From: Streptomyces sp. NRRL S-337
Lineage (GTDB): Bacteria; Actinomycetota; Actinomycetes; Streptomycetales; Streptomycetaceae
Assembly: GCF_000720175.1 (NCBI RefSeq)
Contig: NZ_JOIX01000031.1
Location: forward strand, 1-64,000
Length of the DNA: 64,000 nucleotides
Reading direction: 5' to 3'
Part shown: positions 1 through 64,000 of the stretch, piece after piece
Position numbering within the stretch: position 1 is the first letter of the stretch
How the letters are laid out: every line of letters starts with the position of its first letter
The notes under the pieces: model-generated
The model's input: the letters and a program-made list of their open reading frames with translations, nothing else
Told to the model about the DNA's origin: nothing
Databases searched by the model: none
Translations under genes and position numbers: made by a program

Positions 1-37
1 GGGGGAGCCCCCCGAGGCTGTGAGTTGGGGCAGGGAT

Positions 38-472
38 CTACGAAGCCGAGCCCTTGGGTTCCGGGTGGGGCGGGATGGTGAGGAGGGGGTGGTAGAGGGA
101 GGTGTCGGGGGGCGCCGATGGGGCGGCCGTTGACGGCTACCCAGGCGTGGGCTCGGAAGGGCTGGGTGCGTAGCCGGTGCACCACTGGGGCCAGCGGCCG
201 CGGAGGCGGCAGAAGAGGGCGGTGGCCACGGAGCGGGGGAGGCAGCCGTTGCCGGCGCAGTGTCTGCTGACCGTGACCACGGTGTGGCGGGCGCGCAGGG
301 CTTCCGGGGCGGTGGCGGGGCGGGCGCCGCGCCGGATGCGTTCCAGCAGGCGGCAGAGCCGGTGCGGGGAGAGGCGGGACAGGGCGCGGGCGGCGGTGAC
401 GGCGCAGTGGGCGGCGCAGCGTTCGCGGACGGTGAGGTGGGCGCGGTTCTCGAAGGAGACGGGGTGGCTCAT
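38..472 (-). pseudogene. Lasso peptide B2 leader peptidase (transglutaminase-like), double frameshift
   Basis: Lasso B2 proteins are cysteine proteases that cut the leader from the precursor before the cyclase closes the ring. The first 100 residues fit the family, with the catalytic Cys in an NGCLPRS motif near residue 75. As written, the frame then breaks after WCTG and meets TAG at 137-139. The next frame encodes RTQPFRAHAWVAVNGRP, which is the expected catalytic-His segment. After the C run at 107-112 the original frame returns and gives PDTSLYHPLLTIPP, ending with TAG at 38-40. One missing base near 170-176 and one extra C would restore about 144 residues, the normal family length. Either the gene is damaged or the sequence has two compensating errors. 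The ATG at 470-472 overlaps the stop of the RRE gene (ATGA). Confidence 0.72.
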
Positions 473-726
473 GGGGTCAACAGCCGGGCGGTGAGCAGGG
501 AGTCCAGCAGGGCCCGGGCGTCGGCCTCGGCGTGGTCGCCGGCGGACGGGTGGCGGGCGCGTAATGCCTCGGCGGCGGTCCGGCAGGTTCCGCCGGTGAG
601 GAGGTGGTCGAGGACGAGGGTGGCGGTCGCGTTCATCTGCCAGTAGCGGCCGGTGCGGGTGTCGAGCAGGACCGTGCCGTCGGCCGCGCGGGTGCTGGTG
701 ACGTGCGGGGCGACTGCGAGGGTCAT
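469..726 (-). CDS. Lasso peptide B1 protein, stand-alone RRE (PqqD-like)
   Basis: This 85-residue protein fits the PqqD-like RiPP recognition element that binds the precursor leader and presents it to the B2 peptidase and cyclase. The segment VLLDTRTGRYWQMNATATLVLDHLL is typical of lasso B1 proteins. Its start codon overlaps the cyclase stop (ATGA at 723-726) and its stop overlaps the B2 start, so cyclase, B1 and B2 look translationally coupled. Codon 55 is TTA (562-564), the rare leucine codon read by the bldA tRNA in Streptomyces, which suggests that translation is limited to late growth. Assignment rests on sequence pattern and context. Confidence 0.85.
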   Translation of the reverse strand: MTLAVAPHVTSTRAADGTVLLDTRTGRYWQMNATATLVLDHLLTGGTCRTAAEALRARHPSAGDHAEADARALLDSLLTARLLTP

Positions 727-3149
727 GGGGTGCCTCGGGCCGGTGCGGAAAGGGGTGGCGCGGGAAACGGTGGCGCGGAGACCGGCGGTGCGGAGACCGG
801 CGGTGTGGGAAACAGCGGTGCGGGGCGGGAGGGGGCGGGACGGGACGGCCCGGGGACGGCCGCCGGGGTGAGTGCGCGGAGCCAGTACTCGGTGGCGAGG
901 GTGGGGTCCAGTGCGCGCAGGGCGTCGGTCCGCGGCTGGAGCGACGTCAGGTGGTGCCGGAGGACGGCGGGTCGGATCAGACCGCGTTCGGCGAGGCGGG
1001 AGTCGTCGCAGAGCGCGGACAGGGCGCCGCGGTGGGCGCGCAGACCGGCGTAGACCTCGGCGCTGTGCTCGCCCTTCGTGCCGCGGCCGAGCACCGCGTC
1101 GGGCACGATGCCGCGCAGCGCACGGGTCAGCAGCGGCTTGTACACGCCGGGCCGGGCGCGGTCGGCGAGCTGGAGGGTGAGCGCCGCGTCGATGACGGCG
1201 TTGTCGAGGAACGGCGCCTCGTAGTCGACGCCGTGCGGGGCGGTGAGGGCGACGGCGCCGCGGACGATCTCCCCGGAGCGGACGGCGGCGCGCACGATGT
1301 CGTGCTGGCAGCGCAGCGGCGCGAACGGTTCGGGTGCCTCGGCGGCGGCCTCGCGCAGCAGCCGGCGGACGGTGGCGACGGCGTCCGGATGTGCCCACGG
1401 CGGCAGGCTGGGCAGGACCTCCCAGTCGGCGCCGCAGATCCGGGGATCACCGCCGGTGGTCACCCGGGAGGCGCTGCCGGCCAGCCAGCGCGGATACGGG
1501 CGGCCGCCCAGCAGCGTGCGCAGGGTCTGGGAGGTCTTCCAGTGGCAGAGGTGGTGCACCGTCCAGGCGCGCCGGGCGGCGGTGCGCAGATCGCTGCGGG
1601 CAAGGGAGTTGAGGGCGGCCGGGCGGTGGGCGAACAGTTCGTCGCCGCCGACGCCGACGAGGTGCAGCCGGGAGCCGCGGGCGGCGACGAGACGGGCCTG
1701 GTGGGCGATCCGGGCGGCCTCCCGGAAGAGGGCGAGGGGGGCGGCCGGGTCGGTGGCGGTGGGGGTCAGGGGGTGGTGGGGCGGGGTGTACCAGGTGGGG
1801 GCGTCGGCGTAGGGGAGGGAGAGGTGGAGCGAGAGGTGTTCGCCCGCCTGGGGCTGTGAGCGCGACCGCGGGCTGTGGCCCGTACTCCTGCCGCTGCCTC
1901 CGCCGCTACCTCTGCCCCTGTCCCTGGCTCTCCCGCTGCTCCCGCCCGGGGTCGTTCCGCTCGGCCTGTACTCGCCCGTCGCGTTTCGCTCGCTCTTGTT
2001 CTTGTCCTTGCCTTTTTCTTTGCCCTTGCCCTGGCCGTGGGTGGTGTCCCCCTCTGTGCGTGGGGTTCGACCGCAGCCGGGGTCTGAGCCTGGGGCGGCC
2101 GACTGTTCGCGTTGGCGTTCGGCGGCGCTCAGGTAGGCCGCGCTGCGGGCGCTCCACATGGTGTCGTCGTTGCCGGGATCGCGGCCCACCCAGGAGGTGG
2201 TGATCAGCCGGACGTCCTCCTGGGCGGCGAGGAAGCACAGGCCGGTGGAGTCGGTGCCGCCGGAGAGGTCGGCGCTGAGGGTGGGACGGGCCGCGGCCTG
2301 GCTCGGAGCCTGGCCTGCCCCGTACGTGGTTCCGCCGGTGGAGGCGCCCGCGGTTCCGCCGGTGGCTCCGCTTGTGGCTCCGCCCGTGGCCCTGCCCGTA
2401 TCGGCCGGCTCGGTCCGCTCGGTCCGCTCGGCCTGGCGTCGGGCGCGGTGGGTGCGGGCCGCTATGGCGTCGCTGAGGGCCTGGCGTACGGTCTCGGCGG
2501 CGCGTTCCAGGGGGACGTCCGGTTCCGGCGGTTGCCACCAACGGGCCACGGTGGGCTGCCCGTTGGCGTCCACGGTGAGGTGGTGGCCTGGGGGGACGGC
2601 CGGTACCGCGCGCCACAGCGGGCGCAGGGCGAGGGGGAGCGGGGCGAACGGGAACAGCAGGCGCAGCGCCAGGGATTCCTCGTCGAGCAGACCGGTGCCG
2701 GGGGCGCCGGGCGGCAGTCCGCCGGTGGCCGCGCTGCGGGCGAGCGCCGCCAGGTTCTGGGGCTGGTTGCCGGCGACGGTGATGCCGCCGATCCGGGCGT
2801 GATGGAGCTGGTGGACCGTCGCGAGGTCGCCCTGACAGCGCAGCTCCGGGCCGACGGCGGCCAGGAGGACGTAGCTGCCGGGGAGTTGGCGGGTGCGCCG
2901 GGCGATGCCGTCGAGGCCGTCGGGACCGTGCAGCAGCCGGGCCAGGGTGTCCGGGCGGGCGGAGGTGGTGCCGAGGAGAACGGCGCGGCGCGGGCCCGCC
3001 TCCGCTGTCAGGATCTGGTCCGCGGACCATCGGCCCACGATCCAGGGGCGGCCCGAGGGGTGGCGGAGGATCTGTGCGGGCGGACCGGCGGGCAGGTGCC
3101 GGCAGAGGGCGTCGGTTGCGGGGTGGTCGGGGAAGACGAGGAAGTCCAC
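723..3149 (-). CDS. Lasso peptide cyclase, asparagine synthetase-like
   Basis: The enzyme activates the ring-forming Asp/Glu side chain of the precursor with ATP and joins it to the amine of core residue 1. It has an AsnB-like N-terminal domain without the catalytic Cys2 of true glutaminases (it starts MDFLVFPD) and an ATP-pyrophosphatase loop SGGTDSTG around residues 296-303. A second typical segment, GVDYEAPFLDN, is followed by a KPLLTRALRG region. At 808 residues it is about 200 longer than usual. The excess is low-complexity sequence: a Gly/Thr/Ala stretch near residues 236-287, a Lys/Arg/Gly/Ser stretch near 347-438, and a Pro/Ala-rich tail with repeated VSAPP units. It lies downstream of the precursor gene and is coupled to B1. 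Confidence 0.88.
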   Translation of the reverse strand: MDFLVFPDHPATDALCRHLPAGPPAQILRHPSGRPWIVGRWSADQILTAEAGPRRAVLLGTTSARPDTLARLLHGPDGLDGIARRTRQLPGSYVLLAAVGPELRCQGDLATVHQLHHARIGGITVAGNQPQNLAALARSAATGGLPPGAPGTGLLDEESLALRLLFPFAPLPLALRPLWRAVPAVPPGHHLTVDANGQPTVARWWQPPEPDVPLERAAETVRQALSDAIAARTHRARRQAERTERTEPADTGRATGGATSGATGGTAGASTGGTTYGAGQAPSQAAARPTLSADLSGGTDSTGLCFLAAQEDVRLITTSWVGRDPGNDDTMWSARSAAYLSAAERQREQSAAPGSDPGCGRTPRTEGDTTHGQGKGKEKGKDKNKSERNATGEYRPSGTTPGGSSGRARDRGRGSGGGSGRSTGHSPRSRSQPQAGEHLSLHLSLPYADAPTWYTPPHHPLTPTATDPAAPLALFREAARIAHQARLVAARGSRLHLVGVGGDELFAHRPAALNSLARSDLRTAARRAWTVHHLCHWKTSQTLRTLLGGRPYPRWLAGSASRVTTGGDPRICGADWEVLPSLPPWAHPDAVATVRRLLREAAAEAPEPFAPLRCQHDIVRAAVRSGEIVRGAVALTAPHGVDYEAPFLDNAVIDAALTLQLADRARPGVYKPLLTRALRGIVPDAVLGRGTKGEHSAEVYAGLRAHRGALSALCDDSRLAERGLIRPAVLRHHLTSLQPRTDALRALDPTLATEYWLRALTPAAVPGPSRPAPSRPAPLFPTPPVSAPPVSAPPFPAPPLSAPARGTP

Positions 3150-3197
3150 GGGATACCTGCCATAAGGGGAGGGGCGTTGCCGCCGGACGGTCGGCCA

Positions 3198-3238
3198 CAG
3201 CCCTGCCGGGACGCGGGGAGTCAGGCCCGGCAGGGCTG
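3198..3238 (-). terminator. Intercistronic hairpin between lasso precursor and cyclase genes
   Basis: A perfect 13-bp stem, CAGCCCTGCCGGG paired with CCCGGCAGGGCTG, with a 15-nt loop, begins 7 nt past the precursor stop codon. There is no T tract. A partial terminator or an RNA-stabilising stem here would raise precursor expression relative to the enzymes, a common RiPP arrangement. That role is inferred. Confidence 0.6.
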
Positions 3239-3245
3239 CCGGTCG

Positions 3246-3413
3246 TCACCACCCGAAGAAGCCGGCCCAGCCGTCCCAGTGGTAGCCGGTGTAGCCGAGC
3301 GTCAGCTCGGTGAAGTTGCCCACCTCGACGAGCTGCGGCGGCTCGTAGTCGGTGGCGGTGGCGGTGGTGCCGGTGATGTCGGGGACGGTCGGCACCTCGT
3401 GCGTGTCCTGCAT
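3246..3413 (-). CDS. Lasso peptide precursor
   Basis: A 55-residue precursor lies 96 bp upstream of the cyclase gene. The leader has the RRE-binding motif YxxPxL (YEPPQL at residues 23-28) and ends in ...FTELTL, which puts Thr at position -2 of the cleavage site, the usual lasso rule. The predicted core is residues 40-55, GYTGYHWDGWAGFFGW. Gly1 and Asp8 would form an eight-residue macrolactam ring, leaving an eight-residue tail rich in Trp and Phe that could act as steric plugs. There are no Cys residues, so a class II lasso fold is expected. The start is supported by an AAGGGAG ribosome site 6 nt upstream. I do not recognise the core as a characterised lasso peptide, but could not search. 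Confidence 0.88.
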   Translation of the reverse strand: MQDTHEVPTVPDITGTTATATDYEPPQLVEVGNFTELTLGYTGYHWDGWAGFFGW

Positions 3414-3647
3414 GGTTCACTCCCTTCGCTCTTCTCCGGGCACGCTCGCGCCGCCTCGCCACGGAACGTGCCCGTGTGATTACTCACCGCGTTCGACGAA
3501 AATGCTGACAGCGTCCCGGCCGCCTGCCATTACCTCGAACGAGTGGTGTCAGGGGGCGTGCGAGGCACTTCGGTGTCACTTCGTCCGGCGTGTACGCCTC
3601 TGCGTCCAGGTCGCTCACGCACAGGGCCGGTGGCGCGTGAGCGCAAG

Positions 3648-3684
3648 GTTTCGCCGCGGTCACGTGCTGCCACGGCGCGGAAAC
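3648..3684 (+). promoter_or_regulatory. Putative GlnR operator upstream of narK
   Basis: Two GlnR-like boxes (consensus GTNAC-n6-GAAAC) lie 50-85 bp before the narK start. The first, on the minus strand, is GTGAC-n6-GAAAC (3648-3663), a full match. The second, on the plus strand, is GCCAC-n6-GAAAC (3669-3684), with one mismatch. GlnR is known to control nitrate uptake in Streptomyces. The rest of the 320-bp gap from 3414 holds the diverging lasso precursor promoter region, in which I see no clear -35/-10 pair. Confidence 0.5.
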
Positions 3685-3733
3685 CCGCCGTCCCTAGCTT
3701 CGTCAGGGAGGACCCGACCCCCTGGGAGGCGCG

Positions 3734-5308
3734 ATGACGGCCGAGGCCGCGGCAGGCACCCGTAGCGACAGCAGTAGCGACAGCAGCATCGAAGGCGGCA
3801 TCGAAAGCGGCAGCGGAGGCCGCAACGGCAGCGACCGCCCTGACGAAAACCGAACGAGCCGTCCGACGTCCGTCCCGGCGTCCGCCCCGACGTCCGATCC
3901 GGCACCCGTGGGCACCACGCCCGGTGGCCGGACGCGGCGGGGCGGGCGGTGGATCGAGCGGTGGGAGCCCGAGGACGAGACGTTCTGGGCGGAGACCGGG
4001 GCGCGGGTGGCCCGGCGGAATCTGGCCTTCTCCGTACTGTCCGAGCACGTCGGCTTCTCCATCTGGAGCCTGTGGTCGGTGATGGTGCTGTTCATGGGGC
4101 CGGAGTACGGATTCGATCCGGCCGGGAAGTTCTTCCTGGTCGCGATCCCGACCCTGGTGGGCGGGGTGCTGCGGGTGCCGTACACCTTCGCGGTGGCGCG
4201 GTTCGGCGGGCGCAACTGGACGGTGATCAGCGCGCTGACGCTGCTGGTGCCGGCGACGGCGGCCGCGGTGGTGATGAAACCGGGCACCTCCTACACCACG
4301 TTCATGGTGGTCGCGGCTCTGGCGGGCGTCGGCGGCGGCAACTTCGCCTCCTCGATGACGAACATCAACTCCTTCTATCCCCTACGGAAGAAGGGCTGGG
4401 CACTGGGCCTGAACGCCGGTGGCGGCAACATCGGCGTACCGGTGATCCAACTGCTGGGGCTGCTGGTGATCGGTACGGCCGGGGCCGCGCAGCCGCGGCT
4501 GGTGCTCGCCGTCTATCTGCCGCTGATCGTGGTCGCGGCGGTGCTCGCGGCGCTGTTCATGGACAACCTGGCGCCGGTCCGGAACGACACCGGAGCGGCC
4601 CTGGACGCCGCCCGGGAGCCGCACACCTGGGTGATGTCGCTGCTGTACATCGGCACGTTCGGGTCGTTCATCGGCTACAGCTTCGCGTTCGGGCTGGTGC
4701 TCCAGATCCAGTTCGCGCGCACGCCCCTCCAGGCGGCGTCGCTGACGTTCATCGGGCCGCTGCTGGGGTCGATGGTGCGGCCGGTCGGCGGCCGGCTGGC
4801 GGACCGGTTCGGCGGCGCCCGGATCACCCTGGGGAACTTCCTGGCGATGGCCCTGGCCACCACGGTGGTCATCTACGCGTCGGCGGCGCGGTCGCTGCCG
4901 GTGTTCCTCGTCGGCTTCATCGCGCTGTTCGTGCTGACCGGGCTCGGCAACGGCTCCACGTACAAGATGATCCCGGGGATCTTCCAGGCGCAGGCGGTCC
5001 GGCGCGGGCTGACCGGGGAGGCGGCCGAGGCCAGCGGGCGGCGGCTGTCGGGGGCGGCGATGGGGCTGATCGGCGCGGTCGGCGCGCTCGGCGGGCTGGC
5101 CATCAACCTCGCCTTCCGGCAGTCGTTCCTGACCACCGGGTCGGGTACGCCGGCCTTCGTGTCGTTCCTGGTCTGCTACGCGGTGTGCACCGTGGTGACC
5201 TGGGCCGTATACCTGCGGCCGGCGGCGCGCGCACGGCGTACGGCGCGGGCCGGCGCGGGTGAGGCGGCCGCGGATGCGGAGCGGCGGCCGGTCCACGCCG
5301 AGGTGTGA
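3734..5308 (+). CDS. narK: Nitrate/nitrite transporter, MFS family
   Basis: A 524-residue NarK/NasA-type permease for nitrate uptake across the cytoplasmic membrane. After about 70 polar, low-complexity residues rich in Ser/Asp/Thr, the protein shows 12 likely membrane segments. The two glycine-rich nitrate signatures are visible as AGVGGGNFASSMTNINSFYP and LNAGGGNIGVPV in the first half and as TGLGNGSTYKMIPGIF in the second. The start is supported by a GGGAGG ribosome site 6 nt upstream. The next gene encodes NnaR, a nitrate/nitrite assimilation regulator, and GlnR-like boxes precede both genes. The unusual feature is the hydrophilic N-terminal extension, which is longer than in enterobacterial NarK. 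Confidence 0.92.
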   Translation: MTAEAAAGTRSDSSSDSSIEGGIESGSGGRNGSDRPDENRTSRPTSVPASAPTSDPAPVGTTPGGRTRRGGRWIERWEPEDETFWAETGARVARRNLAFSVLSEHVGFSIWSLWSVMVLFMGPEYGFDPAGKFFLVAIPTLVGGVLRVPYTFAVARFGGRNWTVISALTLLVPATAAAVVMKPGTSYTTFMVVAALAGVGGGNFASSMTNINSFYPLRKKGWALGLNAGGGNIGVPVIQLLGLLVIGTAGAAQPRLVLAVYLPLIVVAAVLAALFMDNLAPVRNDTGAALDAAREPHTWVMSLLYIGTFGSFIGYSFAFGLVLQIQFARTPLQAASLTFIGPLLGSMVRPVGGRLADRFGGARITLGNFLAMALATTVVIYASAARSLPVFLVGFIALFVLTGLGNGSTYKMIPGIFQAQAVRRGLTGEAAEASGRRLSGAAMGLIGAVGALGGLAINLAFRQSFLTTGSGTPAFVSFLVCYAVCTVVTWAVYLRPAARARRTARAGAGEAAADAERRPVHAEV

Positions 5309-5371
5309 GGCCGGCATGGGGCTGCTGGGGCTGGATATGAGGCCGGTTGCCCGTGGTGGCCGCGCGGCGGC

Positions 5372-5387
5372 GTAACCCGGGGGAAAT
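5372..5387 (+). promoter_or_regulatory. Putative GlnR box upstream of nnaR
   Basis: GTAAC-CCGGGG-GAAAT matches the GlnR consensus GTNAC-n6-GAAAC at nine of ten defined positions. It lies 250 bp before the nnaR start. The gap 5309-5636 otherwise contains short direct repeats of the type ACCTCG/ACTTCGGG (about 5447-5500) and no gene that I can support. Confidence 0.45.
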
Positions 5388-5636
5388 ACTGGAGGACCGG
5401 GCCTGTCATGTGCTGTCGGCAGGCTGGACACCTGCGGACTTCCGGACCTCGACACCTCGACACCTCGGGACTTCGGGACCTCGCACCTCGGGGCCGTGGC
5501 TCCTCGGGGCCCGGGGCCCGGGGCCAGAGATCCGGGGACGTCGGGGTCCCGGGATTCCGGAGCTTCCCCGCCGCCCGGGCCGCGGCGGCGGGGGAGCGCG
5601 AGGCAGCACAACCACTCTGGGCGGAGCGGGACGACC

Positions 5637-6950
5637 ATGCACGATCAGCAGCAACAGGAGCACGACGAGCGGGAGCCGCGGACGGCGCCCGGCCCCGGGC
5701 CGGCAGCGGGAGCCCCGGCGTCCCCGGATGCCCCGGCGTCCGCGGCAGCCTCGGCTTCCCCGGGAGTCGCTGAACCCCCAGACGCCGGCCGGGGCCCCGG
5801 GCCGGCTTCCGATGCTTCCCCTGTGCGCCCGCTGGACGGGTTCACCATCGGGGTGACCGCGGCCCGCCGGGCCGAGGAGCTGGGGGCCCTGCTGGAGCGG
5901 CGGGGTGCCCAGGTGATGCACGCGCCCGCGCTGCGCATCGTGCCGCTGCCGGACGACACCGAACTGCTCGCGGTGACCCGGGCGTTGATCGGTCATGCGC
6001 CGGACGTCGTCGTGGCCACCACGGCCATCGGGTTCCGCGGCTGGATCGAGGCCGCGGAGGGCTGGGGGCTGGGCGAGGCGCTGCGGGACCGGCTGACCGG
6101 TGTCGAAATACTGGCGCGCGGCCCGAAGGTACGGGGCGCGATCCGGGCCGCCGGGCTCACCGAGAAGTGGTCGCCCGCCTCGGAGTCGATGGCCGAGGTG
6201 CTGGAGCGGCTGCTGGCGGAGGGGGTGTCCGGGCGGCGGGTGGCCGTACAGCTGCACGGCGAGCCGCTGCCCGGCTTCGTGGAGGCGCTGCGGGCCGGCG
6301 GCGCGGAGGTGATCGGCGTCCCGGTGTACCGCTGGATGCCGCCGGAGGACCTCGGTCCGGTCGACCGGCTGCTGGACGCGGTGATCGGCGGCGGCCTGGA
6401 CGCGGTGACGTTCACCAGCGCACCCGCCGCCGCGTCGCTGTTGCGCCGGGCCGGTGAGCGCGGCATCCGGGAGGAGGTGCTGGCGGCGCTGCGGCAGGGG
6501 GTGCTGCCCGTGTGTGTGGGGCCGGTGACCGCGCTGCCCCTGGAGGCCGAGGACGTGCCCACGTTCCAGCCCGAGCGTTTCCGGCTGGGGCCGCTGGTGC
6601 AGCTGCTGTGCCGCGAACTGCCCGGGCGCGCACGGCCGTTGCCGGTGGCCGGGCGGCGGCTGGAGATCCGCGGGCACGCGGTCGTGGTGGACGGCGCGCT
6701 GCGGCCGGTGCCGCCGGCCGGCATGGCGCTGCTGCGGGCGCTGGCCCGGCGCCCCGGCTGGGTCGTCTCCCGCGCCGAGCTGCTGCGGGTGCTGCCGGGG
6801 TCGGGGCGGGACGAGCACGCCGTGGAGACCGCGATGGCCCGGCTGCGGGTGGCGCTGGGCGCGCCGAAGCTGATCCAGACCGTCGTCAAGCGCGGCTACC
6901 GGCTGTCGTTGGACCCGCACGCGGACACGGACAAGTACGGCGCGGCGTAA
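5637..6950 (+). CDS. nnaR: NnaR-like regulator: HemD domain fused to winged helix
   Basis: This 437-residue protein has about 60 disordered N-terminal residues rich in Pro and Ala. A uroporphyrinogen-III synthase-like domain follows (from DGFTIGVTAARRAEELGALLERRGA to roughly residue 330). An OmpR-type winged-helix domain sits at the C-terminus (GMALLRALARRPGWVVSRAELL ... VETAMARLRVALG ... IQTVVKRGYRLS). In S. coelicolor this architecture next to narK is NnaR, which works with GlnR to activate nitrite assimilation genes. The HemD part is probably a sensory or vestigial module rather than the housekeeping heme enzyme. The ATG at 5637 is chosen because the coding character starts there; the ribosome site GGAGCGGGA is moderate. 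Confidence 0.85.
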   Translation: MHDQQQQEHDEREPRTAPGPGPAAGAPASPDAPASAAASASPGVAEPPDAGRGPGPASDASPVRPLDGFTIGVTAARRAEELGALLERRGAQVMHAPALRIVPLPDDTELLAVTRALIGHAPDVVVATTAIGFRGWIEAAEGWGLGEALRDRLTGVEILARGPKVRGAIRAAGLTEKWSPASESMAEVLERLLAEGVSGRRVAVQLHGEPLPGFVEALRAGGAEVIGVPVYRWMPPEDLGPVDRLLDAVIGGGLDAVTFTSAPAAASLLRRAGERGIREEVLAALRQGVLPVCVGPVTALPLEAEDVPTFQPERFRLGPLVQLLCRELPGRARPLPVAGRRLEIRGHAVVVDGALRPVPPAGMALLRALARRPGWVVSRAELLRVLPGSGRDEHAVETAMARLRVALGAPKLIQTVVKRGYRLSLDPHADTDKYGAA

Positions 6951-7222
6951 GAGGGTTCACGGACACGGGTTCACGGCCACGGGGGCGGGGAGCCCCGGTT
7001 CAGGCCCCCACGCGCCTCCCGTGCCCCCACCCCCGACGCCCCCCACACCCCGACACCCTCCGCCCCCCACCTCGCCCCCCGAAAAATTTTCTCCCGCCCC
7101 CTGAGCACCCCGCCCGTCCCGTCCGTACTCCTCACCGCAAGTCCGATTCATGGCCAGGTCCCCGGCGATCTTGGGTGATCCGGGCTCTCGACCCGGGAGT
7201 TGGAGTGCGTAAGGATGCCGTC

Positions 7223-7744
7223 GTGGCAGACAGGACGACACCTGACGAGGAGCTCATGCGAGCCCTCTATGACGAGCACGCGGGCCCGCTCCTCGCCTTC
7301 GTCCTGCGACTGGTGGCGGGCGACCGGCACCGCGCGGAGGACGTGGTCCAGGAGACGCTGGTGCGCGCCTGGCGCAACGCCGATCAACTGCAGCGCGCCA
7401 CCGGTTCGATCCGGCCCTGGCTGGTGACCGTGGCCCGGCGGATAGTGATCGACGGGTACCGGAGCCGGAAGGCCAGACCGCAAGAGGTCGATGCGACACC
7501 GCTGGAGACGATGCCGGCCGCCGATGTGATCGACCGGGCGCTGCGCACGATGACGATCTCCGAGGCGCTGAGCGATCTGAGCCAGGCCCACCGAGAGGCC
7601 CTCGTGGAGACGTACTTCAAGGAGCGTACGGTCAACGAGGCAGCGGAGGTGCTGCGCGTACCCGCAGGGACCGTGCGGTCCCGGGTCTTCTACGCGCTGC
7701 GCTCCCTGAGGCTCTCGCTCGAGGAACGAGGAGTGACGGAGTGA
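7223..7744 (+). CDS. sigU: ECF RNA polymerase sigma factor, SigU-like
   Basis: A 173-residue ECF sigma factor. Region 2 is seen in ELMRALYDEHAGPLLAFVLRL and AEDVVQETLVRAWRN. Region 4 is seen in LSQAHREALVETYFKERTVNEAA and VPAGTVRSRVFYALRSL. The GTG at 7223 is preferred over the one at 7205 because AAGGA lies 7 nt upstream of it. The anti-sigma gene overlaps the stop (GTGA). In S. coelicolor the orthologue affects differentiation and secretion when released from its anti-sigma factor. The preceding 272-bp gap shows no clear ECF promoter. Confidence 0.9.
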   Translation: MADRTTPDEELMRALYDEHAGPLLAFVLRLVAGDRHRAEDVVQETLVRAWRNADQLQRATGSIRPWLVTVARRIVIDGYRSRKARPQEVDATPLETMPAADVIDRALRTMTISEALSDLSQAHREALVETYFKERTVNEAAEVLRVPAGTVRSRVFYALRSLRLSLEERGVTE

Positions 7745-8490
7745 TCCCGCCCACGCAGCCGGACCGGCACAGCGACGTCGGCGCCTATGCGCTGGGCGTG
7801 CTGGACGCTGCCGACGCCGAACGGTTCGAGTGGCATCTCGTCGGTTGTGACCGGTGCGCGGCCGAACTCGAGGAACTCATGGGCCTGACTCCGGTGCTGG
7901 CCGAGTTCAAGGAGTCCGCCCCCACCCCGGCCACGCTCACCGCCGTCCCCGGGCCCCGGCTCCTCGGCGGACTGCTCGACGAGGTCGCCGCCACCCGCCG
8001 CGGCCGGGCCCGTCGCCGGCTGTTCCTGGTCGCCGCGGCCGTCGTGCTGATCGTCGGCGGGCCGCTGGCCGCCGTCTCCGTCGTCAAGGGCGGTACGGAG
8101 CAGGCGCCGGTGCCGGCGCCCCCGCTGGCCAATGCGGTGCGCGCCCAGTACGCCGAGGGCGAGCAGGTCCACTCCGTCGACCCGGACACCAAGGTCTCCG
8201 CGGGCGTGTCCATGGCGGCCCGCCCCTGGGGCACCCAGGTCGTCCTCCAACTCGCGCACGTCAAGGGCCCGCTCAGCTGCTCCCTGGTCGCGGTCGGCAA
8301 GGACGGCCGGCGACAGACCGTCACCACCTGGGCGGTCCCCGAGGGCGGCTACGGCATCCCCGGGAGCGCGGCCAAGTGGAACCGCGAGCCCCTGTACGCG
8401 GCGGGCGGCGCGGCGCTCGACCGGAACGAGATCGATCACTTCGAGATCAGCACCCTGGAGGGCAGGCGACTGGCCACGGTGAAGGCGTGA
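7741..8490 (+). CDS. Zinc-binding anti-sigma factor (RsuA-like), membrane protein
   Basis: The protein has 249 residues. Its N-terminal cytoplasmic domain carries the ZAS motif H-x3-C-x2-C (His32, Cys36, Cys39), which binds zinc and the sigma factor. One membrane helix follows at about residues 98-118 (LFLVAAAVVLIVGGPLAAVSVV). The extracytoplasmic C-terminal part resembles an anti-sigma K (RskA-type) domain with ARPWGTQVVLQLAHVKGPLSCSLVAVGKDG. The GTG start overlaps the sigU stop, so the pair is translationally coupled. It should hold SigU inactive at the membrane until a signal acts on the outer domain. Confidence 0.88.
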   Translation: MIPPTQPDRHSDVGAYALGVLDAADAERFEWHLVGCDRCAAELEELMGLTPVLAEFKESAPTPATLTAVPGPRLLGGLLDEVAATRRGRARRRLFLVAAAVVLIVGGPLAAVSVVKGGTEQAPVPAPPLANAVRAQYAEGEQVHSVDPDTKVSAGVSMAARPWGTQVVLQLAHVKGPLSCSLVAVGKDGRRQTVTTWAVPEGGYGIPGSAAKWNREPLYAAGGAALDRNEIDHFEISTLEGRRLATVKA

Positions 8491-8688
8491 GCCGCACGGA
8501 GCGGGCGGCGAGGGGCGGCGGAGCGGGCCCCGCAACGCCCCTCCCGTGACCGCCCAGGACGCCCGAAGTAACGGTCTGCATCAACATCCGACCGAATCCG
8601 CCCAGATTTGTCCTTCTTACCAGGTGCGCACGGTGCCCGGTTCGCGTACGGTTGACGGCTGCCCTACGCACAGCAGAAGGGGGCCTGG

Positions 8689-11103
8689 GTGGCCGCGCAC
8701 AACGCCACGCACGCACCGGACCACGCCTCGGAATCGGTTCGCGCCCGCGAGATCGAGGCCGAGCAGACGCACCTGGACCGCGTCTACCGGCGCCTCGAGG
8801 AGAAGATCCACGAGGCGGAGTTCCTCATGGACGACGCCGCCAAGCGCGGCCAGGTCGGCACGCCCGGCGCGTTCGCCGAGCGTGACGCCCAGGTCTTCCA
8901 GGCCGGTGTCCATCTCCACCGGCTGAACTCCGAGTACGAGGACTTCCTCTTCGGGCGGATCGATCTGCTCCTCGGCAAGGACGGCAAGAAGGGCCCGGAC
9001 GGCGCGTACACCTCCGTCGAGCCCGCCGAGGGCGCGATCGAGGACAACCGTGCCAAGATCGCCGAGACGCTGCACATCGGCCGGCTCGGCGTCCTCGACG
9101 CGGACTACTCCCCGCTGGTCATCGACTGGCGGGCGCCGGCCGCCGCACCCTTCTACCGCGCCACCCCGGTGGCGCCCGGCCGGGTCGTCCGCCGCCGGGT
9201 GATCCGCTCCAAGGGCCGCAAGGTGCTCGGCGTGGAGGACGACCTGATGCGCCCGGAGATCACCGCCACCCTGGACGGCGAGGAGCTCCCGGCGATCGGT
9301 GACGGCGCGCTGATGGCCGCGCTCGGCCGGGCCCGCAGTCACACCATGCGGGACATCGTCGCGTCCATCCAGGCCGAGCAGGACATGGTGATCCGGGCGC
9401 CCGCCGCCTCCGTCACCGAGGTCGAGGGCGGGCCGGGCACCGGCAAGACGGCGGTCGCCCTGCACCGTGCCGCCTACCTCCTCTACCAGGACCGCCGCCG
9501 TTACGCCGGCGGCATCCTGATCGTCTCCCCGACGCCGCTGCTGGTCGCCTACACCGAGGGCGTGCTGCCCTCCCTCGGCGAGGAGGGCCAGGTCGCCATC
9601 CGGGCGCTCGGCTCGCTCGTCGACGGCGCCGAGGCGACCGCCTACGACCCGCCGGCGGTGGCCCGCATCAAGGGCTCGTCGCGGATGCAGAAGCTGCTGC
9701 GCAAGGCCGCCCGGGCCGCCCTGGAACTGGCCCCGGGCGACACCGCGCCCCCGTCGGGTCCGGCGGGCCAGCTCGCGTTCGGCGACGACGAGGAGACCGC
9801 GCCGGCGGTACGGACCGACCGGCTCCGGGTCGTTGCCTTCGGCTCCCGGATCGAGCTGGACGCCGACGAGCTGCGCGCCATCCGGCACTCCGCGCTCGGC
9901 GGCACCGCGCCCGTCAACCTGCTGCGTCCCCGGGCCCGGCGGCTGATCCTGGACGCCCTGTGGGCCAGGTCGGGCGCCGGCCGCCGCTACACCGACCCCG
10001 AGCTCGCCGCCGAGGCCCGCGGGGGCTTCGACGAGGACCTCATCACCGAGTCCTCGTTCCAGGAGTTCCTGGACGCCTGGTGGCCCGAGCTGACCCCGCA
10101 CGGGGTGCTCGCCGCGATGGCCGACGAGAAGCTGCTGGGCTGCTGGGCGCGCCGCGTCCTCAACCCGCGCGAGGTGCGCCAACTGGCCCGCTCCCTGGGC
10201 CGGTTGGACGCCTCGGGGCACGGCCCGCTGTCGGTGCACGACGTCGCCCTGCTGGACGAGCTGCAGCAGATCCTCGGCGCCCCGATGCGCCCGGCCCGCC
10301 CGCGCGAGGCGGACCCGCTGGAGCACCTGACCGGCCTGGAGGAGCTGACGACGTTCGCGGACCGCAACGGCGGGGGTCGCCGCCGGCGCGAGCGCCTGGA
10401 GGAGGAGCGCACCGACTACGCCCATGTGATCGTCGACGAGGCGCAGGACCTGACGCCCATGCAGTGGCGGATGGTCGGCCGCCGCGGCCGGCACGCCACC
10501 TGGACCGTGGTCGGCGACCCGGCGCAGTCCTCGTGGTCCGACCCGGACGAGGCGGCCGCCGCCCGCGACGAGGCGCTCGGCACCCGCCCGCGCCGCCGCT
10601 TCACCCTCACCGTCAACTACCGCAATCCCGCGGAGATCGCCGAGCTGGCCGGGAAGGTGCTGGCGCTGGCGATGCCCGGGATGCAGTCCCCGAAGGCGGT
10701 CCGTTCGACGGGCCTCCAGCCGCGCTTCGCGGTCGTCGGGGACGGTGCCGGGCCCGCCGGTGAGGCTGCGCTGGCCGCCGCCACGGCGGCGGAGGCCGAG
10801 CGGCTGCTGGGCGAGGTGGACGGCACGGTCGGCGTCGTGGTGGCGATGCACCGCCGCGAGCAGGCCCGCCGCTGGCTGGCCCCGCTCGGTGACCGGGTGG
10901 TGGCACTGGGCTCCCTGGAGGCGAAGGGGCTGGAGTACGACGCCACGCTGGTGGTGTCGCCGGCCGAGATCGCCGACGAGTCCCCGGCCGGGCTGCGGGT
11001 GCTGTACGTGGCGCTGACCCGGGCCACCCAGCAGCTGACCGTGCTGTCCGCCGAGCGCGACCAGCCGGACCCGGCCGGGGTGCCCGACCTGCTGCGGGAC
11101 TGA
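8689..11103 (+). CDS. HelD-type UvrD-like helicase/ATPase
   Basis: An 804-residue superfamily 1 ATPase. Motif I is EGGPGTGKTAVALHRAAYLL near residue 245. Motif II is VIVDEAQDLTPMQWRM, followed by TWTVVGDPAQSSW (motif III) and VNYRNPAEI (motif IV). GSLEAKGLEYDATLVV and YVALTRATQQL are motifs V and VI. The N-terminal coiled-coil segment (EIEAEQTHLDRVYRRLEEKI) is typical of actinobacterial HelD proteins, which bind RNA polymerase and help recycle it; some confer rifampicin tolerance. UvrD/PcrA DNA helicases are the alternative but lack this N-terminus. The GTG start is preceded by AGAAGGGGG. Nearest neighbours are sigU/anti-sigma upstream and the structured RNA candidate downstream. Confidence 0.82.
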   Translation: MAAHNATHAPDHASESVRAREIEAEQTHLDRVYRRLEEKIHEAEFLMDDAAKRGQVGTPGAFAERDAQVFQAGVHLHRLNSEYEDFLFGRIDLLLGKDGKKGPDGAYTSVEPAEGAIEDNRAKIAETLHIGRLGVLDADYSPLVIDWRAPAAAPFYRATPVAPGRVVRRRVIRSKGRKVLGVEDDLMRPEITATLDGEELPAIGDGALMAALGRARSHTMRDIVASIQAEQDMVIRAPAASVTEVEGGPGTGKTAVALHRAAYLLYQDRRRYAGGILIVSPTPLLVAYTEGVLPSLGEEGQVAIRALGSLVDGAEATAYDPPAVARIKGSSRMQKLLRKAARAALELAPGDTAPPSGPAGQLAFGDDEETAPAVRTDRLRVVAFGSRIELDADELRAIRHSALGGTAPVNLLRPRARRLILDALWARSGAGRRYTDPELAAEARGGFDEDLITESSFQEFLDAWWPELTPHGVLAAMADEKLLGCWARRVLNPREVRQLARSLGRLDASGHGPLSVHDVALLDELQQILGAPMRPARPREADPLEHLTGLEELTTFADRNGGGRRRRERLEEERTDYAHVIVDEAQDLTPMQWRMVGRRGRHATWTVVGDPAQSSWSDPDEAAAARDEALGTRPRRRFTLTVNYRNPAEIAELAGKVLALAMPGMQSPKAVRSTGLQPRFAVVGDGAGPAGEAALAAATAAEAERLLGEVDGTVGVVVAMHRREQARRWLAPLGDRVVALGSLEAKGLEYDATLVVSPAEIADESPAGLRVLYVALTRATQQLTVLSAERDQPDPAGVPDLLRD

Positions 11104-11183
11104 GCCCGGCGGGCCCGTCCGGGGGGACCTGAAATCCGTACCCCACGACGGGATTCGCTTCCGGAGATGGTTTGTTAGCCTGG

Positions 11184-11277
11184 GTGACGGCACCGGCTCG
11201 ATCCAAGCCCCCGGGCCCAACCATCGTCGCTACGAGCGACCACTTGCCGCGAGGCGAGCATGGCGGGTCGGTGTCAC
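11184..11277 (+). ncRNA. Candidate structured RNA upstream of malic enzyme gene
   Basis: No gene is present between 11104 and 11502. This part folds by eye into a closed multi-branch structure. P1 pairs GTGAC (11184-11188) with GTCAC (11273-11277) and, after a GGC bulge, ACCG (11192-11195) with CGGT (11269-11272). P2 pairs CCAT (11221-11224) with ATGG (11260-11263). Inside P2 are two hairpins: GTCGCT-ACG-AGCGAC (11226-11240), and CTTGCC-GCGA-GGCGAG (11243-11258) with a GNRA tetraloop. A strong terminator follows within 10 nt. It could be a short transcript or a riboswitch-like leader. I did not recognise a known class. Confidence 0.5.
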
Positions 11278-11285
11278 TTACTTCG

Positions 11286-11319
11286 GAGGCCCACGTCACC
11301 ACGTGACGTGGGCCTCTTT
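11286..11319 (+). terminator. Rho-independent-type terminator ending the candidate RNA
   Basis: A perfect 14-bp stem, GAGGCCCACGTCAC (11286-11299) and GTGACGTGGGCCTC (11303-11316), with a 3-nt loop and a short TTT tail. It could end the helicase transcript, the structured RNA, or both. Confidence 0.8.
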
Positions 11320-11345
11320 GCTTGGCTGATCATTTCTCGTATGGT
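11317..11345 (+). promoter_or_regulatory. Putative housekeeping promoter for malic enzyme gene
   Basis: TTTGCT (11317-11322) and TATGGT (11340-11345) are separated by 17 bp, close to the vegetative -35/-10 consensus. The -35 begins right after the terminator stem. A transcript from here would have a leader of about 150 nt before the ATG at 11503. Confidence 0.4.
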
Positions 11346-11502
11346 GGAAGTGGATTTCCGAAGTCGCCACCTCCTGGTGAACACAACGCACGGAACCCCG
11401 GGCGGCTACCGCGTACTCAGGGGTAGGTGCGACGATCGGACGGCACAACGCTGTGACACGCAGCGATACACAGCGAAACGGTGAAAGCAGAGGAAGTCGG
11501 CC

Positions 11503-12936
11503 ATGGCAACGGCGCCCAGCGTCTCCTACTCGATGACGGTCCGGCTGGAGGTGCCCGCGAGCGGAACCGCGGTCTCCCAGCTCACCACGGCCGTCGAGTC
11601 CCACGGAGGCTCGGTGACCGGCCTCGACGTCACTGCGTCCGGGCACGAGAAGCTCCGCATCGACGTCACGATCGCGGCCACCTCGACCGCGCACGCCAAC
11701 GAGATCGTCGCGCAGCTCCGCAACATCGAGGGCGTCTCGCTCGGCAAGGTGTCCGACCGTACGTTCCTGATGCACCTCGGCGGCAAGATCGAGATGTCGT
11801 CGAAGCACCCGATCCGCAACCGCGACGACCTCTCCATGGTCTACACCCCCGGCGTCGCCCGGGTCTGCCAGGCCATCGCCGACAACCCCGAGGACGCCCG
11901 CCGCCTGACGATCAAGCGCAACAGCGTCGCGGTCGTCACGGACGGCTCCGCGGTCCTGGGCCTGGGCAACATCGGCCCCAAGGCCGCACTGCCCGTCATG
12001 GAGGGCAAGGCGGCCCTCTTCAAGCGCTTCGCCGGCATCGACGCCTGGCCGCTGTGCCTGGACACCCAGGACACCGACGCCATCGTGGAGATCGTCAAGG
12101 CCATCGCCCCCGGCTTCGCCGGCATCAACCTGGAGGACATCTCCGCGCCCCGCTGCTTCGAGATCGAGGCGCGGCTGCGCGAGGCGCTGGACATCCCGGT
12201 CTTCCACGACGACCAGCACGGCACCGCCATCGTGGTGCTCGCCGCCCTCACCAACGCGCTGCGCGTCGTCGGCAAGAAGATCGAGGACGTCCGGGTCGTG
12301 ATGTCCGGCGCCGGCGCGGCCGGCACCGCCATCCTCAAGCTGCTGCTGGCCGCCGGCGTCGGGCACGCCGTCGTCGCCGACATCCACGGCGTGGTGCACG
12401 CCGGCCGCACGGACCTGGTCGACGCCGACCCGGACTCCGCGCTGCGCTGGATCGCCGACAACACCAACCCCGAGGGCGTCACCGGCACCCTCAAGGACGC
12501 CGTGGTCGGCGCGGACGTCTTCATCGGCGTCTCGGCACCCAACGTCCTCGACGGCGACGACGTGGCGAAGATGGCCGAGGGCGCGATCGTGTTCGCACTC
12601 GCCAACCCCGACCCCGAGGTCGATCCGGCCATCGCCCGGCAGACGGCCGCCGTCGTGGCCACCGGCCGCTCCGACTTCCCGAACCAGATCAACAACGTCC
12701 TGGTGTTCCCCGGGGTATTCCGCGGCCTCCTGGACGCCCACTCCCGTACGGTGAACACCGAGATGATGCTGGCCGCGGCCCGCGCCCTCGCGAACGTCGT
12801 CCTGGAGGACGAGGTCAACCCGAACTACATCATTCCCAGCGTCTTCAACGAGAAGGTCGCGGGCGCGGTGGCCGGTGCGGTGCGGGAGGCGGCCAAGGGC
12901 AGCGACCCGGCTGTGACGACGGCCACGACGGTCTGA
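11503..12936 (+). CDS. NAD(P)-dependent malic enzyme with N-terminal ACT-like domain
   Basis: A 477-residue malate oxidoreductase (decarboxylating) that converts malate to pyruvate plus CO2. Residues 1-85 form an ACT-like fold (SYSMTVRLEVPASGTAVSQLTTAVESHGG), which usually senses a small metabolite. The catalytic part starts at MSSKHPIRNRDDLSMVYTPGVARVC. The metal/substrate region is INLEDISAPRCFEIE and VFHDDQHGTAIVVLAALTNAL, and the nucleotide-binding loop is VVMSGAGAAGTAILKLLL. ATG 11503 has GAGGAAG 7 nt upstream. The enzyme supplies pyruvate and reducing power from the TCA cycle. The ACT domain and the long structured leader region suggest metabolite control. Confidence 0.92.
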   Translation: MATAPSVSYSMTVRLEVPASGTAVSQLTTAVESHGGSVTGLDVTASGHEKLRIDVTIAATSTAHANEIVAQLRNIEGVSLGKVSDRTFLMHLGGKIEMSSKHPIRNRDDLSMVYTPGVARVCQAIADNPEDARRLTIKRNSVAVVTDGSAVLGLGNIGPKAALPVMEGKAALFKRFAGIDAWPLCLDTQDTDAIVEIVKAIAPGFAGINLEDISAPRCFEIEARLREALDIPVFHDDQHGTAIVVLAALTNALRVVGKKIEDVRVVMSGAGAAGTAILKLLLAAGVGHAVVADIHGVVHAGRTDLVDADPDSALRWIADNTNPEGVTGTLKDAVVGADVFIGVSAPNVLDGDDVAKMAEGAIVFALANPDPEVDPAIARQTAAVVATGRSDFPNQINNVLVFPGVFRGLLDAHSRTVNTEMMLAAARALANVVLEDEVNPNYIIPSVFNEKVAGAVAGAVREAAKGSDPAVTTATTV

Positions 12937-13269
12937 CAACGGCGCGTCGCGGGACACGCCGTCACGACGGCCCCCATAGGGTGGCGGGCAGCAATGGCCG
13001 CCATCCTGTGGCTCCGGTCCCGGAGCGGGACGGTGCGGAACGTCATCACCATGTGGCAGTGGCGCTTTTCGTGTGACCCGCCAGGGCGCCGGATTGGCTT
13101 TACTGCCGCAGGTAGGGGCAGGATGCGTATTCGGGCGCGAGGGTCTGGCAGGCAGACCCGGGTCCGGGGACTGTCCGAGGACCCTGGCAGCATCGGCTTC
13201 GCTGTGCCCAACATGCGGCTCCGGTCGCGTGGCACGCCTCATTGGCAAGAAGAACACGGGAGTACAAAC
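12937..13269 (+). other. Intergenic region upstream of hupA
   Basis: This 333-bp stretch holds no supportable gene. It presumably carries the malic enzyme terminator and the hupA promoter, but I see neither a strong hairpin nor a clear -35/-10 pair. Confidence 0.5.
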
Positions 13270-13551
13270 ATGAACCGCAGTGAGCTGGTGGCCGCTCTGG
13301 CCGATCGCGCCGAGGTGACCCGCAAGGACGCCGACGCCGTTCTGGCCGCCCTCGCCGAGGTGACCGGCGAGGTCGTCGCCAAGGGCGACGAGAAGGTCAC
13401 CATCCCCGGCTTCCTGACCTTCGAGCGCACCCACCGTGCCGCTCGCACCGCGCGCAACCCGCAGACCGGCGACCCGATCCAGATCCCGGCCGGCTACAGC
13501 GTGAAGGTGTCCGCGGGCTCCAAGCTCAAGGAAGCCGCCAAGGGCAAGTAA
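13270..13551 (+). CDS. hupA: DNA-binding protein HU (HupA)
   Basis: A 93-residue nucleoid protein of the HU family: MNRSELVAALADRAEVTRKDADAVLAALAEV forms the helical body, VTIPGFLTFERTHRAARTARNPQTGDPIQIPA is the beta arm with the conserved RNPQTG tip, and the end is FKV-like (YSVKVSAGSKLKEAAKGK). It lacks the long Lys/Ala-rich tail of the second Streptomyces HU (HupS), so it is the vegetative HupA type. It binds and bends DNA without strong sequence preference. The gene is monocistronic with a strong terminator 20 bp downstream. Confidence 0.96.
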   Translation: MNRSELVAALADRAEVTRKDADAVLAALAEVTGEVVAKGDEKVTIPGFLTFERTHRAARTARNPQTGDPIQIPAGYSVKVSAGSKLKEAAKGK

Positions 13552-13571
13552 GGCCCTGAAACGGCGTAACG

Positions 13572-13601
13572 AGGCGGCTGCCCCGACGGGGGCGGCCGCC
13601 T
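13572..13601 (+). terminator. Terminator downstream of hupA
   Basis: A 13-bp stem, AGGCGGCTGCCCC with GGGGCGGCCGCCT (one G-T pair), and a 4-nt loop, followed by TCG. Confidence 0.75.
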
Positions 13602-13739
13602 TCGTCGTACCCGCCCACCGCGCGGCCCTGCCCGCACCCGTCCGTACGGCTCTGCCGGGGCGCCACCACGGCCGTACGGGGCGGTAAACGCCGCCCGGCA
13701 CCTTCCGGGCCGCCCCGCGGCCCGGAAGGCCCCTGACAG

Positions 13740-13779
13740 CCGTGAGGGGCGGCCACCGGCTGGTGGCCGCCCCTCACGG
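13740..13779 (-). terminator. Long perfect hairpin between hupA and murA
   Basis: An 18-bp perfect stem, CCGTGAGGGGCGGCCACC and its complement, with the loop GGCT. It sits 48 bp past the murA stop and probably ends both converging transcripts. Confidence 0.8.
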
Positions 13780-13827
13780 CGTGGTCCTACGGGCACAGGC
13801 GCGGCGCGCCGTGGTGCCCGGGCGTCG

Positions 13828-15174
13828 TCAGTGGCTCAGCGCCCCGTTGGGCAGCTCCACATGGCCGCCCAGCTCGACGAGCTTCTCCATGAAGTTCTCG
13901 TAGCCGCGGTTGATCAGGTCGATGCCGTGCACCCGGGAGGTGCCCTGCGCCGCCAGCGCCGCGATCAGGTACGAGAAGCCACCGCGCAGGTCCGGGATGA
14001 CCAGGTCGGAGCCCTGCAGCTTGGTCGGTCCGGAGACCACCGCGGAGTGCAGGAAGTTGCGCTGGCCGAAGCGGCAGGCCGAGCCGCCCAGGCACTCCCG
14101 GTAGAGCTGGATGTGCGCGCCCATCTGGTTGAGGGCGGAAGTGAAGCCGAGCCGGGACTCGTAGACCGTCTCGTGGACGATGGACAGGCCGGACGCCTGG
14201 GTGAGGGCGACGACCAGCGGCTGCTGCCAGTCGGTCTGGAAACCGGGGTGGACGTCGGTCTCCAGGGCGATGGCGTTGAGCGAGCCGCCCGGGTGCCAGA
14301 AGCGGATGCCCTCGTCGTCGATCTCGAAGGCGCCGCCGACCCTGCGGAAGGTGTTGAGGAAGGTCATCATGGAGCGCTGCTGGGCGCCCCGGACGTAGAT
14401 GTTGCCCTCGGTGGCGAGCGCCGCGGACGCCCAGGAGGCGGCCTCCAGGCGGTCCGGGAGGGCCCGGTGGGTGTAGCCGTTGAGCTTGTCGACACCGGTG
14501 ATCCGGATCGTCCGGTCGGTGTCCATGGAGATGATCGCGCCCATCTTCTGGAGCACGCAGATCAGGTCCTCGATCTCCGGCTCCACCGCGGCGTTCGACA
14601 GCTCGGTGACGCCCTCCGCCAGTACGGCGGTCAGCAGCACCTGCTCGGTCGAGCCGACCGACGGGTACGGCAGCCGGATCTTGGTGCCGCGCAGCCGCTG
14701 CGGGGCCTCCAGGTACTGCCCGTCGGCGCGCTTCTCGATCTTCGCGCCGAACTGGCGCAGCACGTCGAAGTGGAAGTCCACCGGGCGGCCGCCGATGTCG
14801 CAGCCGCCCAGGCCCGGGATGAAGGCGTGGCCGAGGCGGTGCAGCAGCGGGCCGCAGAACAGGATCGGGATCCGCGAGGAGCCGGCGTGCGCGTCGATGT
14901 CGGCGACGTTGGCGCTCTCCACGTGCGACGGGTCGAGGACCAGCTCGCCGGGCTCGTCGCCCGGGCGGACCGTGACGCCGTGCAGCTGCAGCAGTCCGCG
15001 CACCACGCGTACGTCGCGGATGTCGGGCACGTTGCGCAGCCGGCTGGGTCCGCTGCCGAGCAGGGCGGCGACCATGGCCTTGGGCACAAGGTTCTTCGCA
15101 CCGCGAACCCGGATCTCGCCCTCCAGCGGGGTGCCGCCGTGGACAAGCAGTACGTCGTCAGTAGAGACGGTCAT
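13828..15174 (-). CDS. murA: UDP-N-acetylglucosamine 1-carboxyvinyltransferase
   Basis: MurA transfers enolpyruvate from PEP to UDP-GlcNAc, the first committed step of peptidoglycan synthesis. The 448-residue protein has the two EPSP-synthase-type lobes: GGTPLEGEIRVRGAKNLVPKAMVAALL, SRLRNVPDIRDV, GSTEQVLLTAVLAEG and LRGGFSYLIAALAAQG. The loop GLGGCDIGGRPVD near residue 124 keeps the catalytic Cys that fosfomycin alkylates (mycobacteria have Asp there), so the enzyme should be fosfomycin-sensitive. It is monocistronic and convergent with hupA. Confidence 0.95.
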   Translation of the reverse strand: MTVSTDDVLLVHGGTPLEGEIRVRGAKNLVPKAMVAALLGSGPSRLRNVPDIRDVRVVRGLLQLHGVTVRPGDEPGELVLDPSHVESANVADIDAHAGSSRIPILFCGPLLHRLGHAFIPGLGGCDIGGRPVDFHFDVLRQFGAKIEKRADGQYLEAPQRLRGTKIRLPYPSVGSTEQVLLTAVLAEGVTELSNAAVEPEIEDLICVLQKMGAIISMDTDRTIRITGVDKLNGYTHRALPDRLEAASWASAALATEGNIYVRGAQQRSMMTFLNTFRRVGGAFEIDDEGIRFWHPGGSLNAIALETDVHPGFQTDWQQPLVVALTQASGLSIVHETVYESRLGFTSALNQMGAHIQLYRECLGGSACRFGQRNFLHSAVVSGPTKLQGSDLVIPDLRGGFSYLIAALAAQGTSRVHGIDLINRGYENFMEKLVELGGHVELPNGALSH

Positions 15175-15498
15175 GGATCTCGCGTTCCTGGAGACGGGCA
15201 GGGCCAAGCTGAAATGGTAAGGGCGTCCGAGGGGGTGCCCGTAAGCCCGTGCGGCCTCTGAGCATGTAATGGCTTTGTCACAACACGCTCGGCTACGGTC
15301 ACCCTTTGATCTGTAATCGCCTTTTGGCGGAAAAGTTGCAGATTGTCTTAAATGCACTGTGACGAAGCCGGGTTGGGGCCGGCGCTCGTGAGGGGCCGGT
15401 GCCGTGCGCCGGGGCTGCCGCCGTACGCCCTTCCCTGCGCTCGCACCGGTCACGGCTTTGACCCCCCGCTCGGGGCAGAAGTGCGGGATCATGTGGCC
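15175..15498. other. Divergent promoter region murA / yqgE
   Basis: The 324-bp gap between diverging genes is relatively AT-rich around 15265-15355 and includes the small palindrome CGCCTTTTGGCG (15319-15330). Promoters for both genes must lie here, but I cannot assign -35/-10 boxes with confidence. Confidence 0.5.
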
Positions 15499-16170
15499 AT
15501 GACCGAGGTGTCCTCGCTCACAGGCCGGCTGCTCGTCGCGACGCCCGCGCTTGCGGACCCGAACTTCGACCGCGCGGTGGTGCTGCTCCTCGACCACGAC
15601 GAGGAGGGCTCCCTCGGCGTGGTCCTCAACCGCCCCACCCCGGTGGGCGTCGCGGACATCCTCGCGCCCTGGGCCGCGCTGACCGGTGAGCCGGGCGTGG
15701 TCTTCCAGGGCGGCCCGGTCTCGCTGGATTCGGCGCTCGGGGTGGCGGTGGTGCCCGGCGGGGCCTTCGGCGAGGGCGGCATGCCCCCCATCGGTACGGG
15801 GGCCGGCCCCGGCGCCGAGGCGGGGGAGACGGCCGGCGCCCAGGTCGCCGACCGGGCGGGCGTGCAGCCGGCCGAGGAGCCGCTGGGCTGGCGCCGGGTG
15901 CACGGCGCGATCGGCCTGGTCGATCTGGAGGCCCCGCCCGAGCTCCTCGCGGCCGTGCTCGGCAGTCTGCGGATCTTCGCCGGTTACGCGGGCTGGGGTC
16001 CGGGCCAGCTGGAGGACGAGCTGGTCGAGGGCGCCTGGTACGTCGTCGAGTCGGAACCGGGCGACGTCTCCTCGCCCGACCCGGAACAGCTGTGGCGCGC
16101 GGTCCTGCGGCGGCAGCGCAACGAGCTGGCGATGGTGGCCACGTACCCGGACGACCCGTCGCTGAACTGA
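15499..16170 (+). CDS. YqgE/AlgH family protein (DUF179)
   Basis: A 223-residue cytoplasmic protein of unknown biochemical role. The family core is clear: LTGRLLVATPALADPNFDRAVVLLLDHDEEGSLGVVLNRPT, VFQGGPVSLDSALGVAVV, and GYAGWGPGQLEDELVEGAWYVVE. A roughly 40-residue insert rich in Gly/Ala/Glu (about residues 95-130) separates the core motifs and is common in actinobacterial members. The ATG at 15499 agrees with the usual family N-terminus MTEVSSLTGRLL. Confidence 0.88.
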   Translation: MTEVSSLTGRLLVATPALADPNFDRAVVLLLDHDEEGSLGVVLNRPTPVGVADILAPWAALTGEPGVVFQGGPVSLDSALGVAVVPGGAFGEGGMPPIGTGAGPGAEAGETAGAQVADRAGVQPAEEPLGWRRVHGAIGLVDLEAPPELLAAVLGSLRIFAGYAGWGPGQLEDELVEGAWYVVESEPGDVSSPDPEQLWRAVLRRQRNELAMVATYPDDPSLN

Positions 16171-16355
16171 GCGCGACGCCCGGTCCTCCGGTCGCCGGGG
16201 AGGTCCCGCGGAACGCCGGATTTTTGTTGAGCGCTGGATTATTGTGACGGCTTCGTCATGAGGAATTGTCAGTGCCCGTCGCTATGGTTCGAGTGACAGG
16301 GGACGGTGTGCGGCCGCGTCGGCGGGGCCGCGCAGGACAGCGGGGGAGAGTGCCT

Positions 16356-17042
16356 ATGCACAGGCCGAGTGTGCCCGGGGATCTGGACCATCCGGAGCGG
16401 CTGTGGGCGCGGGCCGCGACGCTCGCGGTGGTCGCCGCGGCGGTGGACGACTGGGACGAATTCTCCTGGGGGAAGCACGGACTCGAGTGCTGGAACGGCG
16501 GCGGCAGCTACTGGTGGCGGCTGAAGCTGTACGACGGCGGCCGGGCGCTGCTCTGCGGCCAGGACTCGGACGGCAGCTACACCCACAGCGGTGACCGCCA
16601 GATCGACTTCCTGGCCGGCGGACCCGAGTGGCTGCCCTGGGAGCAGCTGACGGACGACGCCCAGGGGAACCTCTTCGGATTCGTCTACTGGTGGCAGGAC
16701 GGCGCCTGGGCCCGCGCCCCGTATCCCGAGAAGCTGCCGGACGACGGCCTGGAGATGGCGATGAGCTGGGCCGCCCCCGGTGACGCGTCGATCGGCCGGA
16801 TCGTCGACGACCTCGTGGCCCGTACGGAGACCGAGGTCGACGCGGCGGACGCGGTCCGCGCCTTCATCGCCGCCGCCGAGGCCCGTGCGGTCGGCGGGCC
16901 GGAGATCGCCGCGCTGCTGGACGCGGTCTGCGACAAGGACTCCTGGTACGAGGTCCGGCCGGAGGCCGCGCTGGCCTTCGCCGAGAAGCTGGGCCTGACC
17001 TCCGGCGACCGCGGCGGGCTGGCGGTGGCTTCGGCTTCCTGA
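16356..17042 (+). CDS. Conserved hypothetical protein, actinobacterial
   Basis: A 228-residue acidic, Trp-rich protein that I cannot assign to a function. Features are an N-terminal helix (HPERLWARAATLAVVAAAVDDWDEF), a beta-rich middle (GGSYWWRLKLYDGGRALLCGQDSDGSY, PEWLPWEQLTDDAQGNLFGFVYWWQDGAW) and a helical C-terminus. There is no signal peptide or membrane segment. The start at 16356 is preferred because GGGGGAG lies 9 nt upstream and the residues before it look non-coding. Confidence 0.75.
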   Translation: MHRPSVPGDLDHPERLWARAATLAVVAAAVDDWDEFSWGKHGLECWNGGGSYWWRLKLYDGGRALLCGQDSDGSYTHSGDRQIDFLAGGPEWLPWEQLTDDAQGNLFGFVYWWQDGAWARAPYPEKLPDDGLEMAMSWAAPGDASIGRIVDDLVARTETEVDAADAVRAFIAAAEARAVGGPEIAALLDAVCDKDSWYEVRPEAALAFAEKLGLTSGDRGGLAVASAS

Positions 17043-17155
17043 GAAGGCGGACCCGGCGGACGTCCGGGCGGGTCCCGCGGCGGCGGGTCTCGCGCTCCAC
17101 CCGGCGGCGGGCCGTCGCTCCCGGGTCGTCGCGGGCGTGAGTACCCTTGGCAGCT

Positions 17156-17449
17156 ATGAGCACTCTTGAGCCCGAGCGCGGGGCAGGTACGGGGACCCTC
17201 GTAGAGCCGACACCGCAGGTGTCGCACGGCGACGGCGACCACGAGCGCTTCGCCCACTACGTCCAGAAGGACAAGATCATGGCGAGCGCGCTCGACGGTA
17301 CCCCCGTCGTGGCGCTCTGCGGCAAGGTCTGGGTCCCGGGCCGCGACCCGAAGAAGTACCCGGTCTGCCCCATGTGCAAGGAGATCTACGAGTCCATGGG
17401 CGCCGGTGGCGACAAGGACAAGGGCGGCAAGGACGGCGGCAAGAAGTAA
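17156..17449 (+). CDS. DUF3039 small zinc-ribbon-like protein
   Basis: A 97-residue protein. The central core DHERFAHYVQKDKIMASALDGTPVVALCGKVWVPGRDPKKYPVCPMCKEIYESM carries a Cys and a CPMC pair that could bind zinc. The C-terminal tail is a Gly/Asp/Lys repeat (GGDKDKGGKDGGKK). The family is widespread in actinobacteria, with unknown function. The coding bias ends cleanly at the TAA. Confidence 0.85.
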   Translation: MSTLEPERGAGTGTLVEPTPQVSHGDGDHERFAHYVQKDKIMASALDGTPVVALCGKVWVPGRDPKKYPVCPMCKEIYESMGAGGDKDKGGKDGGKK

Positions 17450-17866
17450 CCGCTGCCCACCGGCCCGCCGCGGGCACGGGTCCGGACCTTTCGGGGCCCG
17501 GGCCCGCCGTCGTGCCCGCACACCCACGCGCCGACACCTGACCGGCGTCCTCCGGGGATGCGAGGGACGGGGATGCGAGGGGCGGCGGCGGTTCGACGGG
17601 ACGGCCGGCCCCGGAGGGGATCCACGGCCCCCGTCTTCGGGAATCACGGGACGGCACGCTGACGCGATGCCGACGGCATGCCGACGGCAGGCCGGACGAC
17701 GAGTTGGCCGGATCACGGGCCTCGCCGGACCGGCAGATGGCAGCATCGACCCCGACACCGCCCGCGGCACCGTCCGTGACATCGCCCGCGGCACGGGCGG
17801 GTGCTCTCCGTACGCCTACAGCGCCGGCCGGTCCCGGGCCCGGGGGCGCGGTGGAGGACAGACGGC
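17450..17866 (+). other. Intergenic region before hexosaminidase gene
   Basis: The 417 bp contain no supportable gene. Only short GC-rich repeats such as GGGATGCGAGG (17555-17584) are visible. I looked for a DasR box (TGGTCTAGACCA) and found none. Confidence 0.5.
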
Positions 17867-19591
17867 ATGCCGGACACCGACGGCCCCACGCACCACCCGG
17901 ACGCCCCCGCGGCCCGACCGGCCCCGGGCACCGCTGCCGTGCCCGACCCCGGTACCCCGCCCGTACCGGGCGCCGGTCTCATTCCCGCGCCGCTGAGCAT
18001 CGACACCCCGTCCGGCGGCGCCGTCCGGCTCGGCCCGGACACCGCGCTCGCCGCCGCACCCGGCACCGAGGACACCGCGCTGTGGCTGCGGGCCACCCTC
18101 GGCGACGCCTTCGGCCTGCCGCTGCCGCCCGGCTCACCCGACGCCACCGACACCCTCGCGCTGGCCCTCGACCCGGCCCTTCCCGCGGAGGGCTACCGCC
18201 TGGAGGCCGACGCCCGCTGGGGCGTACGCATCACCGGCGGCGGCCCGGCCGGTGTCTTCTGGGGCGCCCAGACGCTCCGTCAGCTCCTCGGCCCGCACGC
18301 CTTCCGCCGCGCCCCGCTCACCCCCGGACAGCCCGCCGCCCTCCCGCAACTGACCGTCGAGGACGGCCCCCGCTTCGGCTGGCGCGGCATGCTGCTCGAC
18401 GTCGCCCGGCACTTCCTGCCCAAGGACGGCGTGCTGCGCTACCTCGACCTGCTCGCCGCGCACAAACTCAACGTCCTGCACCTGCACCTGACCGACGACC
18501 AGGGCTGGCGCATCGAGATCAGGCGCTACCCGAAACTGACCGGAACCGGTGCCTGGCGCGCCCGCACCAAACTCGGCCACCGGGCCTCCCCGCTCTGGGA
18601 CGAGCGCCCGCACGGCGGCTATTACACCCAGGACGACATCCGCGAGATCGTCGCCTACGCCGCCCGGCGGCACATCACCGTCGTCCCCGAGATCGACGTC
18701 CCCGGACACTCGCAGGCCGCCATCGCCGCGTATCCGGAACTCGGCAACACCGACGTCATCGACACCACCTCCCTGAAGGTCTGGGACACCTGGGGCGTCA
18801 ACCCCAACGTACTGGCACCCACCGACACCACCCTGCGGTTCTACGAGCACGTCCTCGAAGAGGTCCTCGAACTCTTCCCGTCCCGCTTCGTGCACATCGG
18901 CGGCGACGAGTGCCCCAAGGACCAGTGGCGGGCCTCCGCCACCGCCCAGGCCCGGATCGCCGAGCTCTCGCTGGCCGGCGAGGACGAGCTGCAGAGCTGG
19001 TTCGTCCGGCACTTCGACCGCTGGCTCGCCGACCGCGGCCGGCGGCTCATCGGCTGGGACGAGATCCTCGAAGGCGGCCTGGCCGAGGGGGCGGCCGTCT
19101 CCTCGTGGCGGGGCTACGCCGGCGGGGTCGCGGCCGCCAAATCCGGCCACGACGTCGTCATGTGCCCCGAACAGCAGGTCTACCTGGACCACCGTCAGGA
19201 CCCGTCCCCGAACGAGCCGGTGCCGATCGGCTACGTACGGACCCTGGAGGACGTCCACCGCTTTGAGCCGGTGCCACCGGAGCTGACGCCCGAGCAGGCC
19301 GCGCACGTCCTGGGCACCCAGGCCAACGCCTGGACCGAGGTCATGGACGGTCAGCAGCGCCTCGACTACCAGGTCTTCCCCCGGCTCGCCGCGTTCGCCG
19401 AGGTCGCCTGGTCCCACCTGCCGGCCCCGGCCGACCGCGACCACCAGGAATTCCTGCGCCGGATGGCCGTCCACTACGGCCGCCTCGACGCCCTCGGCGT
19501 CGACTACCGGCCACCCGGCGGCCCCCATCCCTGGCAGAAACGCCCCGGGGTGCTCGGACGCCCGATCGACGGGGCGCCCCCAAACGTGTGA
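17867..19591 (+). CDS. Beta-N-acetylhexosaminidase, GH20
   Basis: A 574-residue glycoside hydrolase family 20 enzyme that removes terminal GlcNAc (or GalNAc) from chitooligosaccharides or cell-wall fragments. The first 45 residues are Pro/Ala-rich. The N-terminal GH20b domain runs to about residue 165. The TIM barrel follows: GWRGMLLDVARHFLPKDGVLRYLDLLAAHKLNVLHLHLTDDQGWRIEI, VPEIDVPGHSQAAI, and the catalytic Asp-Glu pair in HIGGDECPKDQW near residue 345. There is no classical signal peptide. Together with the GlcNAc PTS at 55-59 kb it points to GlcNAc recycling. Confidence 0.92.
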   Translation: MPDTDGPTHHPDAPAARPAPGTAAVPDPGTPPVPGAGLIPAPLSIDTPSGGAVRLGPDTALAAAPGTEDTALWLRATLGDAFGLPLPPGSPDATDTLALALDPALPAEGYRLEADARWGVRITGGGPAGVFWGAQTLRQLLGPHAFRRAPLTPGQPAALPQLTVEDGPRFGWRGMLLDVARHFLPKDGVLRYLDLLAAHKLNVLHLHLTDDQGWRIEIRRYPKLTGTGAWRARTKLGHRASPLWDERPHGGYYTQDDIREIVAYAARRHITVVPEIDVPGHSQAAIAAYPELGNTDVIDTTSLKVWDTWGVNPNVLAPTDTTLRFYEHVLEEVLELFPSRFVHIGGDECPKDQWRASATAQARIAELSLAGEDELQSWFVRHFDRWLADRGRRLIGWDEILEGGLAEGAAVSSWRGYAGGVAAAKSGHDVVMCPEQQVYLDHRQDPSPNEPVPIGYVRTLEDVHRFEPVPPELTPEQAAHVLGTQANAWTEVMDGQQRLDYQVFPRLAAFAEVAWSHLPAPADRDHQEFLRRMAVHYGRLDALGVDYRPPGGPHPWQKRPGVLGRPIDGAPPNV

Positions 19592-19937
19592 GCCCCGGGG
19601 CAAGGAGGGCGCCCGTACGGCCGGACCCTGGGACGGTGGTACACACGGCGGTTCCTCCCCGCACCGCCGTACCGAGCACCGCCGTACGACGGCGCGCGCC
19701 CCGCCCGGGCGCACCCCGCACCCGCACCACGCCCCGCCGGCGGGCCCGACCGCGGACTTCACCGGCGGTGGCGGACGAATCCGGACCAGCACCCTGTCCG
19801 GGGACGGATCGTCCCTTCGCGGACCCTCGCGCCGAGGGTCCGGGAAGATGTGCCAGAGTTGCCACGTCCGGGCTGTGAGCACGTACCGTACGGCGGAGCG
19901 GAACTGCCGGGACACCACCGGGGAAGGGGCAGCTGGC
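19592..19937 (+). other. Intergenic region upstream of molybdenum hydroxylase operon
   Basis: The 346 bp contain no gene that I can support apart from possible upstream starts for the next gene (ATG 19848, GTG 19875). No clear hairpin or operator was found. Confidence 0.4.
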
Positions 19938-20834
19938 TTGACCACGCACGCACCGCACGCGTCGCACACGGTGACGTTGCCGGCCTCGCTCGACGAGGCC
20001 GTGGCGGCACTCACCGCCATGCCCGCCGCCGTGCCCGTCGCGGGCGGCACCGACCTCATGGCGGCGGTCAACGCCGGACTCCTCAGACCCGCGGCCCTGG
20101 TGGGCCTCGGCCGGATCAGCGAGATCCGCGGCTGGCAGTACCTGGACGGCCATGCGCTGCTCGGCGCGGGCCTGACCCTCGCCCGTATGGGACGCCCCGA
20201 CTTCGCCGCCCTCATCCCCGGCCTGGCCGCCGCCGCGCGCGCGGCCGGCCCGCCGCAGATCCGCAACGCCGGCACCCTCGGCGGCAACATCGTCACCTCC
20301 GCCCCCACGGGCGACACGCTCCCGGTGCTCGCCGCCCTGGAGGCCACGGTGATCATCGCCGGCCCCGGGGGCGCCCGCCGTGAGATCCCGGTCAGCCACC
20401 TCCTGGCGGGTCACGAGATGCTGCACCCCGGCGAACTCGTCGGCTTCGTACGGGTGCCGCTGCTGCACGCCCCGCAGGCCTTCCTCAAGGCCACCGGCCG
20501 CACCGGCCCCGGCCGGGCCACCGCGTCGGTGGCGCTGGTCCTCGACCCCGCCCGGCGCGGGGTGCGCTGCGCGGTCGGCGCGGTCGCCGCGATGCCGCTG
20601 CGCCCGCTGGAGGCCGAGCAGTGGGTGGCCTCGCTCATCGACTGGGACGGCGAACGCGGCCTGGTACCCGAGGCGCTGACGGCCTTCGGGGACTACGTCG
20701 CCGCCGCCTGCATCCCCGACCCGGCCCCGCCGGAGGACGGTTCCGAACCGGCGACCCTGCCGCCGGCCGCGCTTCACCTGCGCCGTACGGTGGCAGCCCT
20801 GGCCCGCCGCGCACTTGGGAGGGCGCTCTCGTGA
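19938..20834 (+). CDS. Molybdenum hydroxylase, FAD-binding subunit (CoxM/XdhB type)
   Basis: The middle subunit of a xanthine dehydrogenase/CO dehydrogenase-type complex passes electrons from the iron-sulfur protein to FAD. The FAD pyrophosphate motifs are VPVAGGTDLMAAVNAG and, further on, IRNAGTLGGNIVTSAPTGDTLPVLAAL. The chosen TTG start (19938) gives a protein beginning TTHAPHASHTVTLPASLDEAVAAL and has GGAAGGGG upstream; starts at 19875 (GTG) or 19848 (ATG) are possible. The next gene overlaps by 4 nt (GTGA). Confidence 0.85.
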   Translation: MTTHAPHASHTVTLPASLDEAVAALTAMPAAVPVAGGTDLMAAVNAGLLRPAALVGLGRISEIRGWQYLDGHALLGAGLTLARMGRPDFAALIPGLAAAARAAGPPQIRNAGTLGGNIVTSAPTGDTLPVLAALEATVIIAGPGGARREIPVSHLLAGHEMLHPGELVGFVRVPLLHAPQAFLKATGRTGPGRATASVALVLDPARRGVRCAVGAVAAMPLRPLEAEQWVASLIDWDGERGLVPEALTAFGDYVAAACIPDPAPPEDGSEPATLPPAALHLRRTVAALARRALGRALS

Positions 20835-22870
20835 GCGAAGACCACCGTCATCCGCAGCAGCCGCACACCGACCAGGGCTGGCAGCCGCTGCCGCAGGGCG
20901 GCGAGTACGAGTCCGAGGCCACGGCCTTCGTGCAGCTCCCGGAGGGCTTCACCACCGGGGTCTACGGCGGCCGGACGCCCGGCTACCCCACCCCGGGGGC
21001 CGACCCGCTCGCCGCACCCGGTCACGGCTACACCCCGCCGTCGTCCTTCACCACGCACCAGGCCCCGCCGCAGGCCCCTGAAGCGGGCACCGACCCCTCG
21101 GCCACCGGTCAGTGGACCATGCCGTTCACCGACCGGGCCGCCGGCTACGCCGACCCCTCCACCGGGTACGGCGCGCCCGCGCACGACCCCGCCCACCAGG
21201 GCGGCTCCGCGCTCTACCAGGGCGGCGTGCCCGAGGCCGCCCGGCCGTGGGGCCCGGACACCGTGGAGTGGCCGGTGGCGGGCAGCGCCGAGGCCGCCGC
21301 CTCCTGGAGCATCCCGGCGGCGGACGACGGACTGGAGGAGTCCGGTGAGTACCTGGTCGGCGACGACCGGCTGACGGGCCACCCGGCCGGCCAGCCGCAT
21401 CCGTCGGGCCACCCGGGACACCAGGGCCTCACGGGCACCGGCGGCGCCGGCTACCAGGGCGGCGGCTACCCGGGTTCCGGCGCGTACGAGAGCGCCGCCA
21501 CCACGGCGGAGACCGCCGACACCGCCCGCACCGGCCACTGGAACTTCACCGCCGGCCTGAGCGCCACCAGCAACACCCCGGAGGCCGCCGAGGAGCCCCA
21601 GGGGCCCGCCCCGGCGCCGTCGGCGGACGATCGCTTCAGCGGTCCCCTGAACGGCGGTTACGCGCCCGACAACGGCCTCGCGGACCACGGCCGGGCGCCG
21701 GGCCACGACCAGGGCACCGCACCGGACGCCGCGGCCGCCGGCGCGACCGGCCACTGGTCGCTGCCGGCCGACGCGCTCGCCCAGTGGCCGCCCGCCGCGG
21801 AGACGGAGCGGCCGCCGCACGACGACGCGGTGACGGACCACCACGAGGCCGCGGCGGACGCGCCCGCACCCCCGGCCGCCGCCGGCGCCTGGACGGCCCC
21901 CGCGGCCGCCGAACCCGCGACGCCGCCGGAGCACACCGCGGAGCGGCCGGACCACGCCGCCCAACAGCCGGACCACACCGCGGAGTTCGCCGCGGCCACG
22001 GACGGATCCGCCCCGGAGCCGGCCGCCGCGCCCGCTTCGTCGCCTTCGCCGGACATGTCCGACGGGTCCGCCGGCGAGGCAACGGCCCCCGCGGGCTCCG
22101 AGGCCCCGACCCCGGACGAGGCCCCCGCCGCCGCCGCCGACGACGACCGGCCCGCCCCCGAGGACCCGGCCGCCGCCCCGGCCATCCCGGGCGACGACGA
22201 CCCGTCCGCCACCCCCTCCCACCCCGCGGACGAGCCCGCCCCGCACGACGAACACCCGGCCGCCTCCTACGTGCTGCGCGTCAACGGCATCGACCGGCCG
22301 GTCACCGACGCCTGGATCGGCGAATCGCTGCTCTACGTGCTGCGCGAACGGCTCGGCCTGGCCGGGGCCAAGGACGGCTGCTCCCAGGGGGAGTGCGGCG
22401 CCTGCTCGGTCCAGGTGGACGGACGGCTGGTGGCCTCCTGCCTGGTGCCCGCCGCCACCACGGCCGGCAGCGAGGTCCGCACGGTCGAGGGGCTCGCGGA
22501 GAACGGCGTGCCCTCCGACGTGCAGCGCGCCCTCGCCGCGTCCGGTGCCGTGCAGTGCGGCTTCTGCGTACCGGGCATGGCGATGACCGTGCACGACCTC
22601 CTGGAGGGCAACCACGCGCCCAGCGAACTGGAGACCCGTAAGGCGCTGTGCGGCAACCTGTGCCGCTGCTCCGGTTACCGGGGCGTGCTGGACGCCGTCG
22701 AAGAGGTCGTCAAGTCCCGTGCGGAGGCCGCCGCGGCCGCCTACGAGACGGACGACCAGACCGGGCCGCCCCCGGCGGACACCGCACGCATCCCCCACCA
22801 GGCGGGCCCCGCCGACCCCACGGGCCACGCCCCGCACGAACAGGATCCCCACCCGGGAGGCTCGGCATGA
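20831..22870 (+). CDS. Molybdenum hydroxylase, 2Fe-2S subunit with long N-terminal extension
   Basis: This protein has 679 residues, although CoxS-type subunits normally have about 160. The last 190 residues are a complete 2Fe-2S protein: a plant-type ferredoxin domain with CSQGECGACSVQVDG...C, then the helical domain with VQCGFCVPGM and LCGNLCRCSGYRG. The first 470 residues are low-complexity, rich in Pro/Ala/Gly/Asp/His. They contain repeated units of the form ATGQWTMP, TGHWNFT and TGHWSLP, and no predicted fold or signal sequence. The start overlaps the FAD gene and the stop overlaps the catalytic-subunit gene, so three subunits are co-translated. Confidence 0.9.
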   Translation: MSEDHRHPQQPHTDQGWQPLPQGGEYESEATAFVQLPEGFTTGVYGGRTPGYPTPGADPLAAPGHGYTPPSSFTTHQAPPQAPEAGTDPSATGQWTMPFTDRAAGYADPSTGYGAPAHDPAHQGGSALYQGGVPEAARPWGPDTVEWPVAGSAEAAASWSIPAADDGLEESGEYLVGDDRLTGHPAGQPHPSGHPGHQGLTGTGGAGYQGGGYPGSGAYESAATTAETADTARTGHWNFTAGLSATSNTPEAAEEPQGPAPAPSADDRFSGPLNGGYAPDNGLADHGRAPGHDQGTAPDAAAAGATGHWSLPADALAQWPPAAETERPPHDDAVTDHHEAAADAPAPPAAAGAWTAPAAAEPATPPEHTAERPDHAAQQPDHTAEFAAATDGSAPEPAAAPASSPSPDMSDGSAGEATAPAGSEAPTPDEAPAAAADDDRPAPEDPAAAPAIPGDDDPSATPSHPADEPAPHDEHPAASYVLRVNGIDRPVTDAWIGESLLYVLRERLGLAGAKDGCSQGECGACSVQVDGRLVASCLVPAATTAGSEVRTVEGLAENGVPSDVQRALAASGAVQCGFCVPGMAMTVHDLLEGNHAPSELETRKALCGNLCRCSGYRGVLDAVEEVVKSRAEAAAAAYETDDQTGPPPADTARIPHQAGPADPTGHAPHEQDPHPGGSA

Positions 22871-25197
22871 CCGGAACGTCCGAGGGCGCCGGCGCCGTCA
22901 CCGCGACCCCCGCCGCGGGCGTCGAGATGCCCACCGAGGCGCCGCTGCACGGCCTGGGCGTCTCCCTGCCGTCCGCGGACGCGCCGGCGAAGACCGAGGG
23001 CACCTTCCCGTACGCGGCCGACCTGTGGGCCGAGGGCCTGCTGTGGGCGGCGGTGCTGCGCTCCCCGCACCCGCGCGCCCGGATCCTGTCCGTCGACACC
23101 AAGCACGCGGCCGAGATGCCCGGCGTCCGCGTCGTCGTCACGCACGAGGACGTGCCCGGGGACGCGGGGCACGGCCGGGGCATCGCCGACCGCCCGGTGT
23201 TCGCCAAGGACGAGGTCCGCCACCACGGCGAGCCGATCGCCGCGGTGGCCGCCGACCACCCCGACACGGCGCGGCTGGCCGCTGCCGCCATCGCCGTCGA
23301 GTACGAGGTCCTGGAGCCGGTCACCGACCCCCAGCTCGCCTTCGAGGCCGAGCCGCTGCACCCCGACGGCAACCTCATCCGGCACATCCCGCTCCGCTTC
23401 GGTGACGCCGACGCCATGGGCGAGGTGATGGTCGAGGGCCTCTACCGGATCGGCCGCCAGGACCCGGCGCCCATCGGGGCCGAGGCCGGACTCGCCGTGC
23501 CCCGCCCCGACGGCGGCGTGGAGATCTACACCGCTTCCACGGACCCGCACACCGACCGCGACCTGGCCGCCGCCTCCTTCGGCCTCACCCCCGAGCAGGT
23601 CAAGGTCGTGGTGACCGGCGTCCCCGGCGCCACCGCCGACCGCGAGGACCCCGGCATCCAGCTCCCGCTCGGCCTGCTGGCGCTGCGCACCGGCTGCCCG
23701 GTCAAACTGGCCGCCACCCGCGAGGAGTCCTTCCTCGCGCACGCCCACCGCCACCCCACGCTGCTGCGCTACCGCCACCACGCGGACGCCGACGGCAAGC
23801 TGGTCAAGGTCGAGGCGCAGATCCTGATGGACGCCGGAGCGTACGCGGACACCTCCGCCGACGCGCTGGCCGCCGCCGTCTCCTTCGCCTGCGGCCCGTA
23901 CGTCGTCCCGCACGCGATCGTCGACGGCTGGGCGGTGCGCACCAACAACCCGCCGTCCGGCCACGTCCGCGGCGAGGGCGCGATGCAGGTCTGCGCCGCC
24001 TACGAGGGCCAGATGGACAAGCTCGCCGCCGCGCTGGGCCTGGATCCGCACGAGATCCGGCTCCGCAACGTCATGGCCACCGGCGATCTGCTCCCCACGG
24101 GCCAGACGGTGACCTGCCCCGCCCCGGTGGCCGAGCTCCTGCTCGCCGTCAAGGAGGCGCCGCTGCCCGAACTGCCCAAGGACGCCCCCGAAGCGGAATG
24201 GCTGCTGCCGGGCGGGCCCGAGGGCGCGGGCGAACCGGGCGCGGTGCGCCGCGGCGTCGGCTACGCGCTGGGCATGGTGCACATGCTGGGCGCGGAGGGC
24301 ACCGACGAGGTCTCCACCGCCACCGTCAAGGTCAGCGGCTCGGTCGCGACCGTCATCTGCGCCGCCGTGGAGACCGGTTCGGGCTTCTCCACCCTGGCCC
24401 GGCAGATCGTCCAGGAGACCCTCGGGGTCGACGAGGTGCACGTCGCCGGCGTCGACACCGACCAGCCCCCGGCCGGACCGGCCTGCCACGGCCGGCACAC
24501 CTGGGTCTCCGGCGGCGCCGTCGAGCGCGCCGCCAAGATGGTCCGCACCCAGCTCCTCCAGCCGCTGGCCCACAAGTTCGGCATGTCCACCGAGCTCCTC
24601 CAGATCAGCGACGGCAAGATCACCTCGTACGACGGCGTGCTCAGCACCACCGTCGCCGAGGCCCTGGACGGCAAGGAACTCTGGGCCACCGCCCAGTGCC
24701 GCCCGCACCCCACCGAGCCGCTCGACGACGAGGGCCAGGGCGACGCCTTCGTCGGCCTCGCCTTCTGCGCCATCCGCTGCGTCGCCGACGTCGACATCGA
24801 ACTGGGCACCATCAGGGTCGTCGAGATGACCGTCGCCCAGGACGTCGGCCGGATCCTCAACCCCGCCCAGCTGCGGGCCCGTATCGAGGCGGGCGTCACC
24901 CAGGGCCTGGGCGCCGCCCTGATGGAGAACCTCCGCACCACCCGCGGCCAGGTCCGCCACCCCGACCTGACCGGCTACGCCCTGCCGACCGCGCTCGACG
25001 CCCCCGACATCCGCATCGTCAAACTCGTCGAGGAACGCGACGTGGTCGCCCCCTTCGGCGCCAAGCCCGCCAGCGCCGTCCCGGTGGTCACCTCCCCGGC
25101 CGCCGTGGCCTCCGCGGTCCGCGCCGCCACCGGCCGCCCCATCGGCCGCCTCCCGATCCGCCCCCAGGCGGCGGTCGCCCAGGTGATCCAGCAGTAA
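22867..25197 (+). CDS. Molybdenum hydroxylase, catalytic (molybdopterin) subunit
   Basis: A 776-residue large subunit of the xanthine dehydrogenase/aldehyde oxidase family. The N-terminal domain is GTFPYAADLWAEGLLWAAVLRSPHPRARILSVDT. The molybdopterin-binding part includes GHVRGEGAMQVCAAYEGQMDKLAAALGLDPHEIRLRN, then VAQDVGRILNPAQLRARIEAGVTQGLGAAL near the end. Substrate cannot be told from sequence; purine (xanthine/hypoxanthine) oxidation is the common annotation in Streptomyces. The ATG overlaps the 2Fe-2S gene stop (ATGA). Confidence 0.9.
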   Translation: MTGTSEGAGAVTATPAAGVEMPTEAPLHGLGVSLPSADAPAKTEGTFPYAADLWAEGLLWAAVLRSPHPRARILSVDTKHAAEMPGVRVVVTHEDVPGDAGHGRGIADRPVFAKDEVRHHGEPIAAVAADHPDTARLAAAAIAVEYEVLEPVTDPQLAFEAEPLHPDGNLIRHIPLRFGDADAMGEVMVEGLYRIGRQDPAPIGAEAGLAVPRPDGGVEIYTASTDPHTDRDLAAASFGLTPEQVKVVVTGVPGATADREDPGIQLPLGLLALRTGCPVKLAATREESFLAHAHRHPTLLRYRHHADADGKLVKVEAQILMDAGAYADTSADALAAAVSFACGPYVVPHAIVDGWAVRTNNPPSGHVRGEGAMQVCAAYEGQMDKLAAALGLDPHEIRLRNVMATGDLLPTGQTVTCPAPVAELLLAVKEAPLPELPKDAPEAEWLLPGGPEGAGEPGAVRRGVGYALGMVHMLGAEGTDEVSTATVKVSGSVATVICAAVETGSGFSTLARQIVQETLGVDEVHVAGVDTDQPPAGPACHGRHTWVSGGAVERAAKMVRTQLLQPLAHKFGMSTELLQISDGKITSYDGVLSTTVAEALDGKELWATAQCRPHPTEPLDDEGQGDAFVGLAFCAIRCVADVDIELGTIRVVEMTVAQDVGRILNPAQLRARIEAGVTQGLGAALMENLRTTRGQVRHPDLTGYALPTALDAPDIRIVKLVEERDVVAPFGAKPASAVPVVTSPAAVASAVRAATGRPIGRLPIRPQAAVAQVIQQ

Positions 25198-25210
25198 CCA
25201 CCCCACACGA

Positions 25211-25242
25211 AAGCGGCCCGCCACAAAGGTGGCGGGCCGCTT
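25211..25242 (+). terminator. Terminator of the molybdenum hydroxylase operon
   Basis: A perfect 14-bp stem, AAGCGGCCCGCCAC with GTGGCGGGCCGCTT, and a 4-nt loop, 14 nt past the stop codon. Confidence 0.85.
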
Positions 25243-25255
25243 CGCTGTCCCTCGG

Positions 25256-25327
25256 AGGCCGTGGCGGGATTCGAACCCACGTAACTCGCTTTGCAGGCGA
25301 GCCCCTGAACCACTCGGGCACACGGCC
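25256..25327 (-). tRNA. tRNA-Cys (GCA)
   Basis: A 72-nt cloverleaf on the minus strand. The acceptor stem is GGCCGTG/CACGGCC. The anticodon arm is CTCGC-CTGCAAA-GCGAG with anticodon GCA. The T arm contains GGGTTCGAATCCC. The discriminator base is U, as expected for tRNA-Cys. CCA is not encoded. Confidence 0.95.
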
Positions 25328-25399
25328 GAGTTGCGCTGTGCTCCCGACTCTAGGCCGCGGGGCGGGGGGCCCGGCAAGGGCGCGGGGCGCTCTGCCACG

Positions 25400-25980
25400 A
25401 GCCTGCAACAAACCGCTTTGCGGTGCCTCCCACGTACTTGGCCGTCCCGCCGCGGGGCTTGCTCGCCGTTGCGCTTTGCGGCGCCCCGCACGTACCCGTC
25501 TGCTGCGCCGCACGGGGCTCGCTCGCCGTTGCGCCTGCGGCGGGCTGGGTGGGTGTCGGGGTGCGGTGACGGGCCTCCGGGGCCTTGTTCGTGGACTGCT
25601 GTCGCTTCACGTCCACGAACAAGGCCCCTCCGGCCCGTCCCCTCCCGTGAGGGGGTGGGAAAAGGTCAGTGGGGGCGGGCACCGGTGGTCAGGTGACTGC
25701 GTGTGGAAAAGGTCACAGTCCCGGGGAGACCAGGCCCGCCCCCACTCAGCTGATTCCTCCCACTCACGGGAGGGGCTGGACCGGAGGACGAAGTCTGGAG
25801 GGCCAGAACCGCACCCGACAAACAAACGCCCGCCGCCAGGCGCAACGGCGGGAAACAAGCGCGGCGGGACAGACAGGTACGTGGGCGGCGCCGCAAGCGC
25901 AACCGCGAGCAAGCCCCGTGGCGGGAAAGCCAGGTACGTGGGAGGAACCGCAAAGCGCCCCCCGGTACGCTGGCGCGGTT
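25400..25980. repeat. Large imperfect inverted repeat with internal tandem units
   Basis: The stretch between tRNA-Cys and the helicase gene is a long imperfect palindrome centred near 25700. Each arm has about two tandem copies of a 58-bp unit containing CACGTAC and GCTTGCTCGCCGTTGCGC (left arm 25425-25482 and 25483-25541; inverted right arm about 25860-25965). Further in, CCCCTCCCGTGAG...GTGGGGGCGGGC on the left matches its complement on the right. The left arm also contains an 18-bp hairpin, GGGGCCTTGTTCGTGGAC with its perfect complement (25579-25628). Open frames here are by-products of this composition. It resembles a MITE-like or intergenic repeat family; no transposase is present. Confidence 0.75.
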
Positions 25981-26010
25981 GCCGAGAGCCGAGTTCAGCC
26001 GACGGAGACC

Positions 26011-27807
26011 GTGACTACCACCACCAGTGCCACCAACAGCCATCACCTGTCCCCGGCCTTCCCGGGGCGGGCCCCCTGGGGTACCGCGAACAAGCTGCGT
26101 GCCTGGCAGCAGGCGGCCATGGACCGGTACATCCAGACGCAGCCGAGGGACTTCCTCGCCGTCGCGACGCCGGGGGCCGGTAAGACGACGTTCGCGCTCA
26201 CCCTCGCGTCGTGGCTGCTGCACCACCACGTCGTGCAGCAGGTGACCGTCGTCGCACCGACCGAGCACCTCAAGAAGCAGTGGGCGGAGGCGGCGGCCCG
26301 GATAGGGATCAAGCTCGACCCGGAGTACAGCGCGGGCCCACTGGGCCGCGAGTACCACGGCGTCGCGGTGACCTACGCGGGCGTCGGCGTCCGCCCCATG
26401 CTGCACCGCAACCGGATCGAGCAGCGCAAGACCCTGGTGATCCTCGACGAGATCCACCACGCCGGCGATTCGAAGTCGTGGGGCGAGGCCTGCCTGGAGG
26501 CGTTCGAGCCGGCCACCCGGCGGCTCGCGCTGACCGGTACGCCGTTCCGGTCCGACACCAACCCGATCCCGTTCGTGACGTACGAGGAGGGCAACGACGG
26601 CATCCGGCGGTCGTCCGCGGACTACACGTACGGATACGGCAACGCGCTCGGCGACGGTGTCGTGCGGCCGGTCATCTTCCTCTCCTACAGCGGCAACATG
26701 CGCTGGCGCACCAAAGCGGGCGACGAGATCGCCGCCCGGCTCGGGGAGCCGATGACCAAGGACGCGGTCTCGCAGGCGTGGCGGACCGCGCTGGACCCGC
26801 GCGGCGACTGGATGCCGAACGTGCTGCGCGCCGCCGACCAGCGGCTGACCGAGGTCCGCAAATCCATCCCGGACGCCGGCGCGCTGGTGATCGCCTCGGA
26901 CCAGGAGCAGGCCCGGGCGTACGCCAAGCTGATCCGGGAGATCACCGGGCACGGCGCCACCCTGGTGCTGTCCGACGACTCCGGCGCCTCGCAGCGCATC
27001 GACGACTTCTCGCAGTCGCAGGACCGCTGGATGGTGGCGGTGCGGATGGTGTCGGAGGGCGTCGACGTGCCGCGGCTGGCGGTGGGGGTGTACGCCACGA
27101 CGATCTCCACGCCGCTGTTCTTCGCGCAGGCCGTGGGCCGCTTCGTACGGTCACGCAAGCGTGGCGAGACCGCCTCGGTGTTCCTGCCGACCGTCCCGAT
27201 GCTGCTCGGCTTCGCCAACGAGATGGAGGTCGAGCGCGACCACGTGCTCGACAAGCCCAAGAAGGACGGCGAGGAGGACCCGTACGCCGAATCCGAGAAG
27301 GAGATGGAGGAGGCGAACAAGGAGCAGGACGAGGACACCGGGGAGCAGGAGCAGTTCTCGTTCGAGGCGCTGGAGTCGGAGGCGGTCTTCGACCGGGTGC
27401 TCTACGACGGCGCCGAGTTCGGCATGCAGGCGCACGCGGGCAGCGAGGAGGAGCAGGACTACCTCGGCATCCCCGGGCTGCTGGAGCCCGACCAGGTGCA
27501 GTTGCTGCTGCAGAAGCGGCAGGCCCGGCAGATCGCGCACAGCCGGAAGAAGCCGGACTCGGAGGCGGACCTGCTGGAGATCCCGGCCGAGCGGCGGCCG
27601 GTGGTCACGCACAAGGAGCTCCTGGAGCTGCGCAAGCAGCTGAACACGCTGGTGGGGGCGTATGTCCACCAGAGCGGCAAACCGCACGGGGTGATCCACA
27701 CCGAGCTGCGGCGGGTGTGCGGCGGACCGCCGAGCGCGGAGGCCACCGCCGGGCAGCTGAACGAGCGGATCAAGAAGGTACGGGAGTGGGCCACGCGGAT
27801 GCGATGA
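26011..27807 (+). CDS. DEAD/DEAH-box helicase (superfamily 2)
   Basis: A 598-residue SF2 ATPase. The Walker A motif is AVATPGAGKTTFALTLASWL near residue 55, motif Ia VVAPTEHLKKQW, motif II ILDEIHHAGDSKSW (DEIH), motif III LALTGTPFRSD, and motifs V-VI are MVSEGVDVPRLAVGVYAT and AVGRFVRSRKRGE. An acidic segment (EKEMEEANKEQDEDTGEQEQ) near residues 425-450 separates the helicase core from a helical C-terminal domain. It resembles RadD/type III restriction-like helicases found as single core genes in actinobacteria. Nucleic acid substrate is unknown. The GTG at 26011 has a GGAG site close upstream. Confidence 0.88.
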   Translation: MTTTTSATNSHHLSPAFPGRAPWGTANKLRAWQQAAMDRYIQTQPRDFLAVATPGAGKTTFALTLASWLLHHHVVQQVTVVAPTEHLKKQWAEAAARIGIKLDPEYSAGPLGREYHGVAVTYAGVGVRPMLHRNRIEQRKTLVILDEIHHAGDSKSWGEACLEAFEPATRRLALTGTPFRSDTNPIPFVTYEEGNDGIRRSSADYTYGYGNALGDGVVRPVIFLSYSGNMRWRTKAGDEIAARLGEPMTKDAVSQAWRTALDPRGDWMPNVLRAADQRLTEVRKSIPDAGALVIASDQEQARAYAKLIREITGHGATLVLSDDSGASQRIDDFSQSQDRWMVAVRMVSEGVDVPRLAVGVYATTISTPLFFAQAVGRFVRSRKRGETASVFLPTVPMLLGFANEMEVERDHVLDKPKKDGEEDPYAESEKEMEEANKEQDEDTGEQEQFSFEALESEAVFDRVLYDGAEFGMQAHAGSEEEQDYLGIPGLLEPDQVQLLLQKRQARQIAHSRKKPDSEADLLEIPAERRPVVTHKELLELRKQLNTLVGAYVHQSGKPHGVIHTELRRVCGGPPSAEATAGQLNERIKKVREWATRMR

Positions 27808-28316
27808 GCCCAGGGGCCGGGTCGCGGTGAGCCTCCGCGGCCCGGGTCCCGGTGCGGCCGTCCGTCGTACCGGGACCCGGCCGCCGCCCTTGATGCCGGG
27901 GACCCGGCTGCTCTTCGTATCGGGACCCGGCCGCCCTTCGTACCGGCCCCGCTTCGCGTCCGGCCGCCTTACGTGGTCGTCCGCGGGCGCTCCGTAGTGG
28001 CGTGCCGTCGCGTCACGGACGGGTCGTGTCGTAGCCCTCGCTGAAACAGCGGACGCCCGCTGAGGCCCTGCTGAGAGCACTCGCGAGGCCCTTCCGAGCG
28101 GACCAAACGGGATATTACGGGCGCGGAAGCCCGGATTCTGGACGGACTCTTCCGCTGACCGGACTGGCTCGCTACTGTCCCGGTCACGCACACGCCCCGT
28201 GGCAGCGCCGCCGCGGAGCGCAGCCGGTGCCATGCGGCCGGCGGCCTCTTGCGCGCGCTGCTCCGGGACTCGCAGCGCACCACGTCGAGCGCCGCCACTC
28301 ACACCAGGAGGGCGTC
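27808..28316 (+). repeat. Intergenic region with direct repeats
   Basis: No gene is supported in these 509 bp. Between about 27840 and 27950 there are three to four imperfect copies of a unit like TTCGTATCGGGACCCGGCCGCC. The remainder before the IclR gene shows no clear promoter. Confidence 0.5.
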
Positions 28317-28958
28317 GTGACCGCAGAGACCTCCCAGACGCTCGACCGAGGACTGCGCGTCCTCAAACTCCTCGCCGACACCGACCACGGGCTGACCGTC
28401 ACCGAGCTGTCCAACAAGCTCGGCGTCAACCGCACCGTCGTCTACCGACTGCTGGCCACCCTGGAGCAGCACGCCCTGGTGCGCCGCGACCTCGGCGGCC
28501 GGGCCCGCGTCGGCCTGGGCGTCCTGCGCCTGGGCCGGCAGGTCCATCCGCTGGTCAGGGAGGCCGCGCTGCCCGCACTCAGGTCACTGGCCGAGGACGT
28601 GGGAGCCACCGCGCACCTCACCCTCGTCGACGGCACCGAAGCGCTGGCCGTCGCCGTGGTGGAGCCGACCTGGACCGACTACCACGTGGCCTACCGGGCC
28701 GGTTTCCGGCATCCGCTGGACCGCGGGGCCGCCGGGCGGGCGATCCTCAAGGCCCGCCAGGGGCGCCTCCAGGACGCCGGACTCGCCCTGACGCACGGGG
28801 AGTTGGAGGCCGGCGCCAGCGGTGCGGCGGCGCCGCTGCTCGGGGTGAGCGGCATCGAGGGCAGCGTGGGCGTGGTGATGCTCTCCGACACCGTCTCCGA
28901 ACGGATCGGGCCGCGGGTGATCGACGCCGCCCGCGAGGTGTCCGAGGCACTGCGCTGA
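28317..28958 (+). CDS. IclR family transcriptional regulator
   Basis: A 213-residue regulator. The winged helix-turn-helix is SQTLDRGLRVLKLLADTDHGLTVTELSNKLGVNRTVVYRLLATLEQHALVRR. The C-terminal effector domain includes LRSLAEDVGATAHLTLVDGTEALAVAVVEPT and HPLDRGAAGRAIL. It is shorter than typical IclR proteins (about 250). The GTG start has AGGAGGG 6 nt upstream. No obvious target gene sits in an operon with it, so its regulon cannot be inferred. Confidence 0.87.
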   Translation: MTAETSQTLDRGLRVLKLLADTDHGLTVTELSNKLGVNRTVVYRLLATLEQHALVRRDLGGRARVGLGVLRLGRQVHPLVREAALPALRSLAEDVGATAHLTLVDGTEALAVAVVEPTWTDYHVAYRAGFRHPLDRGAAGRAILKARQGRLQDAGLALTHGELEAGASGAAAPLLGVSGIEGSVGVVMLSDTVSERIGPRVIDAAREVSEALR

Positions 28959-29101
28959 GCCGTACCACCGAGCCGCCCGTCCGCCTGGGCCGGGCGCGTG
29001 GTCCGGGCTGTCCGCACCGGAGTGTGAAGGGGCGGTGGCCGTGTGGTGAGCCCGCAGCGGCTTACGGGCCTGGTGGGGCGGGGGTCAATTAGGGTGGCGG
29101 G

Positions 29102-29881
29102 GTGTCTTCCCGCGCCCGTGCCCTGGCGGTCTGCACCGCCCTCGTCCTCGCCCTCCTCGTCACCGCGGCCCTCGCCCCGCTGCCGTTCTCGGTGGCGTAT
29201 CCAGGCATGACGGCGAACGTCCTCGGCGACGACAAGGGCAAACCGGTGATCACGATCAGCGGGGCGGGGTCCCGGAAGACCAGCGGGCAGCTGCGGATGA
29301 CCTCGATCGTCGCCACCGGCCCGGAAGCCTCCGTCCATCTGGCGGACATCCTCAAGGGCTGGTTCCGCTCCGACGAGGCGGTGATGCCCAAGGAGGCGGT
29401 CTACCCGGTGGGCAACAACACCGAGGAGATCGCCGAGCACAACGCCCGGCAGATGAAGGAGTCGCAGGACAGCGCCACCGAGGCGGCGCTCGGGCAGCTC
29501 GGCAAATCCCCCAAGGACGTCAAGGTCAAACTGAGCCTCGCGGACGTCGGCGGGCCCAGCGCCGGGCTGATGTTCGCGCTCGGCATCGTCGACAAGCTGG
29601 CCGGCGACGGCGCGGGCCACGACCTGACCGGCGGCCGGACCATCGCCGGTACCGGCACGATCACCGCGGACGGCGAGGTCGGGGCGGTCGGCGGGGTGGC
29701 ACTGAAGACGCAGGCCGCGGGCCGCGACGGGGCCACGGTCTTCCTGGTGCCCCGCAAGGAGTGCACGGACGCCCGCGCGGAGCTGCCCCGCGGCATGCGG
29801 CTGGTCTCCGTCACCACCCTCGACGGCGCGGTCAAGGCACTCAAGGCCCTCCGGAACGGCGGCCGGGTCCCCAGCTGCTGA
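29102..29881 (+). CDS. Membrane-anchored Lon-like (S16) serine protease, YlbL type
   Basis: The protein has 259 residues. An N-terminal signal anchor (ALAVCTALVLALLVTAALAPLPF) precedes an extracellular region. The Lon proteolytic domain has the catalytic Ser in GGPSAGLMFAL and the catalytic Lys in VGGVALKTQAA (Ser-Lys dyad). There is no ATPase domain, so it is not a Lon protease proper. The PDZ domain usual in YlbL is not obvious. Membrane quality control or processing of secreted proteins is a plausible role. The GTG start has only a weak ribosome site. Confidence 0.85.
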   Translation: MSSRARALAVCTALVLALLVTAALAPLPFSVAYPGMTANVLGDDKGKPVITISGAGSRKTSGQLRMTSIVATGPEASVHLADILKGWFRSDEAVMPKEAVYPVGNNTEEIAEHNARQMKESQDSATEAALGQLGKSPKDVKVKLSLADVGGPSAGLMFALGIVDKLAGDGAGHDLTGGRTIAGTGTITADGEVGAVGGVALKTQAAGRDGATVFLVPRKECTDARAELPRGMRLVSVTTLDGAVKALKALRNGGRVPSC

Positions 29882-30240
29882 GGACCTGGGCCCGGAAACC
29901 TGGGCCTCGAACCGGGAGGCTGAAACCTGGGGAACCTGGGGGCTGAAACCCGGGCCCCGAAACCGGGGCCGCAGACCGCGGGGTGGGTCCCTTAGGGGCA
30001 GTCGAACACATCCCGTAGGGGTCCGGAGCGCCCCCTCGGGGCCACAACGGGAAGGGCGGGAGGGGTATTCCCGCCGGGGAGGGGAATTCCCGCGGCTCGG
30101 GCCAGGACCGGCACAGGTGGGGGAGGGGTGTCCCCGGCTCGGCCCACGGTCGGGTCCGGCTCGGCCCACGGTCGGGGTCCGGCTCGGCCCAGGAAACCGG
30201 GAACCGGGTGGGGCCTCCGTGCCCGGTGTGCGGGCTCGTT
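29882..30240. repeat. GC-rich repeat region between convergent genes
   Basis: No gene is present. About 29885-29970 has repeated GAAACCTGGG/GAAACCCGGG units. About 30136-30190 has a duplicated GGTCGGGTCCGGCTCGGCCCAC unit. The region separates converging transcripts. Confidence 0.6.
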
Positions 30241-31305
30241 CTAGCCCTCCCTGATGAACCCCTCCCTCAGCAGCCAGTCCTTCGCCACCTGGTGGGGGTC
30301 CTCGCCGTCGACGTCCACCTTTCGGTTCAGTTCCTGGGCGACGGTGTTGTTCAGCGCCCGGGTGACCGGGGCGAGGACCTCGGCCATCGCCGGGTACTTC
30401 TTCAGCGACGCCGCGTTGATCTCCGGCGCGGCGTTGTAGTTCGGGAAGAAGTGCTTGTCGTCGGCGAGCACCTGCAGGTTCATCGCCTTGATCCGGCCGT
30501 CGGTGGTGAAGACCTCGCCCAGCGCGCAGGTGCCCTTCTTCGTCTCGGTGTAGACGACCCCGCCGGTCATCTTGCGGACGTTGCCGGACGGCACCTGCAT
30601 GCCGTAGGCGCGGGCCATGCCCGGCAGGCCGTCGTTGCGGGTCGCGAACTCGTTCTCCACGCACAGGGTCACCGCGCCGGGGTCCTTGTGGGACAGCGCG
30701 GCGACGTCCGAGAGGGTGTGGACGCCCAGCTTCTTCTGGTTGGCGGGGTTGAGCGCCAGCGCGTAGGTGTTGTTCAGCTTCGACGGCGGCAGCCAGACCA
30801 GGCCGTTCTTCCGGTCCTCGGCGCGGACCACCCGCCACTGCTCCTGCGGGTCGATGACCGGTTTGGTGTGGCCGAGGTAGGTGATCCAGCCGGTGCCGGT
30901 GTATTCGTACGCGGCGTCCGCGGTGCCGGACTTCACGGCCTCCCGCGCGCCGATGGACCCCTGGATGCTGGTCTTGTCGATGACATGGGCGCCGGCGGCC
31001 TCGAAGACCAGGCCCATGATCTGGCCGAGCACGATCTGCTCGGTGAACTCCTTCGACGTCACCGTCAGCTGCGCCCCGGTCAGCGGACGGCCCGGGTAGC
31101 CGGCCTTCGGGCCCGGCCGGACGGTGTCGGTCATCGCGCTGCCGCTGATCAGGCCGCAGCCGCCGGCGAGCAGCCCGGCCAGCAGCGCGGCGGCCACGGC
31201 CCGGCACCGCCCCGGCCGTCGGGCGCGGAGCGCCGGGCCGCCGGAACGGAGCGCCGGGCCGCCGGAGCACAGCCCCGGGCCGCGGGAGCGGGGCGCGCGC
31301 CTCAT
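30241..31305 (-). CDS. Osmoprotectant-type ABC transporter substrate-binding lipoprotein
   Basis: A 354-residue glycine betaine/choline-type binding protein (OpuCC/ProX-like). The N-terminus is Arg-rich, followed by a lipoprotein signal with lipobox LAGGC near residue 50. The binding domain has VTSKEFTEQIVLGQIMGLVFEAAG, DAAYEYTGTGWITYLG and GEVFTTDGRI. The start overlaps the stop of the upstream permease gene (ATGA). It is the last gene of a four-gene operon. Ligand could be betaine, choline, proline betaine or ergothioneine; sequence alone does not decide. Confidence 0.88.
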   Translation of the reverse strand: MRRAPRSRGPGLCSGGPALRSGGPALRARRPGRCRAVAAALLAGLLAGGCGLISGSAMTDTVRPGPKAGYPGRPLTGAQLTVTSKEFTEQIVLGQIMGLVFEAAGAHVIDKTSIQGSIGAREAVKSGTADAAYEYTGTGWITYLGHTKPVIDPQEQWRVVRAEDRKNGLVWLPPSKLNNTYALALNPANQKKLGVHTLSDVAALSHKDPGAVTLCVENEFATRNDGLPGMARAYGMQVPSGNVRKMTGGVVYTETKKGTCALGEVFTTDGRIKAMNLQVLADDKHFFPNYNAAPEINAASLKKYPAMAEVLAPVTRALNNTVAQELNRKVDVDGEDPHQVAKDWLLREGFIREG

Positions 31306-32264
31306 ACGGCCACCTCCAGGCCGCGCGGCCGCAGCAGCAGTTCGGCGAGCGACGCCAGCCATTCGACGAGCAGCGCCAGCACCACCGTCAGCACCGAGCC
31401 GAGCACCAGCACCGGCATCCGCTGGGTGACGATGCCCGCCGAGATCAGATCGCCCAGGCCGCCGCCCCCGCCGAACGTGGCCAGGGTCGCGGTGCCCACG
31501 TTCAGCACCAGCGCGGTCCGCACCCCGGCCAGGATCAGCGGCACGGCCAGCGGCAGCTCCACCTTCCCCAGCACGCCGGTGGGGGACATGCCGATCCCGC
31601 GGGCCGCCTCGGTCAGCGTCGGGTCGATGCCGCGCAGCCCGGCGATGGTGTTGGCCAGCACCGGCAGCACGGCATAGATGACCATGCCGACGATCGCCGA
31701 ACGGGCGCCGATGCCCAGCCAGATGACCAGCAGGATCAGCAGGCCCAGCGCCGGGACGGCCTGCCCGAGGTTGGCGAGGGCCATCGCGAACGGGGTGGCC
31801 CGGCGCAGCCGCGACCGGGTCAGCGCGATGCCCAGCGGGATCGCGATGACCAGCACGAAGAACGTGGACACCGCGGTCAGCACGATGTGCTGGCGCAGCG
31901 CCAGCCACACCTTGCCGTCGTCCACCGCCTGATGGGCGATCGAGTCCAGCTGCGCGCCGCGGAACCACAGCCAGGTGGCCAGCAGCACGAAGAACAGGAA
32001 CGCCGGCATGAACGTCCACTTCTGCCAGCTGATCCGCCGGCCGCCGCGGGCCGCGGAGGGGGTGGGCGCCTCACCGGCGGCCAGCTCCCGCTGCTCCATC
32101 TCGACGTTGTCGCGGAACGCGAACGCCTCGTGGTCGCTCGCCCCGCGCGCGCCGGGCCCCGGGCGGCCGCCCGCGCGCCGCGGCCGGCTGTCGCTCCGGG
32201 GCCCGCCGGGAACGTCGGGGGTGCCGGGGTCGCCGGGGTTGCCGGGGTCGCCGGGGGTGCTCAT
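31302..32264 (-). CDS. Osmoprotectant-type ABC transporter permease (second)
   Basis: A 320-residue membrane protein. The first 75 residues are a disordered extension of PGDPGN/GDPGTP-type units and charged residues. The permease domain follows with helices such as WTFMPAFLFFVLLATWLWF and VSTFFVLVIAIPLGIALT, and the ATPase-coupling loop GLRGIDPTLTEAARGIGMSPTGVLGKVELPLA. It overlaps both neighbours by 4 nt. Confidence 0.88.
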   Translation of the reverse strand: MSTPGDPGNPGDPGTPDVPGGPRSDSRPRRAGGRPGPGARGASDHEAFAFRDNVEMEQRELAAGEAPTPSAARGGRRISWQKWTFMPAFLFFVLLATWLWFRGAQLDSIAHQAVDDGKVWLALRQHIVLTAVSTFFVLVIAIPLGIALTRSRLRRATPFAMALANLGQAVPALGLLILLVIWLGIGARSAIVGMVIYAVLPVLANTIAGLRGIDPTLTEAARGIGMSPTGVLGKVELPLAVPLILAGVRTALVLNVGTATLATFGGGGGLGDLISAGIVTQRMPVLVLGSVLTVVLALLVEWLASLAELLLRPRGLEVAV

Positions 32265-33536
32265 GCCCTGCTCCCCCCGCCCTCGTCCAGGCCTTCCTGC
32301 TCCCGCTGGGTGAGGCGGGCACGCTGCTCCTGGAGCTCGTGCTGGTGCTCGACGGCCTCCAGGCGGTCGGCCTCCAGCAGTTCGTGGACGTTGTTCATCA
32401 GCGTCTCCATGTCGACCACGCCGATGTACTCGCCGCGCCGCCCGGTGACCGCGACCCGGCCCGCGTTGTCGGTGAGCACCGCCTCCAGGGCGTCCCGCAG
32501 CGTCGCGTCCCGGGTGACGGTGTCGGTGACCAGGGTGCCGGCCCGCGCCAGGGTCTCCCTGGCCCGCGCGAGGTCGCTGCGGCGCAGCCATTTGTACGGG
32601 CGGCGGTTGCGGTCCAGCAGCAGCAGTTCGTTGTGCGCCCCGGACCGCAGCCGGTCGAAGATCGACTCCAGTGGCTCGGCGATCCCGGCGGTGGGGAAGT
32701 CCACCACGCCCACGTCCCGTACGCGGGTGAGGTTGAGGCGTTTCAACGCCGCCCCGGCGCCCACGAACCCGGACACGAAGTCGTCCGCCGGGTTGGTGAG
32801 GATCGCCTCGGGGGTGTCGAACTGCGCGATGTGCGAACGCTCCCGGAGCACCGCGATGCGGTCGCCGAGCTTGATGGCCTCGTCGAAGTCGTGGGTGACG
32901 AAGCAGATGGTCTTGTGCAGCTCGTGCTGGAGCCGGATCAGCTCGTCCTGGAGGTGGTCGCGGGTGATCGGGTCGACCGCGCCGAACGGTTCGTCCATGA
33001 GCAGCACGGGCGGGTCGGCGGCCAGTGCCCGGGCCACCCCGACCCGCTGCTGCTGCCCGCCGGAGAGCTGGCGCGGATAGCGGTCGTGGAATTCGCCCGG
33101 GTCCAGCCCGACCAGGTCGAGCATCTCCTCGACCCGGTTCTTCGTCCGGCTCTTGGACCAGCCGATCATCTTCGGGACCAGGGCGATGTTCTGGGCGACG
33201 GTCATGTGCGGGAACAGGCCGGACGCCTGGATGGCGTAGCCGACCTTGCGGCGCAGCTTGACCGGATCCATGTCGGTGACGTCCTCGTCGCCGATCCGGA
33301 TCCGGCCCGAGGTCGGCTCGATCAGCCGGTTGATCATCTTCAGGGTGGTGGACTTGCCGCAGCCGGACGGCCCCACGAAGATCACCGTCTCGCCGGCCTT
33401 GATCTCCATGGAGACGTCCTCCACCGCCGGGGCCGGGCTGCCCGGGTAGGTCTTGGTGAGGTTCTCCAGCCGGATGCCGGCGCCGGAGGCGGCGGGTGTC
33501 GCCGGCCGGCCGTTCGCCGCCGGCTGGTCGGTCGTC

Positions 33537-33544
<8 letters not shown>
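32261..33544 (-). CDS. Osmoprotectant-type ABC transporter ATPase with CBS domains
   Basis: A 427-residue OpuCA/ProV-like ATPase. The Walker A motif is VGPSGCGKST, the signature LSGGQQQRVGVARAL, the Walker B VLLMDEPFGAVD, and the H-loop VTHDFDEAI. A tandem CBS region (about residues 280-390, e.g. TLRDALEAVLTDNAGRVAVTG) probably senses ionic strength or nucleotides, as in OpuA. It overlaps the upstream permease gene by 8 nt. Confidence 0.92.
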
Positions 33545-35958
<2,414 letters not shown>

Positions 35959-35961
35959 CCC

Positions 35962-35997
35962 CGTGGGCCGTACACGATCTTCCGTGTACGGCCCACG
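35962..35997 (+). terminator. Terminator after hppD
   Basis: A 15-bp perfect stem, CGTGGGCCGTACACG with CGTGTACGGCCCACG, and a 6-nt loop, 4 bp past the stop. No T tract. The next start is 18 bp further, so some read-through to the oxidase gene is possible. Confidence 0.75.
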
Positions 35998-36014
35998 AAT
36001 GCGAGGCTTACCGC

Positions 36015-37379
36015 ATGGACCTCATCGGACAGCTGCGCGCCGGACTCCCCGCCGACGCCCTCCTCACCGACCCCGATGTCACCGGCTCCTACGCCCGCGA
36101 CATGGCCAACTTCTGCGCGGCGGGCAAGCCCGCCGTCGTCGTCCTGCCGCGCACCGTCGAGCAGGTCCAGCACGTGATGCGGACGGCGACCGCCCTCGGC
36201 GTCCCCGTCGTCCCCCAGGGCGCGCGCACCGGGGTGGCCGGCGCCGCCAACGCCACCGACGGCTGCATCGTGCTGTCCTTGGTGAAGATGGACCGCATCC
36301 TGGAGATCAACCCCGCCGACCGGCTCGCCGTGGTCGAACCCGGCGTCATCAACGCCGTCCTCTCCCGCGCGGTCAACGAACACGGCCTCTACTACCCGCC
36401 GGACCCCTCCAGTTGGGAGATGTGCACGATCGGCGGCAACATCGGCACCGCCGCCGGCGGCCTGTGCTGCGTCAAGTACGGCGTCACCGCCGAGTACGTC
36501 CTCGGCCTCGACGTCGTCCTCGCCGACGGCCGCCTCCTGACCACCGGCCGCCGCACCGCCAAGGGCGTGGCCGGCTACGACCTCACCCGGCTCTTCGTCG
36601 GCTCCGAGGGCAGCCTCGGCGTCGTCGTCCGCGCCACCCTCGCCCTCAAGCCCGAACCGCCCCAACAGCTCGCCCTGGTCGCCGAGTTCCCGTCCGTGGG
36701 CGCCGCCGGACAGGCCGTCTGCGAGATCATGTCCCGCGGCCACGCCCCGTCCCTGCTGGAACTCATGGACCGCACCAGCGTCCGCGCCGTCAACGACCTG
36801 GCGCAGATGGGCCTGCCCGAATCCACCGAGGTGCTGCTGCTGGCCGCCTTCGACACCCCCGACCCGGCCCCCGACCTCGCCGCCGTCGGCGCGCTGTGCG
36901 AGGACGCCGGCGCCACCCAGGTCGTCCCCGCCGAGGACGCCGCCGAGTCCGAACTGCTCCTGCAGGCCCGCCGGCTCGCCTTCACCGCCCTGGAACGCAT
37001 CAAACCCGCCATGCTCATCGACGACGTGTGCGTCCCCCGCTCCCAGCTCGCCGCCATGCTGGAGGGCACCACCGCCATCGCCGACAAGTACGGCCTCACC
37101 ATCGGCGTCTGCGCCCACGCCGGCGACGGCAACACCCACCCCCTGGTCTGCTTCGACCCGGCCGACCCCGACGAGGAGCGGCGCGCCCACACCTCCTTCG
37201 ACGAGATCATGGCGCTCGGCCTGAGCCTGGGCGGCACCATCACCGGCGAACACGGCGTCGGTCTGCTGAAGAAGGACTGGCTGGCCCGCGAACTCGGCCC
37301 CGTGGCACTCGAACTGCACCGCGACATCAAGCAGGTCTTCGACCCCCGGGGCATTCTCAATCCCGGCAAACTGTTCTGA
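36015..37379 (+). CDS. FAD-linked oxidase, glycolate oxidase/D-lactate dehydrogenase type (GlcD-like)
   Basis: A 454-residue flavoprotein of the VAO/PCMH family. The FAD domain includes VVVLPRTVEQVQHVMRTATALGVPVVPQGARTGVAGAAN and IGGNIGTAAGGLCCVKYGVTAEYVLGLDVVLADG. The C-terminal domain has GVCAHAGDGNTHPLVCFD and GTITGEHGVGLLKKDWLAREL, with the His residues used in 2-hydroxy-acid oxidation. It lies directly downstream of hppD in the same direction, which hints at hydroxyacid metabolism; the true substrate is not determined by sequence. Confidence 0.9.
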   Translation: MDLIGQLRAGLPADALLTDPDVTGSYARDMANFCAAGKPAVVVLPRTVEQVQHVMRTATALGVPVVPQGARTGVAGAANATDGCIVLSLVKMDRILEINPADRLAVVEPGVINAVLSRAVNEHGLYYPPDPSSWEMCTIGGNIGTAAGGLCCVKYGVTAEYVLGLDVVLADGRLLTTGRRTAKGVAGYDLTRLFVGSEGSLGVVVRATLALKPEPPQQLALVAEFPSVGAAGQAVCEIMSRGHAPSLLELMDRTSVRAVNDLAQMGLPESTEVLLLAAFDTPDPAPDLAAVGALCEDAGATQVVPAEDAAESELLLQARRLAFTALERIKPAMLIDDVCVPRSQLAAMLEGTTAIADKYGLTIGVCAHAGDGNTHPLVCFDPADPDEERRAHTSFDEIMALGLSLGGTITGEHGVGLLKKDWLARELGPVALELHRDIKQVFDPRGILNPGKLF

Positions 37380-37440
37380 CCCGCACCGGGTTGCCGCGCT
37401 GTCGTGCCCATGCCGCCCGCCCCGCCGTAGTGTTTCCGCC

Positions 37441-37731
37441 ATGGAAAACCTGCTTCCCGGCATAGCCCTCGTCGTCCTCGCCCTCGCCGTCCTGTCCTCC
37501 TCCACCGACCGCCGCTCCAAAACGCTGGAATTGCGGCTCACCCGGCTGGAGAACAAGGTGGACCTGCTCCTCGCCCACGCCGGCATCGAGGAGCCGCAGG
37601 ACCCCCGGCTGGCCGAGATCGACGAACTGCTGGCGAAGGGCAAGAAGATCCAGGCGATCAAGCTCCACCGTGAGCTGACCGGCTCCGGACTCGCCGAGGC
37701 CAAGGAAGCGGTCGAACGCCGCGCCCGCTGA
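37441..37731 (+). CDS. Membrane-anchored protein with ribosomal L7/L12 C-terminal-like domain
   Basis: A 96-residue protein. It has an N-terminal hydrophobic helix (LLPGIALVVLALAVLSS), a short coiled segment (TLELRLTRLENKVDLLLAHAG) and a C-terminal IDELLAKGKKIQAIKLHRELTGSGLAEAKEAVER that matches the L7/L12 C-terminal fold. It is not a ribosomal stalk protein because it lacks the L10-binding N-terminus. The role is unknown; tethering a translation factor or another protein at the membrane is only a guess. Confidence 0.8.
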   Translation: MENLLPGIALVVLALAVLSSSTDRRSKTLELRLTRLENKVDLLLAHAGIEEPQDPRLAEIDELLAKGKKIQAIKLHRELTGSGLAEAKEAVERRAR

Positions 37732-37958
37732 CGGCCCGCCGGACGCACCGGCCGGCCGGCCGACGTACGAGGTGCCCGCCCGCCGGACGGACGCGGTGCC
37801 GGTGGGCCACGGTGTCGGTGGGACAGCGCGCCGTGACGACCGCGGCGGATGCGGGGACGGCCCCGTGGGCAGAGGATGGCCAGAAGGGCCCCCGGGCCCC
37901 GCGGCCCTTCCCGCGGCCCCCGCCGGGCCGCCCCGCCCACCACAGGGAGCGAGAGCCG

Positions 37959-39437
37959 ATGGCAGCGACCCCAGCGACCCCGGCCGCCGACGAGGCCTAC
38001 GACGTCATCGTGCTCGGCGCCGGACCCACCGGCGAGAACCTCGCCGACCGCGCCCACGCCGCCGGCCTGAGCGCCGTCATCGTCGAGAGCGAACTCGTCG
38101 GCGGCGAATGCTCCTACTGGGCCTGCATGCCCAGCAAGGCCCTGCTCCGCCCGGTCACCGCCCGCTCCGAGGCCCGCCGCGTCCCCGGCGTCCAGGACGC
38201 GGCCCAAGGCCCCCTGGACGCCCCCGCCGTCCTCACCCGCCGGGACGCCGTCGCCGCCCACTGGAAGGACGACGGCCAGGTCCGCTGGCTCGACTCGGCC
38301 GGCATCGACCTCGTCCGCGGCCACGGCCGGCTCGCCGGCCCCCGCCGCGTCGTCGTCGACGGGGAACGCACCCTCACCGCCCGGCACGCGGTCGCGGTCT
38401 GCACCGGCAGCCGCCCGGTCCTCCCGCCCGTCCCCGGCCTCGCCGAGGCCCGCCCTTGGACCAGCCGCGCCGCCACCAGCTCCAAGGCCGTGCCCGGCCG
38501 CCTCGTCGTGGTCGGCGGCGGCGTCGTCGGCGTCGAGATGGCCACCGCCTGGCACGCCCTGGGCGCCTCCGTCACGCTCCTGGTCCGCGGCGACGGCCTG
38601 CTGCCCCGCATGGAACCCTTCGCCGGCCACCTCGTCGCCGCCTCCCTCACCGAGGCCGGCGTCGACCTGCGCACCGGCGTCGAGGTCCGCGAGGTCCGCC
38701 GGGAGATCCCCGGCGGCCCGGTCACCGTCGTCCTCGACGCTCCCCCCGCACCCGGCGGACCCGGAGGCGCCCACCGGGACGAGATCGTCGCCGACGAACT
38801 GCTCATCGCCACCGGACGCGCCCCGCGCACCGCCGACATCGGCCTCGACACGGTCGGCCTGGCGCCCGGCTCCTGGCTCGACGTCGACGACAGCTGCCGG
38901 GTGACCGGCGTGACCGGCGGCTGGCTCTACGGCGTCGGCGACGTCAACCACCGCGCCCTCCTGACCCACCAGGGCAAATACCAGGCCAGGATCGCCGGCG
39001 CCGCCATCGCCGCCCGCGCCCGCGGCGTCCCCATCCTGGAATCCGACCCCTGGGGCGCGCACGCCGCCACCGCGGACACCCGCGCCGTCCCCCAGGTCGT
39101 CTTCAGCGACCCCGAAGCCGCCTCCGTCGGCCTGACCGCCGCCGCGGCCGAACGCGCCGGACACCGCTTCCAGGTCGTCGACCAGGACCTCGGCGCGATC
39201 GCCGGAGCCTTCCTGTACGCCGACGGCTACCGCGGCCGCGCCCGCATGGTCGTCGACCTCGACCGCGAGGTGCTGCTCGGCGCCACCTTCGTCGGCCCGG
39301 GCGTCGGCGAACTGCTGCACTCGGCGACCGTCGCGGTGGCCGGCGAGGTCCCCATCGAGCGGCTGTGGCACGCGGTCCCGGCCTACCCGACCATCAGCGA
39401 GGTGTGGCTGCGGCTGCTGGAGACCTACCGCGGCTGA
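37959..39437 (+). CDS. Pyridine nucleotide-disulfide oxidoreductase (class I)
   Basis: A 492-residue FAD flavoprotein related to dihydrolipoamide dehydrogenase and mercuric reductase. The FAD motif is VIVLGAGPTGENLADRAHAAG, the redox-active pair is CSYWAC in GGECSYWACMPSKALLRP, the NAD(P) motif is VVVGGGVVGVEMATAWHALG, and the second FAD motif is WLYGVGDVNHRALLTHQGKYQ. The C-terminal dimer interface ends in HAVPAYPTISEVWLRLLE, with the His of the HxxPT-like active site. There is no lipoyl partner nearby, so substrate is unknown. ATG 37959 follows GGGAGCGAGAG. Confidence 0.88.
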   Translation: MAATPATPAADEAYDVIVLGAGPTGENLADRAHAAGLSAVIVESELVGGECSYWACMPSKALLRPVTARSEARRVPGVQDAAQGPLDAPAVLTRRDAVAAHWKDDGQVRWLDSAGIDLVRGHGRLAGPRRVVVDGERTLTARHAVAVCTGSRPVLPPVPGLAEARPWTSRAATSSKAVPGRLVVVGGGVVGVEMATAWHALGASVTLLVRGDGLLPRMEPFAGHLVAASLTEAGVDLRTGVEVREVRREIPGGPVTVVLDAPPAPGGPGGAHRDEIVADELLIATGRAPRTADIGLDTVGLAPGSWLDVDDSCRVTGVTGGWLYGVGDVNHRALLTHQGKYQARIAGAAIAARARGVPILESDPWGAHAATADTRAVPQVVFSDPEAASVGLTAAAAERAGHRFQVVDQDLGAIAGAFLYADGYRGRARMVVDLDREVLLGATFVGPGVGELLHSATVAVAGEVPIERLWHAVPAYPTISEVWLRLLETYRG

Positions 39438-39503
39438 CCCACCGGCCGACCGGGCCGGCCGGCCGACCGCCGGGGGAAGGGCCTTCGCACCCCCGGCCGG
39501 CCC

Positions 39504-39989
39504 CTACGCCCCCGGCTCCGGCGAGTCGTCCGCCGACCACCCGGACGACTCGCCGCCCGGCCACGGTTCGTCCCGGGACGCCATCGCGAACAGCTCACTC
39601 AGCCCTTTGTCCAGGTCCAGATGCCCCTGCTCCGCCCCGGGCGGCACCACCCGCAGGGTGCGCTCCAGCCACGCCGAGACCGCCGTCGCCGGCGCCTCCA
39701 GCAGCGCCTCCCCGTCCGGCGAGTCCAGCGCCATGCACACCAGGCTCCGGCCGTCCACCTTCACCGGCCACACCCGCACATCACCCTCGCCGCACGGCCG
39801 GAACACGCCCTCCACCAGCAGCTCACGGGCGAACGTCCAGTTCACCGGCGCGTCCGACCCGACATGGAAGGTGACATGGACGGCGTAGGGGTCATCGGTC
39901 CGGTACGTCAGCCGCGCCGGCACCGGAACGCAGCGCTCCGGGGACAGCACCAGGCCCAGTTCCAGTTCTCGTTCCACCACGGTGTGCAT
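39504..39989 (-). CDS. ssgG: SsgA-like protein (sporulation/cell division), probably SsgG
   Basis: A 161-residue SALP family protein, found only in morphologically complex actinomycetes. The core is VERELELGLVLSPERCVPVPARLTYRTDDPYAVHVTFH, WTFARELLVEGVFRPCGEGDVRVWP, and SPDGEALLEAPATAVSAWLERTLRVVPPG. SALPs steer septum placement and wall remodelling in sporulation. The assignment to SsgG rests on its position near hppD and the RDD genes. The start MHTVVEREL fits family N-termini; an in-frame ATG six codons upstream (40005-40007) is possible. Confidence 0.88.
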   Translation of the reverse strand: MHTVVERELELGLVLSPERCVPVPARLTYRTDDPYAVHVTFHVGSDAPVNWTFARELLVEGVFRPCGEGDVRVWPVKVDGRSLVCMALDSPDGEALLEAPATAVSAWLERTLRVVPPGAEQGHLDLDKGLSELFAMASRDEPWPGGESSGWSADDSPEPGA

Positions 39990-40230
39990 GAGCTCCGCCT
40001 CTCCCATCCCGCCTGCCGCGGACGCCCGGGACCGGGCCCGCACCAGGAGAGAGGCACCGGATGCCGGACTCTTACACGACTTCGTACAACTTTTTTCCCG
40101 GGCCTCTTCCAGGTGGCGTTGAGCGGGCACAGGCACGGTAGTGACCCGGGGTCTGATAGATGTGGACGCCGCGTTGCGGCAGACTGCACCCCACACCCAC
40201 CAGGCCGAGAACAGATACGGGACTTCGGAC

Positions 40231-41796
40231 ATGAGCGCCCCTACCTCAGGATCCGCCGGCGGCAGCCCCACGCCAGGCTTCTACCCGGACCCGTCCATCC
40301 CCGGCTACATCCGGTACTGGAACGGTGCCGCATGGGTGCCGGGCACCAGCCGCCCCGCCCCCGCCGAGGGCGAGGCGATGCCCGCCCCGCCGCCCGGCAT
40401 GACCGCGCCACCCGCCGCTCCCACGCCCGCCGTCGAGGAGACCGGCCCGGTCTTCCTCGACGAGGACGAGCCGGCCGGCGGCGCCGGGCTGCCCGCGGTG
40501 CGCCGCAGCGGCGAGGTCGAGACCCGGCCCGCCGCCGCGGGCTGGGACGACCCGGCCCGGCTGCACGGCACCGGCCCGGAACCGGCCGCCGCCTGGCAGG
40601 CCGACGCCTCCCGGCAGAGCGGCTTCGGCAACGAGACCGACCGCCGCATCTCCTGGGGCGCCCCCGACCAGGCCCCCGCCGGCACCCCGTCCGGCGCCGC
40701 CTCCTGGGGCCCGGTGCCGCAGCAGCGCGACGACCGGCCCGCCACCGACCCCGCGTCCGGCGACGTGCCCGGCACGTCCTCCACCGCGACGCCCGCGCCC
40801 GGCGCCCCCCGCACCCCCGACGCCCCGTCCGACGGGACCGTCGCCATCCGCGCAGTCAACCCGGCCGCCCGCCGCCCGAACTCCGGCGACCACGGCACCA
40901 CGGCGATCCGCGCGGTACGCCCCGGCGCCGCCAAGCCGGCCAAGGGCAACGAGACCATGGCGATCCGCGTCGCGGGCGGCGGCCGCAACGCCTCCCCGAC
41001 GCCCGGCGGCGCCCCGCAGTCGCTGCCGTCCGTCGGCGCCCCGGCCCAGCAGAACCCGGCCCAGCAGAGCCCCGCACCGCAGAACCCGGCACCGCAGAAC
41101 CCGGCACCGCACCAGGGACAGCCGGCCCCCGGCGGGCAGCCGTCCGCCCCCGCGGCCGGTTTCCCGGCGCAGCACGCCCCCGCTCCCGCCGCCCCCGCCC
41201 CCACCGCGCCCCCGGCCTCCGGGCCCGCCCAGGGCGCCGGCGCCGAGGGCGTCATCCCCTGGAAGCCGCCGAGCGCCGCCGACCCCTTCTTCGCGGCCGC
41301 CCAGGCCGCGCAGGGCCACCCGGCCGGACTCGGCCGCCGGCTCGCCGCCCGGCTGATCGACACCCTCGTGCTGGGCGCGGCCACCGCCGCCGTCGCGGTC
41401 CCGATGTGGAGCACCGTCACCGACCACATCGACGCCAAGGTCGAGGCGGCCAAGCAGTCCGGCCGCCAGGTGACGGTCTATCTGATCGACGGCACCACCG
41501 CCCCGGTCCTCGCCACGATCCTCGCCGTCCTGCTCATCGGCGGTGCGCTCTACGAGGCGCTGCCGGTCCTCAAGTGGGGCCGCACACTGGGCAAGAAGCT
41601 GTGCGGCGTACGGGTGCTGGACATCGAGAGCCACGACACCCCGATGCTCGCCGCCGCGCTCAAGCGCTGGTTCTGCTACAGCGTGCTCGGCGTCCTCGCC
41701 ATCGGCGTGGTGAACGTCGTCTGGTGCGTGGTCGACCGCCCGTGGCGGCAGTGCTGGCACGACAAGCTGGCCCGGACGTTCGTCGCCGCCGACTGA
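40231..41796 (+). CDS. RDD family membrane protein with DUF2510 N-terminus
   Basis: A 521-residue protein. Residues 15-40 (GFYPDPSIPGYIRYWNGAAWVPGTS) are a DUF2510 motif. A roughly 330-residue low-complexity linker rich in Pro/Ala/Gln follows, with repeated QNPAPQNPAPQ and three copies of a T-x-AIR unit (TVAIRAV, TTAIRAV, TMAIRVA). The C-terminal RDD domain has helices ARLIDTLVLGAATAAVAVPM, VLATILAVLLIGGALYEAL and WFCYSVLGVLAIGVVNVVWC, ending in the typical DRPWRQCWHDKLARTFV. Function is unknown; RDD domains are proposed in transport or Na+/H+ exchange. Confidence 0.88.
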   Translation: MSAPTSGSAGGSPTPGFYPDPSIPGYIRYWNGAAWVPGTSRPAPAEGEAMPAPPPGMTAPPAAPTPAVEETGPVFLDEDEPAGGAGLPAVRRSGEVETRPAAAGWDDPARLHGTGPEPAAAWQADASRQSGFGNETDRRISWGAPDQAPAGTPSGAASWGPVPQQRDDRPATDPASGDVPGTSSTATPAPGAPRTPDAPSDGTVAIRAVNPAARRPNSGDHGTTAIRAVRPGAAKPAKGNETMAIRVAGGGRNASPTPGGAPQSLPSVGAPAQQNPAQQSPAPQNPAPQNPAPHQGQPAPGGQPSAPAAGFPAQHAPAPAAPAPTAPPASGPAQGAGAEGVIPWKPPSAADPFFAAAQAAQGHPAGLGRRLAARLIDTLVLGAATAAVAVPMWSTVTDHIDAKVEAAKQSGRQVTVYLIDGTTAPVLATILAVLLIGGALYEALPVLKWGRTLGKKLCGVRVLDIESHDTPMLAAALKRWFCYSVLGVLAIGVVNVVWCVVDRPWRQCWHDKLARTFVAAD

Positions 41797-41898
41797 TCAG
41801 CCCGCCGCTCCGCCCCGGCTGATCCGCCCGACCGGAATCCGTCCCCCGAACGGACGTGGCCGGATGCGGACGGCCGCGACAAGGGGTCGACTCGGGCC

Positions 41899-42609
41899 AT
41901 GAGCACCGACCAGCCCGGCAACGGCTCCCCCCGTAACAACGCACCGCAGGGCGGCGGCACGGGCGGCGGCGAAGGCGGCGCACCTCCCCCGGGCGGGACC
42001 CCGCCGCCCGGCGGGACGCCTCCCTCCGGTGGGACGCCGCCGCCCGGTGGGACGCCGCCTGGTGGGACGCCGCCCTACGGTGGTTCCCCGTACGGCGGCG
42101 GCCCCTACGGTGACCCCTACGGCAGCGGGTACGGCGCCGACCCGCTGGCCGGTATGCCGCCGCTGGCGAACCGCGGCCGCCGGCTGGTCGCACGCATCAT
42201 CGACGCCCTCCTCATCGGCGTCCCGGTCTCCATCATCATGTACGTGATCGTCGGCGGGGTGGACTACTTCTCCACCAGCAGCACCCAGGCCGGCAGACAG
42301 TCCACGGTGTCGGGCGTCACGATGCTCGCGTACCTGATCTACGAAGGGCTGATGCTCGCCAACCGCGGCCAGACCGTCGGCAAGATGGCGATGAAGATCC
42401 GGGTGGCGATGCTCGCGAACGGCTCGATCCCGACCGGCCAGGCGGCCTGGATCCGCGCCGCCGTCTACACCCTGCCGGAGATCGTGCCGTGCTGCGGCTT
42501 CATCTTCTGGCTGGTGAACGTGTTGTGGTGCACCTGGGACAAGCCGTACCAGCAGTGCCTGCACGACAAGGCGGCGAAAACGGTGGTGGTCTCCACGGAG
42601 CCGCGGTAA
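41899..42609 (+). CDS. RDD family membrane protein
   Basis: A 236-residue paralogue of the preceding gene without DUF2510. The first 85 residues are repeats of PPPGGT/PPGGTP followed by YGG units, typical of Streptomyces membrane-protein tails. The RDD domain has GRRLVARIIDALLIGVPVSIIMYVIVGG, MLAYLIYEGLMLANRGQTVGKMAMKIRV and GFIFWLVNVLWCTWDKPYQQCLHDKAAKTVV. It is 102 bp downstream of its paralogue, and the pair likely arose by tandem duplication. Confidence 0.9.
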   Translation: MSTDQPGNGSPRNNAPQGGGTGGGEGGAPPPGGTPPPGGTPPSGGTPPPGGTPPGGTPPYGGSPYGGGPYGDPYGSGYGADPLAGMPPLANRGRRLVARIIDALLIGVPVSIIMYVIVGGVDYFSTSSTQAGRQSTVSGVTMLAYLIYEGLMLANRGQTVGKMAMKIRVAMLANGSIPTGQAAWIRAAVYTLPEIVPCCGFIFWLVNVLWCTWDKPYQQCLHDKAAKTVVVSTEPR

Positions 42610-42676
42610 CCGGAAACCGGGGTACAGCCATGGCCCGCAACCCGGGGCCCACAACCCGGAGCCCGGAGCCCGGCGC

Positions 42677-43006
42677 TCAGCGCGAGTGCTCGCCGACCCG
42701 GGCCTCCGGCGCGCCGGCCGTCCCGGTCAGCCGCGGCCGCGGCACCCGGTCGTACGGCGACGGCACGGCCCTCAAGGGGGCAGGTGCGGCCGGCGACTTG
42801 GCCCGTACGACGTGCCGGCGGACGACCCGGGACACTCCGGGCATCGGCGCCGTCATCGCGACCAGCAGTCCGAGCCCGAGTCCGGCGATGGCGATGACCG
42901 CGACCCCGATCCCGGTCTGCGTCTGCGAGAGCAGCAGCATCGCGAGGGTGGAGAGAAAGACGGTGGCCGAACCGTAGGCGAGCTGGGTGGCGGTAGGACG
43001 AGGCAT
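42677..43006 (-). CDS. Small membrane protein, unknown function
   Basis: A 109-residue protein with two predicted membrane helices (ATVFLSTLAMLLLSQTQTG and GVAVIAIAGLGLGLLVAMTAPM) and a basic, Pro-rich cytoplasmic tail. No family is recognised. It is convergent with the RDD gene. The start at 43006 begins the hydrophobic segment after TQLAYGS. Confidence 0.75.
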   Translation of the reverse strand: MPRPTATQLAYGSATVFLSTLAMLLLSQTQTGIGVAVIAIAGLGLGLLVAMTAPMPGVSRVVRRHVVRAKSPAAPAPLRAVPSPYDRVPRPRLTGTAGAPEARVGEHSR

Positions 43007-43446
43007 GGCGGAATCCGTCCTCGGAGGGTCGGCAGGGAGGGTCGGTCAAGGGCGCGCCATCACACGAGCCTACGGTCCTTACTGCCCGAGCGGAACGGCA
43101 AGTAAGCGTGACCTAACCCACCAGGCGGGGGCACAGGGGGCGCACACGGCAAGCGCGTGAACGTATGTGCGGGGGCGTCCTGGCTGTTGACAATGGGGGC
43201 GCATGTCCGGCGGGCATATACGCCCGGTCTCTGCGCCGACTATCCGGACCCGCTCCTTCCGGCCCGCTCCCAACTCCCTTGCCCGACCGGGCCGTTCACC
43301 ATCCGGACAGCTGTCCGATACCCGTAATCGGCGGACCGGTTAACGTACTTCGGCGATGTGACCAAGTCAAGACCTGTCTTTTCCCCCGTACTTCCGGTCG
43401 AATGCCCTCGAACAGTGACCGTGTTCGAAGGGGAGGACCGCTCCAA
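43007..43446 (+). other. Regulatory region upstream of M6 protease gene
   Basis: The 440 bp contain no gene that I trust. The sequence is less GC-rich than coding DNA and includes TTGACA (43187-43192) and a TATAC (43215-43219), but their spacing is too long for one standard promoter. The stretch GGTTAACGTACTTCGG (43338-43353) is a relatively AT-rich candidate promoter zone. Confidence 0.4.
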
Positions 43447-45837
43447 GTGAGAGAGCAGAGAAGACCGTTCAGACCGGCCGCCTTGGCCACGGCGATCGCC
43501 GTGATCGGGGCGGCCGCTTTGTCTTCGGGGGTGGCGATGGCCGACGCGCAGGGCCCGTCGCCCGTCGCCCGGCACCAGGACCCGGCGCCCGAGCGCAACG
43601 TGGACCACGACCTCAAGGGCCCCTACAGCGAGCGGCAGCAGGCCGCCCGCAAGGAGGCGCTCCAGCAGGTCATCTCCGGCGAGGCCAAGGCCACCGACCG
43701 GGGCGGCTCGAAGGTCGTCAAGCTCGGCCGCAGCAAGTACGTCGAGCTGGCCCGGCAGAAGACCGACAAGATCTTCACCATCCTCGTGGACTTCGGCGAC
43801 AAGGTCGACAACACCACGATGTTCGACCCGGACGGCGACGGCCCCAAGCCCCCGATCAAGAAGTACGGCGGCGACCCCGGCCCCGCGCACAACCAGATAG
43901 CCCAGCCGGACCGTGCCAAGGACAACAGCACGGCCTGGCAGAAGGACTACAACCAGAAGCACTTCCAGGACCTGTACTTCTCGCACGACAAGAAGAAGCA
44001 GTCGCTCGCCAAGTACTACGAGAAGCAGTCCTCGGGCCGCTACTCCGTCGACGGCGAGGTCTCCGACTGGGTCAAGGTCGACTGGAACGAGGCCCGTTAC
44101 GGCTCCAACTACTGCGGCCAGACCAACTGCGCCAACGCCTGGGACCTGATCCGCGACGGCGTCAACCAGTGGGCCAAGGACCAGAAGGCCAAGGGCCGCA
44201 CCGACGCCCAGATCAAGGCCGACCTCGCCAAGTACGACCAGTGGGACCGCTACGACCACGACGGCGACGGCAACTTCAACGAGCCCGACGGCTACATCGA
44301 CCACTTCCAGATCGTGCACGCCGGTGAGGACGAGTCCGCGGGCGGCGGCGTCCAGAAGACCAACGCGATCTGGGCGCACCGCTGGTACGCCTACGGCAGC
44401 GACGCCGGCAAGACCGGCCCCGGCGCCAACAAGGCGGGCGGCACGCAGATCGGCGACACCGGCGTCTGGGTCGGCGACTACACCATGCAGCCGGAGAACG
44501 GCGGCCTCGGCGTCTTCGCCCACGAATACGGTCACGACCTGGGCCTGCCGGACGAGTACGACACCACCGGCACCGGCGAGTCCTCCGTCGACTTCTGGTC
44601 GCTGATGTCGGGCGGCTCCTGGCTCGGCACCGGCAAGGACACCATCGGTGACCTGCCCGGCGACATGAGTGCCTGGGACAAGCTCCAGCTGGGCTGGCTC
44701 AACTACGCCAAGGCGAAGGCCGCGACGAAGTCCGCCCACAAGCTGGGCGTCGCCGAGTACAACACCAAGGACAAGCAGGCGGTGGTCGTCGAACTGCCCG
44801 CCAAGGCCGTCAAGACGGACATCGTCCCGCCCGCGGAAGGCTCCAAGCAGTGGTGGAGCGGCATGGGCGACGATCTGAAGAACACCCTCACCCGCTCCGT
44901 GGACCTCACCGGCAAGGCGAAGGCGTCGCTGAACCTCAAGGGCTGGTGGGACATCGAGAAGGACTACGACTTCCTCTACGCCGAGGTCTCCACGGACGGC
45001 GGCGCCGACTGGACCGCCCTGGACGGCACCGCGGGCGGCAAGGCCATCCCGCGTGACGGCAGCGACAAGCCCGCCCTGACCGGCACCGTCACCGCCTACC
45101 AGGACCTCAGCTACCCGCTGGACGCCTACGCGGGCAAGAAGATCGACCTGCGCTTCCGCTACCAGACCGACGGCGGCGCCGCCCAGAAGGGCTTCGCGGC
45201 CGACAGCATCAGCGTGGTCGCCGACGGCACGCCGCTGTTCAGCGACAACGCCGAGGGCGACGACAACGGCTGGACCAGCAAGGGCTTCTCGCGCATCGGC
45301 GGGTCCTTCACCAAGGACTACCCGCAGTACTACATCGCCGAGAACCGCCAGTACGTGTCGTACGACAAGACCCTCAAGGTCGGCCCGTACAACTTCGGCT
45401 GGCGGACGGCCAAGCCGACCTGGGTGGAGCACTTCCCGTTCCAGAACGGCGTGCTGATCTGGCTGTGGGACACCTCGCAGGCGGACAACAACGTCGGCCA
45501 GCACCCGGGCCACGGGCTGATCCTCCCGGTCGACGCGCACCCGACGGCCGAGCACTGGGCCGACGGCACGCTGATGCGCAACCGCTTCCAGACCTACGAC
45601 TCGACCTTCACCCGCTTCCGGACCGACGCGCTGACCCTCCACAAGGACGGCGCCGAGGTCAAGATCAGCTCGAAGAAGGGCGTCACGCTCTTCGACGACC
45701 GGCACGGCGTCTACTACGACAAGGCGAACCCGACCGGCGGTGTGATCGTTCCTGACACCAACACCCGGATCAAGATCACCAAGGAGGCCCGGGACGGCTC
45801 CACGGTGACGATCAAGGTCGCCCCTGCCGGTAAATAA
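43447..45837 (+). CDS. Secreted M6 family metalloprotease (immune inhibitor A-like)
   Basis: A 796-residue secreted zinc protease. The signal peptide has REQRRPF then ALATAIAVIGAAALSSGVAMADA. The propeptide-like region extends to about residue 110. The catalytic domain contains HEYGHDLGLPDEYD at about residue 359 (HExxHxxGxxD-type zinc site) and the downstream Met-turn-like SLMSGGSW. The C-terminal half has two MAM/CBM-like beta domains (SLNLKGWWDIEKDYDFLYAEVS...). The GTG start follows GGGGAGGACC at a longer than ideal distance. Substrates would be extracellular proteins. Confidence 0.92.
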   Translation: MREQRRPFRPAALATAIAVIGAAALSSGVAMADAQGPSPVARHQDPAPERNVDHDLKGPYSERQQAARKEALQQVISGEAKATDRGGSKVVKLGRSKYVELARQKTDKIFTILVDFGDKVDNTTMFDPDGDGPKPPIKKYGGDPGPAHNQIAQPDRAKDNSTAWQKDYNQKHFQDLYFSHDKKKQSLAKYYEKQSSGRYSVDGEVSDWVKVDWNEARYGSNYCGQTNCANAWDLIRDGVNQWAKDQKAKGRTDAQIKADLAKYDQWDRYDHDGDGNFNEPDGYIDHFQIVHAGEDESAGGGVQKTNAIWAHRWYAYGSDAGKTGPGANKAGGTQIGDTGVWVGDYTMQPENGGLGVFAHEYGHDLGLPDEYDTTGTGESSVDFWSLMSGGSWLGTGKDTIGDLPGDMSAWDKLQLGWLNYAKAKAATKSAHKLGVAEYNTKDKQAVVVELPAKAVKTDIVPPAEGSKQWWSGMGDDLKNTLTRSVDLTGKAKASLNLKGWWDIEKDYDFLYAEVSTDGGADWTALDGTAGGKAIPRDGSDKPALTGTVTAYQDLSYPLDAYAGKKIDLRFRYQTDGGAAQKGFAADSISVVADGTPLFSDNAEGDDNGWTSKGFSRIGGSFTKDYPQYYIAENRQYVSYDKTLKVGPYNFGWRTAKPTWVEHFPFQNGVLIWLWDTSQADNNVGQHPGHGLILPVDAHPTAEHWADGTLMRNRFQTYDSTFTRFRTDALTLHKDGAEVKISSKKGVTLFDDRHGVYYDKANPTGGVIVPDTNTRIKITKEARDGSTVTIKVAPAGK

Positions 45838-45864
45838 AAGATAAAACCAGCAGGTCATCACGCG

Positions 45865-45898
45865 ATCGGTCGTCGCCCCCTAGCGGGCGGCGACCGAT
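45865..45898 (+). terminator. Terminator after M6 protease gene
   Basis: A 14-bp stem, ATCGGTCGTCGCCC with GGGCGGCGACCGAT (one G-T pair), and a 6-nt loop, 27 bp past the stop. Confidence 0.75.
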
Positions 45899-45954
45899 TC
45901 GCGTTTAGATGCGCACTACAGTTCCTTGTTGACGCCAAGTCTCACGGGGGAGAT

Positions 45955-46377
45955 ATGCACATGTCCGGCGGCGGTTTCACCAGGCTTCCCGGCGGAAGCG
46001 TGGTGGTCGCCCTGTCCCTGCCCAGACCGGCCCACGGCCCGCGCTCCGGCCCGTACGAGTGCGGCTGCCGGGTCCGGGTCCTGGTGCACGCCGTGAACCG
46101 CCAGCGCGCCCTGACCAGGCTGCGCAACCTCGGCCTGCGCGCGGTCTACCTCCGCGGCAACACCGAGCCGCCCACCCCGGACGAGGTCACGGCCGTCCTG
46201 CACCACCCCGACGGCCTCGTCTGGCGCGAGACCCCCGACGACGACACCGAGTCCTGGCACCCCATACGCGCCCTCTGGCGCCCCCGCCCCATCCACCCAG
46301 CCCGCCCGCCCCATCCGACCCCCGAGCCGGCCCCCCTGAGGGGGAACGAGGACGACCGCCCGGCCTCGGCGGCCTGA
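45955..46377 (+). CDS. Conserved hypothetical protein
   Basis: A 140-residue protein of unknown function. The N-terminal half (GSVVVALSLPRPAHGPRSGPYECGCRVRVLVHAVNRQRALTRLRNLGLRAVYLRGN) looks folded, with a CGC pair; the C-terminus is Pro/Arg-rich and disordered. The start is either ATG 45955 or ATG 45961; the GGGGGAG at 45946-45952 is better placed for 45961. No signal peptide. Confidence 0.7.
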   Translation: MHMSGGGFTRLPGGSVVVALSLPRPAHGPRSGPYECGCRVRVLVHAVNRQRALTRLRNLGLRAVYLRGNTEPPTPDEVTAVLHHPDGLVWRETPDDDTESWHPIRALWRPRPIHPARPPHPTPEPAPLRGNEDDRPASAA

Positions 46378-46480
46378 GTCACGACGGCCTGAGCCACGGC
46401 GGCCCGTGGGCCGGGCGCGCCGCCCGGCCCACGGGCTCGAAGGACGCCCGGCCCACGAGCTCGAAGGGCGGCGGTGAGGC

Positions 46481-47077
46481 TCATCCACCCAGGACGACCG
46501 GCTTGCCCGTCAGCTCCGCCCCGGCCGCCCGCAGCTCCTCCAGGGCCCGCTCGGTCGTACGGGCGGCCACCCCGGCGGTCAGGTCCAGCAGCACGTGCGT
46601 ACGCAGCCCGGCGGCGACCGCGTCCAGGGCGGTACGCCGTACGCAGTGATCGGTCGCGATGCCGACCACGTCCACCTCGGTGACGTCGTGCGCCCGCAGC
46701 CAGTCGCCGAGCCCGGTGCCGTTCTCGTCGGTGCCCTCGAAGCCGCTGTACGCGGCGGAGTGCGCGCCCTTGTCGAAGACCGCGTCGATCGCGCCGGAGG
46801 CGATGGCCGGGGCGAAGTTCGGATGGAAGCCGCTGCCCTCCGTGCCGGCCACGCAGTGCGCCGGCCAGGAGTGCTCGTAGTCCGGGTGGTCGGAGAAGTG
46901 GTCGCCCGGATCGATGTGGTGGTCCCGGGTGGCCACGACGTGGCGGTAGCAGCTGCCGGCGGTCTCGGCGATCAGATCGGTGATGGCCGCCGCGACATCC
47001 GCACCTCCCGCCACCGCGAGGCTGCCGCCCTCGCAGAAGTCGTTCTGCACGTCAACGACGATCAATGCCCGGTGCAT
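46481..47077 (-). CDS. pncA: Nicotinamidase
   Basis: A 198-residue isochorismatase-fold amidohydrolase that converts nicotinamide to nicotinate in NAD salvage. The catalytic triad is visible as Asp9 (IVVDVQNDF), a Lys near residue 101 (FDKGAHS) and Cys145 (GIATDHCVRRTALDA). The metal-site residues are in ATRDHHIDPGDHFSDHPDYEHSWPAHCVAGT. The product feeds nicotinate phosphoribosyltransferase, encoded by the next gene in the same direction 430 bp away. Confidence 0.95.
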   Translation of the reverse strand: MHRALIVVDVQNDFCEGGSLAVAGGADVAAAITDLIAETAGSCYRHVVATRDHHIDPGDHFSDHPDYEHSWPAHCVAGTEGSGFHPNFAPAIASGAIDAVFDKGAHSAAYSGFEGTDENGTGLGDWLRAHDVTEVDVVGIATDHCVRRTALDAVAAGLRTHVLLDLTAGVAARTTERALEELRAAGAELTGKPVVLGG

Positions 47078-47505
47078 GGTGCGTGCCTTCCGGCTGGGAA
47101 TCGGGTAAGAGGGCGCGGAGCGCGGAGCGGTGATGTGACCGAGGGTAGCCACTGCCGGGCATTTCCGGGAGTGCCCCACCATCCCACCCACCAGCAGCTA
47201 CACACTGTGATACCTTACGGGGAACTAATAACTCTCCGTAATCGTTGCCGGAAAAGAAGGAGGCCCGCCCGGCCCGAGCAAGAGCAGGCGCCCCCTCAAA
47301 GAGGCCCCTCACGGAGTCCTGTAAGAGGCCCTGCAAGAGGCCCCCATCAAAGAGGTCCCTCGACAGGCCCATCCAAGGCCCCTACATAGGCCGGTGGAGG
47401 AGGCCGAGGCGACGGACCACAGCCCGAGCCCACGGACCGCGGCCCGACAGAACCGCAGGCCTGCTCAATCCGACCCGTGACACGCACTCCGGTCGGCTCG
47501 CCCCG
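47078..47505. other. Intergenic region between pncA and pncB
   Basis: The 428 bp lie upstream of pncA and downstream of pncB. TTACGG (47215-47220) and CCGTAA (47236-47241) form an inverted repeat around an AT-rich core, a possible operator. About 47297-47360 has four AAGAGGCC/AAGAGGTCC repeats, roughly 10-25 bp apart. No gene is supported. Confidence 0.45.
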
Positions 47506-48834
47506 TCACACGAACTCCGTCGGCAGCACCGGCTCGCCGCGTGACAGCTGGGTGGCCGACAGGGGCAGGCGGGCGCGGGCGGTGATGTGGCGGTCGCGGG
47601 GGGCGTCCAGCGGCTCGCGGGCCACGACCTCGCCCCCGGTCACCAGCGGCACCTGCAGCTGGTGGTCCGCCAGCTCCGCCGGGACCGGCCCGGTGCCGAT
47701 GACCTCGGCCTCCGCGACGCCGTGCTCATCGAGCCGGCGGGCGGCCCATTTGCGGCCGCCGACCGAGGACTTGGCGCCCATCGACTTCTTCGCGACCGGC
47801 CGCAGCGGGGCGCCCGGGGCGTCGCTCTCGGCGCGGGCGACCAGCTTGTAGACCATCGAGCAGGTCGGGTGTCCGCTGCCGGTCACCAGCTGGGTGCCGA
47901 CGCCGTACGCGTCGACCGGGGCGGCGGCCAGCGAGGCGATGGCGTACTCGTCCAGGTCGCTGGTGACCACGATCTTGGTCTTCTCGGCGCCCAGCTCGTC
48001 CAGCTGCTGGCGCACCCGGTGGGCGATCAGCAGCAGGTCGCCGGAGTCGATCCGGACGGCGCCCAGGCCCGGGCCGGCCACCTCGACGGCGGTGCGCACG
48101 GCCTCGGCGACGTCGAAGGTGTCCACGAGCAGGGTGGTGCCACTGCCGAGGGTCTCCACCTGGGCGGTGAAGGCGTCGCGCTCGGTGTCGTGGAGGAGGG
48201 TGAAGGCGTGCGCGCTGGTGCCGACGGTGGGGATGTTGTAGCGGAAGCCGGCGGCCAAGTCGGAGGTGACGTGGAAGCCGCCGACGTAGGCGGCGCGGGC
48301 CGCGGCGACGGCGGAGAGTTCGTGGGTGCGGCGGGCGCCCATCTCCATCAGGGGGCGGTCGCCGGCCGCGACGGCCATCCGGGAGGCGGCCGCGGCCACC
48401 GCGGAGTCGTGGTTGAGGATCGAGAGGATGACCGTCTCCAGGAGGACGGCCTCGGCGAAGGTGCCCTCGACGCGCATGATCGGCGAGCCGGGGAAGTAGA
48501 CCTCGCCCTCGGGGTAGCCCCAGATGTCGCCGCGGAAGCGGTAGTCGGCGAGCCAGGCCAGGGTGGGCTCGTCGAGGATGCCGCGCTCGCGCAGGAAGCC
48601 GAGGATCGTGTCGTCGAAGCGGAAGTTCTCCACCGCGTCGAGCACCCGGCCGGTGCCGGCCACCACGCCGTAGCGTCGACCCTCGGGCAGCCGGCGGGTG
48701 AAGACCTCGAAGACGGCGCGCCTGTCCCCGGTGCCGGACCGCAACGCGGCCTGCAGCATGGTGAGTTCGTACTGGTCGGTGAAGAGCGCAGTCGACGGCA
48801 CGGCCACCGGCAGCCCCAGGTCTGCTGTGTTCAT
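47506..48834 (-). CDS. pncB: Nicotinate phosphoribosyltransferase
   Basis: A 442-residue NAPRT that makes nicotinate mononucleotide from nicotinate and PRPP. Motifs include ALFTDQYELTMLQAALRSG at the N-terminus, MEMGARRTHELSAVAAARAAYVGGFHVTSD, AHAFTLLHDTE, LLVDTFDV, AVRIDSGDL and DAYGVGTQLVTGSGHP. The C-terminus carries a Lys-rich stretch (PVAKKSMGAKSSVGGRKWAARR). With pncA it makes a complete nicotinamide salvage route. ATG 48834 is chosen for the family N-terminus; an upstream start at 48927 is less likely. Confidence 0.94.
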   Translation of the reverse strand: MNTADLGLPVAVPSTALFTDQYELTMLQAALRSGTGDRRAVFEVFTRRLPEGRRYGVVAGTGRVLDAVENFRFDDTILGFLRERGILDEPTLAWLADYRFRGDIWGYPEGEVYFPGSPIMRVEGTFAEAVLLETVILSILNHDSAVAAAASRMAVAAGDRPLMEMGARRTHELSAVAAARAAYVGGFHVTSDLAAGFRYNIPTVGTSAHAFTLLHDTERDAFTAQVETLGSGTTLLVDTFDVAEAVRTAVEVAGPGLGAVRIDSGDLLLIAHRVRQQLDELGAEKTKIVVTSDLDEYAIASLAAAPVDAYGVGTQLVTGSGHPTCSMVYKLVARAESDAPGAPLRPVAKKSMGAKSSVGGRKWAARRLDEHGVAEAEVIGTGPVPAELADHQLQVPLVTGGEVVAREPLDAPRDRHITARARLPLSATQLSRGEPVLPTEFV

Positions 48835-48857
48835 GAGGGAGATGCTACCCCCAATAC

Positions 48858-48872
48858 TCGTCACTTTGACGA
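48858..48872. promoter_or_regulatory. Palindrome upstream of pncB
   Basis: TCGTCA-CTT-TGACGA lies 23 bp before the pncB start, in a locally AT-richer segment. NAD salvage genes in actinobacteria are often controlled by NrtR- or NiaR-type repressors, so this is a candidate operator. The identity of the regulator is inference. Confidence 0.35.
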
Positions 48873-48889
48873 TAGTGGTGGAGACGCCC

Positions 48890-49045
48890 GACCAGCTCGC
48901 CACCGGACCCGCCCGGGGCTCCCGCACTGGACCCGACCAGCTCCCGAACTGCGGACCTGACCAGGCTCCCGACCAGGCTCCCGAACCGGACCCGACCAGG
49001 CTCCCGAACCGTGAGCCCGACCGGCCTCCCGCACTGGATCCGCCC
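48890..49045. repeat. Short degenerate tandem repeats upstream of clpS
   Basis: Repeated units such as CCCGACCAGGCTCCCGAACC recur about six times with variation. The rest of the 48835-49196 gap contains no gene that I can support. Confidence 0.6.
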
Positions 49046-49196
49046 TCGGTCCCGCAGCGTCCTCACCCCACCCCGCCGTTCACCTCTCGACAGGCCCCCG
49101 CTCGCCGACCAACCCACCCCACCCCCCCATCCCCCGACGCGGCCCAGGTGAGGGGCATTTGTGCATGGCAGGCCCCTGGGTGGCAGCATGGGGCGT

Positions 49197-49550
49197 GTGA
49201 GCGCCCACCCGTCACCCACGATCACGCTCCGGCCGCATCACTGCACGCTCAGTGTGCCGGTCGAGATCGAGCGTCCCGAGTCGAGCGAGGCCCCGTTCGA
49301 GGTGCCCGAGCCGGACGTCCCGTGGGTCACGATCGTCCACAACGACCCCGTCAACCTCATGAGCTACGTCTCCTATGTCTTCCAGACGTACTTCGGTTAC
49401 TCCAAGGACAAGGCGCACCAGTTGATGCTCGACGTCCATCACAAGGGCCGCGCGGTGGTCTCCAGCGGCAGCCGCGAGGAAATGGAACGGGACGTACAGG
49501 CCATGCACGGCTACGGCCTGTGGGCGACCCTGCAGCAGGACCGCCGATGA
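49197..49550 (+). CDS. clpS: ATP-dependent Clp protease adaptor ClpS
   Basis: A 117-residue N-recognin adaptor that delivers N-degron substrates to ClpA/ClpC-ClpP. The folded core [71 protein letters not shown] contains the conserved NDPVNL and VHxxG residues of the binding pocket. The N-terminal 40 residues are flexible. Starts at 49188 (ATG) or 49161 (GTG) are alternatives. The stop overlaps the next gene (ATGA). Confidence 0.93.
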
Positions 49551-50143
49551 CCGGACACTTCGAGCCGCTGCCCGACGGCGGCGCGGCGGTACCGCTCGAC
49601 GAGGTCGAGATCTCCATCCTGCGCAGCCTCGCGGTGCAGCTGATGGAGCTGATGGGGCCGGGCGAGCAGGCCGCCGACGACGAGAGCGAGGACCTGCTGG
49701 CGTCGGTGTTCAACGACGGCCCCAGCGAGCCGCCCGCCGACCCGGTCCTGGCCCGGCTCTTCCCCGATGCCTACGGCGGCCCGGACCTGGTCCCGGACGA
49801 CGACGTGCGCGCCGCGGCCGCGGAGTTCCGCCGCTATACGGAGAACGATCTGCGCGCCCGTAAGCGGACGGACGCCCTCGCGCTGATCCGGGCGCTGGAC
49901 ACACTCTCGCCGTCCGGCGGTGATCCGGCGGTGCTGCGGCTGACCGCCGACGAGTGCCGGCAGTGGCTGGGTGCCCTCAACGACCTCAGGCTGGCGATCG
50001 GTACGCGCCTGGAGGTCACCGACGAGGAGGACGGCGGCGAGCTGCTGCGGCTGCCGGACAGCGATCCGCGCAAGCCGATGGTGATGGCGTACCTGTGGCT
50101 GGGCGGGCTGCAGGAGACGCTCGTCGAGTCGCTGACGGCCTGA
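49547..50143 (+). CDS. DUF2017 family protein
   Basis: A 198-residue actinobacterial protein that nearly always follows clpS. It is helical and acidic: [59 protein letters not shown], then [26 protein letters not shown]. Function is unknown; translational coupling to clpS suggests a role in proteolysis. Confidence 0.9.
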
Positions 50144-50165
50144 AATCTACTTGCAGGGGGCACGG

Positions 50166-50211
50166 GGTCCGCTTGCCGGCGGCAGGCGGACCTGCCCACG
50201 GGGGTGGGCAG
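50166..50211 (+). terminator. Two adjacent hairpins after the clpS-DUF2017 operon
   Basis: The first is GGTCCGCTTGCC-GGC-GGCAGGCGGACC (50166-50192, one G-T pair). The second is CTGCCCAC-GGGG-GTGGGCAG (50192-50211). They share a base and begin 22 bp past the stop. Confidence 0.75.
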
Positions 50212-50606
50212 GGGCGGATTCGGCCGCGGGTCGGGGTCCCGGCGGCAGGTCGATGACCGCCCGAAGGGGAGGGAGTCGGGCATATCGCCCGACGCGTCCC
50301 GGTGTGCCGGGGGCTGGGTGTTCGCTCAGCGGAGGCTCAAATCCGGATAACGATCGCGTCACACCCAGCCGGGTAGTGCGCCGCCATTCGCCCCTCTTGT
50401 CCGTATTTGCCGGGCGTGTGACGTATCTCATCCCTAGGCGATCAAGTTAACGCCGTGATAAATGTTCACGACCTGCCGCGCGTGACGCCACCCTTGTCGC
50501 CGCGGGAGCGCTGAGCCGGCCGACCGTCGGCGTGCAGGACTCCATCCGGGGGGATCGGGACCCGATCCGGACAGACCGGGTCGGTATGGAGAAAGGCGCA
50601 CCACTC
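50212..50606 (+). other. Regulatory region upstream of amino-acid permease gene
   Basis: The 395 bp hold no gene. Near 50444-50472 the AT-richer AGTTAACGCCGTGATAAATGTTCACG is the likely promoter/operator zone; I cannot assign a regulator. Confidence 0.4.
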
Positions 50607-52046
50607 ATGACCTCTGTGCAGGTCGACAAGCAGCACGACGGCAACGAGGCAGCTGGAAAGGCCCCCGAAGAGGGCTATCAGCGAGGTCTGGGCAACCGGC
50701 AGATCCAGATGATCGCCATTGGTGGCGCCATCGGCACGGGCCTGTTCCTCGGAGCGGGCAAGGCCATTTCGATGGCCGGGCCGAGCATCATCCTCGCCTA
50801 CGCCATCGTCGGTCTGGTCATCTTCTTCATCATGCGGGCCCTGGGCGAGCTGCTCATGTACCGGCCCGTTTCCGGGTCTTTCTCGGAATACGGCCGCGAA
50901 TTCCTGGGCCCGTTCATCGGCTTTGTGACCGGCTGGACGTACTGGCTCTTCTGGGTCGTCACCGGAATTACGGAAGTCACCGCCGCGGCCACCTATGTCC
51001 AATACTGGAACAAGGGCATACCGCAATGGGCGTCGGCGCTGGTCTTCACCGTCGCGCTCTTCGGCATCAACCTGATCTCGGTGAAGCTCTTCGGCGAGCT
51101 CGAATTCTGGTTCTCGATGGTCAAGGTCACCGCGATCATCGGCATGATCCTGATCGGCATCGGCGTGATCACCCTCGGTTTCTCCGACGCCGGTGACACC
51201 GCCTCGTTCACCCTGCTCTGGTCGCACGGCGGGTTCTTCCCCAAGGGCATCGGCGGCACGCTGATGACGCTCCAGATCGTGATGTTCGCCTTCCTCGCCG
51301 TCGAACTCGTCGGCGTCACCGCCGGTGAGGCGACGAACCCGAAGAAGGTCCTGCCCAAGGCGATCAACACCGTGCCGTGGCGGATCGGCCTCTTCTACAT
51401 CGGTGCGCTGATCATCATCCTGTCCGTGGTCAGCTGGACGGCCTTCAAGCCGGGCGTGAGCCCGTTCGTCGCCGCCTTCCAGCAGATCGGCCTGCCCGCC
51501 GGCGCCGGCATCGTCAACTTCGTCGTGCTGACCGCCGCGCTCTCCTCGGCCAACTCCGGCATGTACTCCACCGGCCGGATGCTGCGCGACCTGGCGCTCA
51601 ACGGCCAGGGCCCGAAGTTCTTCACCCGCCTCAGCAAGAACGGCCTGCCCACCTGGGGCACCGGCGTCTCCGTCGCGATGATGCTGGCCGGCGTCTGGAT
51701 CAACTACCAGTGGCCCGGCGACGCGTTCAACTACGTCGTCTCCTTCGCCACCATCTCCGGTATGTGGGCCTGGATCGTCATCCTGCTCTCGCAGCTGCGC
51801 TACCGGGCCAAGGCGAACCGCGGCGAGCTCCCGCAGTCCGAGTTCAAGGCCCCCGGCAGCCCGTACACCTCGGTGTTCGCGCTGGCCTTCATCGCCATGG
51901 TGATCGTGATGATGGGTCTCGACCCGGACGCCCGGATCTCGCTCTACGCGGCTCCCGTGTGGGCGCTCATCATGGGCGTCGGCTACCTGTGCATCCAGCG
52001 CAAGAACGCCGCCGAGGCCGCCAACGCCCCGGCGAACCAGGGCTGA
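50607..52046 (+). CDS. Amino acid permease (APC superfamily, AAT family)
   Basis: A 479-residue, 12-helix transporter. The family signature is YQRGLGNRQIQMIAIGGAIGTGLFLGAGKAISMAGPS, followed by FIMRALGELLMYRPVSGSFSEYGREFLGPFIGFVTGWTYW and GEATNPKKVLPKAINTVPWRI. Substrate specificity (GABA, proline, D-Ser/D-Ala or an aromatic acid) cannot be fixed by eye. ATG 50607 matches the family N-terminus MTSVQVDK; ATG 50586 is possible. Confidence 0.92.
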   Translation: MTSVQVDKQHDGNEAAGKAPEEGYQRGLGNRQIQMIAIGGAIGTGLFLGAGKAISMAGPSIILAYAIVGLVIFFIMRALGELLMYRPVSGSFSEYGREFLGPFIGFVTGWTYWLFWVVTGITEVTAAATYVQYWNKGIPQWASALVFTVALFGINLISVKLFGELEFWFSMVKVTAIIGMILIGIGVITLGFSDAGDTASFTLLWSHGGFFPKGIGGTLMTLQIVMFAFLAVELVGVTAGEATNPKKVLPKAINTVPWRIGLFYIGALIIILSVVSWTAFKPGVSPFVAAFQQIGLPAGAGIVNFVVLTAALSSANSGMYSTGRMLRDLALNGQGPKFFTRLSKNGLPTWGTGVSVAMMLAGVWINYQWPGDAFNYVVSFATISGMWAWIVILLSQLRYRAKANRGELPQSEFKAPGSPYTSVFALAFIAMVIVMMGLDPDARISLYAAPVWALIMGVGYLCIQRKNAAEAANAPANQG

Positions 52047-52099
52047 TCGACCGGCCGTCCGGCGCCGCCGGCGGTCCGGAAGGACCGGCTGTCCAGCAT

Positions 52100-52140
52100 G
52101 CGGGCCGGTGCGTACCACTCTTCGGTACGCGCCGGCCCGC
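52100..52140 (+). terminator. Terminator after amino-acid permease gene
   Basis: A 17-bp stem, GCGGGCCGGTGCGTACC with GGTACGCGCCGGCCCGC (one G-T pair), and a 7-nt loop. The mec start is only 18 bp downstream, so mec probably starts its transcript within or just after this element. Confidence 0.75.
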
Positions 52141-52158
52141 GTGTCTATTCTTGGCGCC

Positions 52159-52584
52159 ATGCTGACCCTCACCAAGGCCCTTCACGACCAGATCGTCGAG
52201 CACGCCCGCCAGGACCACCCCGACGAGGCCTGCGGCGTGGTCGCGGGCCCGGCCGGCAGCGGCCGCCCCGAGCGGTTCGTCCCGATGCTGAACGCCGCCC
52301 GGTCGCCCACGTTCTACGAATTCGACTCCTCGGACCTGCTCAAGCTCTACCGCGAGATGGACGACCGGGACGAGGAGCCGGTGATCATCTACCACTCGCA
52401 CACCGCCACCGAGGCCTACCCCTCGCGCACCGACATCTCGTACGCCAACGAGCCCGGCGCCCACTACGTGCTGGTCTCCACGGCCGACACCGACGACGCC
52501 GGCCCCTTCCAGTTCCGCTCGTTCCGGATCGTCGACGGCACGGTCACCGAGGAAGAGGTCGAGATCGTGGCGGAGTACTCCTGA
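52159..52584 (+). CDS. mec: Mec-like JAMM/MPN+ metalloprotease (M67)
   Basis: A 141-residue zinc peptidase. The JAMM residues are Glu23 (DEACG), His79 and His81 (IIYHSHTATEAYPSRTD), a Ser, and Asp92. In Mycobacterium tuberculosis, Mec releases cysteine from the CysO-cysteine adduct. Here it lies about 500 bp upstream of cysO and cysM, on the same strand, which supports that role. It may also trim the CysO C-terminus, which ends GGMV rather than GG. Confidence 0.9.
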   Translation: MLTLTKALHDQIVEHARQDHPDEACGVVAGPAGSGRPERFVPMLNAARSPTFYEFDSSDLLKLYREMDDRDEEPVIIYHSHTATEAYPSRTDISYANEPGAHYVLVSTADTDDAGPFQFRSFRIVDGTVTEEEVEIVAEYS

Positions 52585-52800
52585 TCCGGCCCTGCGGAGT
52601 GCTCCTGACCCGGTACTTCTGTCCCGGCGCGGGAGCCGGGTGGGTGGGCGCTCACCGGGCCGCGCGGCAGCCCGGGAAGATCGCGTCCCAACTGGCGTAC
52701 ACCAACCGTCCGCATGATGGGACATGGTTCCAATACCCGGACCGGGAATCGATACGATGCCCGCATGGTTGACCACGACGTGAGCGAGAAGAGGCCGGGC

Positions 52801-52941
52801 ATGCTGCTGCTGCTCGCTCCGCTCGCCACGCGTCGCTCCGCATCGGCCCTGCTGGGCGCGTTCGGCTGCGGAGCCGCACGGCTGCACGTCGATCTGTGCC
52901 GCCTGTCCAGCGCCATCTGTCCGCGCTGCGCCGCCGGCTGA
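52801..52941 (+). CDS. Putative cysteine-codon leader peptide upstream of cysO-cysM
   Basis: A 46-residue open frame, MLLLLAPLATRRSASALLGA..., ends in LHVDLCRLSSAICPRCAAG, with three Cys codons in the last 14 residues plus an earlier one. AGAGG lies 7 nt upstream of ATG 52801. The HVDLCR-SSA-C core is the form taken by annotated putative leader peptides before sulfur genes in actinomycetes. Just downstream are GCCCG-AC-CGGGC and GC-rich repeats that could form alternative stems. A candidate -10 (TACGAT) lies at 52753-52758. In-frame starts at 52765 and 52780 are possible. Confidence 0.6.
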   Translation: MLLLLAPLATRRSASALLGAFGCGAARLHVDLCRLSSAICPRCAAG

Positions 52942-54321
<1,380 letters not shown>

Positions 54322-54652
54322 CGGGACCCCGGTGCCGGGCCGCTTCGGCGGGGGCCGGGGCGGCCCGGGCAGCGAGCGTCGTACGGCCCGGCAACGGGGC
54401 CTCGCGGTGGGCGTCGCACGGCCGGCAACGGGCCCTCGCGGTGGGCGTCGCACGGCCGTGCGGGCCGTCAGCCCGGACTGGTGATTCCGCCCACAGCTCG
54501 CCCCGCCGGAGGAGCCACCGGACCTTTTGCGCCTTACGCTCGTGGGCACCGCACAGAACGCCCAAGACCCGGCAGCACCCGGCAAAGGCCCCGCCGGGAG
54601 TACCCGCACGGACCGCCGGCCGCCGCCCCCGCCCACGGAGGTTCACCCCCGT
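54322..54652 (+). repeat. Intergenic region with a tandem repeat
   Basis: A unit of about 35 bp (GGCAACGGGGCCTCGCGGTGGGCGTCGCACGGCC-type) is repeated about twice at 54383-54452. The rest of the 331 bp holds no gene that I can support. Confidence 0.55.
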
Positions 54653-55405
54653 ATGAAGCTCACTGTCGTCGGTTGCTCGGGGTCGTTCCCTTCCACGGAA
54701 TCGGCCTGTTCGAGCTACCTCCTGGAGGCCGACGGCTTCAGGCTGCTCCTCGACATGGGCAACGGAGCCCTGGGCGAGCTGCAGCGCCACTCCGGCCTGT
54801 ACGACCTGGACGCCGTGCTTCTGTCGCATCTGCACGCCGATCACTGCATCGACCTGTGCGGCTATTTCGTGGTGCGCTACTACCGCCCCGACGGCGGCCG
54901 CTGCGACCCGATGCCGGTCTACGGGCCGGCCGGCACCGAGCAGCGGCTCACCGTCGCGCACGCCGACGTGCCGCACGACGGCGCGATGAGCGAGGTCTTC
55001 GACTTCCGCACGCTGACGCCCGGCACGTTCACCGTCGGGCCGTTCACCATCCGCACCGAGCGGGTCAGCCACCCGGTGGAGGCATTCGGCTTCCGCATCG
55101 AGCACAACGGCCGGTCGCTGACGTACTCCGGCGACACCGGGCCCTGCGAGGCGCTGGGCTCCCTGGCGGCGGGCAGTGACCTCTTCCTGTGCGAGGCGTC
55201 GTTCACCTACGGCAAGGAAGACATCCCGGACCTGCACCTGAACGGCCGGGAGGCCGGCGAGCACGCCCGGCGGGCGGGCGTCGGCCGGCTGGTGCTCACC
55301 CACATCCCGCCGTGGACCGACCCGGAGATCAGCGTCCGCGACGCGCAGAAGGTCTACGACGGGCCGGTCGAGGTCGCCCGGGCGGGCGTGGTCTACGAGA
55401 TCTGA
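54653..55405 (+). CDS. Metallo-beta-lactamase fold hydrolase
   Basis: A 250-residue MBL-fold protein of the RNase Z-like/cAMP phosphodiesterase-like branch: KLTVVGCSGSFPSTESACSSYLLEADGFRLLLDMGNGALGEL, metal motif LSHLHADHCIDLCG (HxHxDH), then SHPVEAFGFRIEHNGRSLTYSGDTGPCEALG and LVLTHIPPW. It lacks the exosite of true RNase Z. It sits downstream of cysM, a linkage common in actinobacteria, but its role is unknown. ATG 54653 has GGAGG 11 nt upstream. Confidence 0.9.
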   Translation: MKLTVVGCSGSFPSTESACSSYLLEADGFRLLLDMGNGALGELQRHSGLYDLDAVLLSHLHADHCIDLCGYFVVRYYRPDGGRCDPMPVYGPAGTEQRLTVAHADVPHDGAMSEVFDFRTLTPGTFTVGPFTIRTERVSHPVEAFGFRIEHNGRSLTYSGDTGPCEALGSLAAGSDLFLCEASFTYGKEDIPDLHLNGREAGEHARRAGVGRLVLTHIPPWTDPEISVRDAQKVYDGPVEVARAGVVYEI

Positions 55406-55441
55406 AGCGGGCGGACCCGCGTCACGCCACGCCACGACACG

Positions 55442-55479
55442 ACAGGGCCCCGGAACCAGCTGTGGTTCCGGGGCCCTGT
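55442..55479 (+). terminator. Bidirectional terminator between MBL gene and nagE2
   Basis: A 17-bp perfect stem, ACAGGGCCCCGGAACCA with TGGTTCCGGGGCCCTGT, and the loop GCTG. The flanks (CACGACACG and GTGTCGTGTCG) extend the palindrome. It separates convergent genes. Confidence 0.8.
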
Positions 55480-55533
55480 GTCGTGTCGCGGCGTGACGCC
55501 CGTGTGGTGGCGGGACGCCGTGGGCGCGGCGGC

Positions 55534-56787
55534 CTACGCCTTCGTCAGGTCCTCGATCTCCTCCTCGGGCTCCCGGCCCGGGGTGGTCAGGTTGAACTTG
55601 CTGATCGCGAACCGGAACAGCACGTAGTAGACCACCGCGAAGGCCAGACCGATCGGGATGATCATCCAGGGCTTGGTGGCGAGGGACCAGTTCATCGCGT
55701 AGTCGATGGCGCCGGCCGAGAAGGTGAAGCCATCGTGCACGCCCAGGGCCCAGGTCAGCGCCATCGAGACGGCGGTCAGCACCGCGTGGATCGCGTACAG
55801 CACCGGGGCGATGAACATGAACGAGAACTCGATCGGCTCGGTGATGCCGCAGACGAAGGAGGTCAGCGCCAGCGAGATCATCATGCCCAGCACGGCCTTG
55901 CGGCGCTCGGGGCGGGCGGCGTGCGCGATGGCCAGGGCGGCGGCCGGCAGACCGAACATCATGATCGGGAAGAAGCCGGACATGAACTGGCCGGCGGACG
56001 GGTCGCCGGCGAAGAAGCGGCCGATGTCGCCGTGCGCGACCTTGCCCGCGGCGTCGGTGAAGTCACCGAGCTGGAACCACGAGACGGTGTTGACGAACTG
56101 GTGCATGCCGATCGGCAGCAGCGCCCGGTTGATCAGGCCGAAGAGGCCGGAGCCGGCCGCGCCGAGCCCGGTCATCCACTCGCCGAAGCTGGAGATGGCG
56201 CTGCCGACCGGCTCCCAGACGAGGAGGAACAGCACGCCGACGGCGGTGCCGACGAACGCCATGATGATCGGGACGAGCCGGCGGCCGTTGAAGAAGCCCA
56301 GCCATTCCTTCAGCTGCTTGCGGTGGTAGCGCTGCCAGAGGACCGCGGCGAGCAGACCCATGACGATGCCGCCGAGGACGCCCGGGTTGTTGACGACCGG
56401 CTCGACCCACTTGCCCTTCTCGATGTGGCCCTCGGTGACCGGGAACGCCTTGAGGACGTTGCTGTAGACCAGGAAGCCGACCAGGGCGGCGAGCGCCGTG
56501 GAGCCGTCGGACTTCTTCGCGAAGCCGATGGCCACGCCTATGCAGAACAGCAGCGGCAGGTTGTCGAAGACCGCGCCACCGGCCGCGGCGAAGACCTTGC
56601 TGACGTCGACCCAGCCCAGGCCCTTCTCACCGAAGACGTCCGGCTGGCCGAGGCGGTTGAGGATGCCCGCGGCGGGCAGGACGGCGATCGGCAGCTGGAG
56701 GCTGCGGCCGATCTTCTGCAGGCCCTGGAACAGGCCGGAGCCCCGCTTCTTCGCGGGGGCCGCCTTCGCGGCGGTGGCCGAACTCAT
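55534..56787 (-). CDS. nagE2: PTS N-acetylglucosamine-specific IIC permease (NagE2-like)
   Basis: A 417-residue EIIC of the glucose/GlcNAc family that imports and phosphorylates GlcNAc together with IIB and IIA. It starts GLFQGLQKIGRSLQLPIAVLPAAGILNRLGQPDVFG and has AIGFAKKSDGSTALAALVGF, FFNGRRLVPIIMA, FFPIMMFGLPAAALAI and the substrate-site GITEPIEFSFMFIAPVLY. It lacks fused IIA/IIB domains. AGGAGGA precedes the ATG. Three dre-like boxes lie 49-89 bp upstream. It is assigned as nagE2 because it is the copy distant from nagF, as in S. coelicolor. Confidence 0.92.
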   Translation of the reverse strand: MSSATAAKAAPAKKRGSGLFQGLQKIGRSLQLPIAVLPAAGILNRLGQPDVFGEKGLGWVDVSKVFAAAGGAVFDNLPLLFCIGVAIGFAKKSDGSTALAALVGFLVYSNVLKAFPVTEGHIEKGKWVEPVVNNPGVLGGIVMGLLAAVLWQRYHRKQLKEWLGFFNGRRLVPIIMAFVGTAVGVLFLLVWEPVGSAISSFGEWMTGLGAAGSGLFGLINRALLPIGMHQFVNTVSWFQLGDFTDAAGKVAHGDIGRFFAGDPSAGQFMSGFFPIMMFGLPAAALAIAHAARPERRKAVLGMMISLALTSFVCGITEPIEFSFMFIAPVLYAIHAVLTAVSMALTWALGVHDGFTFSAGAIDYAMNWSLATKPWMIIPIGLAFAVVYYVLFRFAISKFNLTTPGREPEEEIEDLTKA

Positions 56788-56836
56788 CGGATTCCTCCTG
56801 GTGAAGCGGGCATGTGCAGGGGGAAGGCCCGCTGGT

Positions 56837-56876
56837 TGGTCTACACCTTGGTCTACACCACCGGTGGTTTAGACCA
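56837..56876 (-). promoter_or_regulatory. Three tandem dre-like DasR sites upstream of nagE2
   Basis: TGGTCTACACCT (56837-56848), TGGTCTACACCA (56849-56860) and TGGTTTAGACCA (56865-56876) each closely match the palindromic DasR-responsive element TGGTCTAGACCA. DasR is the GntR-family GlcNAc repressor, released by GlcN-6-P. The first two boxes are directly adjacent. Confidence 0.8.
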
Positions 56877-57057
56877 TTCTTAGCATGTAGCCCGGGCATA
56901 AAGGAATCCATTCTTCCAAGTGGTGTGGACCACAGGGGGACCGGCCCCCGAAACGCCCTGCTCACCGGCCCGCCGAGGCCTCCCGGGGCCCTTGCGGGTG
57001 CCTTGCCAAGGCCTTCCGCAGCCCTTCCGGACGCCCTCCCCCCGGCCGCGCCCGCGC

Positions 57058-58359
57058 CTACTTCACGTTCTCCCGCTCCATCGCGTCCCCCACCTCATCC
57101 GGTTCGCGCCCCGGCGTCCGGAGGTCGAACTTCGTGATCACGAAACGGAAGATGAGGTAGTAGACCGCGGCGAAGCACAGGCCGATCGGAATGATCAACC
57201 AGGGTCTCGTCGCCAGCCCCCAGTTGATGACGTAGTCGATCAGACCGGCCGAGAAACTGAAGCCGTCGTGCACCCCCAGCGCCCAGGTCACCGCCATGGA
57301 GACACCGGTGAGCAGCGCATGGGCCGCGTACAGCAGGGGCGCGATGAACAGGAACGAGTACTCGATCGGCTCGGTGATGCCGGTCACGAACGAGGTCAGT
57401 GCCACGGAGAGCATCAGCCCGCCGACCTCCTTGCGGCGGTGCGGCTTGGCACAGTGCGTGATCGCCAGGGCGGCCGCCGGGAGCGCGAACATCATGATCG
57501 GGAAGAAGCCCGAGGTGAACTGACCGGCGTTCGGGTCGCCCGCCAGGAACATGTTGATGTCGCCGTGCACCACCGCGCCGTCCGGCTTGGTGTAGCTGCC
57601 GAACTGGAACCAGATGGGCACGTTGAGGAACTGGTGCAGCCCGATCACCAGCAGCGCCCTGTTCGCCACGCCGAAGACGCCCGCCCCCCAGGAGCCGAGG
57701 TCGCTGAGCCATCGGCTGAAGCCCTCCAGCGCGTCCCCGATGGGCGGCCAGACCCACAGACACAGCGCGGCGAAGGCGATCGCCACGAAGGCCATGATGA
57801 TCGGGACCAGCCGGCGGCCGTTGAAGAAGCCCAGCCAGTCGACGAGCCTGGTGCGGTGGTAGCGGGCCCAGAAGAAGGCGGCGAGCAGCCCGATGACGAT
57901 GCCACCGAACACGCCGGGATTCTGGTACGTGAACGCCGTGGCCGTCGCGTCCGGGGCCACACAGCCGACCCCGGGCACGGGTTTCGCACCGCCGGCGCAC
58001 AGCTTGGGGAACTGCCGCAGGACGCCGTAGTAGACGAGGAAGCCTGCCAGGGCGGCAAGCGCGGTGGAGCCGTCGGACTTCTTGGCCATGCCGATGGCCA
58101 CGCCCACACAGAAGAGAAGGGGAAGCCCCAGGGCGCCGTCGAGCAGGGCGCTGCCCGCGCCCATCATGACCTTGGAGACCGCGTCCCAGCCCAGCCCCTT
58201 CGCGCCGAACACGTCCGGCTGCCCGAGACGGTTGAGGATCCCCGCCGCGGGCAGGACCGCGATCGGCAGCTGCAGACTCCGCCCCATCTTCTGCAGCCCC
58301 TGGAAGAGGTCCGACGCCCGGTTCCTCCGCGGCTCCGCCGCCGCTGCCTCCGCACTCAT
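57058..58359 (-). CDS. nagE1: PTS N-acetylglucosamine/glucose IIC permease (NagE1-like)
   Basis: A 433-residue paralogue of the preceding permease. The same motifs are present (LFQGLQKMGRSLQLPIAVLPAAGILNRLGQPDVFG, AIGMAKKSDGSTALAALAGF, FFNGRRLVPIIMA, GITEPIEYSFLFIAPLLY), with a Cys-containing insert (CAGGAKPVPGVGCVAPDATAT) near residues 118-138 that the other copy lacks. GGGAGGA precedes the ATG. It is divergent from nagF and shares one dre-like box with it. In S. coelicolor the orthologue is not the main GlcNAc permease. Confidence 0.9.
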   Translation of the reverse strand: MSAEAAAAEPRRNRASDLFQGLQKMGRSLQLPIAVLPAAGILNRLGQPDVFGAKGLGWDAVSKVMMGAGSALLDGALGLPLLFCVGVAIGMAKKSDGSTALAALAGFLVYYGVLRQFPKLCAGGAKPVPGVGCVAPDATATAFTYQNPGVFGGIVIGLLAAFFWARYHRTRLVDWLGFFNGRRLVPIIMAFVAIAFAALCLWVWPPIGDALEGFSRWLSDLGSWGAGVFGVANRALLVIGLHQFLNVPIWFQFGSYTKPDGAVVHGDINMFLAGDPNAGQFTSGFFPIMMFALPAAALAITHCAKPHRRKEVGGLMLSVALTSFVTGITEPIEYSFLFIAPLLYAAHALLTGVSMAVTWALGVHDGFSFSAGLIDYVINWGLATRPWLIIPIGLCFAAVYYLIFRFVITKFDLRTPGREPDEVGDAMERENVK

Positions 58360-58419
58360 CCGCGCCGTCCTCCCGGCAGCCGCCCCGGGGACGGCCGGCC
58401 CGCTGCATACCGCATACTG

Positions 58420-58434
58420 GTGGTGTAGACCACT
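58420..58434. promoter_or_regulatory. dre-like DasR site between nagE1 and nagF
   Basis: TGGTGTAGACCA (58421-58432) differs from the TGGTCTAGACCA consensus at one base, and is flanked by G and CT that extend the symmetry. It lies 62 bp before nagE1 and could also act on the divergent nagF promoter. Confidence 0.75.
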
Positions 58435-58470
58435 TGGCGGCGGTCGCCGAACGCGCGCCCGCCGTCGCGT

Positions 58471-58489
58471 GATCACCGTCCCGGTGATC
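58471..58489. promoter_or_regulatory. Inverted repeat in the nagE1-nagF divergent region
   Basis: GATCACCG (58471-58478) and CGGTGATC (58482-58489) form an 8-bp inverted repeat, and CCGGTGATCGCC recurs directly at 58496-58507. It may be a second operator for nagF; no regulator can be named. Confidence 0.35.
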
Positions 58490-58616
58490 GCCCAACCGGT
58501 GATCGCCATCCTTCGTCAGACAGCGGACAAACGCCCACATAGTTGGGCTGAACGTGCGTTACGGTGTGAAAACCGCACGGCGGCACCGCCGGCGGCCGAG
58601 ACAAGCAGGAGTGGAC

Positions 58617-58850
58617 ATGGCCAGCAAGGCTGAGAAGATCGTCGCCGGCCTCGGCGGACTCGACAACATCGAAGAGGTCGAAGGCTGCATCACCCGCCTC
58701 CGCACCGAGGTCTCCGACGCCTCCCTCGTCGACGAGGCCGCCCTCAAGGCCGCCGGCGCCCACGGCGTCGTCAAGATGGGCAACGCGATCCAGGTCGTCA
58801 TCGGCACCGACGCCGACCCCATCGCCGCCGAAATCGAAGACATGATGTGA
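58617..58850 (+). CDS. nagF: PTS EIIB component for GlcNAc (NagF)
   Basis: A 77-residue stand-alone [33 protein letters not shown] contains the phosphorylated Cys24, which takes phosphate from EIIA-Crr and passes it to GlcNAc bound by the IIC. The C-terminal half [30 protein letters not shown] completes the fold. AGGAG precedes the ATG. It serves both adjacent IIC proteins. Confidence 0.95.
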
Positions 58851-58903
58851 GGACCTGAGCCGCCGGGCCGACCGACCCCCGACCGCGCCCCGCTCACCCT
58901 CCC

Positions 58904-58945
58904 AAGGCCCCGCCCCCGGACACCCACCGCCCGGAACGGGGCCTT
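58904..58945 (+). terminator. Weak terminator after nagF
   Basis: A 9-bp stem, AAGGCCCCG with CGGGGCCTT, and a 24-nt loop, between nagF and rph. Confidence 0.5.
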
Positions 58946-58971
58946 CACCATTCCCCGATAGGGTCTACGCC

Positions 58972-59703
58972 ATGTCTCGCATCGACGGCCGCACCCCCGA
59001 ACAGCTCCGCCCCGTCACCATCGAACGCGGCTGGAGCAAGCACGCCGAAGGCTCCGTCCTCATCGCCTTCGGCGACACCAAAGTCTTCTGCACCGCCTCC
59101 GTCACCGAAGGCGTCCCCCGCTGGCGCAAGGGCACCGGCGAAGGCTGGGTCACCGCCGAATACTCGATGCTGCCCCGCTCCACCAACACCCGCGGCGACC
59201 GCGAATCCGTCCGCGGCAAGATCGGCGGCCGCACCCACGAAATCAGCCGCCTCATCGGCCGCTCACTGCGCGCCGTCATCGACTACAAGGCCCTCGGCGA
59301 GAACACCATCGTCCTCGACTGCGACGTCCTCCAGGCCGACGGCGGCACGCGCACCGCGGCGATCACCGGCGCCTACGTGGCACTGGCCGACGCCGTCAGC
59401 TGGGCCCAGCACAAGAAGCTCGTCAAGCACGGCCGCAAGCCGCTCACCGGCACCGTCTCCGCGGTCAGCGTCGGCATCGTCGACGGCACCCCGCTCCTCG
59501 ACCTCTGCTACGAGGAAGATGTCCGCGCCGAGACCGACATGAACGTCGTCTGCACCGGCGACGGCCGCTTCGTCGAGGTCCAGGGCACCGCCGAAGCCGC
59601 CCCCTTCGCCCGCGACGAACTCAACGCCCTCCTCGACCTCGCGGTCAGCGGCTGCACCGACCTCGACACCATCCAGCGCACGGCGCTGGCTGGCACGCTC
59701 TGA
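58972..59703 (+). CDS. rph: Ribonuclease PH
   Basis: A 243-residue phosphorolytic 3' exoribonuclease that trims tRNA 3' ends. Motifs are [90 protein letters not shown] (phosphate and active site) and [17 protein letters not shown]. The length is standard. It is 121 bp from nagF and followed by a lipoprotein gene. Confidence 0.97.
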
Positions 59704-59899
59704 CGCCAACGGGCGGTGGGCCCCTTCCGTCGCCCACGCCCGGATCACGCCAATCTCCTGCGGTCCGGCGGCCGGATCATGCCGCCGCCGGACCACCGGG
59801 CAACCAAAGACCCCCGGCCCCGCGTTTCCTCCTTTGCCTGCACATGACCCGGGACACACGCCCCGGCTCCATGCCCCGCCGAGGAAGGAAACGCACCCC

Positions 59900-60301
59900 A
59901 TGGCCCCCAGCACCCTCCGCCGACCCACCCCCCTCGCCGTCGCCGCATTAGCCGCCGCCACCCTCACCGTCCCCTTCCTCACCTCCTGCGGAGCCGTCCA
60001 GAAAGCCGTCGACTGCGCCAAGACCGCCACCTCCGTCGTCAACGCCGTCGACAAACTCCAGCAGGCCGCGGACAACGCCCTCACGGACCCCAAGAAGACC
60101 CAGCAGGCCCTCGACAACATCGACAGCAATCTGCGCAAGCTCAGCAACGAGGCCAACGACCCCGAGCTGTCCAAGGCCATCGACAAGACCAACGCCGGCA
60201 TCAAGAACGCCCGCAAGGACATCGAGAACAACAAGGCCCCCGACATCCAGCCGATCGTCGACGGCACCAGCCAGATGACCAAGATCTGCACCCCCGGCTG
60301 A
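59900..60301 (+). CDS. Small secreted lipoprotein with TTA codon
   Basis: A 133-residue protein. The signal peptide RRPTPLAVAALAAATLTVPFLTSC has a lipobox LTSC (Cys at residue 31). The mature part is helical and rich in Lys/Asp/Asn (VDKLQQAADNALTDPKKTQQALDNIDSNLRKLSNEANDPELSKAIDKTNAGIKNARKDIENN), suggesting a coiled-coil, and ends with CTPG. Codon 17 is TTA (59948-59950), which in Streptomyces needs the bldA tRNA, so production is probably growth-phase dependent. GAGGAAGGAA precedes the ATG. Function unknown. Confidence 0.85.
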   Translation: MAPSTLRRPTPLAVAALAAATLTVPFLTSCGAVQKAVDCAKTATSVVNAVDKLQQAADNALTDPKKTQQALDNIDSNLRKLSNEANDPELSKAIDKTNAGIKNARKDIENNKAPDIQPIVDGTSQMTKICTPG

Positions 60302-60408
60302 CCGGAGCGGCCGGCACGAGGACGGGCCGGGGAGCCGACCGGCCGGCTTACGGCGACGGCGTCCCGCCCGGGGCATCTCCCGGCAGCACGGCCGGGATAA
60401 TCGCTCCC

Positions 60409-61044
60409 ATGCAGCCAGAAACCGGCGGACGCCCCGCAACCCACCGCCGCCTGATCCTCGCCACCCGCAACGCCGGCAAGATCCGCGAACTCCACGCCAT
60501 CCTGGACGCGGCCGGCCTCGACGTCGAACTCGTCGGCGCCGACGCCTATCCCGACGTCCCCGACGTCAAGGAAACCGGCGTCACGTTCGCCGAGAACGCC
60601 CTCCTCAAGGCGCACGCCCTGGCCCGGGCCACCGGCCACCCGGCCGTCGCCGACGACTCCGGCCTCTGCGTCGACGTCCTCGGCGGCGCCCCGGGCATCC
60701 TCTCCGCCCGCTGGTCCGGCAAGCACGGCGACGACCGGGCCAACCTCGACCTGCTCCTCGCCCAACTCGCCGACATCGCCGACGAACACCGCGCCGCCCA
60801 CTTCGCCTGCGCCGCCGCCCTCGCCCTCCCCGACGGCACCGAACGCGTCGTCGAGGGCAAGCTCGAAGGCACCCTCCGCCACACCCCCACCGGCACCGGC
60901 GGCTTCGGCTACGACCCGATCCTCCAGCCCCTCGGCGAGACCCGCACCTGCGCCGAACTGACCGCCGACGAGAAGAACGCCATCAGCCACCGGGGGAAGG
61001 CGTTCCGGGCGTTGGTGCCGGTGGTGCGGGAGTTGTTGGGCTGA
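60409..61044 (+). CDS. rdgB: Non-canonical purine NTP pyrophosphatase (RdgB/HAM1)
   Basis: A 211-residue house-cleaning enzyme that hydrolyses ITP, dITP and XTP to monophosphates. Motifs: LATRNAGKIRELHAIL, DVKETGVTFAENALLKA, AVADDSGLCVDVLGGAPGILSARW, GTGGFGYDPIL and KNAISHRGKAF. It follows rph at a distance of about 700 bp, a linkage conserved in actinobacteria. Confidence 0.96.
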   Translation: MQPETGGRPATHRRLILATRNAGKIRELHAILDAAGLDVELVGADAYPDVPDVKETGVTFAENALLKAHALARATGHPAVADDSGLCVDVLGGAPGILSARWSGKHGDDRANLDLLLAQLADIADEHRAAHFACAAALALPDGTERVVEGKLEGTLRHTPTGTGGFGYDPILQPLGETRTCAELTADEKNAISHRGKAFRALVPVVRELLG

Positions 61045-61054
61045 GTTGACGGAG

Positions 61055-61091
61055 CAGGCCCCGCACCTATGAATCGAAGGTGCGGGGCCTG
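61055..61091 (+). terminator. Terminator after rdgB
   Basis: A 14-bp perfect stem, CAGGCCCCGCACCT with AGGTGCGGGGCCTG, and a 9-nt loop, followed by GTTTT. It also lies just beyond the 3' end of the convergent tRNA gene. Confidence 0.85.
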
Positions 61092-61100
61092 GTTTTCCTG

Positions 61101-61175
61101 TGGGCCCGGTGGGATTTGAACCCACGACACACCGGACCTAAACCGGCGCCCTCTGGCCAGCTGGGGTACGGGCCC
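61101..61175 (-). tRNA. Atypical tRNA with UAG anticodon (nominal Leu), short variable arm
   Basis: A 75-nt cloverleaf. The acceptor stem is GGGCCCG/CGGGCCC and the discriminator base is A. The anticodon arm is GCCGG-TTTAGGT-CCGGT with anticodon TAG. The variable region is GTGTC (5 nt) and the T arm is GTGGG-TTCAAAT-CCCAC. A UAG anticodon would decode CUA/CUG leucine codons, but true bacterial tRNA-Leu are class II molecules of about 85 nt with a long variable arm. The D arm is also irregular (CCC/GGG with a large loop). CCA is not encoded. Amino-acid identity is therefore uncertain. Confidence 0.8.
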
Positions 61176-61203
61176 GCAGCGGTGCCTACTCTACTGGTCG
61201 GGG

Positions 61204-61872
61204 TCAGTTCGCCGGTGGCGGTGTCCCTCCTCGGCACCACGTGCTCGTGATCGCATGGCAGTTGGGGCACAGCAACCGCAGGTTCTCCCGCCGGTTGTCG
61301 CGCCAGTCCCCGTTGATGTGATCGACCTCTAGGGTCATGGGTTTGCCCAGCCACTCGGGCGCGACGTCGCACCTGGCGCACTGCTCCGGTACGCCGACTT
61401 CGCGTAGTGCGCGGCGCAGGCGCTTGGTTGCGATTCGGTGCCTCCCGCTGTGCCGTACCAGGACCTCTTCCGGCCGTTTGGCATTCGTGCCCCGTTTCCC
61501 CTTCTGGTGCGCCTGCCCCACGAACCGGGAGATGTCGAGACCCTCCTGGGCCACCCATGTGTGGAACAGAGCTCGCAAGCGGTTGCTGTACGGCTCCTTC
61601 CCTAGCGCGCGGAGAGCGCCGGCGATGGATGTCGCCCCCTCGACAGCGCGGCGTAGCTCATCGGCAGGCGGTTTGGCGGGTGCCCCCTTGGCCCGCCTCT
61701 GACGTGGAAAGTGCGAGACATCGATTCCGAAGTGCTCGAAGCGCCGGAACAGATACTGCCGGAGGTGACCGTACGGTCGGGTGCCCAGGAAGGCGATGGC
61801 CTCGTCGATGTCCGAGCACTGTTCCGCCGCTTGTTTCAGCCGTTCGCGGGTGTAGCGCACACTGGTGCTCAT
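61204..61872 (-). CDS. HNH endonuclease domain protein (distal of two paralogues)
   Basis: A 222-residue protein. The N-terminal part has two related units ending in HFGIDVSHF and QEGLDISRF, separated by about 60 residues and resembling helix-turn-helix-type repeats. The C-terminal HNH domain has CARCDVAPEWLG, LEVDHINGDWRDNRRENLRLLCPNCH (the H-N-H with a CxxC zinc pair). The start overlaps the stop of the upstream paralogue (ATGA), so both are co-translated. A homing-type, phage-derived or defence nuclease are all possible. Confidence 0.85.
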   Translation of the reverse strand: MSTSVRYTRERLKQAAEQCSDIDEAIAFLGTRPYGHLRQYLFRRFEHFGIDVSHFPRQRRAKGAPAKPPADELRRAVEGATSIAGALRALGKEPYSNRLRALFHTWVAQEGLDISRFVGQAHQKGKRGTNAKRPEEVLVRHSGRHRIATKRLRRALREVGVPEQCARCDVAPEWLGKPMTLEVDHINGDWRDNRRENLRLLCPNCHAITSTWCRGGTPPPAN

Positions 61873-62534
61873 GCGGTGGTACCCCTGGTGCGCCGTCCCT
61901 TGCTGCGGCCCCGGTAACTGTCGGTCGTGGAATGGCAGTTGGGGCAGAGGAACCGCAGGTTCCCGATCCGATTGTCGCGCCAGTTGCCGTCGATGTGGTC
62001 GACCTCCAGGGGGAGCCGCTCCCCCAGCCAGACCGGTTCGATTCCGCACAAGGCGCAGCGCTCCTCCACGCCCAGCTCGTGCATGGCCCTCTTGAGCCGG
62101 GCATTCGGCGTGCGTGTGACGTGCGCTGACGTGGACTCGACGAGGATCTCCACGGCAGCTCGACGACGCTGGTTGCCTTTCATGCGCGCCGTTCGGACCA
62201 CCGACGTGAAGTGCGAGGTGTCGATCCCGTACGACTTGATCCGGCGGCTGATGTGCGTGTGGTGTCCGCCGACGACCTCAAGCCCGAGACGGCGCAGGAC
62301 TTCGCACATGTTCGTGGAAGCCGCCACCGCTTCTTCAAGGACCTCCTTCGTCCACTTGGCCCCCTCCCGCTCGAAGTGCGACGTGTCCACCCCCAGCTTC
62401 CTCATCCGCTCCCTGAGGTAGGTCCGCGTCGGACTCCGCGGATCCACCCCCAACTTCCCCACCGCCTCCGACAGCGTGCGCGACGACGACGCCGCGGCCT
62501 CCAGTCGCTCGCGGGTGTACGGGCTGACCGGCAT
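61869..62534 (-). CDS. HNH endonuclease domain protein (proximal of two paralogues)
   Basis: A 221-residue paralogue with the same plan: two N-terminal units ending KLGVDTSHF and SYGIDTSHF, a basic segment (RTARMKGNQRRRAA), and a C-terminal HNH domain CALCGIEPVWLG, LEVDHIDGNWRDNRIGNLRFLCPNCHSTTDSY. The two proteins diverge in most of the N-terminal half but keep the HNH core, indicating an old tandem duplication. The pair lies just upstream of the atypical tRNA gene on the same strand; no recombinase is nearby. Confidence 0.85.
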   Translation of the reverse strand: MPVSPYTRERLEAAASSSRTLSEAVGKLGVDPRSPTRTYLRERMRKLGVDTSHFEREGAKWTKEVLEEAVAASTNMCEVLRRLGLEVVGGHHTHISRRIKSYGIDTSHFTSVVRTARMKGNQRRRAAVEILVESTSAHVTRTPNARLKRAMHELGVEERCALCGIEPVWLGERLPLEVDHIDGNWRDNRIGNLRFLCPNCHSTTDSYRGRSKGRRTRGTTA

Positions 62535-62559
62535 TGCTTCCCCCTCGTCCCCGCACCGG

Positions 62560-62611
62560 AACCGCCCCGGTGCTCGCTCGAACAGAACAACGATCGAACG
62601 CCGGGGCGGTT
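62560..62611 (-). terminator. Hairpin after the MHS transporter gene
   Basis: An 11-bp perfect stem, AACCGCCCCGG with CCGGGGCGGTT, and a 30-nt loop. It lies 35 bp beyond the transporter stop and 26 bp before the HNH start, so it likely ends the transporter transcript. Confidence 0.5.
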
Positions 62612-62645
62612 ACGCAGGGTCAGGAAGAGAAACTGCAGGTTCCGG

Positions 62646-64000
62646 TCAGAAGCGGGGCTCCTGGACCTGGGCGGTGATGAGTTCGACGGCCTCTTCCTTG
62701 GTGGCCACCGAGGGCGGGGAGCCGTCGAGGGGTTGCTGGGCGGTTTCCTTCATGCAGGCCACGGCGATGACGCCGACGAGGGCGGCGCCCATCGTGTAGT
62801 AGGCGGGGACCATCACGTTCTTGCCGAAGGCGTCCATCAGGGCGGTGATGACGAGCGGGGTGGTGCCGCCGAAGAGGGAGACCGCGAGGTTGTAGCCGAT
62901 GGAGAGGGAGCCGTAGCGGACGTGGGTGGGGAACAGGGCGGGGAGGGCGGCGGACATGGTGCCCAGGAGGCAGACCAGGGAGAGGCCGAGGAGGGCCATG
63001 CCGAGGCAGACGGTGAGGATCGTGCCCTGTTTGACCAGGAGGAAGGCCGGGATGGCCAGGAGGAAGAAGCCGAGCATGCCGGCCATCAGGAGCGGTTTGC
63101 GGCCGTAGCGGTCGTTGAGTTTGCCGACCGAGGAGATGACGCACATCAGGGCGATCATCGTGCCGAGGAGGATCAGCAGGCCGTGGGACTCCTCGTAGTG
63201 GAGGGTGTCCGTCAGGTAGGTCGGCATGTAGGAGAGCAGCATGTAGTCGGTGATGTTGTACGCGCCGACCAGTGCGATGCAGAGGGTGAGGGTGGGCCAT
63301 TGCTGGGCGAAGATTTCGCCCAGCTTTTTCTTCGGGGCGTTTTCGGAGAGGTGGGAGAATTCCGCTTCGGCCTCGACGACGGAGCCGGTGGCGTGGTGGG
63401 TGTGGGACGCCTCGAATTTCTGGAAGGCGGGGGTTTCGTCGAGCTTGACCCGCAGGTAGAGGCCGACCAGGCCGAGCGGGCCGGCGATGAGGAAGGGCAG
63501 GCGCCAGGCCCAGGAGTTCATCGCGTGGTCGCCGAGCAGGGTGGTCAGGAGCAGGACGATGCCGGCGGCGCCGGTGTAGCCGATGAGGGTGCCAAGTTCG
63601 AGGAAGCTGCCGAAGAAGCCGCGCTTCTTGTCGGGGGCGTATTCGGCGATGAAGGTCGAGGCGCCGCCGTATTCGCCGCCGGTGGAGAATCCCTGGATGA
63701 GGCGGAAGAGGATGAGCAGGGTGGGGGACCAGAAGCCGATGGTGTCGTAGGACGGGATCAGGCCGATGCAGAAGGTGCCCAGGGCCATCATGATCATGGT
63801 GAGGGCGAGGACCTTCTTGCGGCCGATGCGGTCGCCGAGCGGGCCGAAGTAGGCGCCGCCGAGGGGCCGTACGAGGAAGGCGACGGCGAAGGTCGCGAAG
63901 GACGACAGCAGGCTGGTGGTGTCGCTGCCGCCGGGGAAGAAGACCTTGCCGATGGTGACCGCGAGGTAGCTGTAGATCCCGAAGTCGAACCATTCCATGG
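62646..64000 (-). CDS. MFS transporter, metabolite:H+ symporter (ProP/MHS-like), 5' end outside window
   Basis: At least 450 residues of a 12-helix symporter. MHS-family signatures are MEWFDFGIYSYLAVTIGKVFFP at the first helix, FLVRPLGGAYFGPLGDRIGRKKVL, RLIQGFSTGGEYGGASTFIAEYAPDKKRGFFGS, and GKLNDRYGRKPLLMAG. The first helix motif normally follows 20-40 further residues, so the ATG at 63996-63998 is probably internal and the gene continues beyond 64000. Likely substrates are proline, betaine or a dicarboxylate. The C-terminus is intact. Confidence 0.9.
   Translation of the reverse strand, partial: MEWFDFGIYSYLAVTIGKVFFPGGSDTTSLLSSFATFAVAFLVRPLGGAYFGPLGDRIGRKKVLALTMIMMALGTFCIGLIPSYDTIGFWSPTLLILFRLIQGFSTGGEYGGASTFIAEYAPDKKRGFFGSFLELGTLIGYTGAAGIVLLLTTLLGDHAMNSWAWRLPFLIAGPLGLVGLYLRVKLDETPAFQKFEASHTHHATGSVVEAEAEFSHLSENAPKKKLGEIFAQQWPTLTLCIALVGAYNITDYMLLSYMPTYLTDTLHYEESHGLLILLGTMIALMCVISSVGKLNDRYGRKPLLMAGMLGFFLLAIPAFLLVKQGTILTVCLGMALLGLSLVCLLGTMSAALPALFPTHVRYGSLSIGYNLAVSLFGGTTPLVITALMDAFGKNVMVPAYYTMGAALVGVIAVACMKETAQQPLDGSPPSVATKEEAVELITAQVQEPRF

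What the first reader, a model, noticed from the sequence alone, without database searches (positions are those of the whole stretch)
3246..3413. Lasso peptide precursor with an aromatic-rich 16-residue core
A 55-residue precursor with a YxxPxL leader motif, Thr at -2 and the core GYTGYHWDGWAGFFGW sits next to an RRE protein and a lasso cyclase. Gly1-Asp8 ring closure leaves a Trp/Phe-rich tail with C-terminal Trp. No Cys, so a class II fold. I do not recall a described lasso peptide with this core.
Basis: partly seen in the sequence, partly recalled or inferred. Interest (0 to 1): 0.7.

Follow-up and report, generated by a model that had tools for sequence, protein, structure and literature searches.

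The report
Lasso peptide gene with broken protease
A Streptomyces genome carries a genuine gene for a lasso-shaped peptide with a Trp/Phe-rich sequence that was not found in print, but the protease gene that should release the peptide looks broken, so this strain may no longer make it.

Summary
The precursor at 3246-3413 (-) is real: 55 aa, lasso-leader HMM hit above cut-off, YEPPQL motif, Thr(-2), core GYTGYHWDGWAGFFGW, followed by a lasso cyclase (723-3149) and an RRE protein (469-726). It lies near a contig end, so a sequence error is possible. The locus is ancestral: narK/hemD on one side and smpB/ftsX on the other also in four other Streptomyces. Near-identical cores, all with Asp8, occur in S. 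nigrescens, S. endophytica and an unnamed source. In this group the locus erodes: S. nigrescens lacks B2 and half of B1, S. lydicus lacks A and B1, while five other orthologues are complete. The core was not found in print. Best reading: a class II lasso precursor with a new core in a recently disabled cluster; a new member of a known kind. Boldest reading left: maturation in trans by other lasso loci; precursors without a nearby cyclase exist in three other Streptomyces genomes.

The parts
3246..3413 (-). Lasso precursor gene A (55 aa + stop)
   Evidence: ORF; NF033521 35.7 bits over cut-off 19; homologues
3297..3413 (-). Leader peptide, 39 aa, YEPPQL motif, Thr at -2
   Evidence: read from sequence; Y23, E24, P26, L28, T38 invariant in the 8-sequence alignment
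3249..3296 (-). Core GYTGYHWDGWAGFFGW, Gly1 and Asp8 the predicted ring ends
   Evidence: G40 and D47 of the precursor invariant; ring closure itself inferred
3420..3426 (-). Ribosome-binding-like AAGGGAG
   Evidence: read from sequence
723..3149 (-). Lasso cyclase C (808 aa) with two low-complexity inserts not present in L040/L044
   Evidence: PF00733 1.7e-26; NF033561 215.6 bits, below its cut-off 300; alignment
469..726 (-). RRE protein B1 (85 aa), start overlaps the cyclase stop
   Evidence: PF05402, NF033530 90.7 bits over cut-off 70
137..472 (-). B2 leader peptidase, N-terminal 111 aa only, stops early after a frameshift near 172
   Evidence: PF13471 53 bits, NF033537 74.8 bits over cut-off 33; alignments
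113..172 (-). Out-of-frame stretch of B2 that holds the AHAWV motif, between a 1-base and a 2-base deletion
   Evidence: the other-frame piece (3-185) hits NF033537 at 22.9 bits, below cut-off

Best explanation
This is a genuine class II-type lasso peptide precursor gene of an ancestral, compact A-C-B1-B2 locus of Streptomyces. As the locus was built, B1 binds the YEPPQL leader, B2 cuts after Thr-Leu to free Gly1, and the cyclase activates Asp8 and joins it to Gly1 around a Trp/Phe-rich tail. In this strain B2 is truly frameshifted, so its own cluster no longer makes the product, as part of an erosion of the locus in the group of S. nigrescens and S. lydicus. Shown by sequence: the genes, the motifs, the lesion in the assembly, the synteny and the missing genes in relatives. 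Inferred: the biochemical steps, the threading, and that the lesion abolishes production.
For: Leader, RRE and B2 models over cut-off. The cyclase frame is open and constrained: window against S. nigrescens dN/dS 0.39 over 619 codons, different from neutral at p 1.7e-5. Core 15/16 identical to S. nigrescens and to P0002, and the same in S. endophytica but for Y2F, T3S and a 3-residue insert. Shared flanks in S. nigrescens, S. endophytica, S. monomycini and sp. CB02923 and on the far side in this genome's contig C117. The two B2 deletions are absent from the 4 orthologues that got into the alignment (L036, L040, L128, L129); L044 and L127 read through this stretch in open frame in the same call, L130. 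Other losses nearby: S. nigrescens B1 diverges after about 45 aa and B2 is gone; S. lydicus has no A and no B1; its cyclase is closer to the window's (72%) than to those of L040 and L044 (61 and 60%). The cyclase is less constrained than narK+hemD+helR in the same pair (48:46 against 51:102 nonsynonymous:synonymous, p 0.007; rsbN left out, its ratio is 9.5:16.5).
Against: The lesion is within 180 bases of a contig end, and no second copy of these bases was found in the assembly, so an error is not excluded. S. endophytica, the third close relative, keeps an intact B2. Its cyclase and B1 shifts are not counted as decay because its narK, hemD and rsbN are split too. The core shows too few changes to prove or deny selection (1 nonsynonymous, 2 synonymous; P 0.10-0.24 under neutrality). 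A cited title (pseudomycoidin, seen in reference lists) reports lasso synthesis without leader and leader peptidase, so loss of B2 need not always stop a lasso pathway, though here the leader is still present.
Confidence: 0.58

Rival explanations
1. The B2 frameshift is a sequence or assembly error at the contig end; the cluster is complete and makes a 16-residue Gly1-Asp8 class II lasso peptide.
For: Window starts at base 1 of contig C31; lesion at about 113-172; the B2 frame and the old stop region resume after the second deletion; S. endophytica B2 is intact.
Against: Two separate deletions, of 1 and 2 bases; B2 is missing altogether from the locus in the complete genome of S. nigrescens, so loss does occur in this group.
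Confidence: 0.26
2. The locus still works although its own B2 is broken: B2 (and in S. nigrescens B1 too) is supplied in trans by other lasso clusters of the same genome.
For: G000 has two further B2 genes inside lasso clusters; S. nigrescens has three B2-family matches, one of them weak, none at this locus; S. endophytica, with a single B2 match in the genome, keeps it intact. The leader of the C1 cluster (YAAPMLVEVGEFNEDT, L095) resembles this one. Precursors with no cyclase, B1 or B2 on the fetched stretch occur in G036 (4), S. rimosus (1) and S. varsoviensis (3).
Against: RREs are reported to discriminate between leaders (PMC13381572, abstract and passages; shown there for another pair of systems). 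S. lydicus kept B2 and lost A. Selection on the core is not demonstrable. Small sample.
Confidence: 0.16

Closest known systems
Unnamed lasso precursors of S. nigrescens HEK616 (P0003/L035) and S. endophytica HNM0140 (L036), same locus
   Same: Same place, cyclase 80 and 74% identical by tblastn, cores GFTGYHWDGWAGFFGW and GFSGYHWDGWAGRAGFFGW
   Different: 1 substitution; or 2 substitutions and a 3-residue insert in the tail. S. nigrescens lacks B2 and half of B1; S. endophytica B2 is intact
RES-701 lasso peptides (RES-701-1 GNWHGTAPDWFFNYYW, table in PMC12427821)
   Same: 16-residue class II Streptomyces lasso with aromatic tail and C-terminal Trp; A-C-B1-B2 order (PMC7280977 passages)
   Different: The table's sequence has its Asp at 9 (a passage of PMC7280977 says Asp-8); 7 identities, not above shuffled cores (p 0.535); the RES cluster also has resE, resF and resD, which I did not search for here and do not recognise among the neighbours
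Huascopeptin (GYGNAWDSKNGLF) and achromosin (GIGSQTWDTIWLWD)
   Same: Trp just before the presumed ring Asp; class II
   Different: 13 and 14 residues; ring at Asp7 in huascopeptin (title of the cited paper); huascopeptin scores above shuffles (p 0.006, 31 compared, not corrected), achromosin does not (p 0.3)
Cattlecin/moomysin (SYHWGDYHDWHHGWYGWWDD)
   Same: Trp/Tyr/His-rich; best raw score of the 31 known cores compared
   Different: 20 residues, Ser1; similarity not above shuffles (p 0.1)

Membership tests
Lasso peptide (class II) precursor | YxxPxL leader motif recognised by the RRE | tested here: met
   YEPPQL, NF033521 35.7 bits over 19
Lasso peptide (class II) precursor | Thr at -2 | tested here: met
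   FTELTL|G, T38 invariant in 8 sequences
Lasso peptide (class II) precursor | Residue 1 with a free amine plus Asp/Glu at 7-9 for the macrolactam | tested here: met
   Gly1, Asp8, both invariant in 8 sequences
Lasso peptide (class II) precursor | No Cys in the core (class II) | tested here: met
   core read
Lasso peptide biosynthetic cluster | Cyclase (asparagine synthetase-like) next to the precursor | tested here: met
   PF00733 1.7e-26; SGGTDS motif kept
Lasso peptide biosynthetic cluster | RRE protein B1 | tested here: met
   NF033530 90.7 bits over 70
Lasso peptide biosynthetic cluster | Intact leader peptidase B2 | tested here: not met
   frameshift and early stop; may be a contig-end error
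Lasso peptide biosynthetic cluster | ABC transporter D (frequent, not obligatory) | tested here: inconclusive
   None recognised among the neighbours; contig C117 opens with the LysR-like gene and then SmpB- and FtsX-like genes, but the gap between C31 and C117 is not sequenced and no ABC model was run over the genome
Lasso peptide | Threaded, isopeptide-bonded product | not testable with these tools
   needs mass spectrometry/NMR
Albusnodin family | NCBIfam albusnodin precursor model and albusnodin/ikarugamycin cyclase model over cut-off | tested here: not met
   NF033525 19.1 of 30 bits; NF033561 215.6 of 300 bits
RES-701 family | Core alike beyond composition | tested here: not met
   p 0.535 against shuffles

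The most novel reading that the evidence does not exclude
In this group of Streptomyces the lasso precursor is no longer matured by its own cluster but in trans: B1/B2 (or the whole machine) come from another lasso locus. The window (B2 broken), S. nigrescens (half of B1 and all of B2 gone), the stand-alone precursors of S. rimosus and G036, and the S. varsoviensis arrangement would be stages of one process, lasso precursors uncoupling from their maturases.
Probability: 0.14. Interest if true: 0.6.

Novelty: new member of a known kind. Interest (0 to 1): 0.35.

Why it matters
The core adds a Trp/Phe-rich sequence family (G-[FY]-x-G-x-x-W-D ring, in most members) that my text searches did not find among described class II lasso peptides. 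More useful is the warning: genome mining by precursor alone would list this strain as a producer although its leader peptidase looks broken. Relatives with complete clusters (sp. CB02923, S. monomycini, S. rimosus) are better strains to look for the family, and the stand-alone precursors give a direct test of whether lasso enzymes act in trans.

Tried and rejected
Albusnodin-type cluster: model scores below cut-offs, rejected. Defence association of the cyclase: no PADLOC hit. Solved structures by sequence for the cyclase and B2: none at the thresholds used. Sigma-70-like promoter or terminator around A: none found, uninformative for Streptomyces. Counting S. endophytica's frameshifts as decay: rejected, because narK, hemD and rsbN in the same assembly are split too. 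A first Fisher test used site totals that I had estimated wrongly; redone with 526/1331, worked out by hand from the dS/dN values. In one search the narK and hemD queries were cut by 70 and 65 codons at their variable starts, only the best tblastn segment of each was used, and the sigma-factor query was mis-started and gave no comparison. G181:C36, G089 and G219 looked like stand-alone precursors in the hit tables, but each has a cyclase beside it, so they were dropped from the orphan count. A copy of the B2 end in another contig was sought and not found. The relatives search mostly redrew genomes. Among the best 120 of 449 hits listed for the B2 search none is shown on a 6175-base contig like that of P0002; this says nothing firm, as the contig may end before B2. 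Structure prediction, fold search, the third protein search and RNA tools were not used.

Full report
The ORF 3246-3413 on the minus strand reads as the finding says. NCBIfam's lasso leader model NF033521 hits it at 35.7 bits against a cut-off of 19. The leader has YEPPQL and Thr at -2 and the core is GYTGYHWDGWAGFFGW. Downstream on the same strand come a cyclase (723-3149, PF00733 E 1.7e-26), an RRE protein (469-726, NF033530 90.7 bits over 70) and a B2 leader peptidase (NF033537 74.8 bits over 33). The stops and starts of C/B1 and of B1/B2 overlap, as in a translationally coupled operon (read). Upstream and divergent lies a NarK-family MFS gene (TIGR00886 296 bits, below its cut-off of 311.7), which the orthologous loci share; I take it for a neighbour, not for an exporter of the peptide.

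The B2 frame that begins at 472 stops at 137 after 111 residues, and the continuation with the AHAWV motif is in another frame (the piece 3-185 hits NF033537 at 22.9 bits, below cut-off). Against the S. endophytica gene the window lacks one base near 172 and two bases near 113; the second deletion brings the frame back to the old stop region, but a stop lies between. In an alignment of the B2 3' part with four orthologues (L036, L040, L128, L129; the others fell out because my seed pattern did not match them) both deletions are unique to the window. L044 and L127 show an open frame through the same stretch, and so does L130. That the His of HAW is catalytic is recalled knowledge of the family. 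The window begins at base 1 of contig C31 (94,756 bases) of a 227-contig assembly. The other side of the locus opens contig C117 with the LysR-like gene, then SmpB- and FtsX-like genes. The two contig ends share no 15-base word and no second copy of the B2 end was found. So I hold the lesion to be probably real but not proven.

The locus is old. A scan of one genome per species with the precursor alignment gave 25 confirmed loci from 43 matched stretches; a cyclase homologue lies on the same locus in 23 of the 25 (exceptions L043 and L055). ORF lists of L035, L036, L040 and L044 show shared neighbours: on one side the narK, hemD, anti-sigma-like and helicase genes in all four, with the malic-enzyme gene listed in L035 and L036; on the other side SmpB- or FtsX-like genes in all four, with the LysR-like gene between only in L035 and L036. 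Families were confirmed by Pfam for hemD (HEM4), the zinc-finger anti-sigma-like protein, the UvrD-type helicase and malic enzyme of the window, for LysR and SmpB of L036 and for SmpB and FtsX of L040; for the other loci the match is by eye from the protein starts. Among these lists I recognise no ABC transporter or tailoring gene in the cluster.

The core is a member of a small family. P0002 (source 'lgn', unnamed) has GYTGYHWDDWAGFFGW, S. nigrescens GFTGYHWDGWAGFFGW and S. endophytica GFSGYHWDGWAGRAGFFGW. Ten of the 25 loci have W7-D8 (L035, L036, L037, L038, L039, L041, L042, L043, L044, L058). In 392 genus genomes, the own one included, 40 had a precursor match at E 0.01 or better, many of them by the leader alone. 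Gly1 and Asp8 are invariant in the eight aligned precursors. This supports ring closure at Asp8; threading and class II locking remain inferred.

State of the locus across nine loci. Complete A-C-B1-B2 with open frames: S. monomycini L040, sp. CB02923 L044 (= L132), S. rimosus L128, G036 L129, G090 L130. Damaged: the window (B2); S. nigrescens L035 (B1 diverges after about 45 aa, no B2); S. lydicus L127 (no A, no B1; no A1 match in its genome at E 1e-4; cyclase and B2 open). S. endophytica L036 has intact B2 but a frame-shifted stretch in C and a shifted end of B1; since its narK, hemD and rsbN are also split, I put these down to the assembly. Thus three of nine loci show losses, each a different one. 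These three and S. endophytica group together by cyclase identity (69-93% among themselves, 58-66% to the L040/L044/L128/L130 cyclases, 606 columns; L129 was left out because my start pattern missed it). That they lost genes one after another from a complete ancestor is inferred.

Selection. Over the 619 ungapped codons the window/S. nigrescens cyclase pair has dN/dS 0.39, against 0.26 narK, 0.12 hemD, 0.19 helR, 0.21 rsbN for the same pair and 0.25 for the cyclases of L040/L044. It is constrained (p 1.7e-5) yet less than narK+hemD+helR together (p 0.007). The precursor core is too short to decide. The cyclases of the window, S. nigrescens and S. endophytica have two low-complexity inserts, before and after the SGGTDS motif, that L040 and L044 lack.

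Is it known? The exact core is in no paper of the open-access full-text library. Of five sub-motifs of the family four gave nothing and one only an unrelated medical paper. Table 1 of PMC12427821 (section 16 read) holds no identical core. Of 31 of its entries that I aligned, only huascopeptin exceeded shuffled cores at p below 0.05 (0.006, uncorrected for 31 tests). By the same test three family cores from other loci are also weak (p 0.016-0.041), so the outer limits of the family are soft. Supplementary tables of large lasso surveys were not searched and may list this core as a prediction; subscription papers are not held. For other papers I saw abstracts or passages only: PMC13352647, PMC7549694, PMC12427821 apart from section 16, PMC13381572, PMC9266682, PMC10885120, PMC7280977; PMC8960859 and PMC5357945 only as search listings.

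In-trans maturation. G000 has two further B2 genes in lasso clusters, one with the exact ulleungdin core, one citrulassin-like (names after the table). S. nigrescens has three B2-family matches (one weak, 42 bits), S. lydicus two including its own, S. endophytica only its own. Stand-alone precursors with no cyclase, B1 or B2 on the fetched stretch were found in G036 (four: C1 at 19.4, 58.4 and 64 kb, C2 at 285.7 kb; the first two encode the same core), S. rimosus G048 (C61) and S. varsoviensis L055/L137 (three in tandem, with the genome's one B2 match on another contig beside a precursor-like ORF whose motif Tyr reads Arg). The literature searches for such dispersed lasso precursors showed none in their listings; the nearest was an abstract on unclustered lanthipeptide proteases (PMC8960859). 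This makes maturation in trans possible, but nothing here shows it.

Verdict: a correct call of a lasso precursor with a new core, of a known kind, in a cluster that is probably disabled by a B2 frameshift in this strain.

Noticed in passing
L092 (G048:C61, S. rimosus), L093/L131 and L094 (G036:C1 and C2): Five intact-looking lasso precursors of the same family with no cyclase, B1 or B2 on the fetched stretches; both genomes hold one complete orthologous cluster elsewhere. The S. rimosus and G036:C2 copies sit in the same surroundings (92% identical DNA over 11.5 kb), near an amine-oxidoreductase-type gene.
   Followed up: partly
L137 and L136 (S. varsoviensis, G552:C34 and C3): Three tandem lasso precursors on one contig; the genome's one B2 match, with C and B1, is on another contig beside a precursor-like ORF whose leader motif has Arg in place of Tyr.
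   Followed up: partly
L095 (G000:C1:272000-290000) and L096 (G000:C41:22000-41000): The window's genome has two further lasso clusters: one core identical to ulleungdin (GFIGWGKDIFGHYGG), one citrulassin-like (LLSSSGNDRLILSKN).
   Followed up: partly
window 723-3149, about residues 240-286 and 348-440 of the cyclase: Two low-complexity inserts before and after the ATP-binding SGGTDS motif (residue 296); shared in differing lengths by S. nigrescens and S. endophytica, absent from S. monomycini and sp. CB02923.
   Followed up: partly
L127 (S. lydicus, G137:C1): The locus keeps cyclase and B2 but has no recognisable precursor or B1.
   Followed up: partly
L036 (S. endophytica): narK, hemD and rsbN each fall into two tblastn segments in this complete genome, which suggests a noisy assembly.
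   Followed up: no
L048, L050, L051: Two or three lasso precursors per locus with Cys-x-Asp-Trp near the ring end and a C-terminal Cys (for example GWDNQCVDWFNGGAWVC).
   Followed up: no
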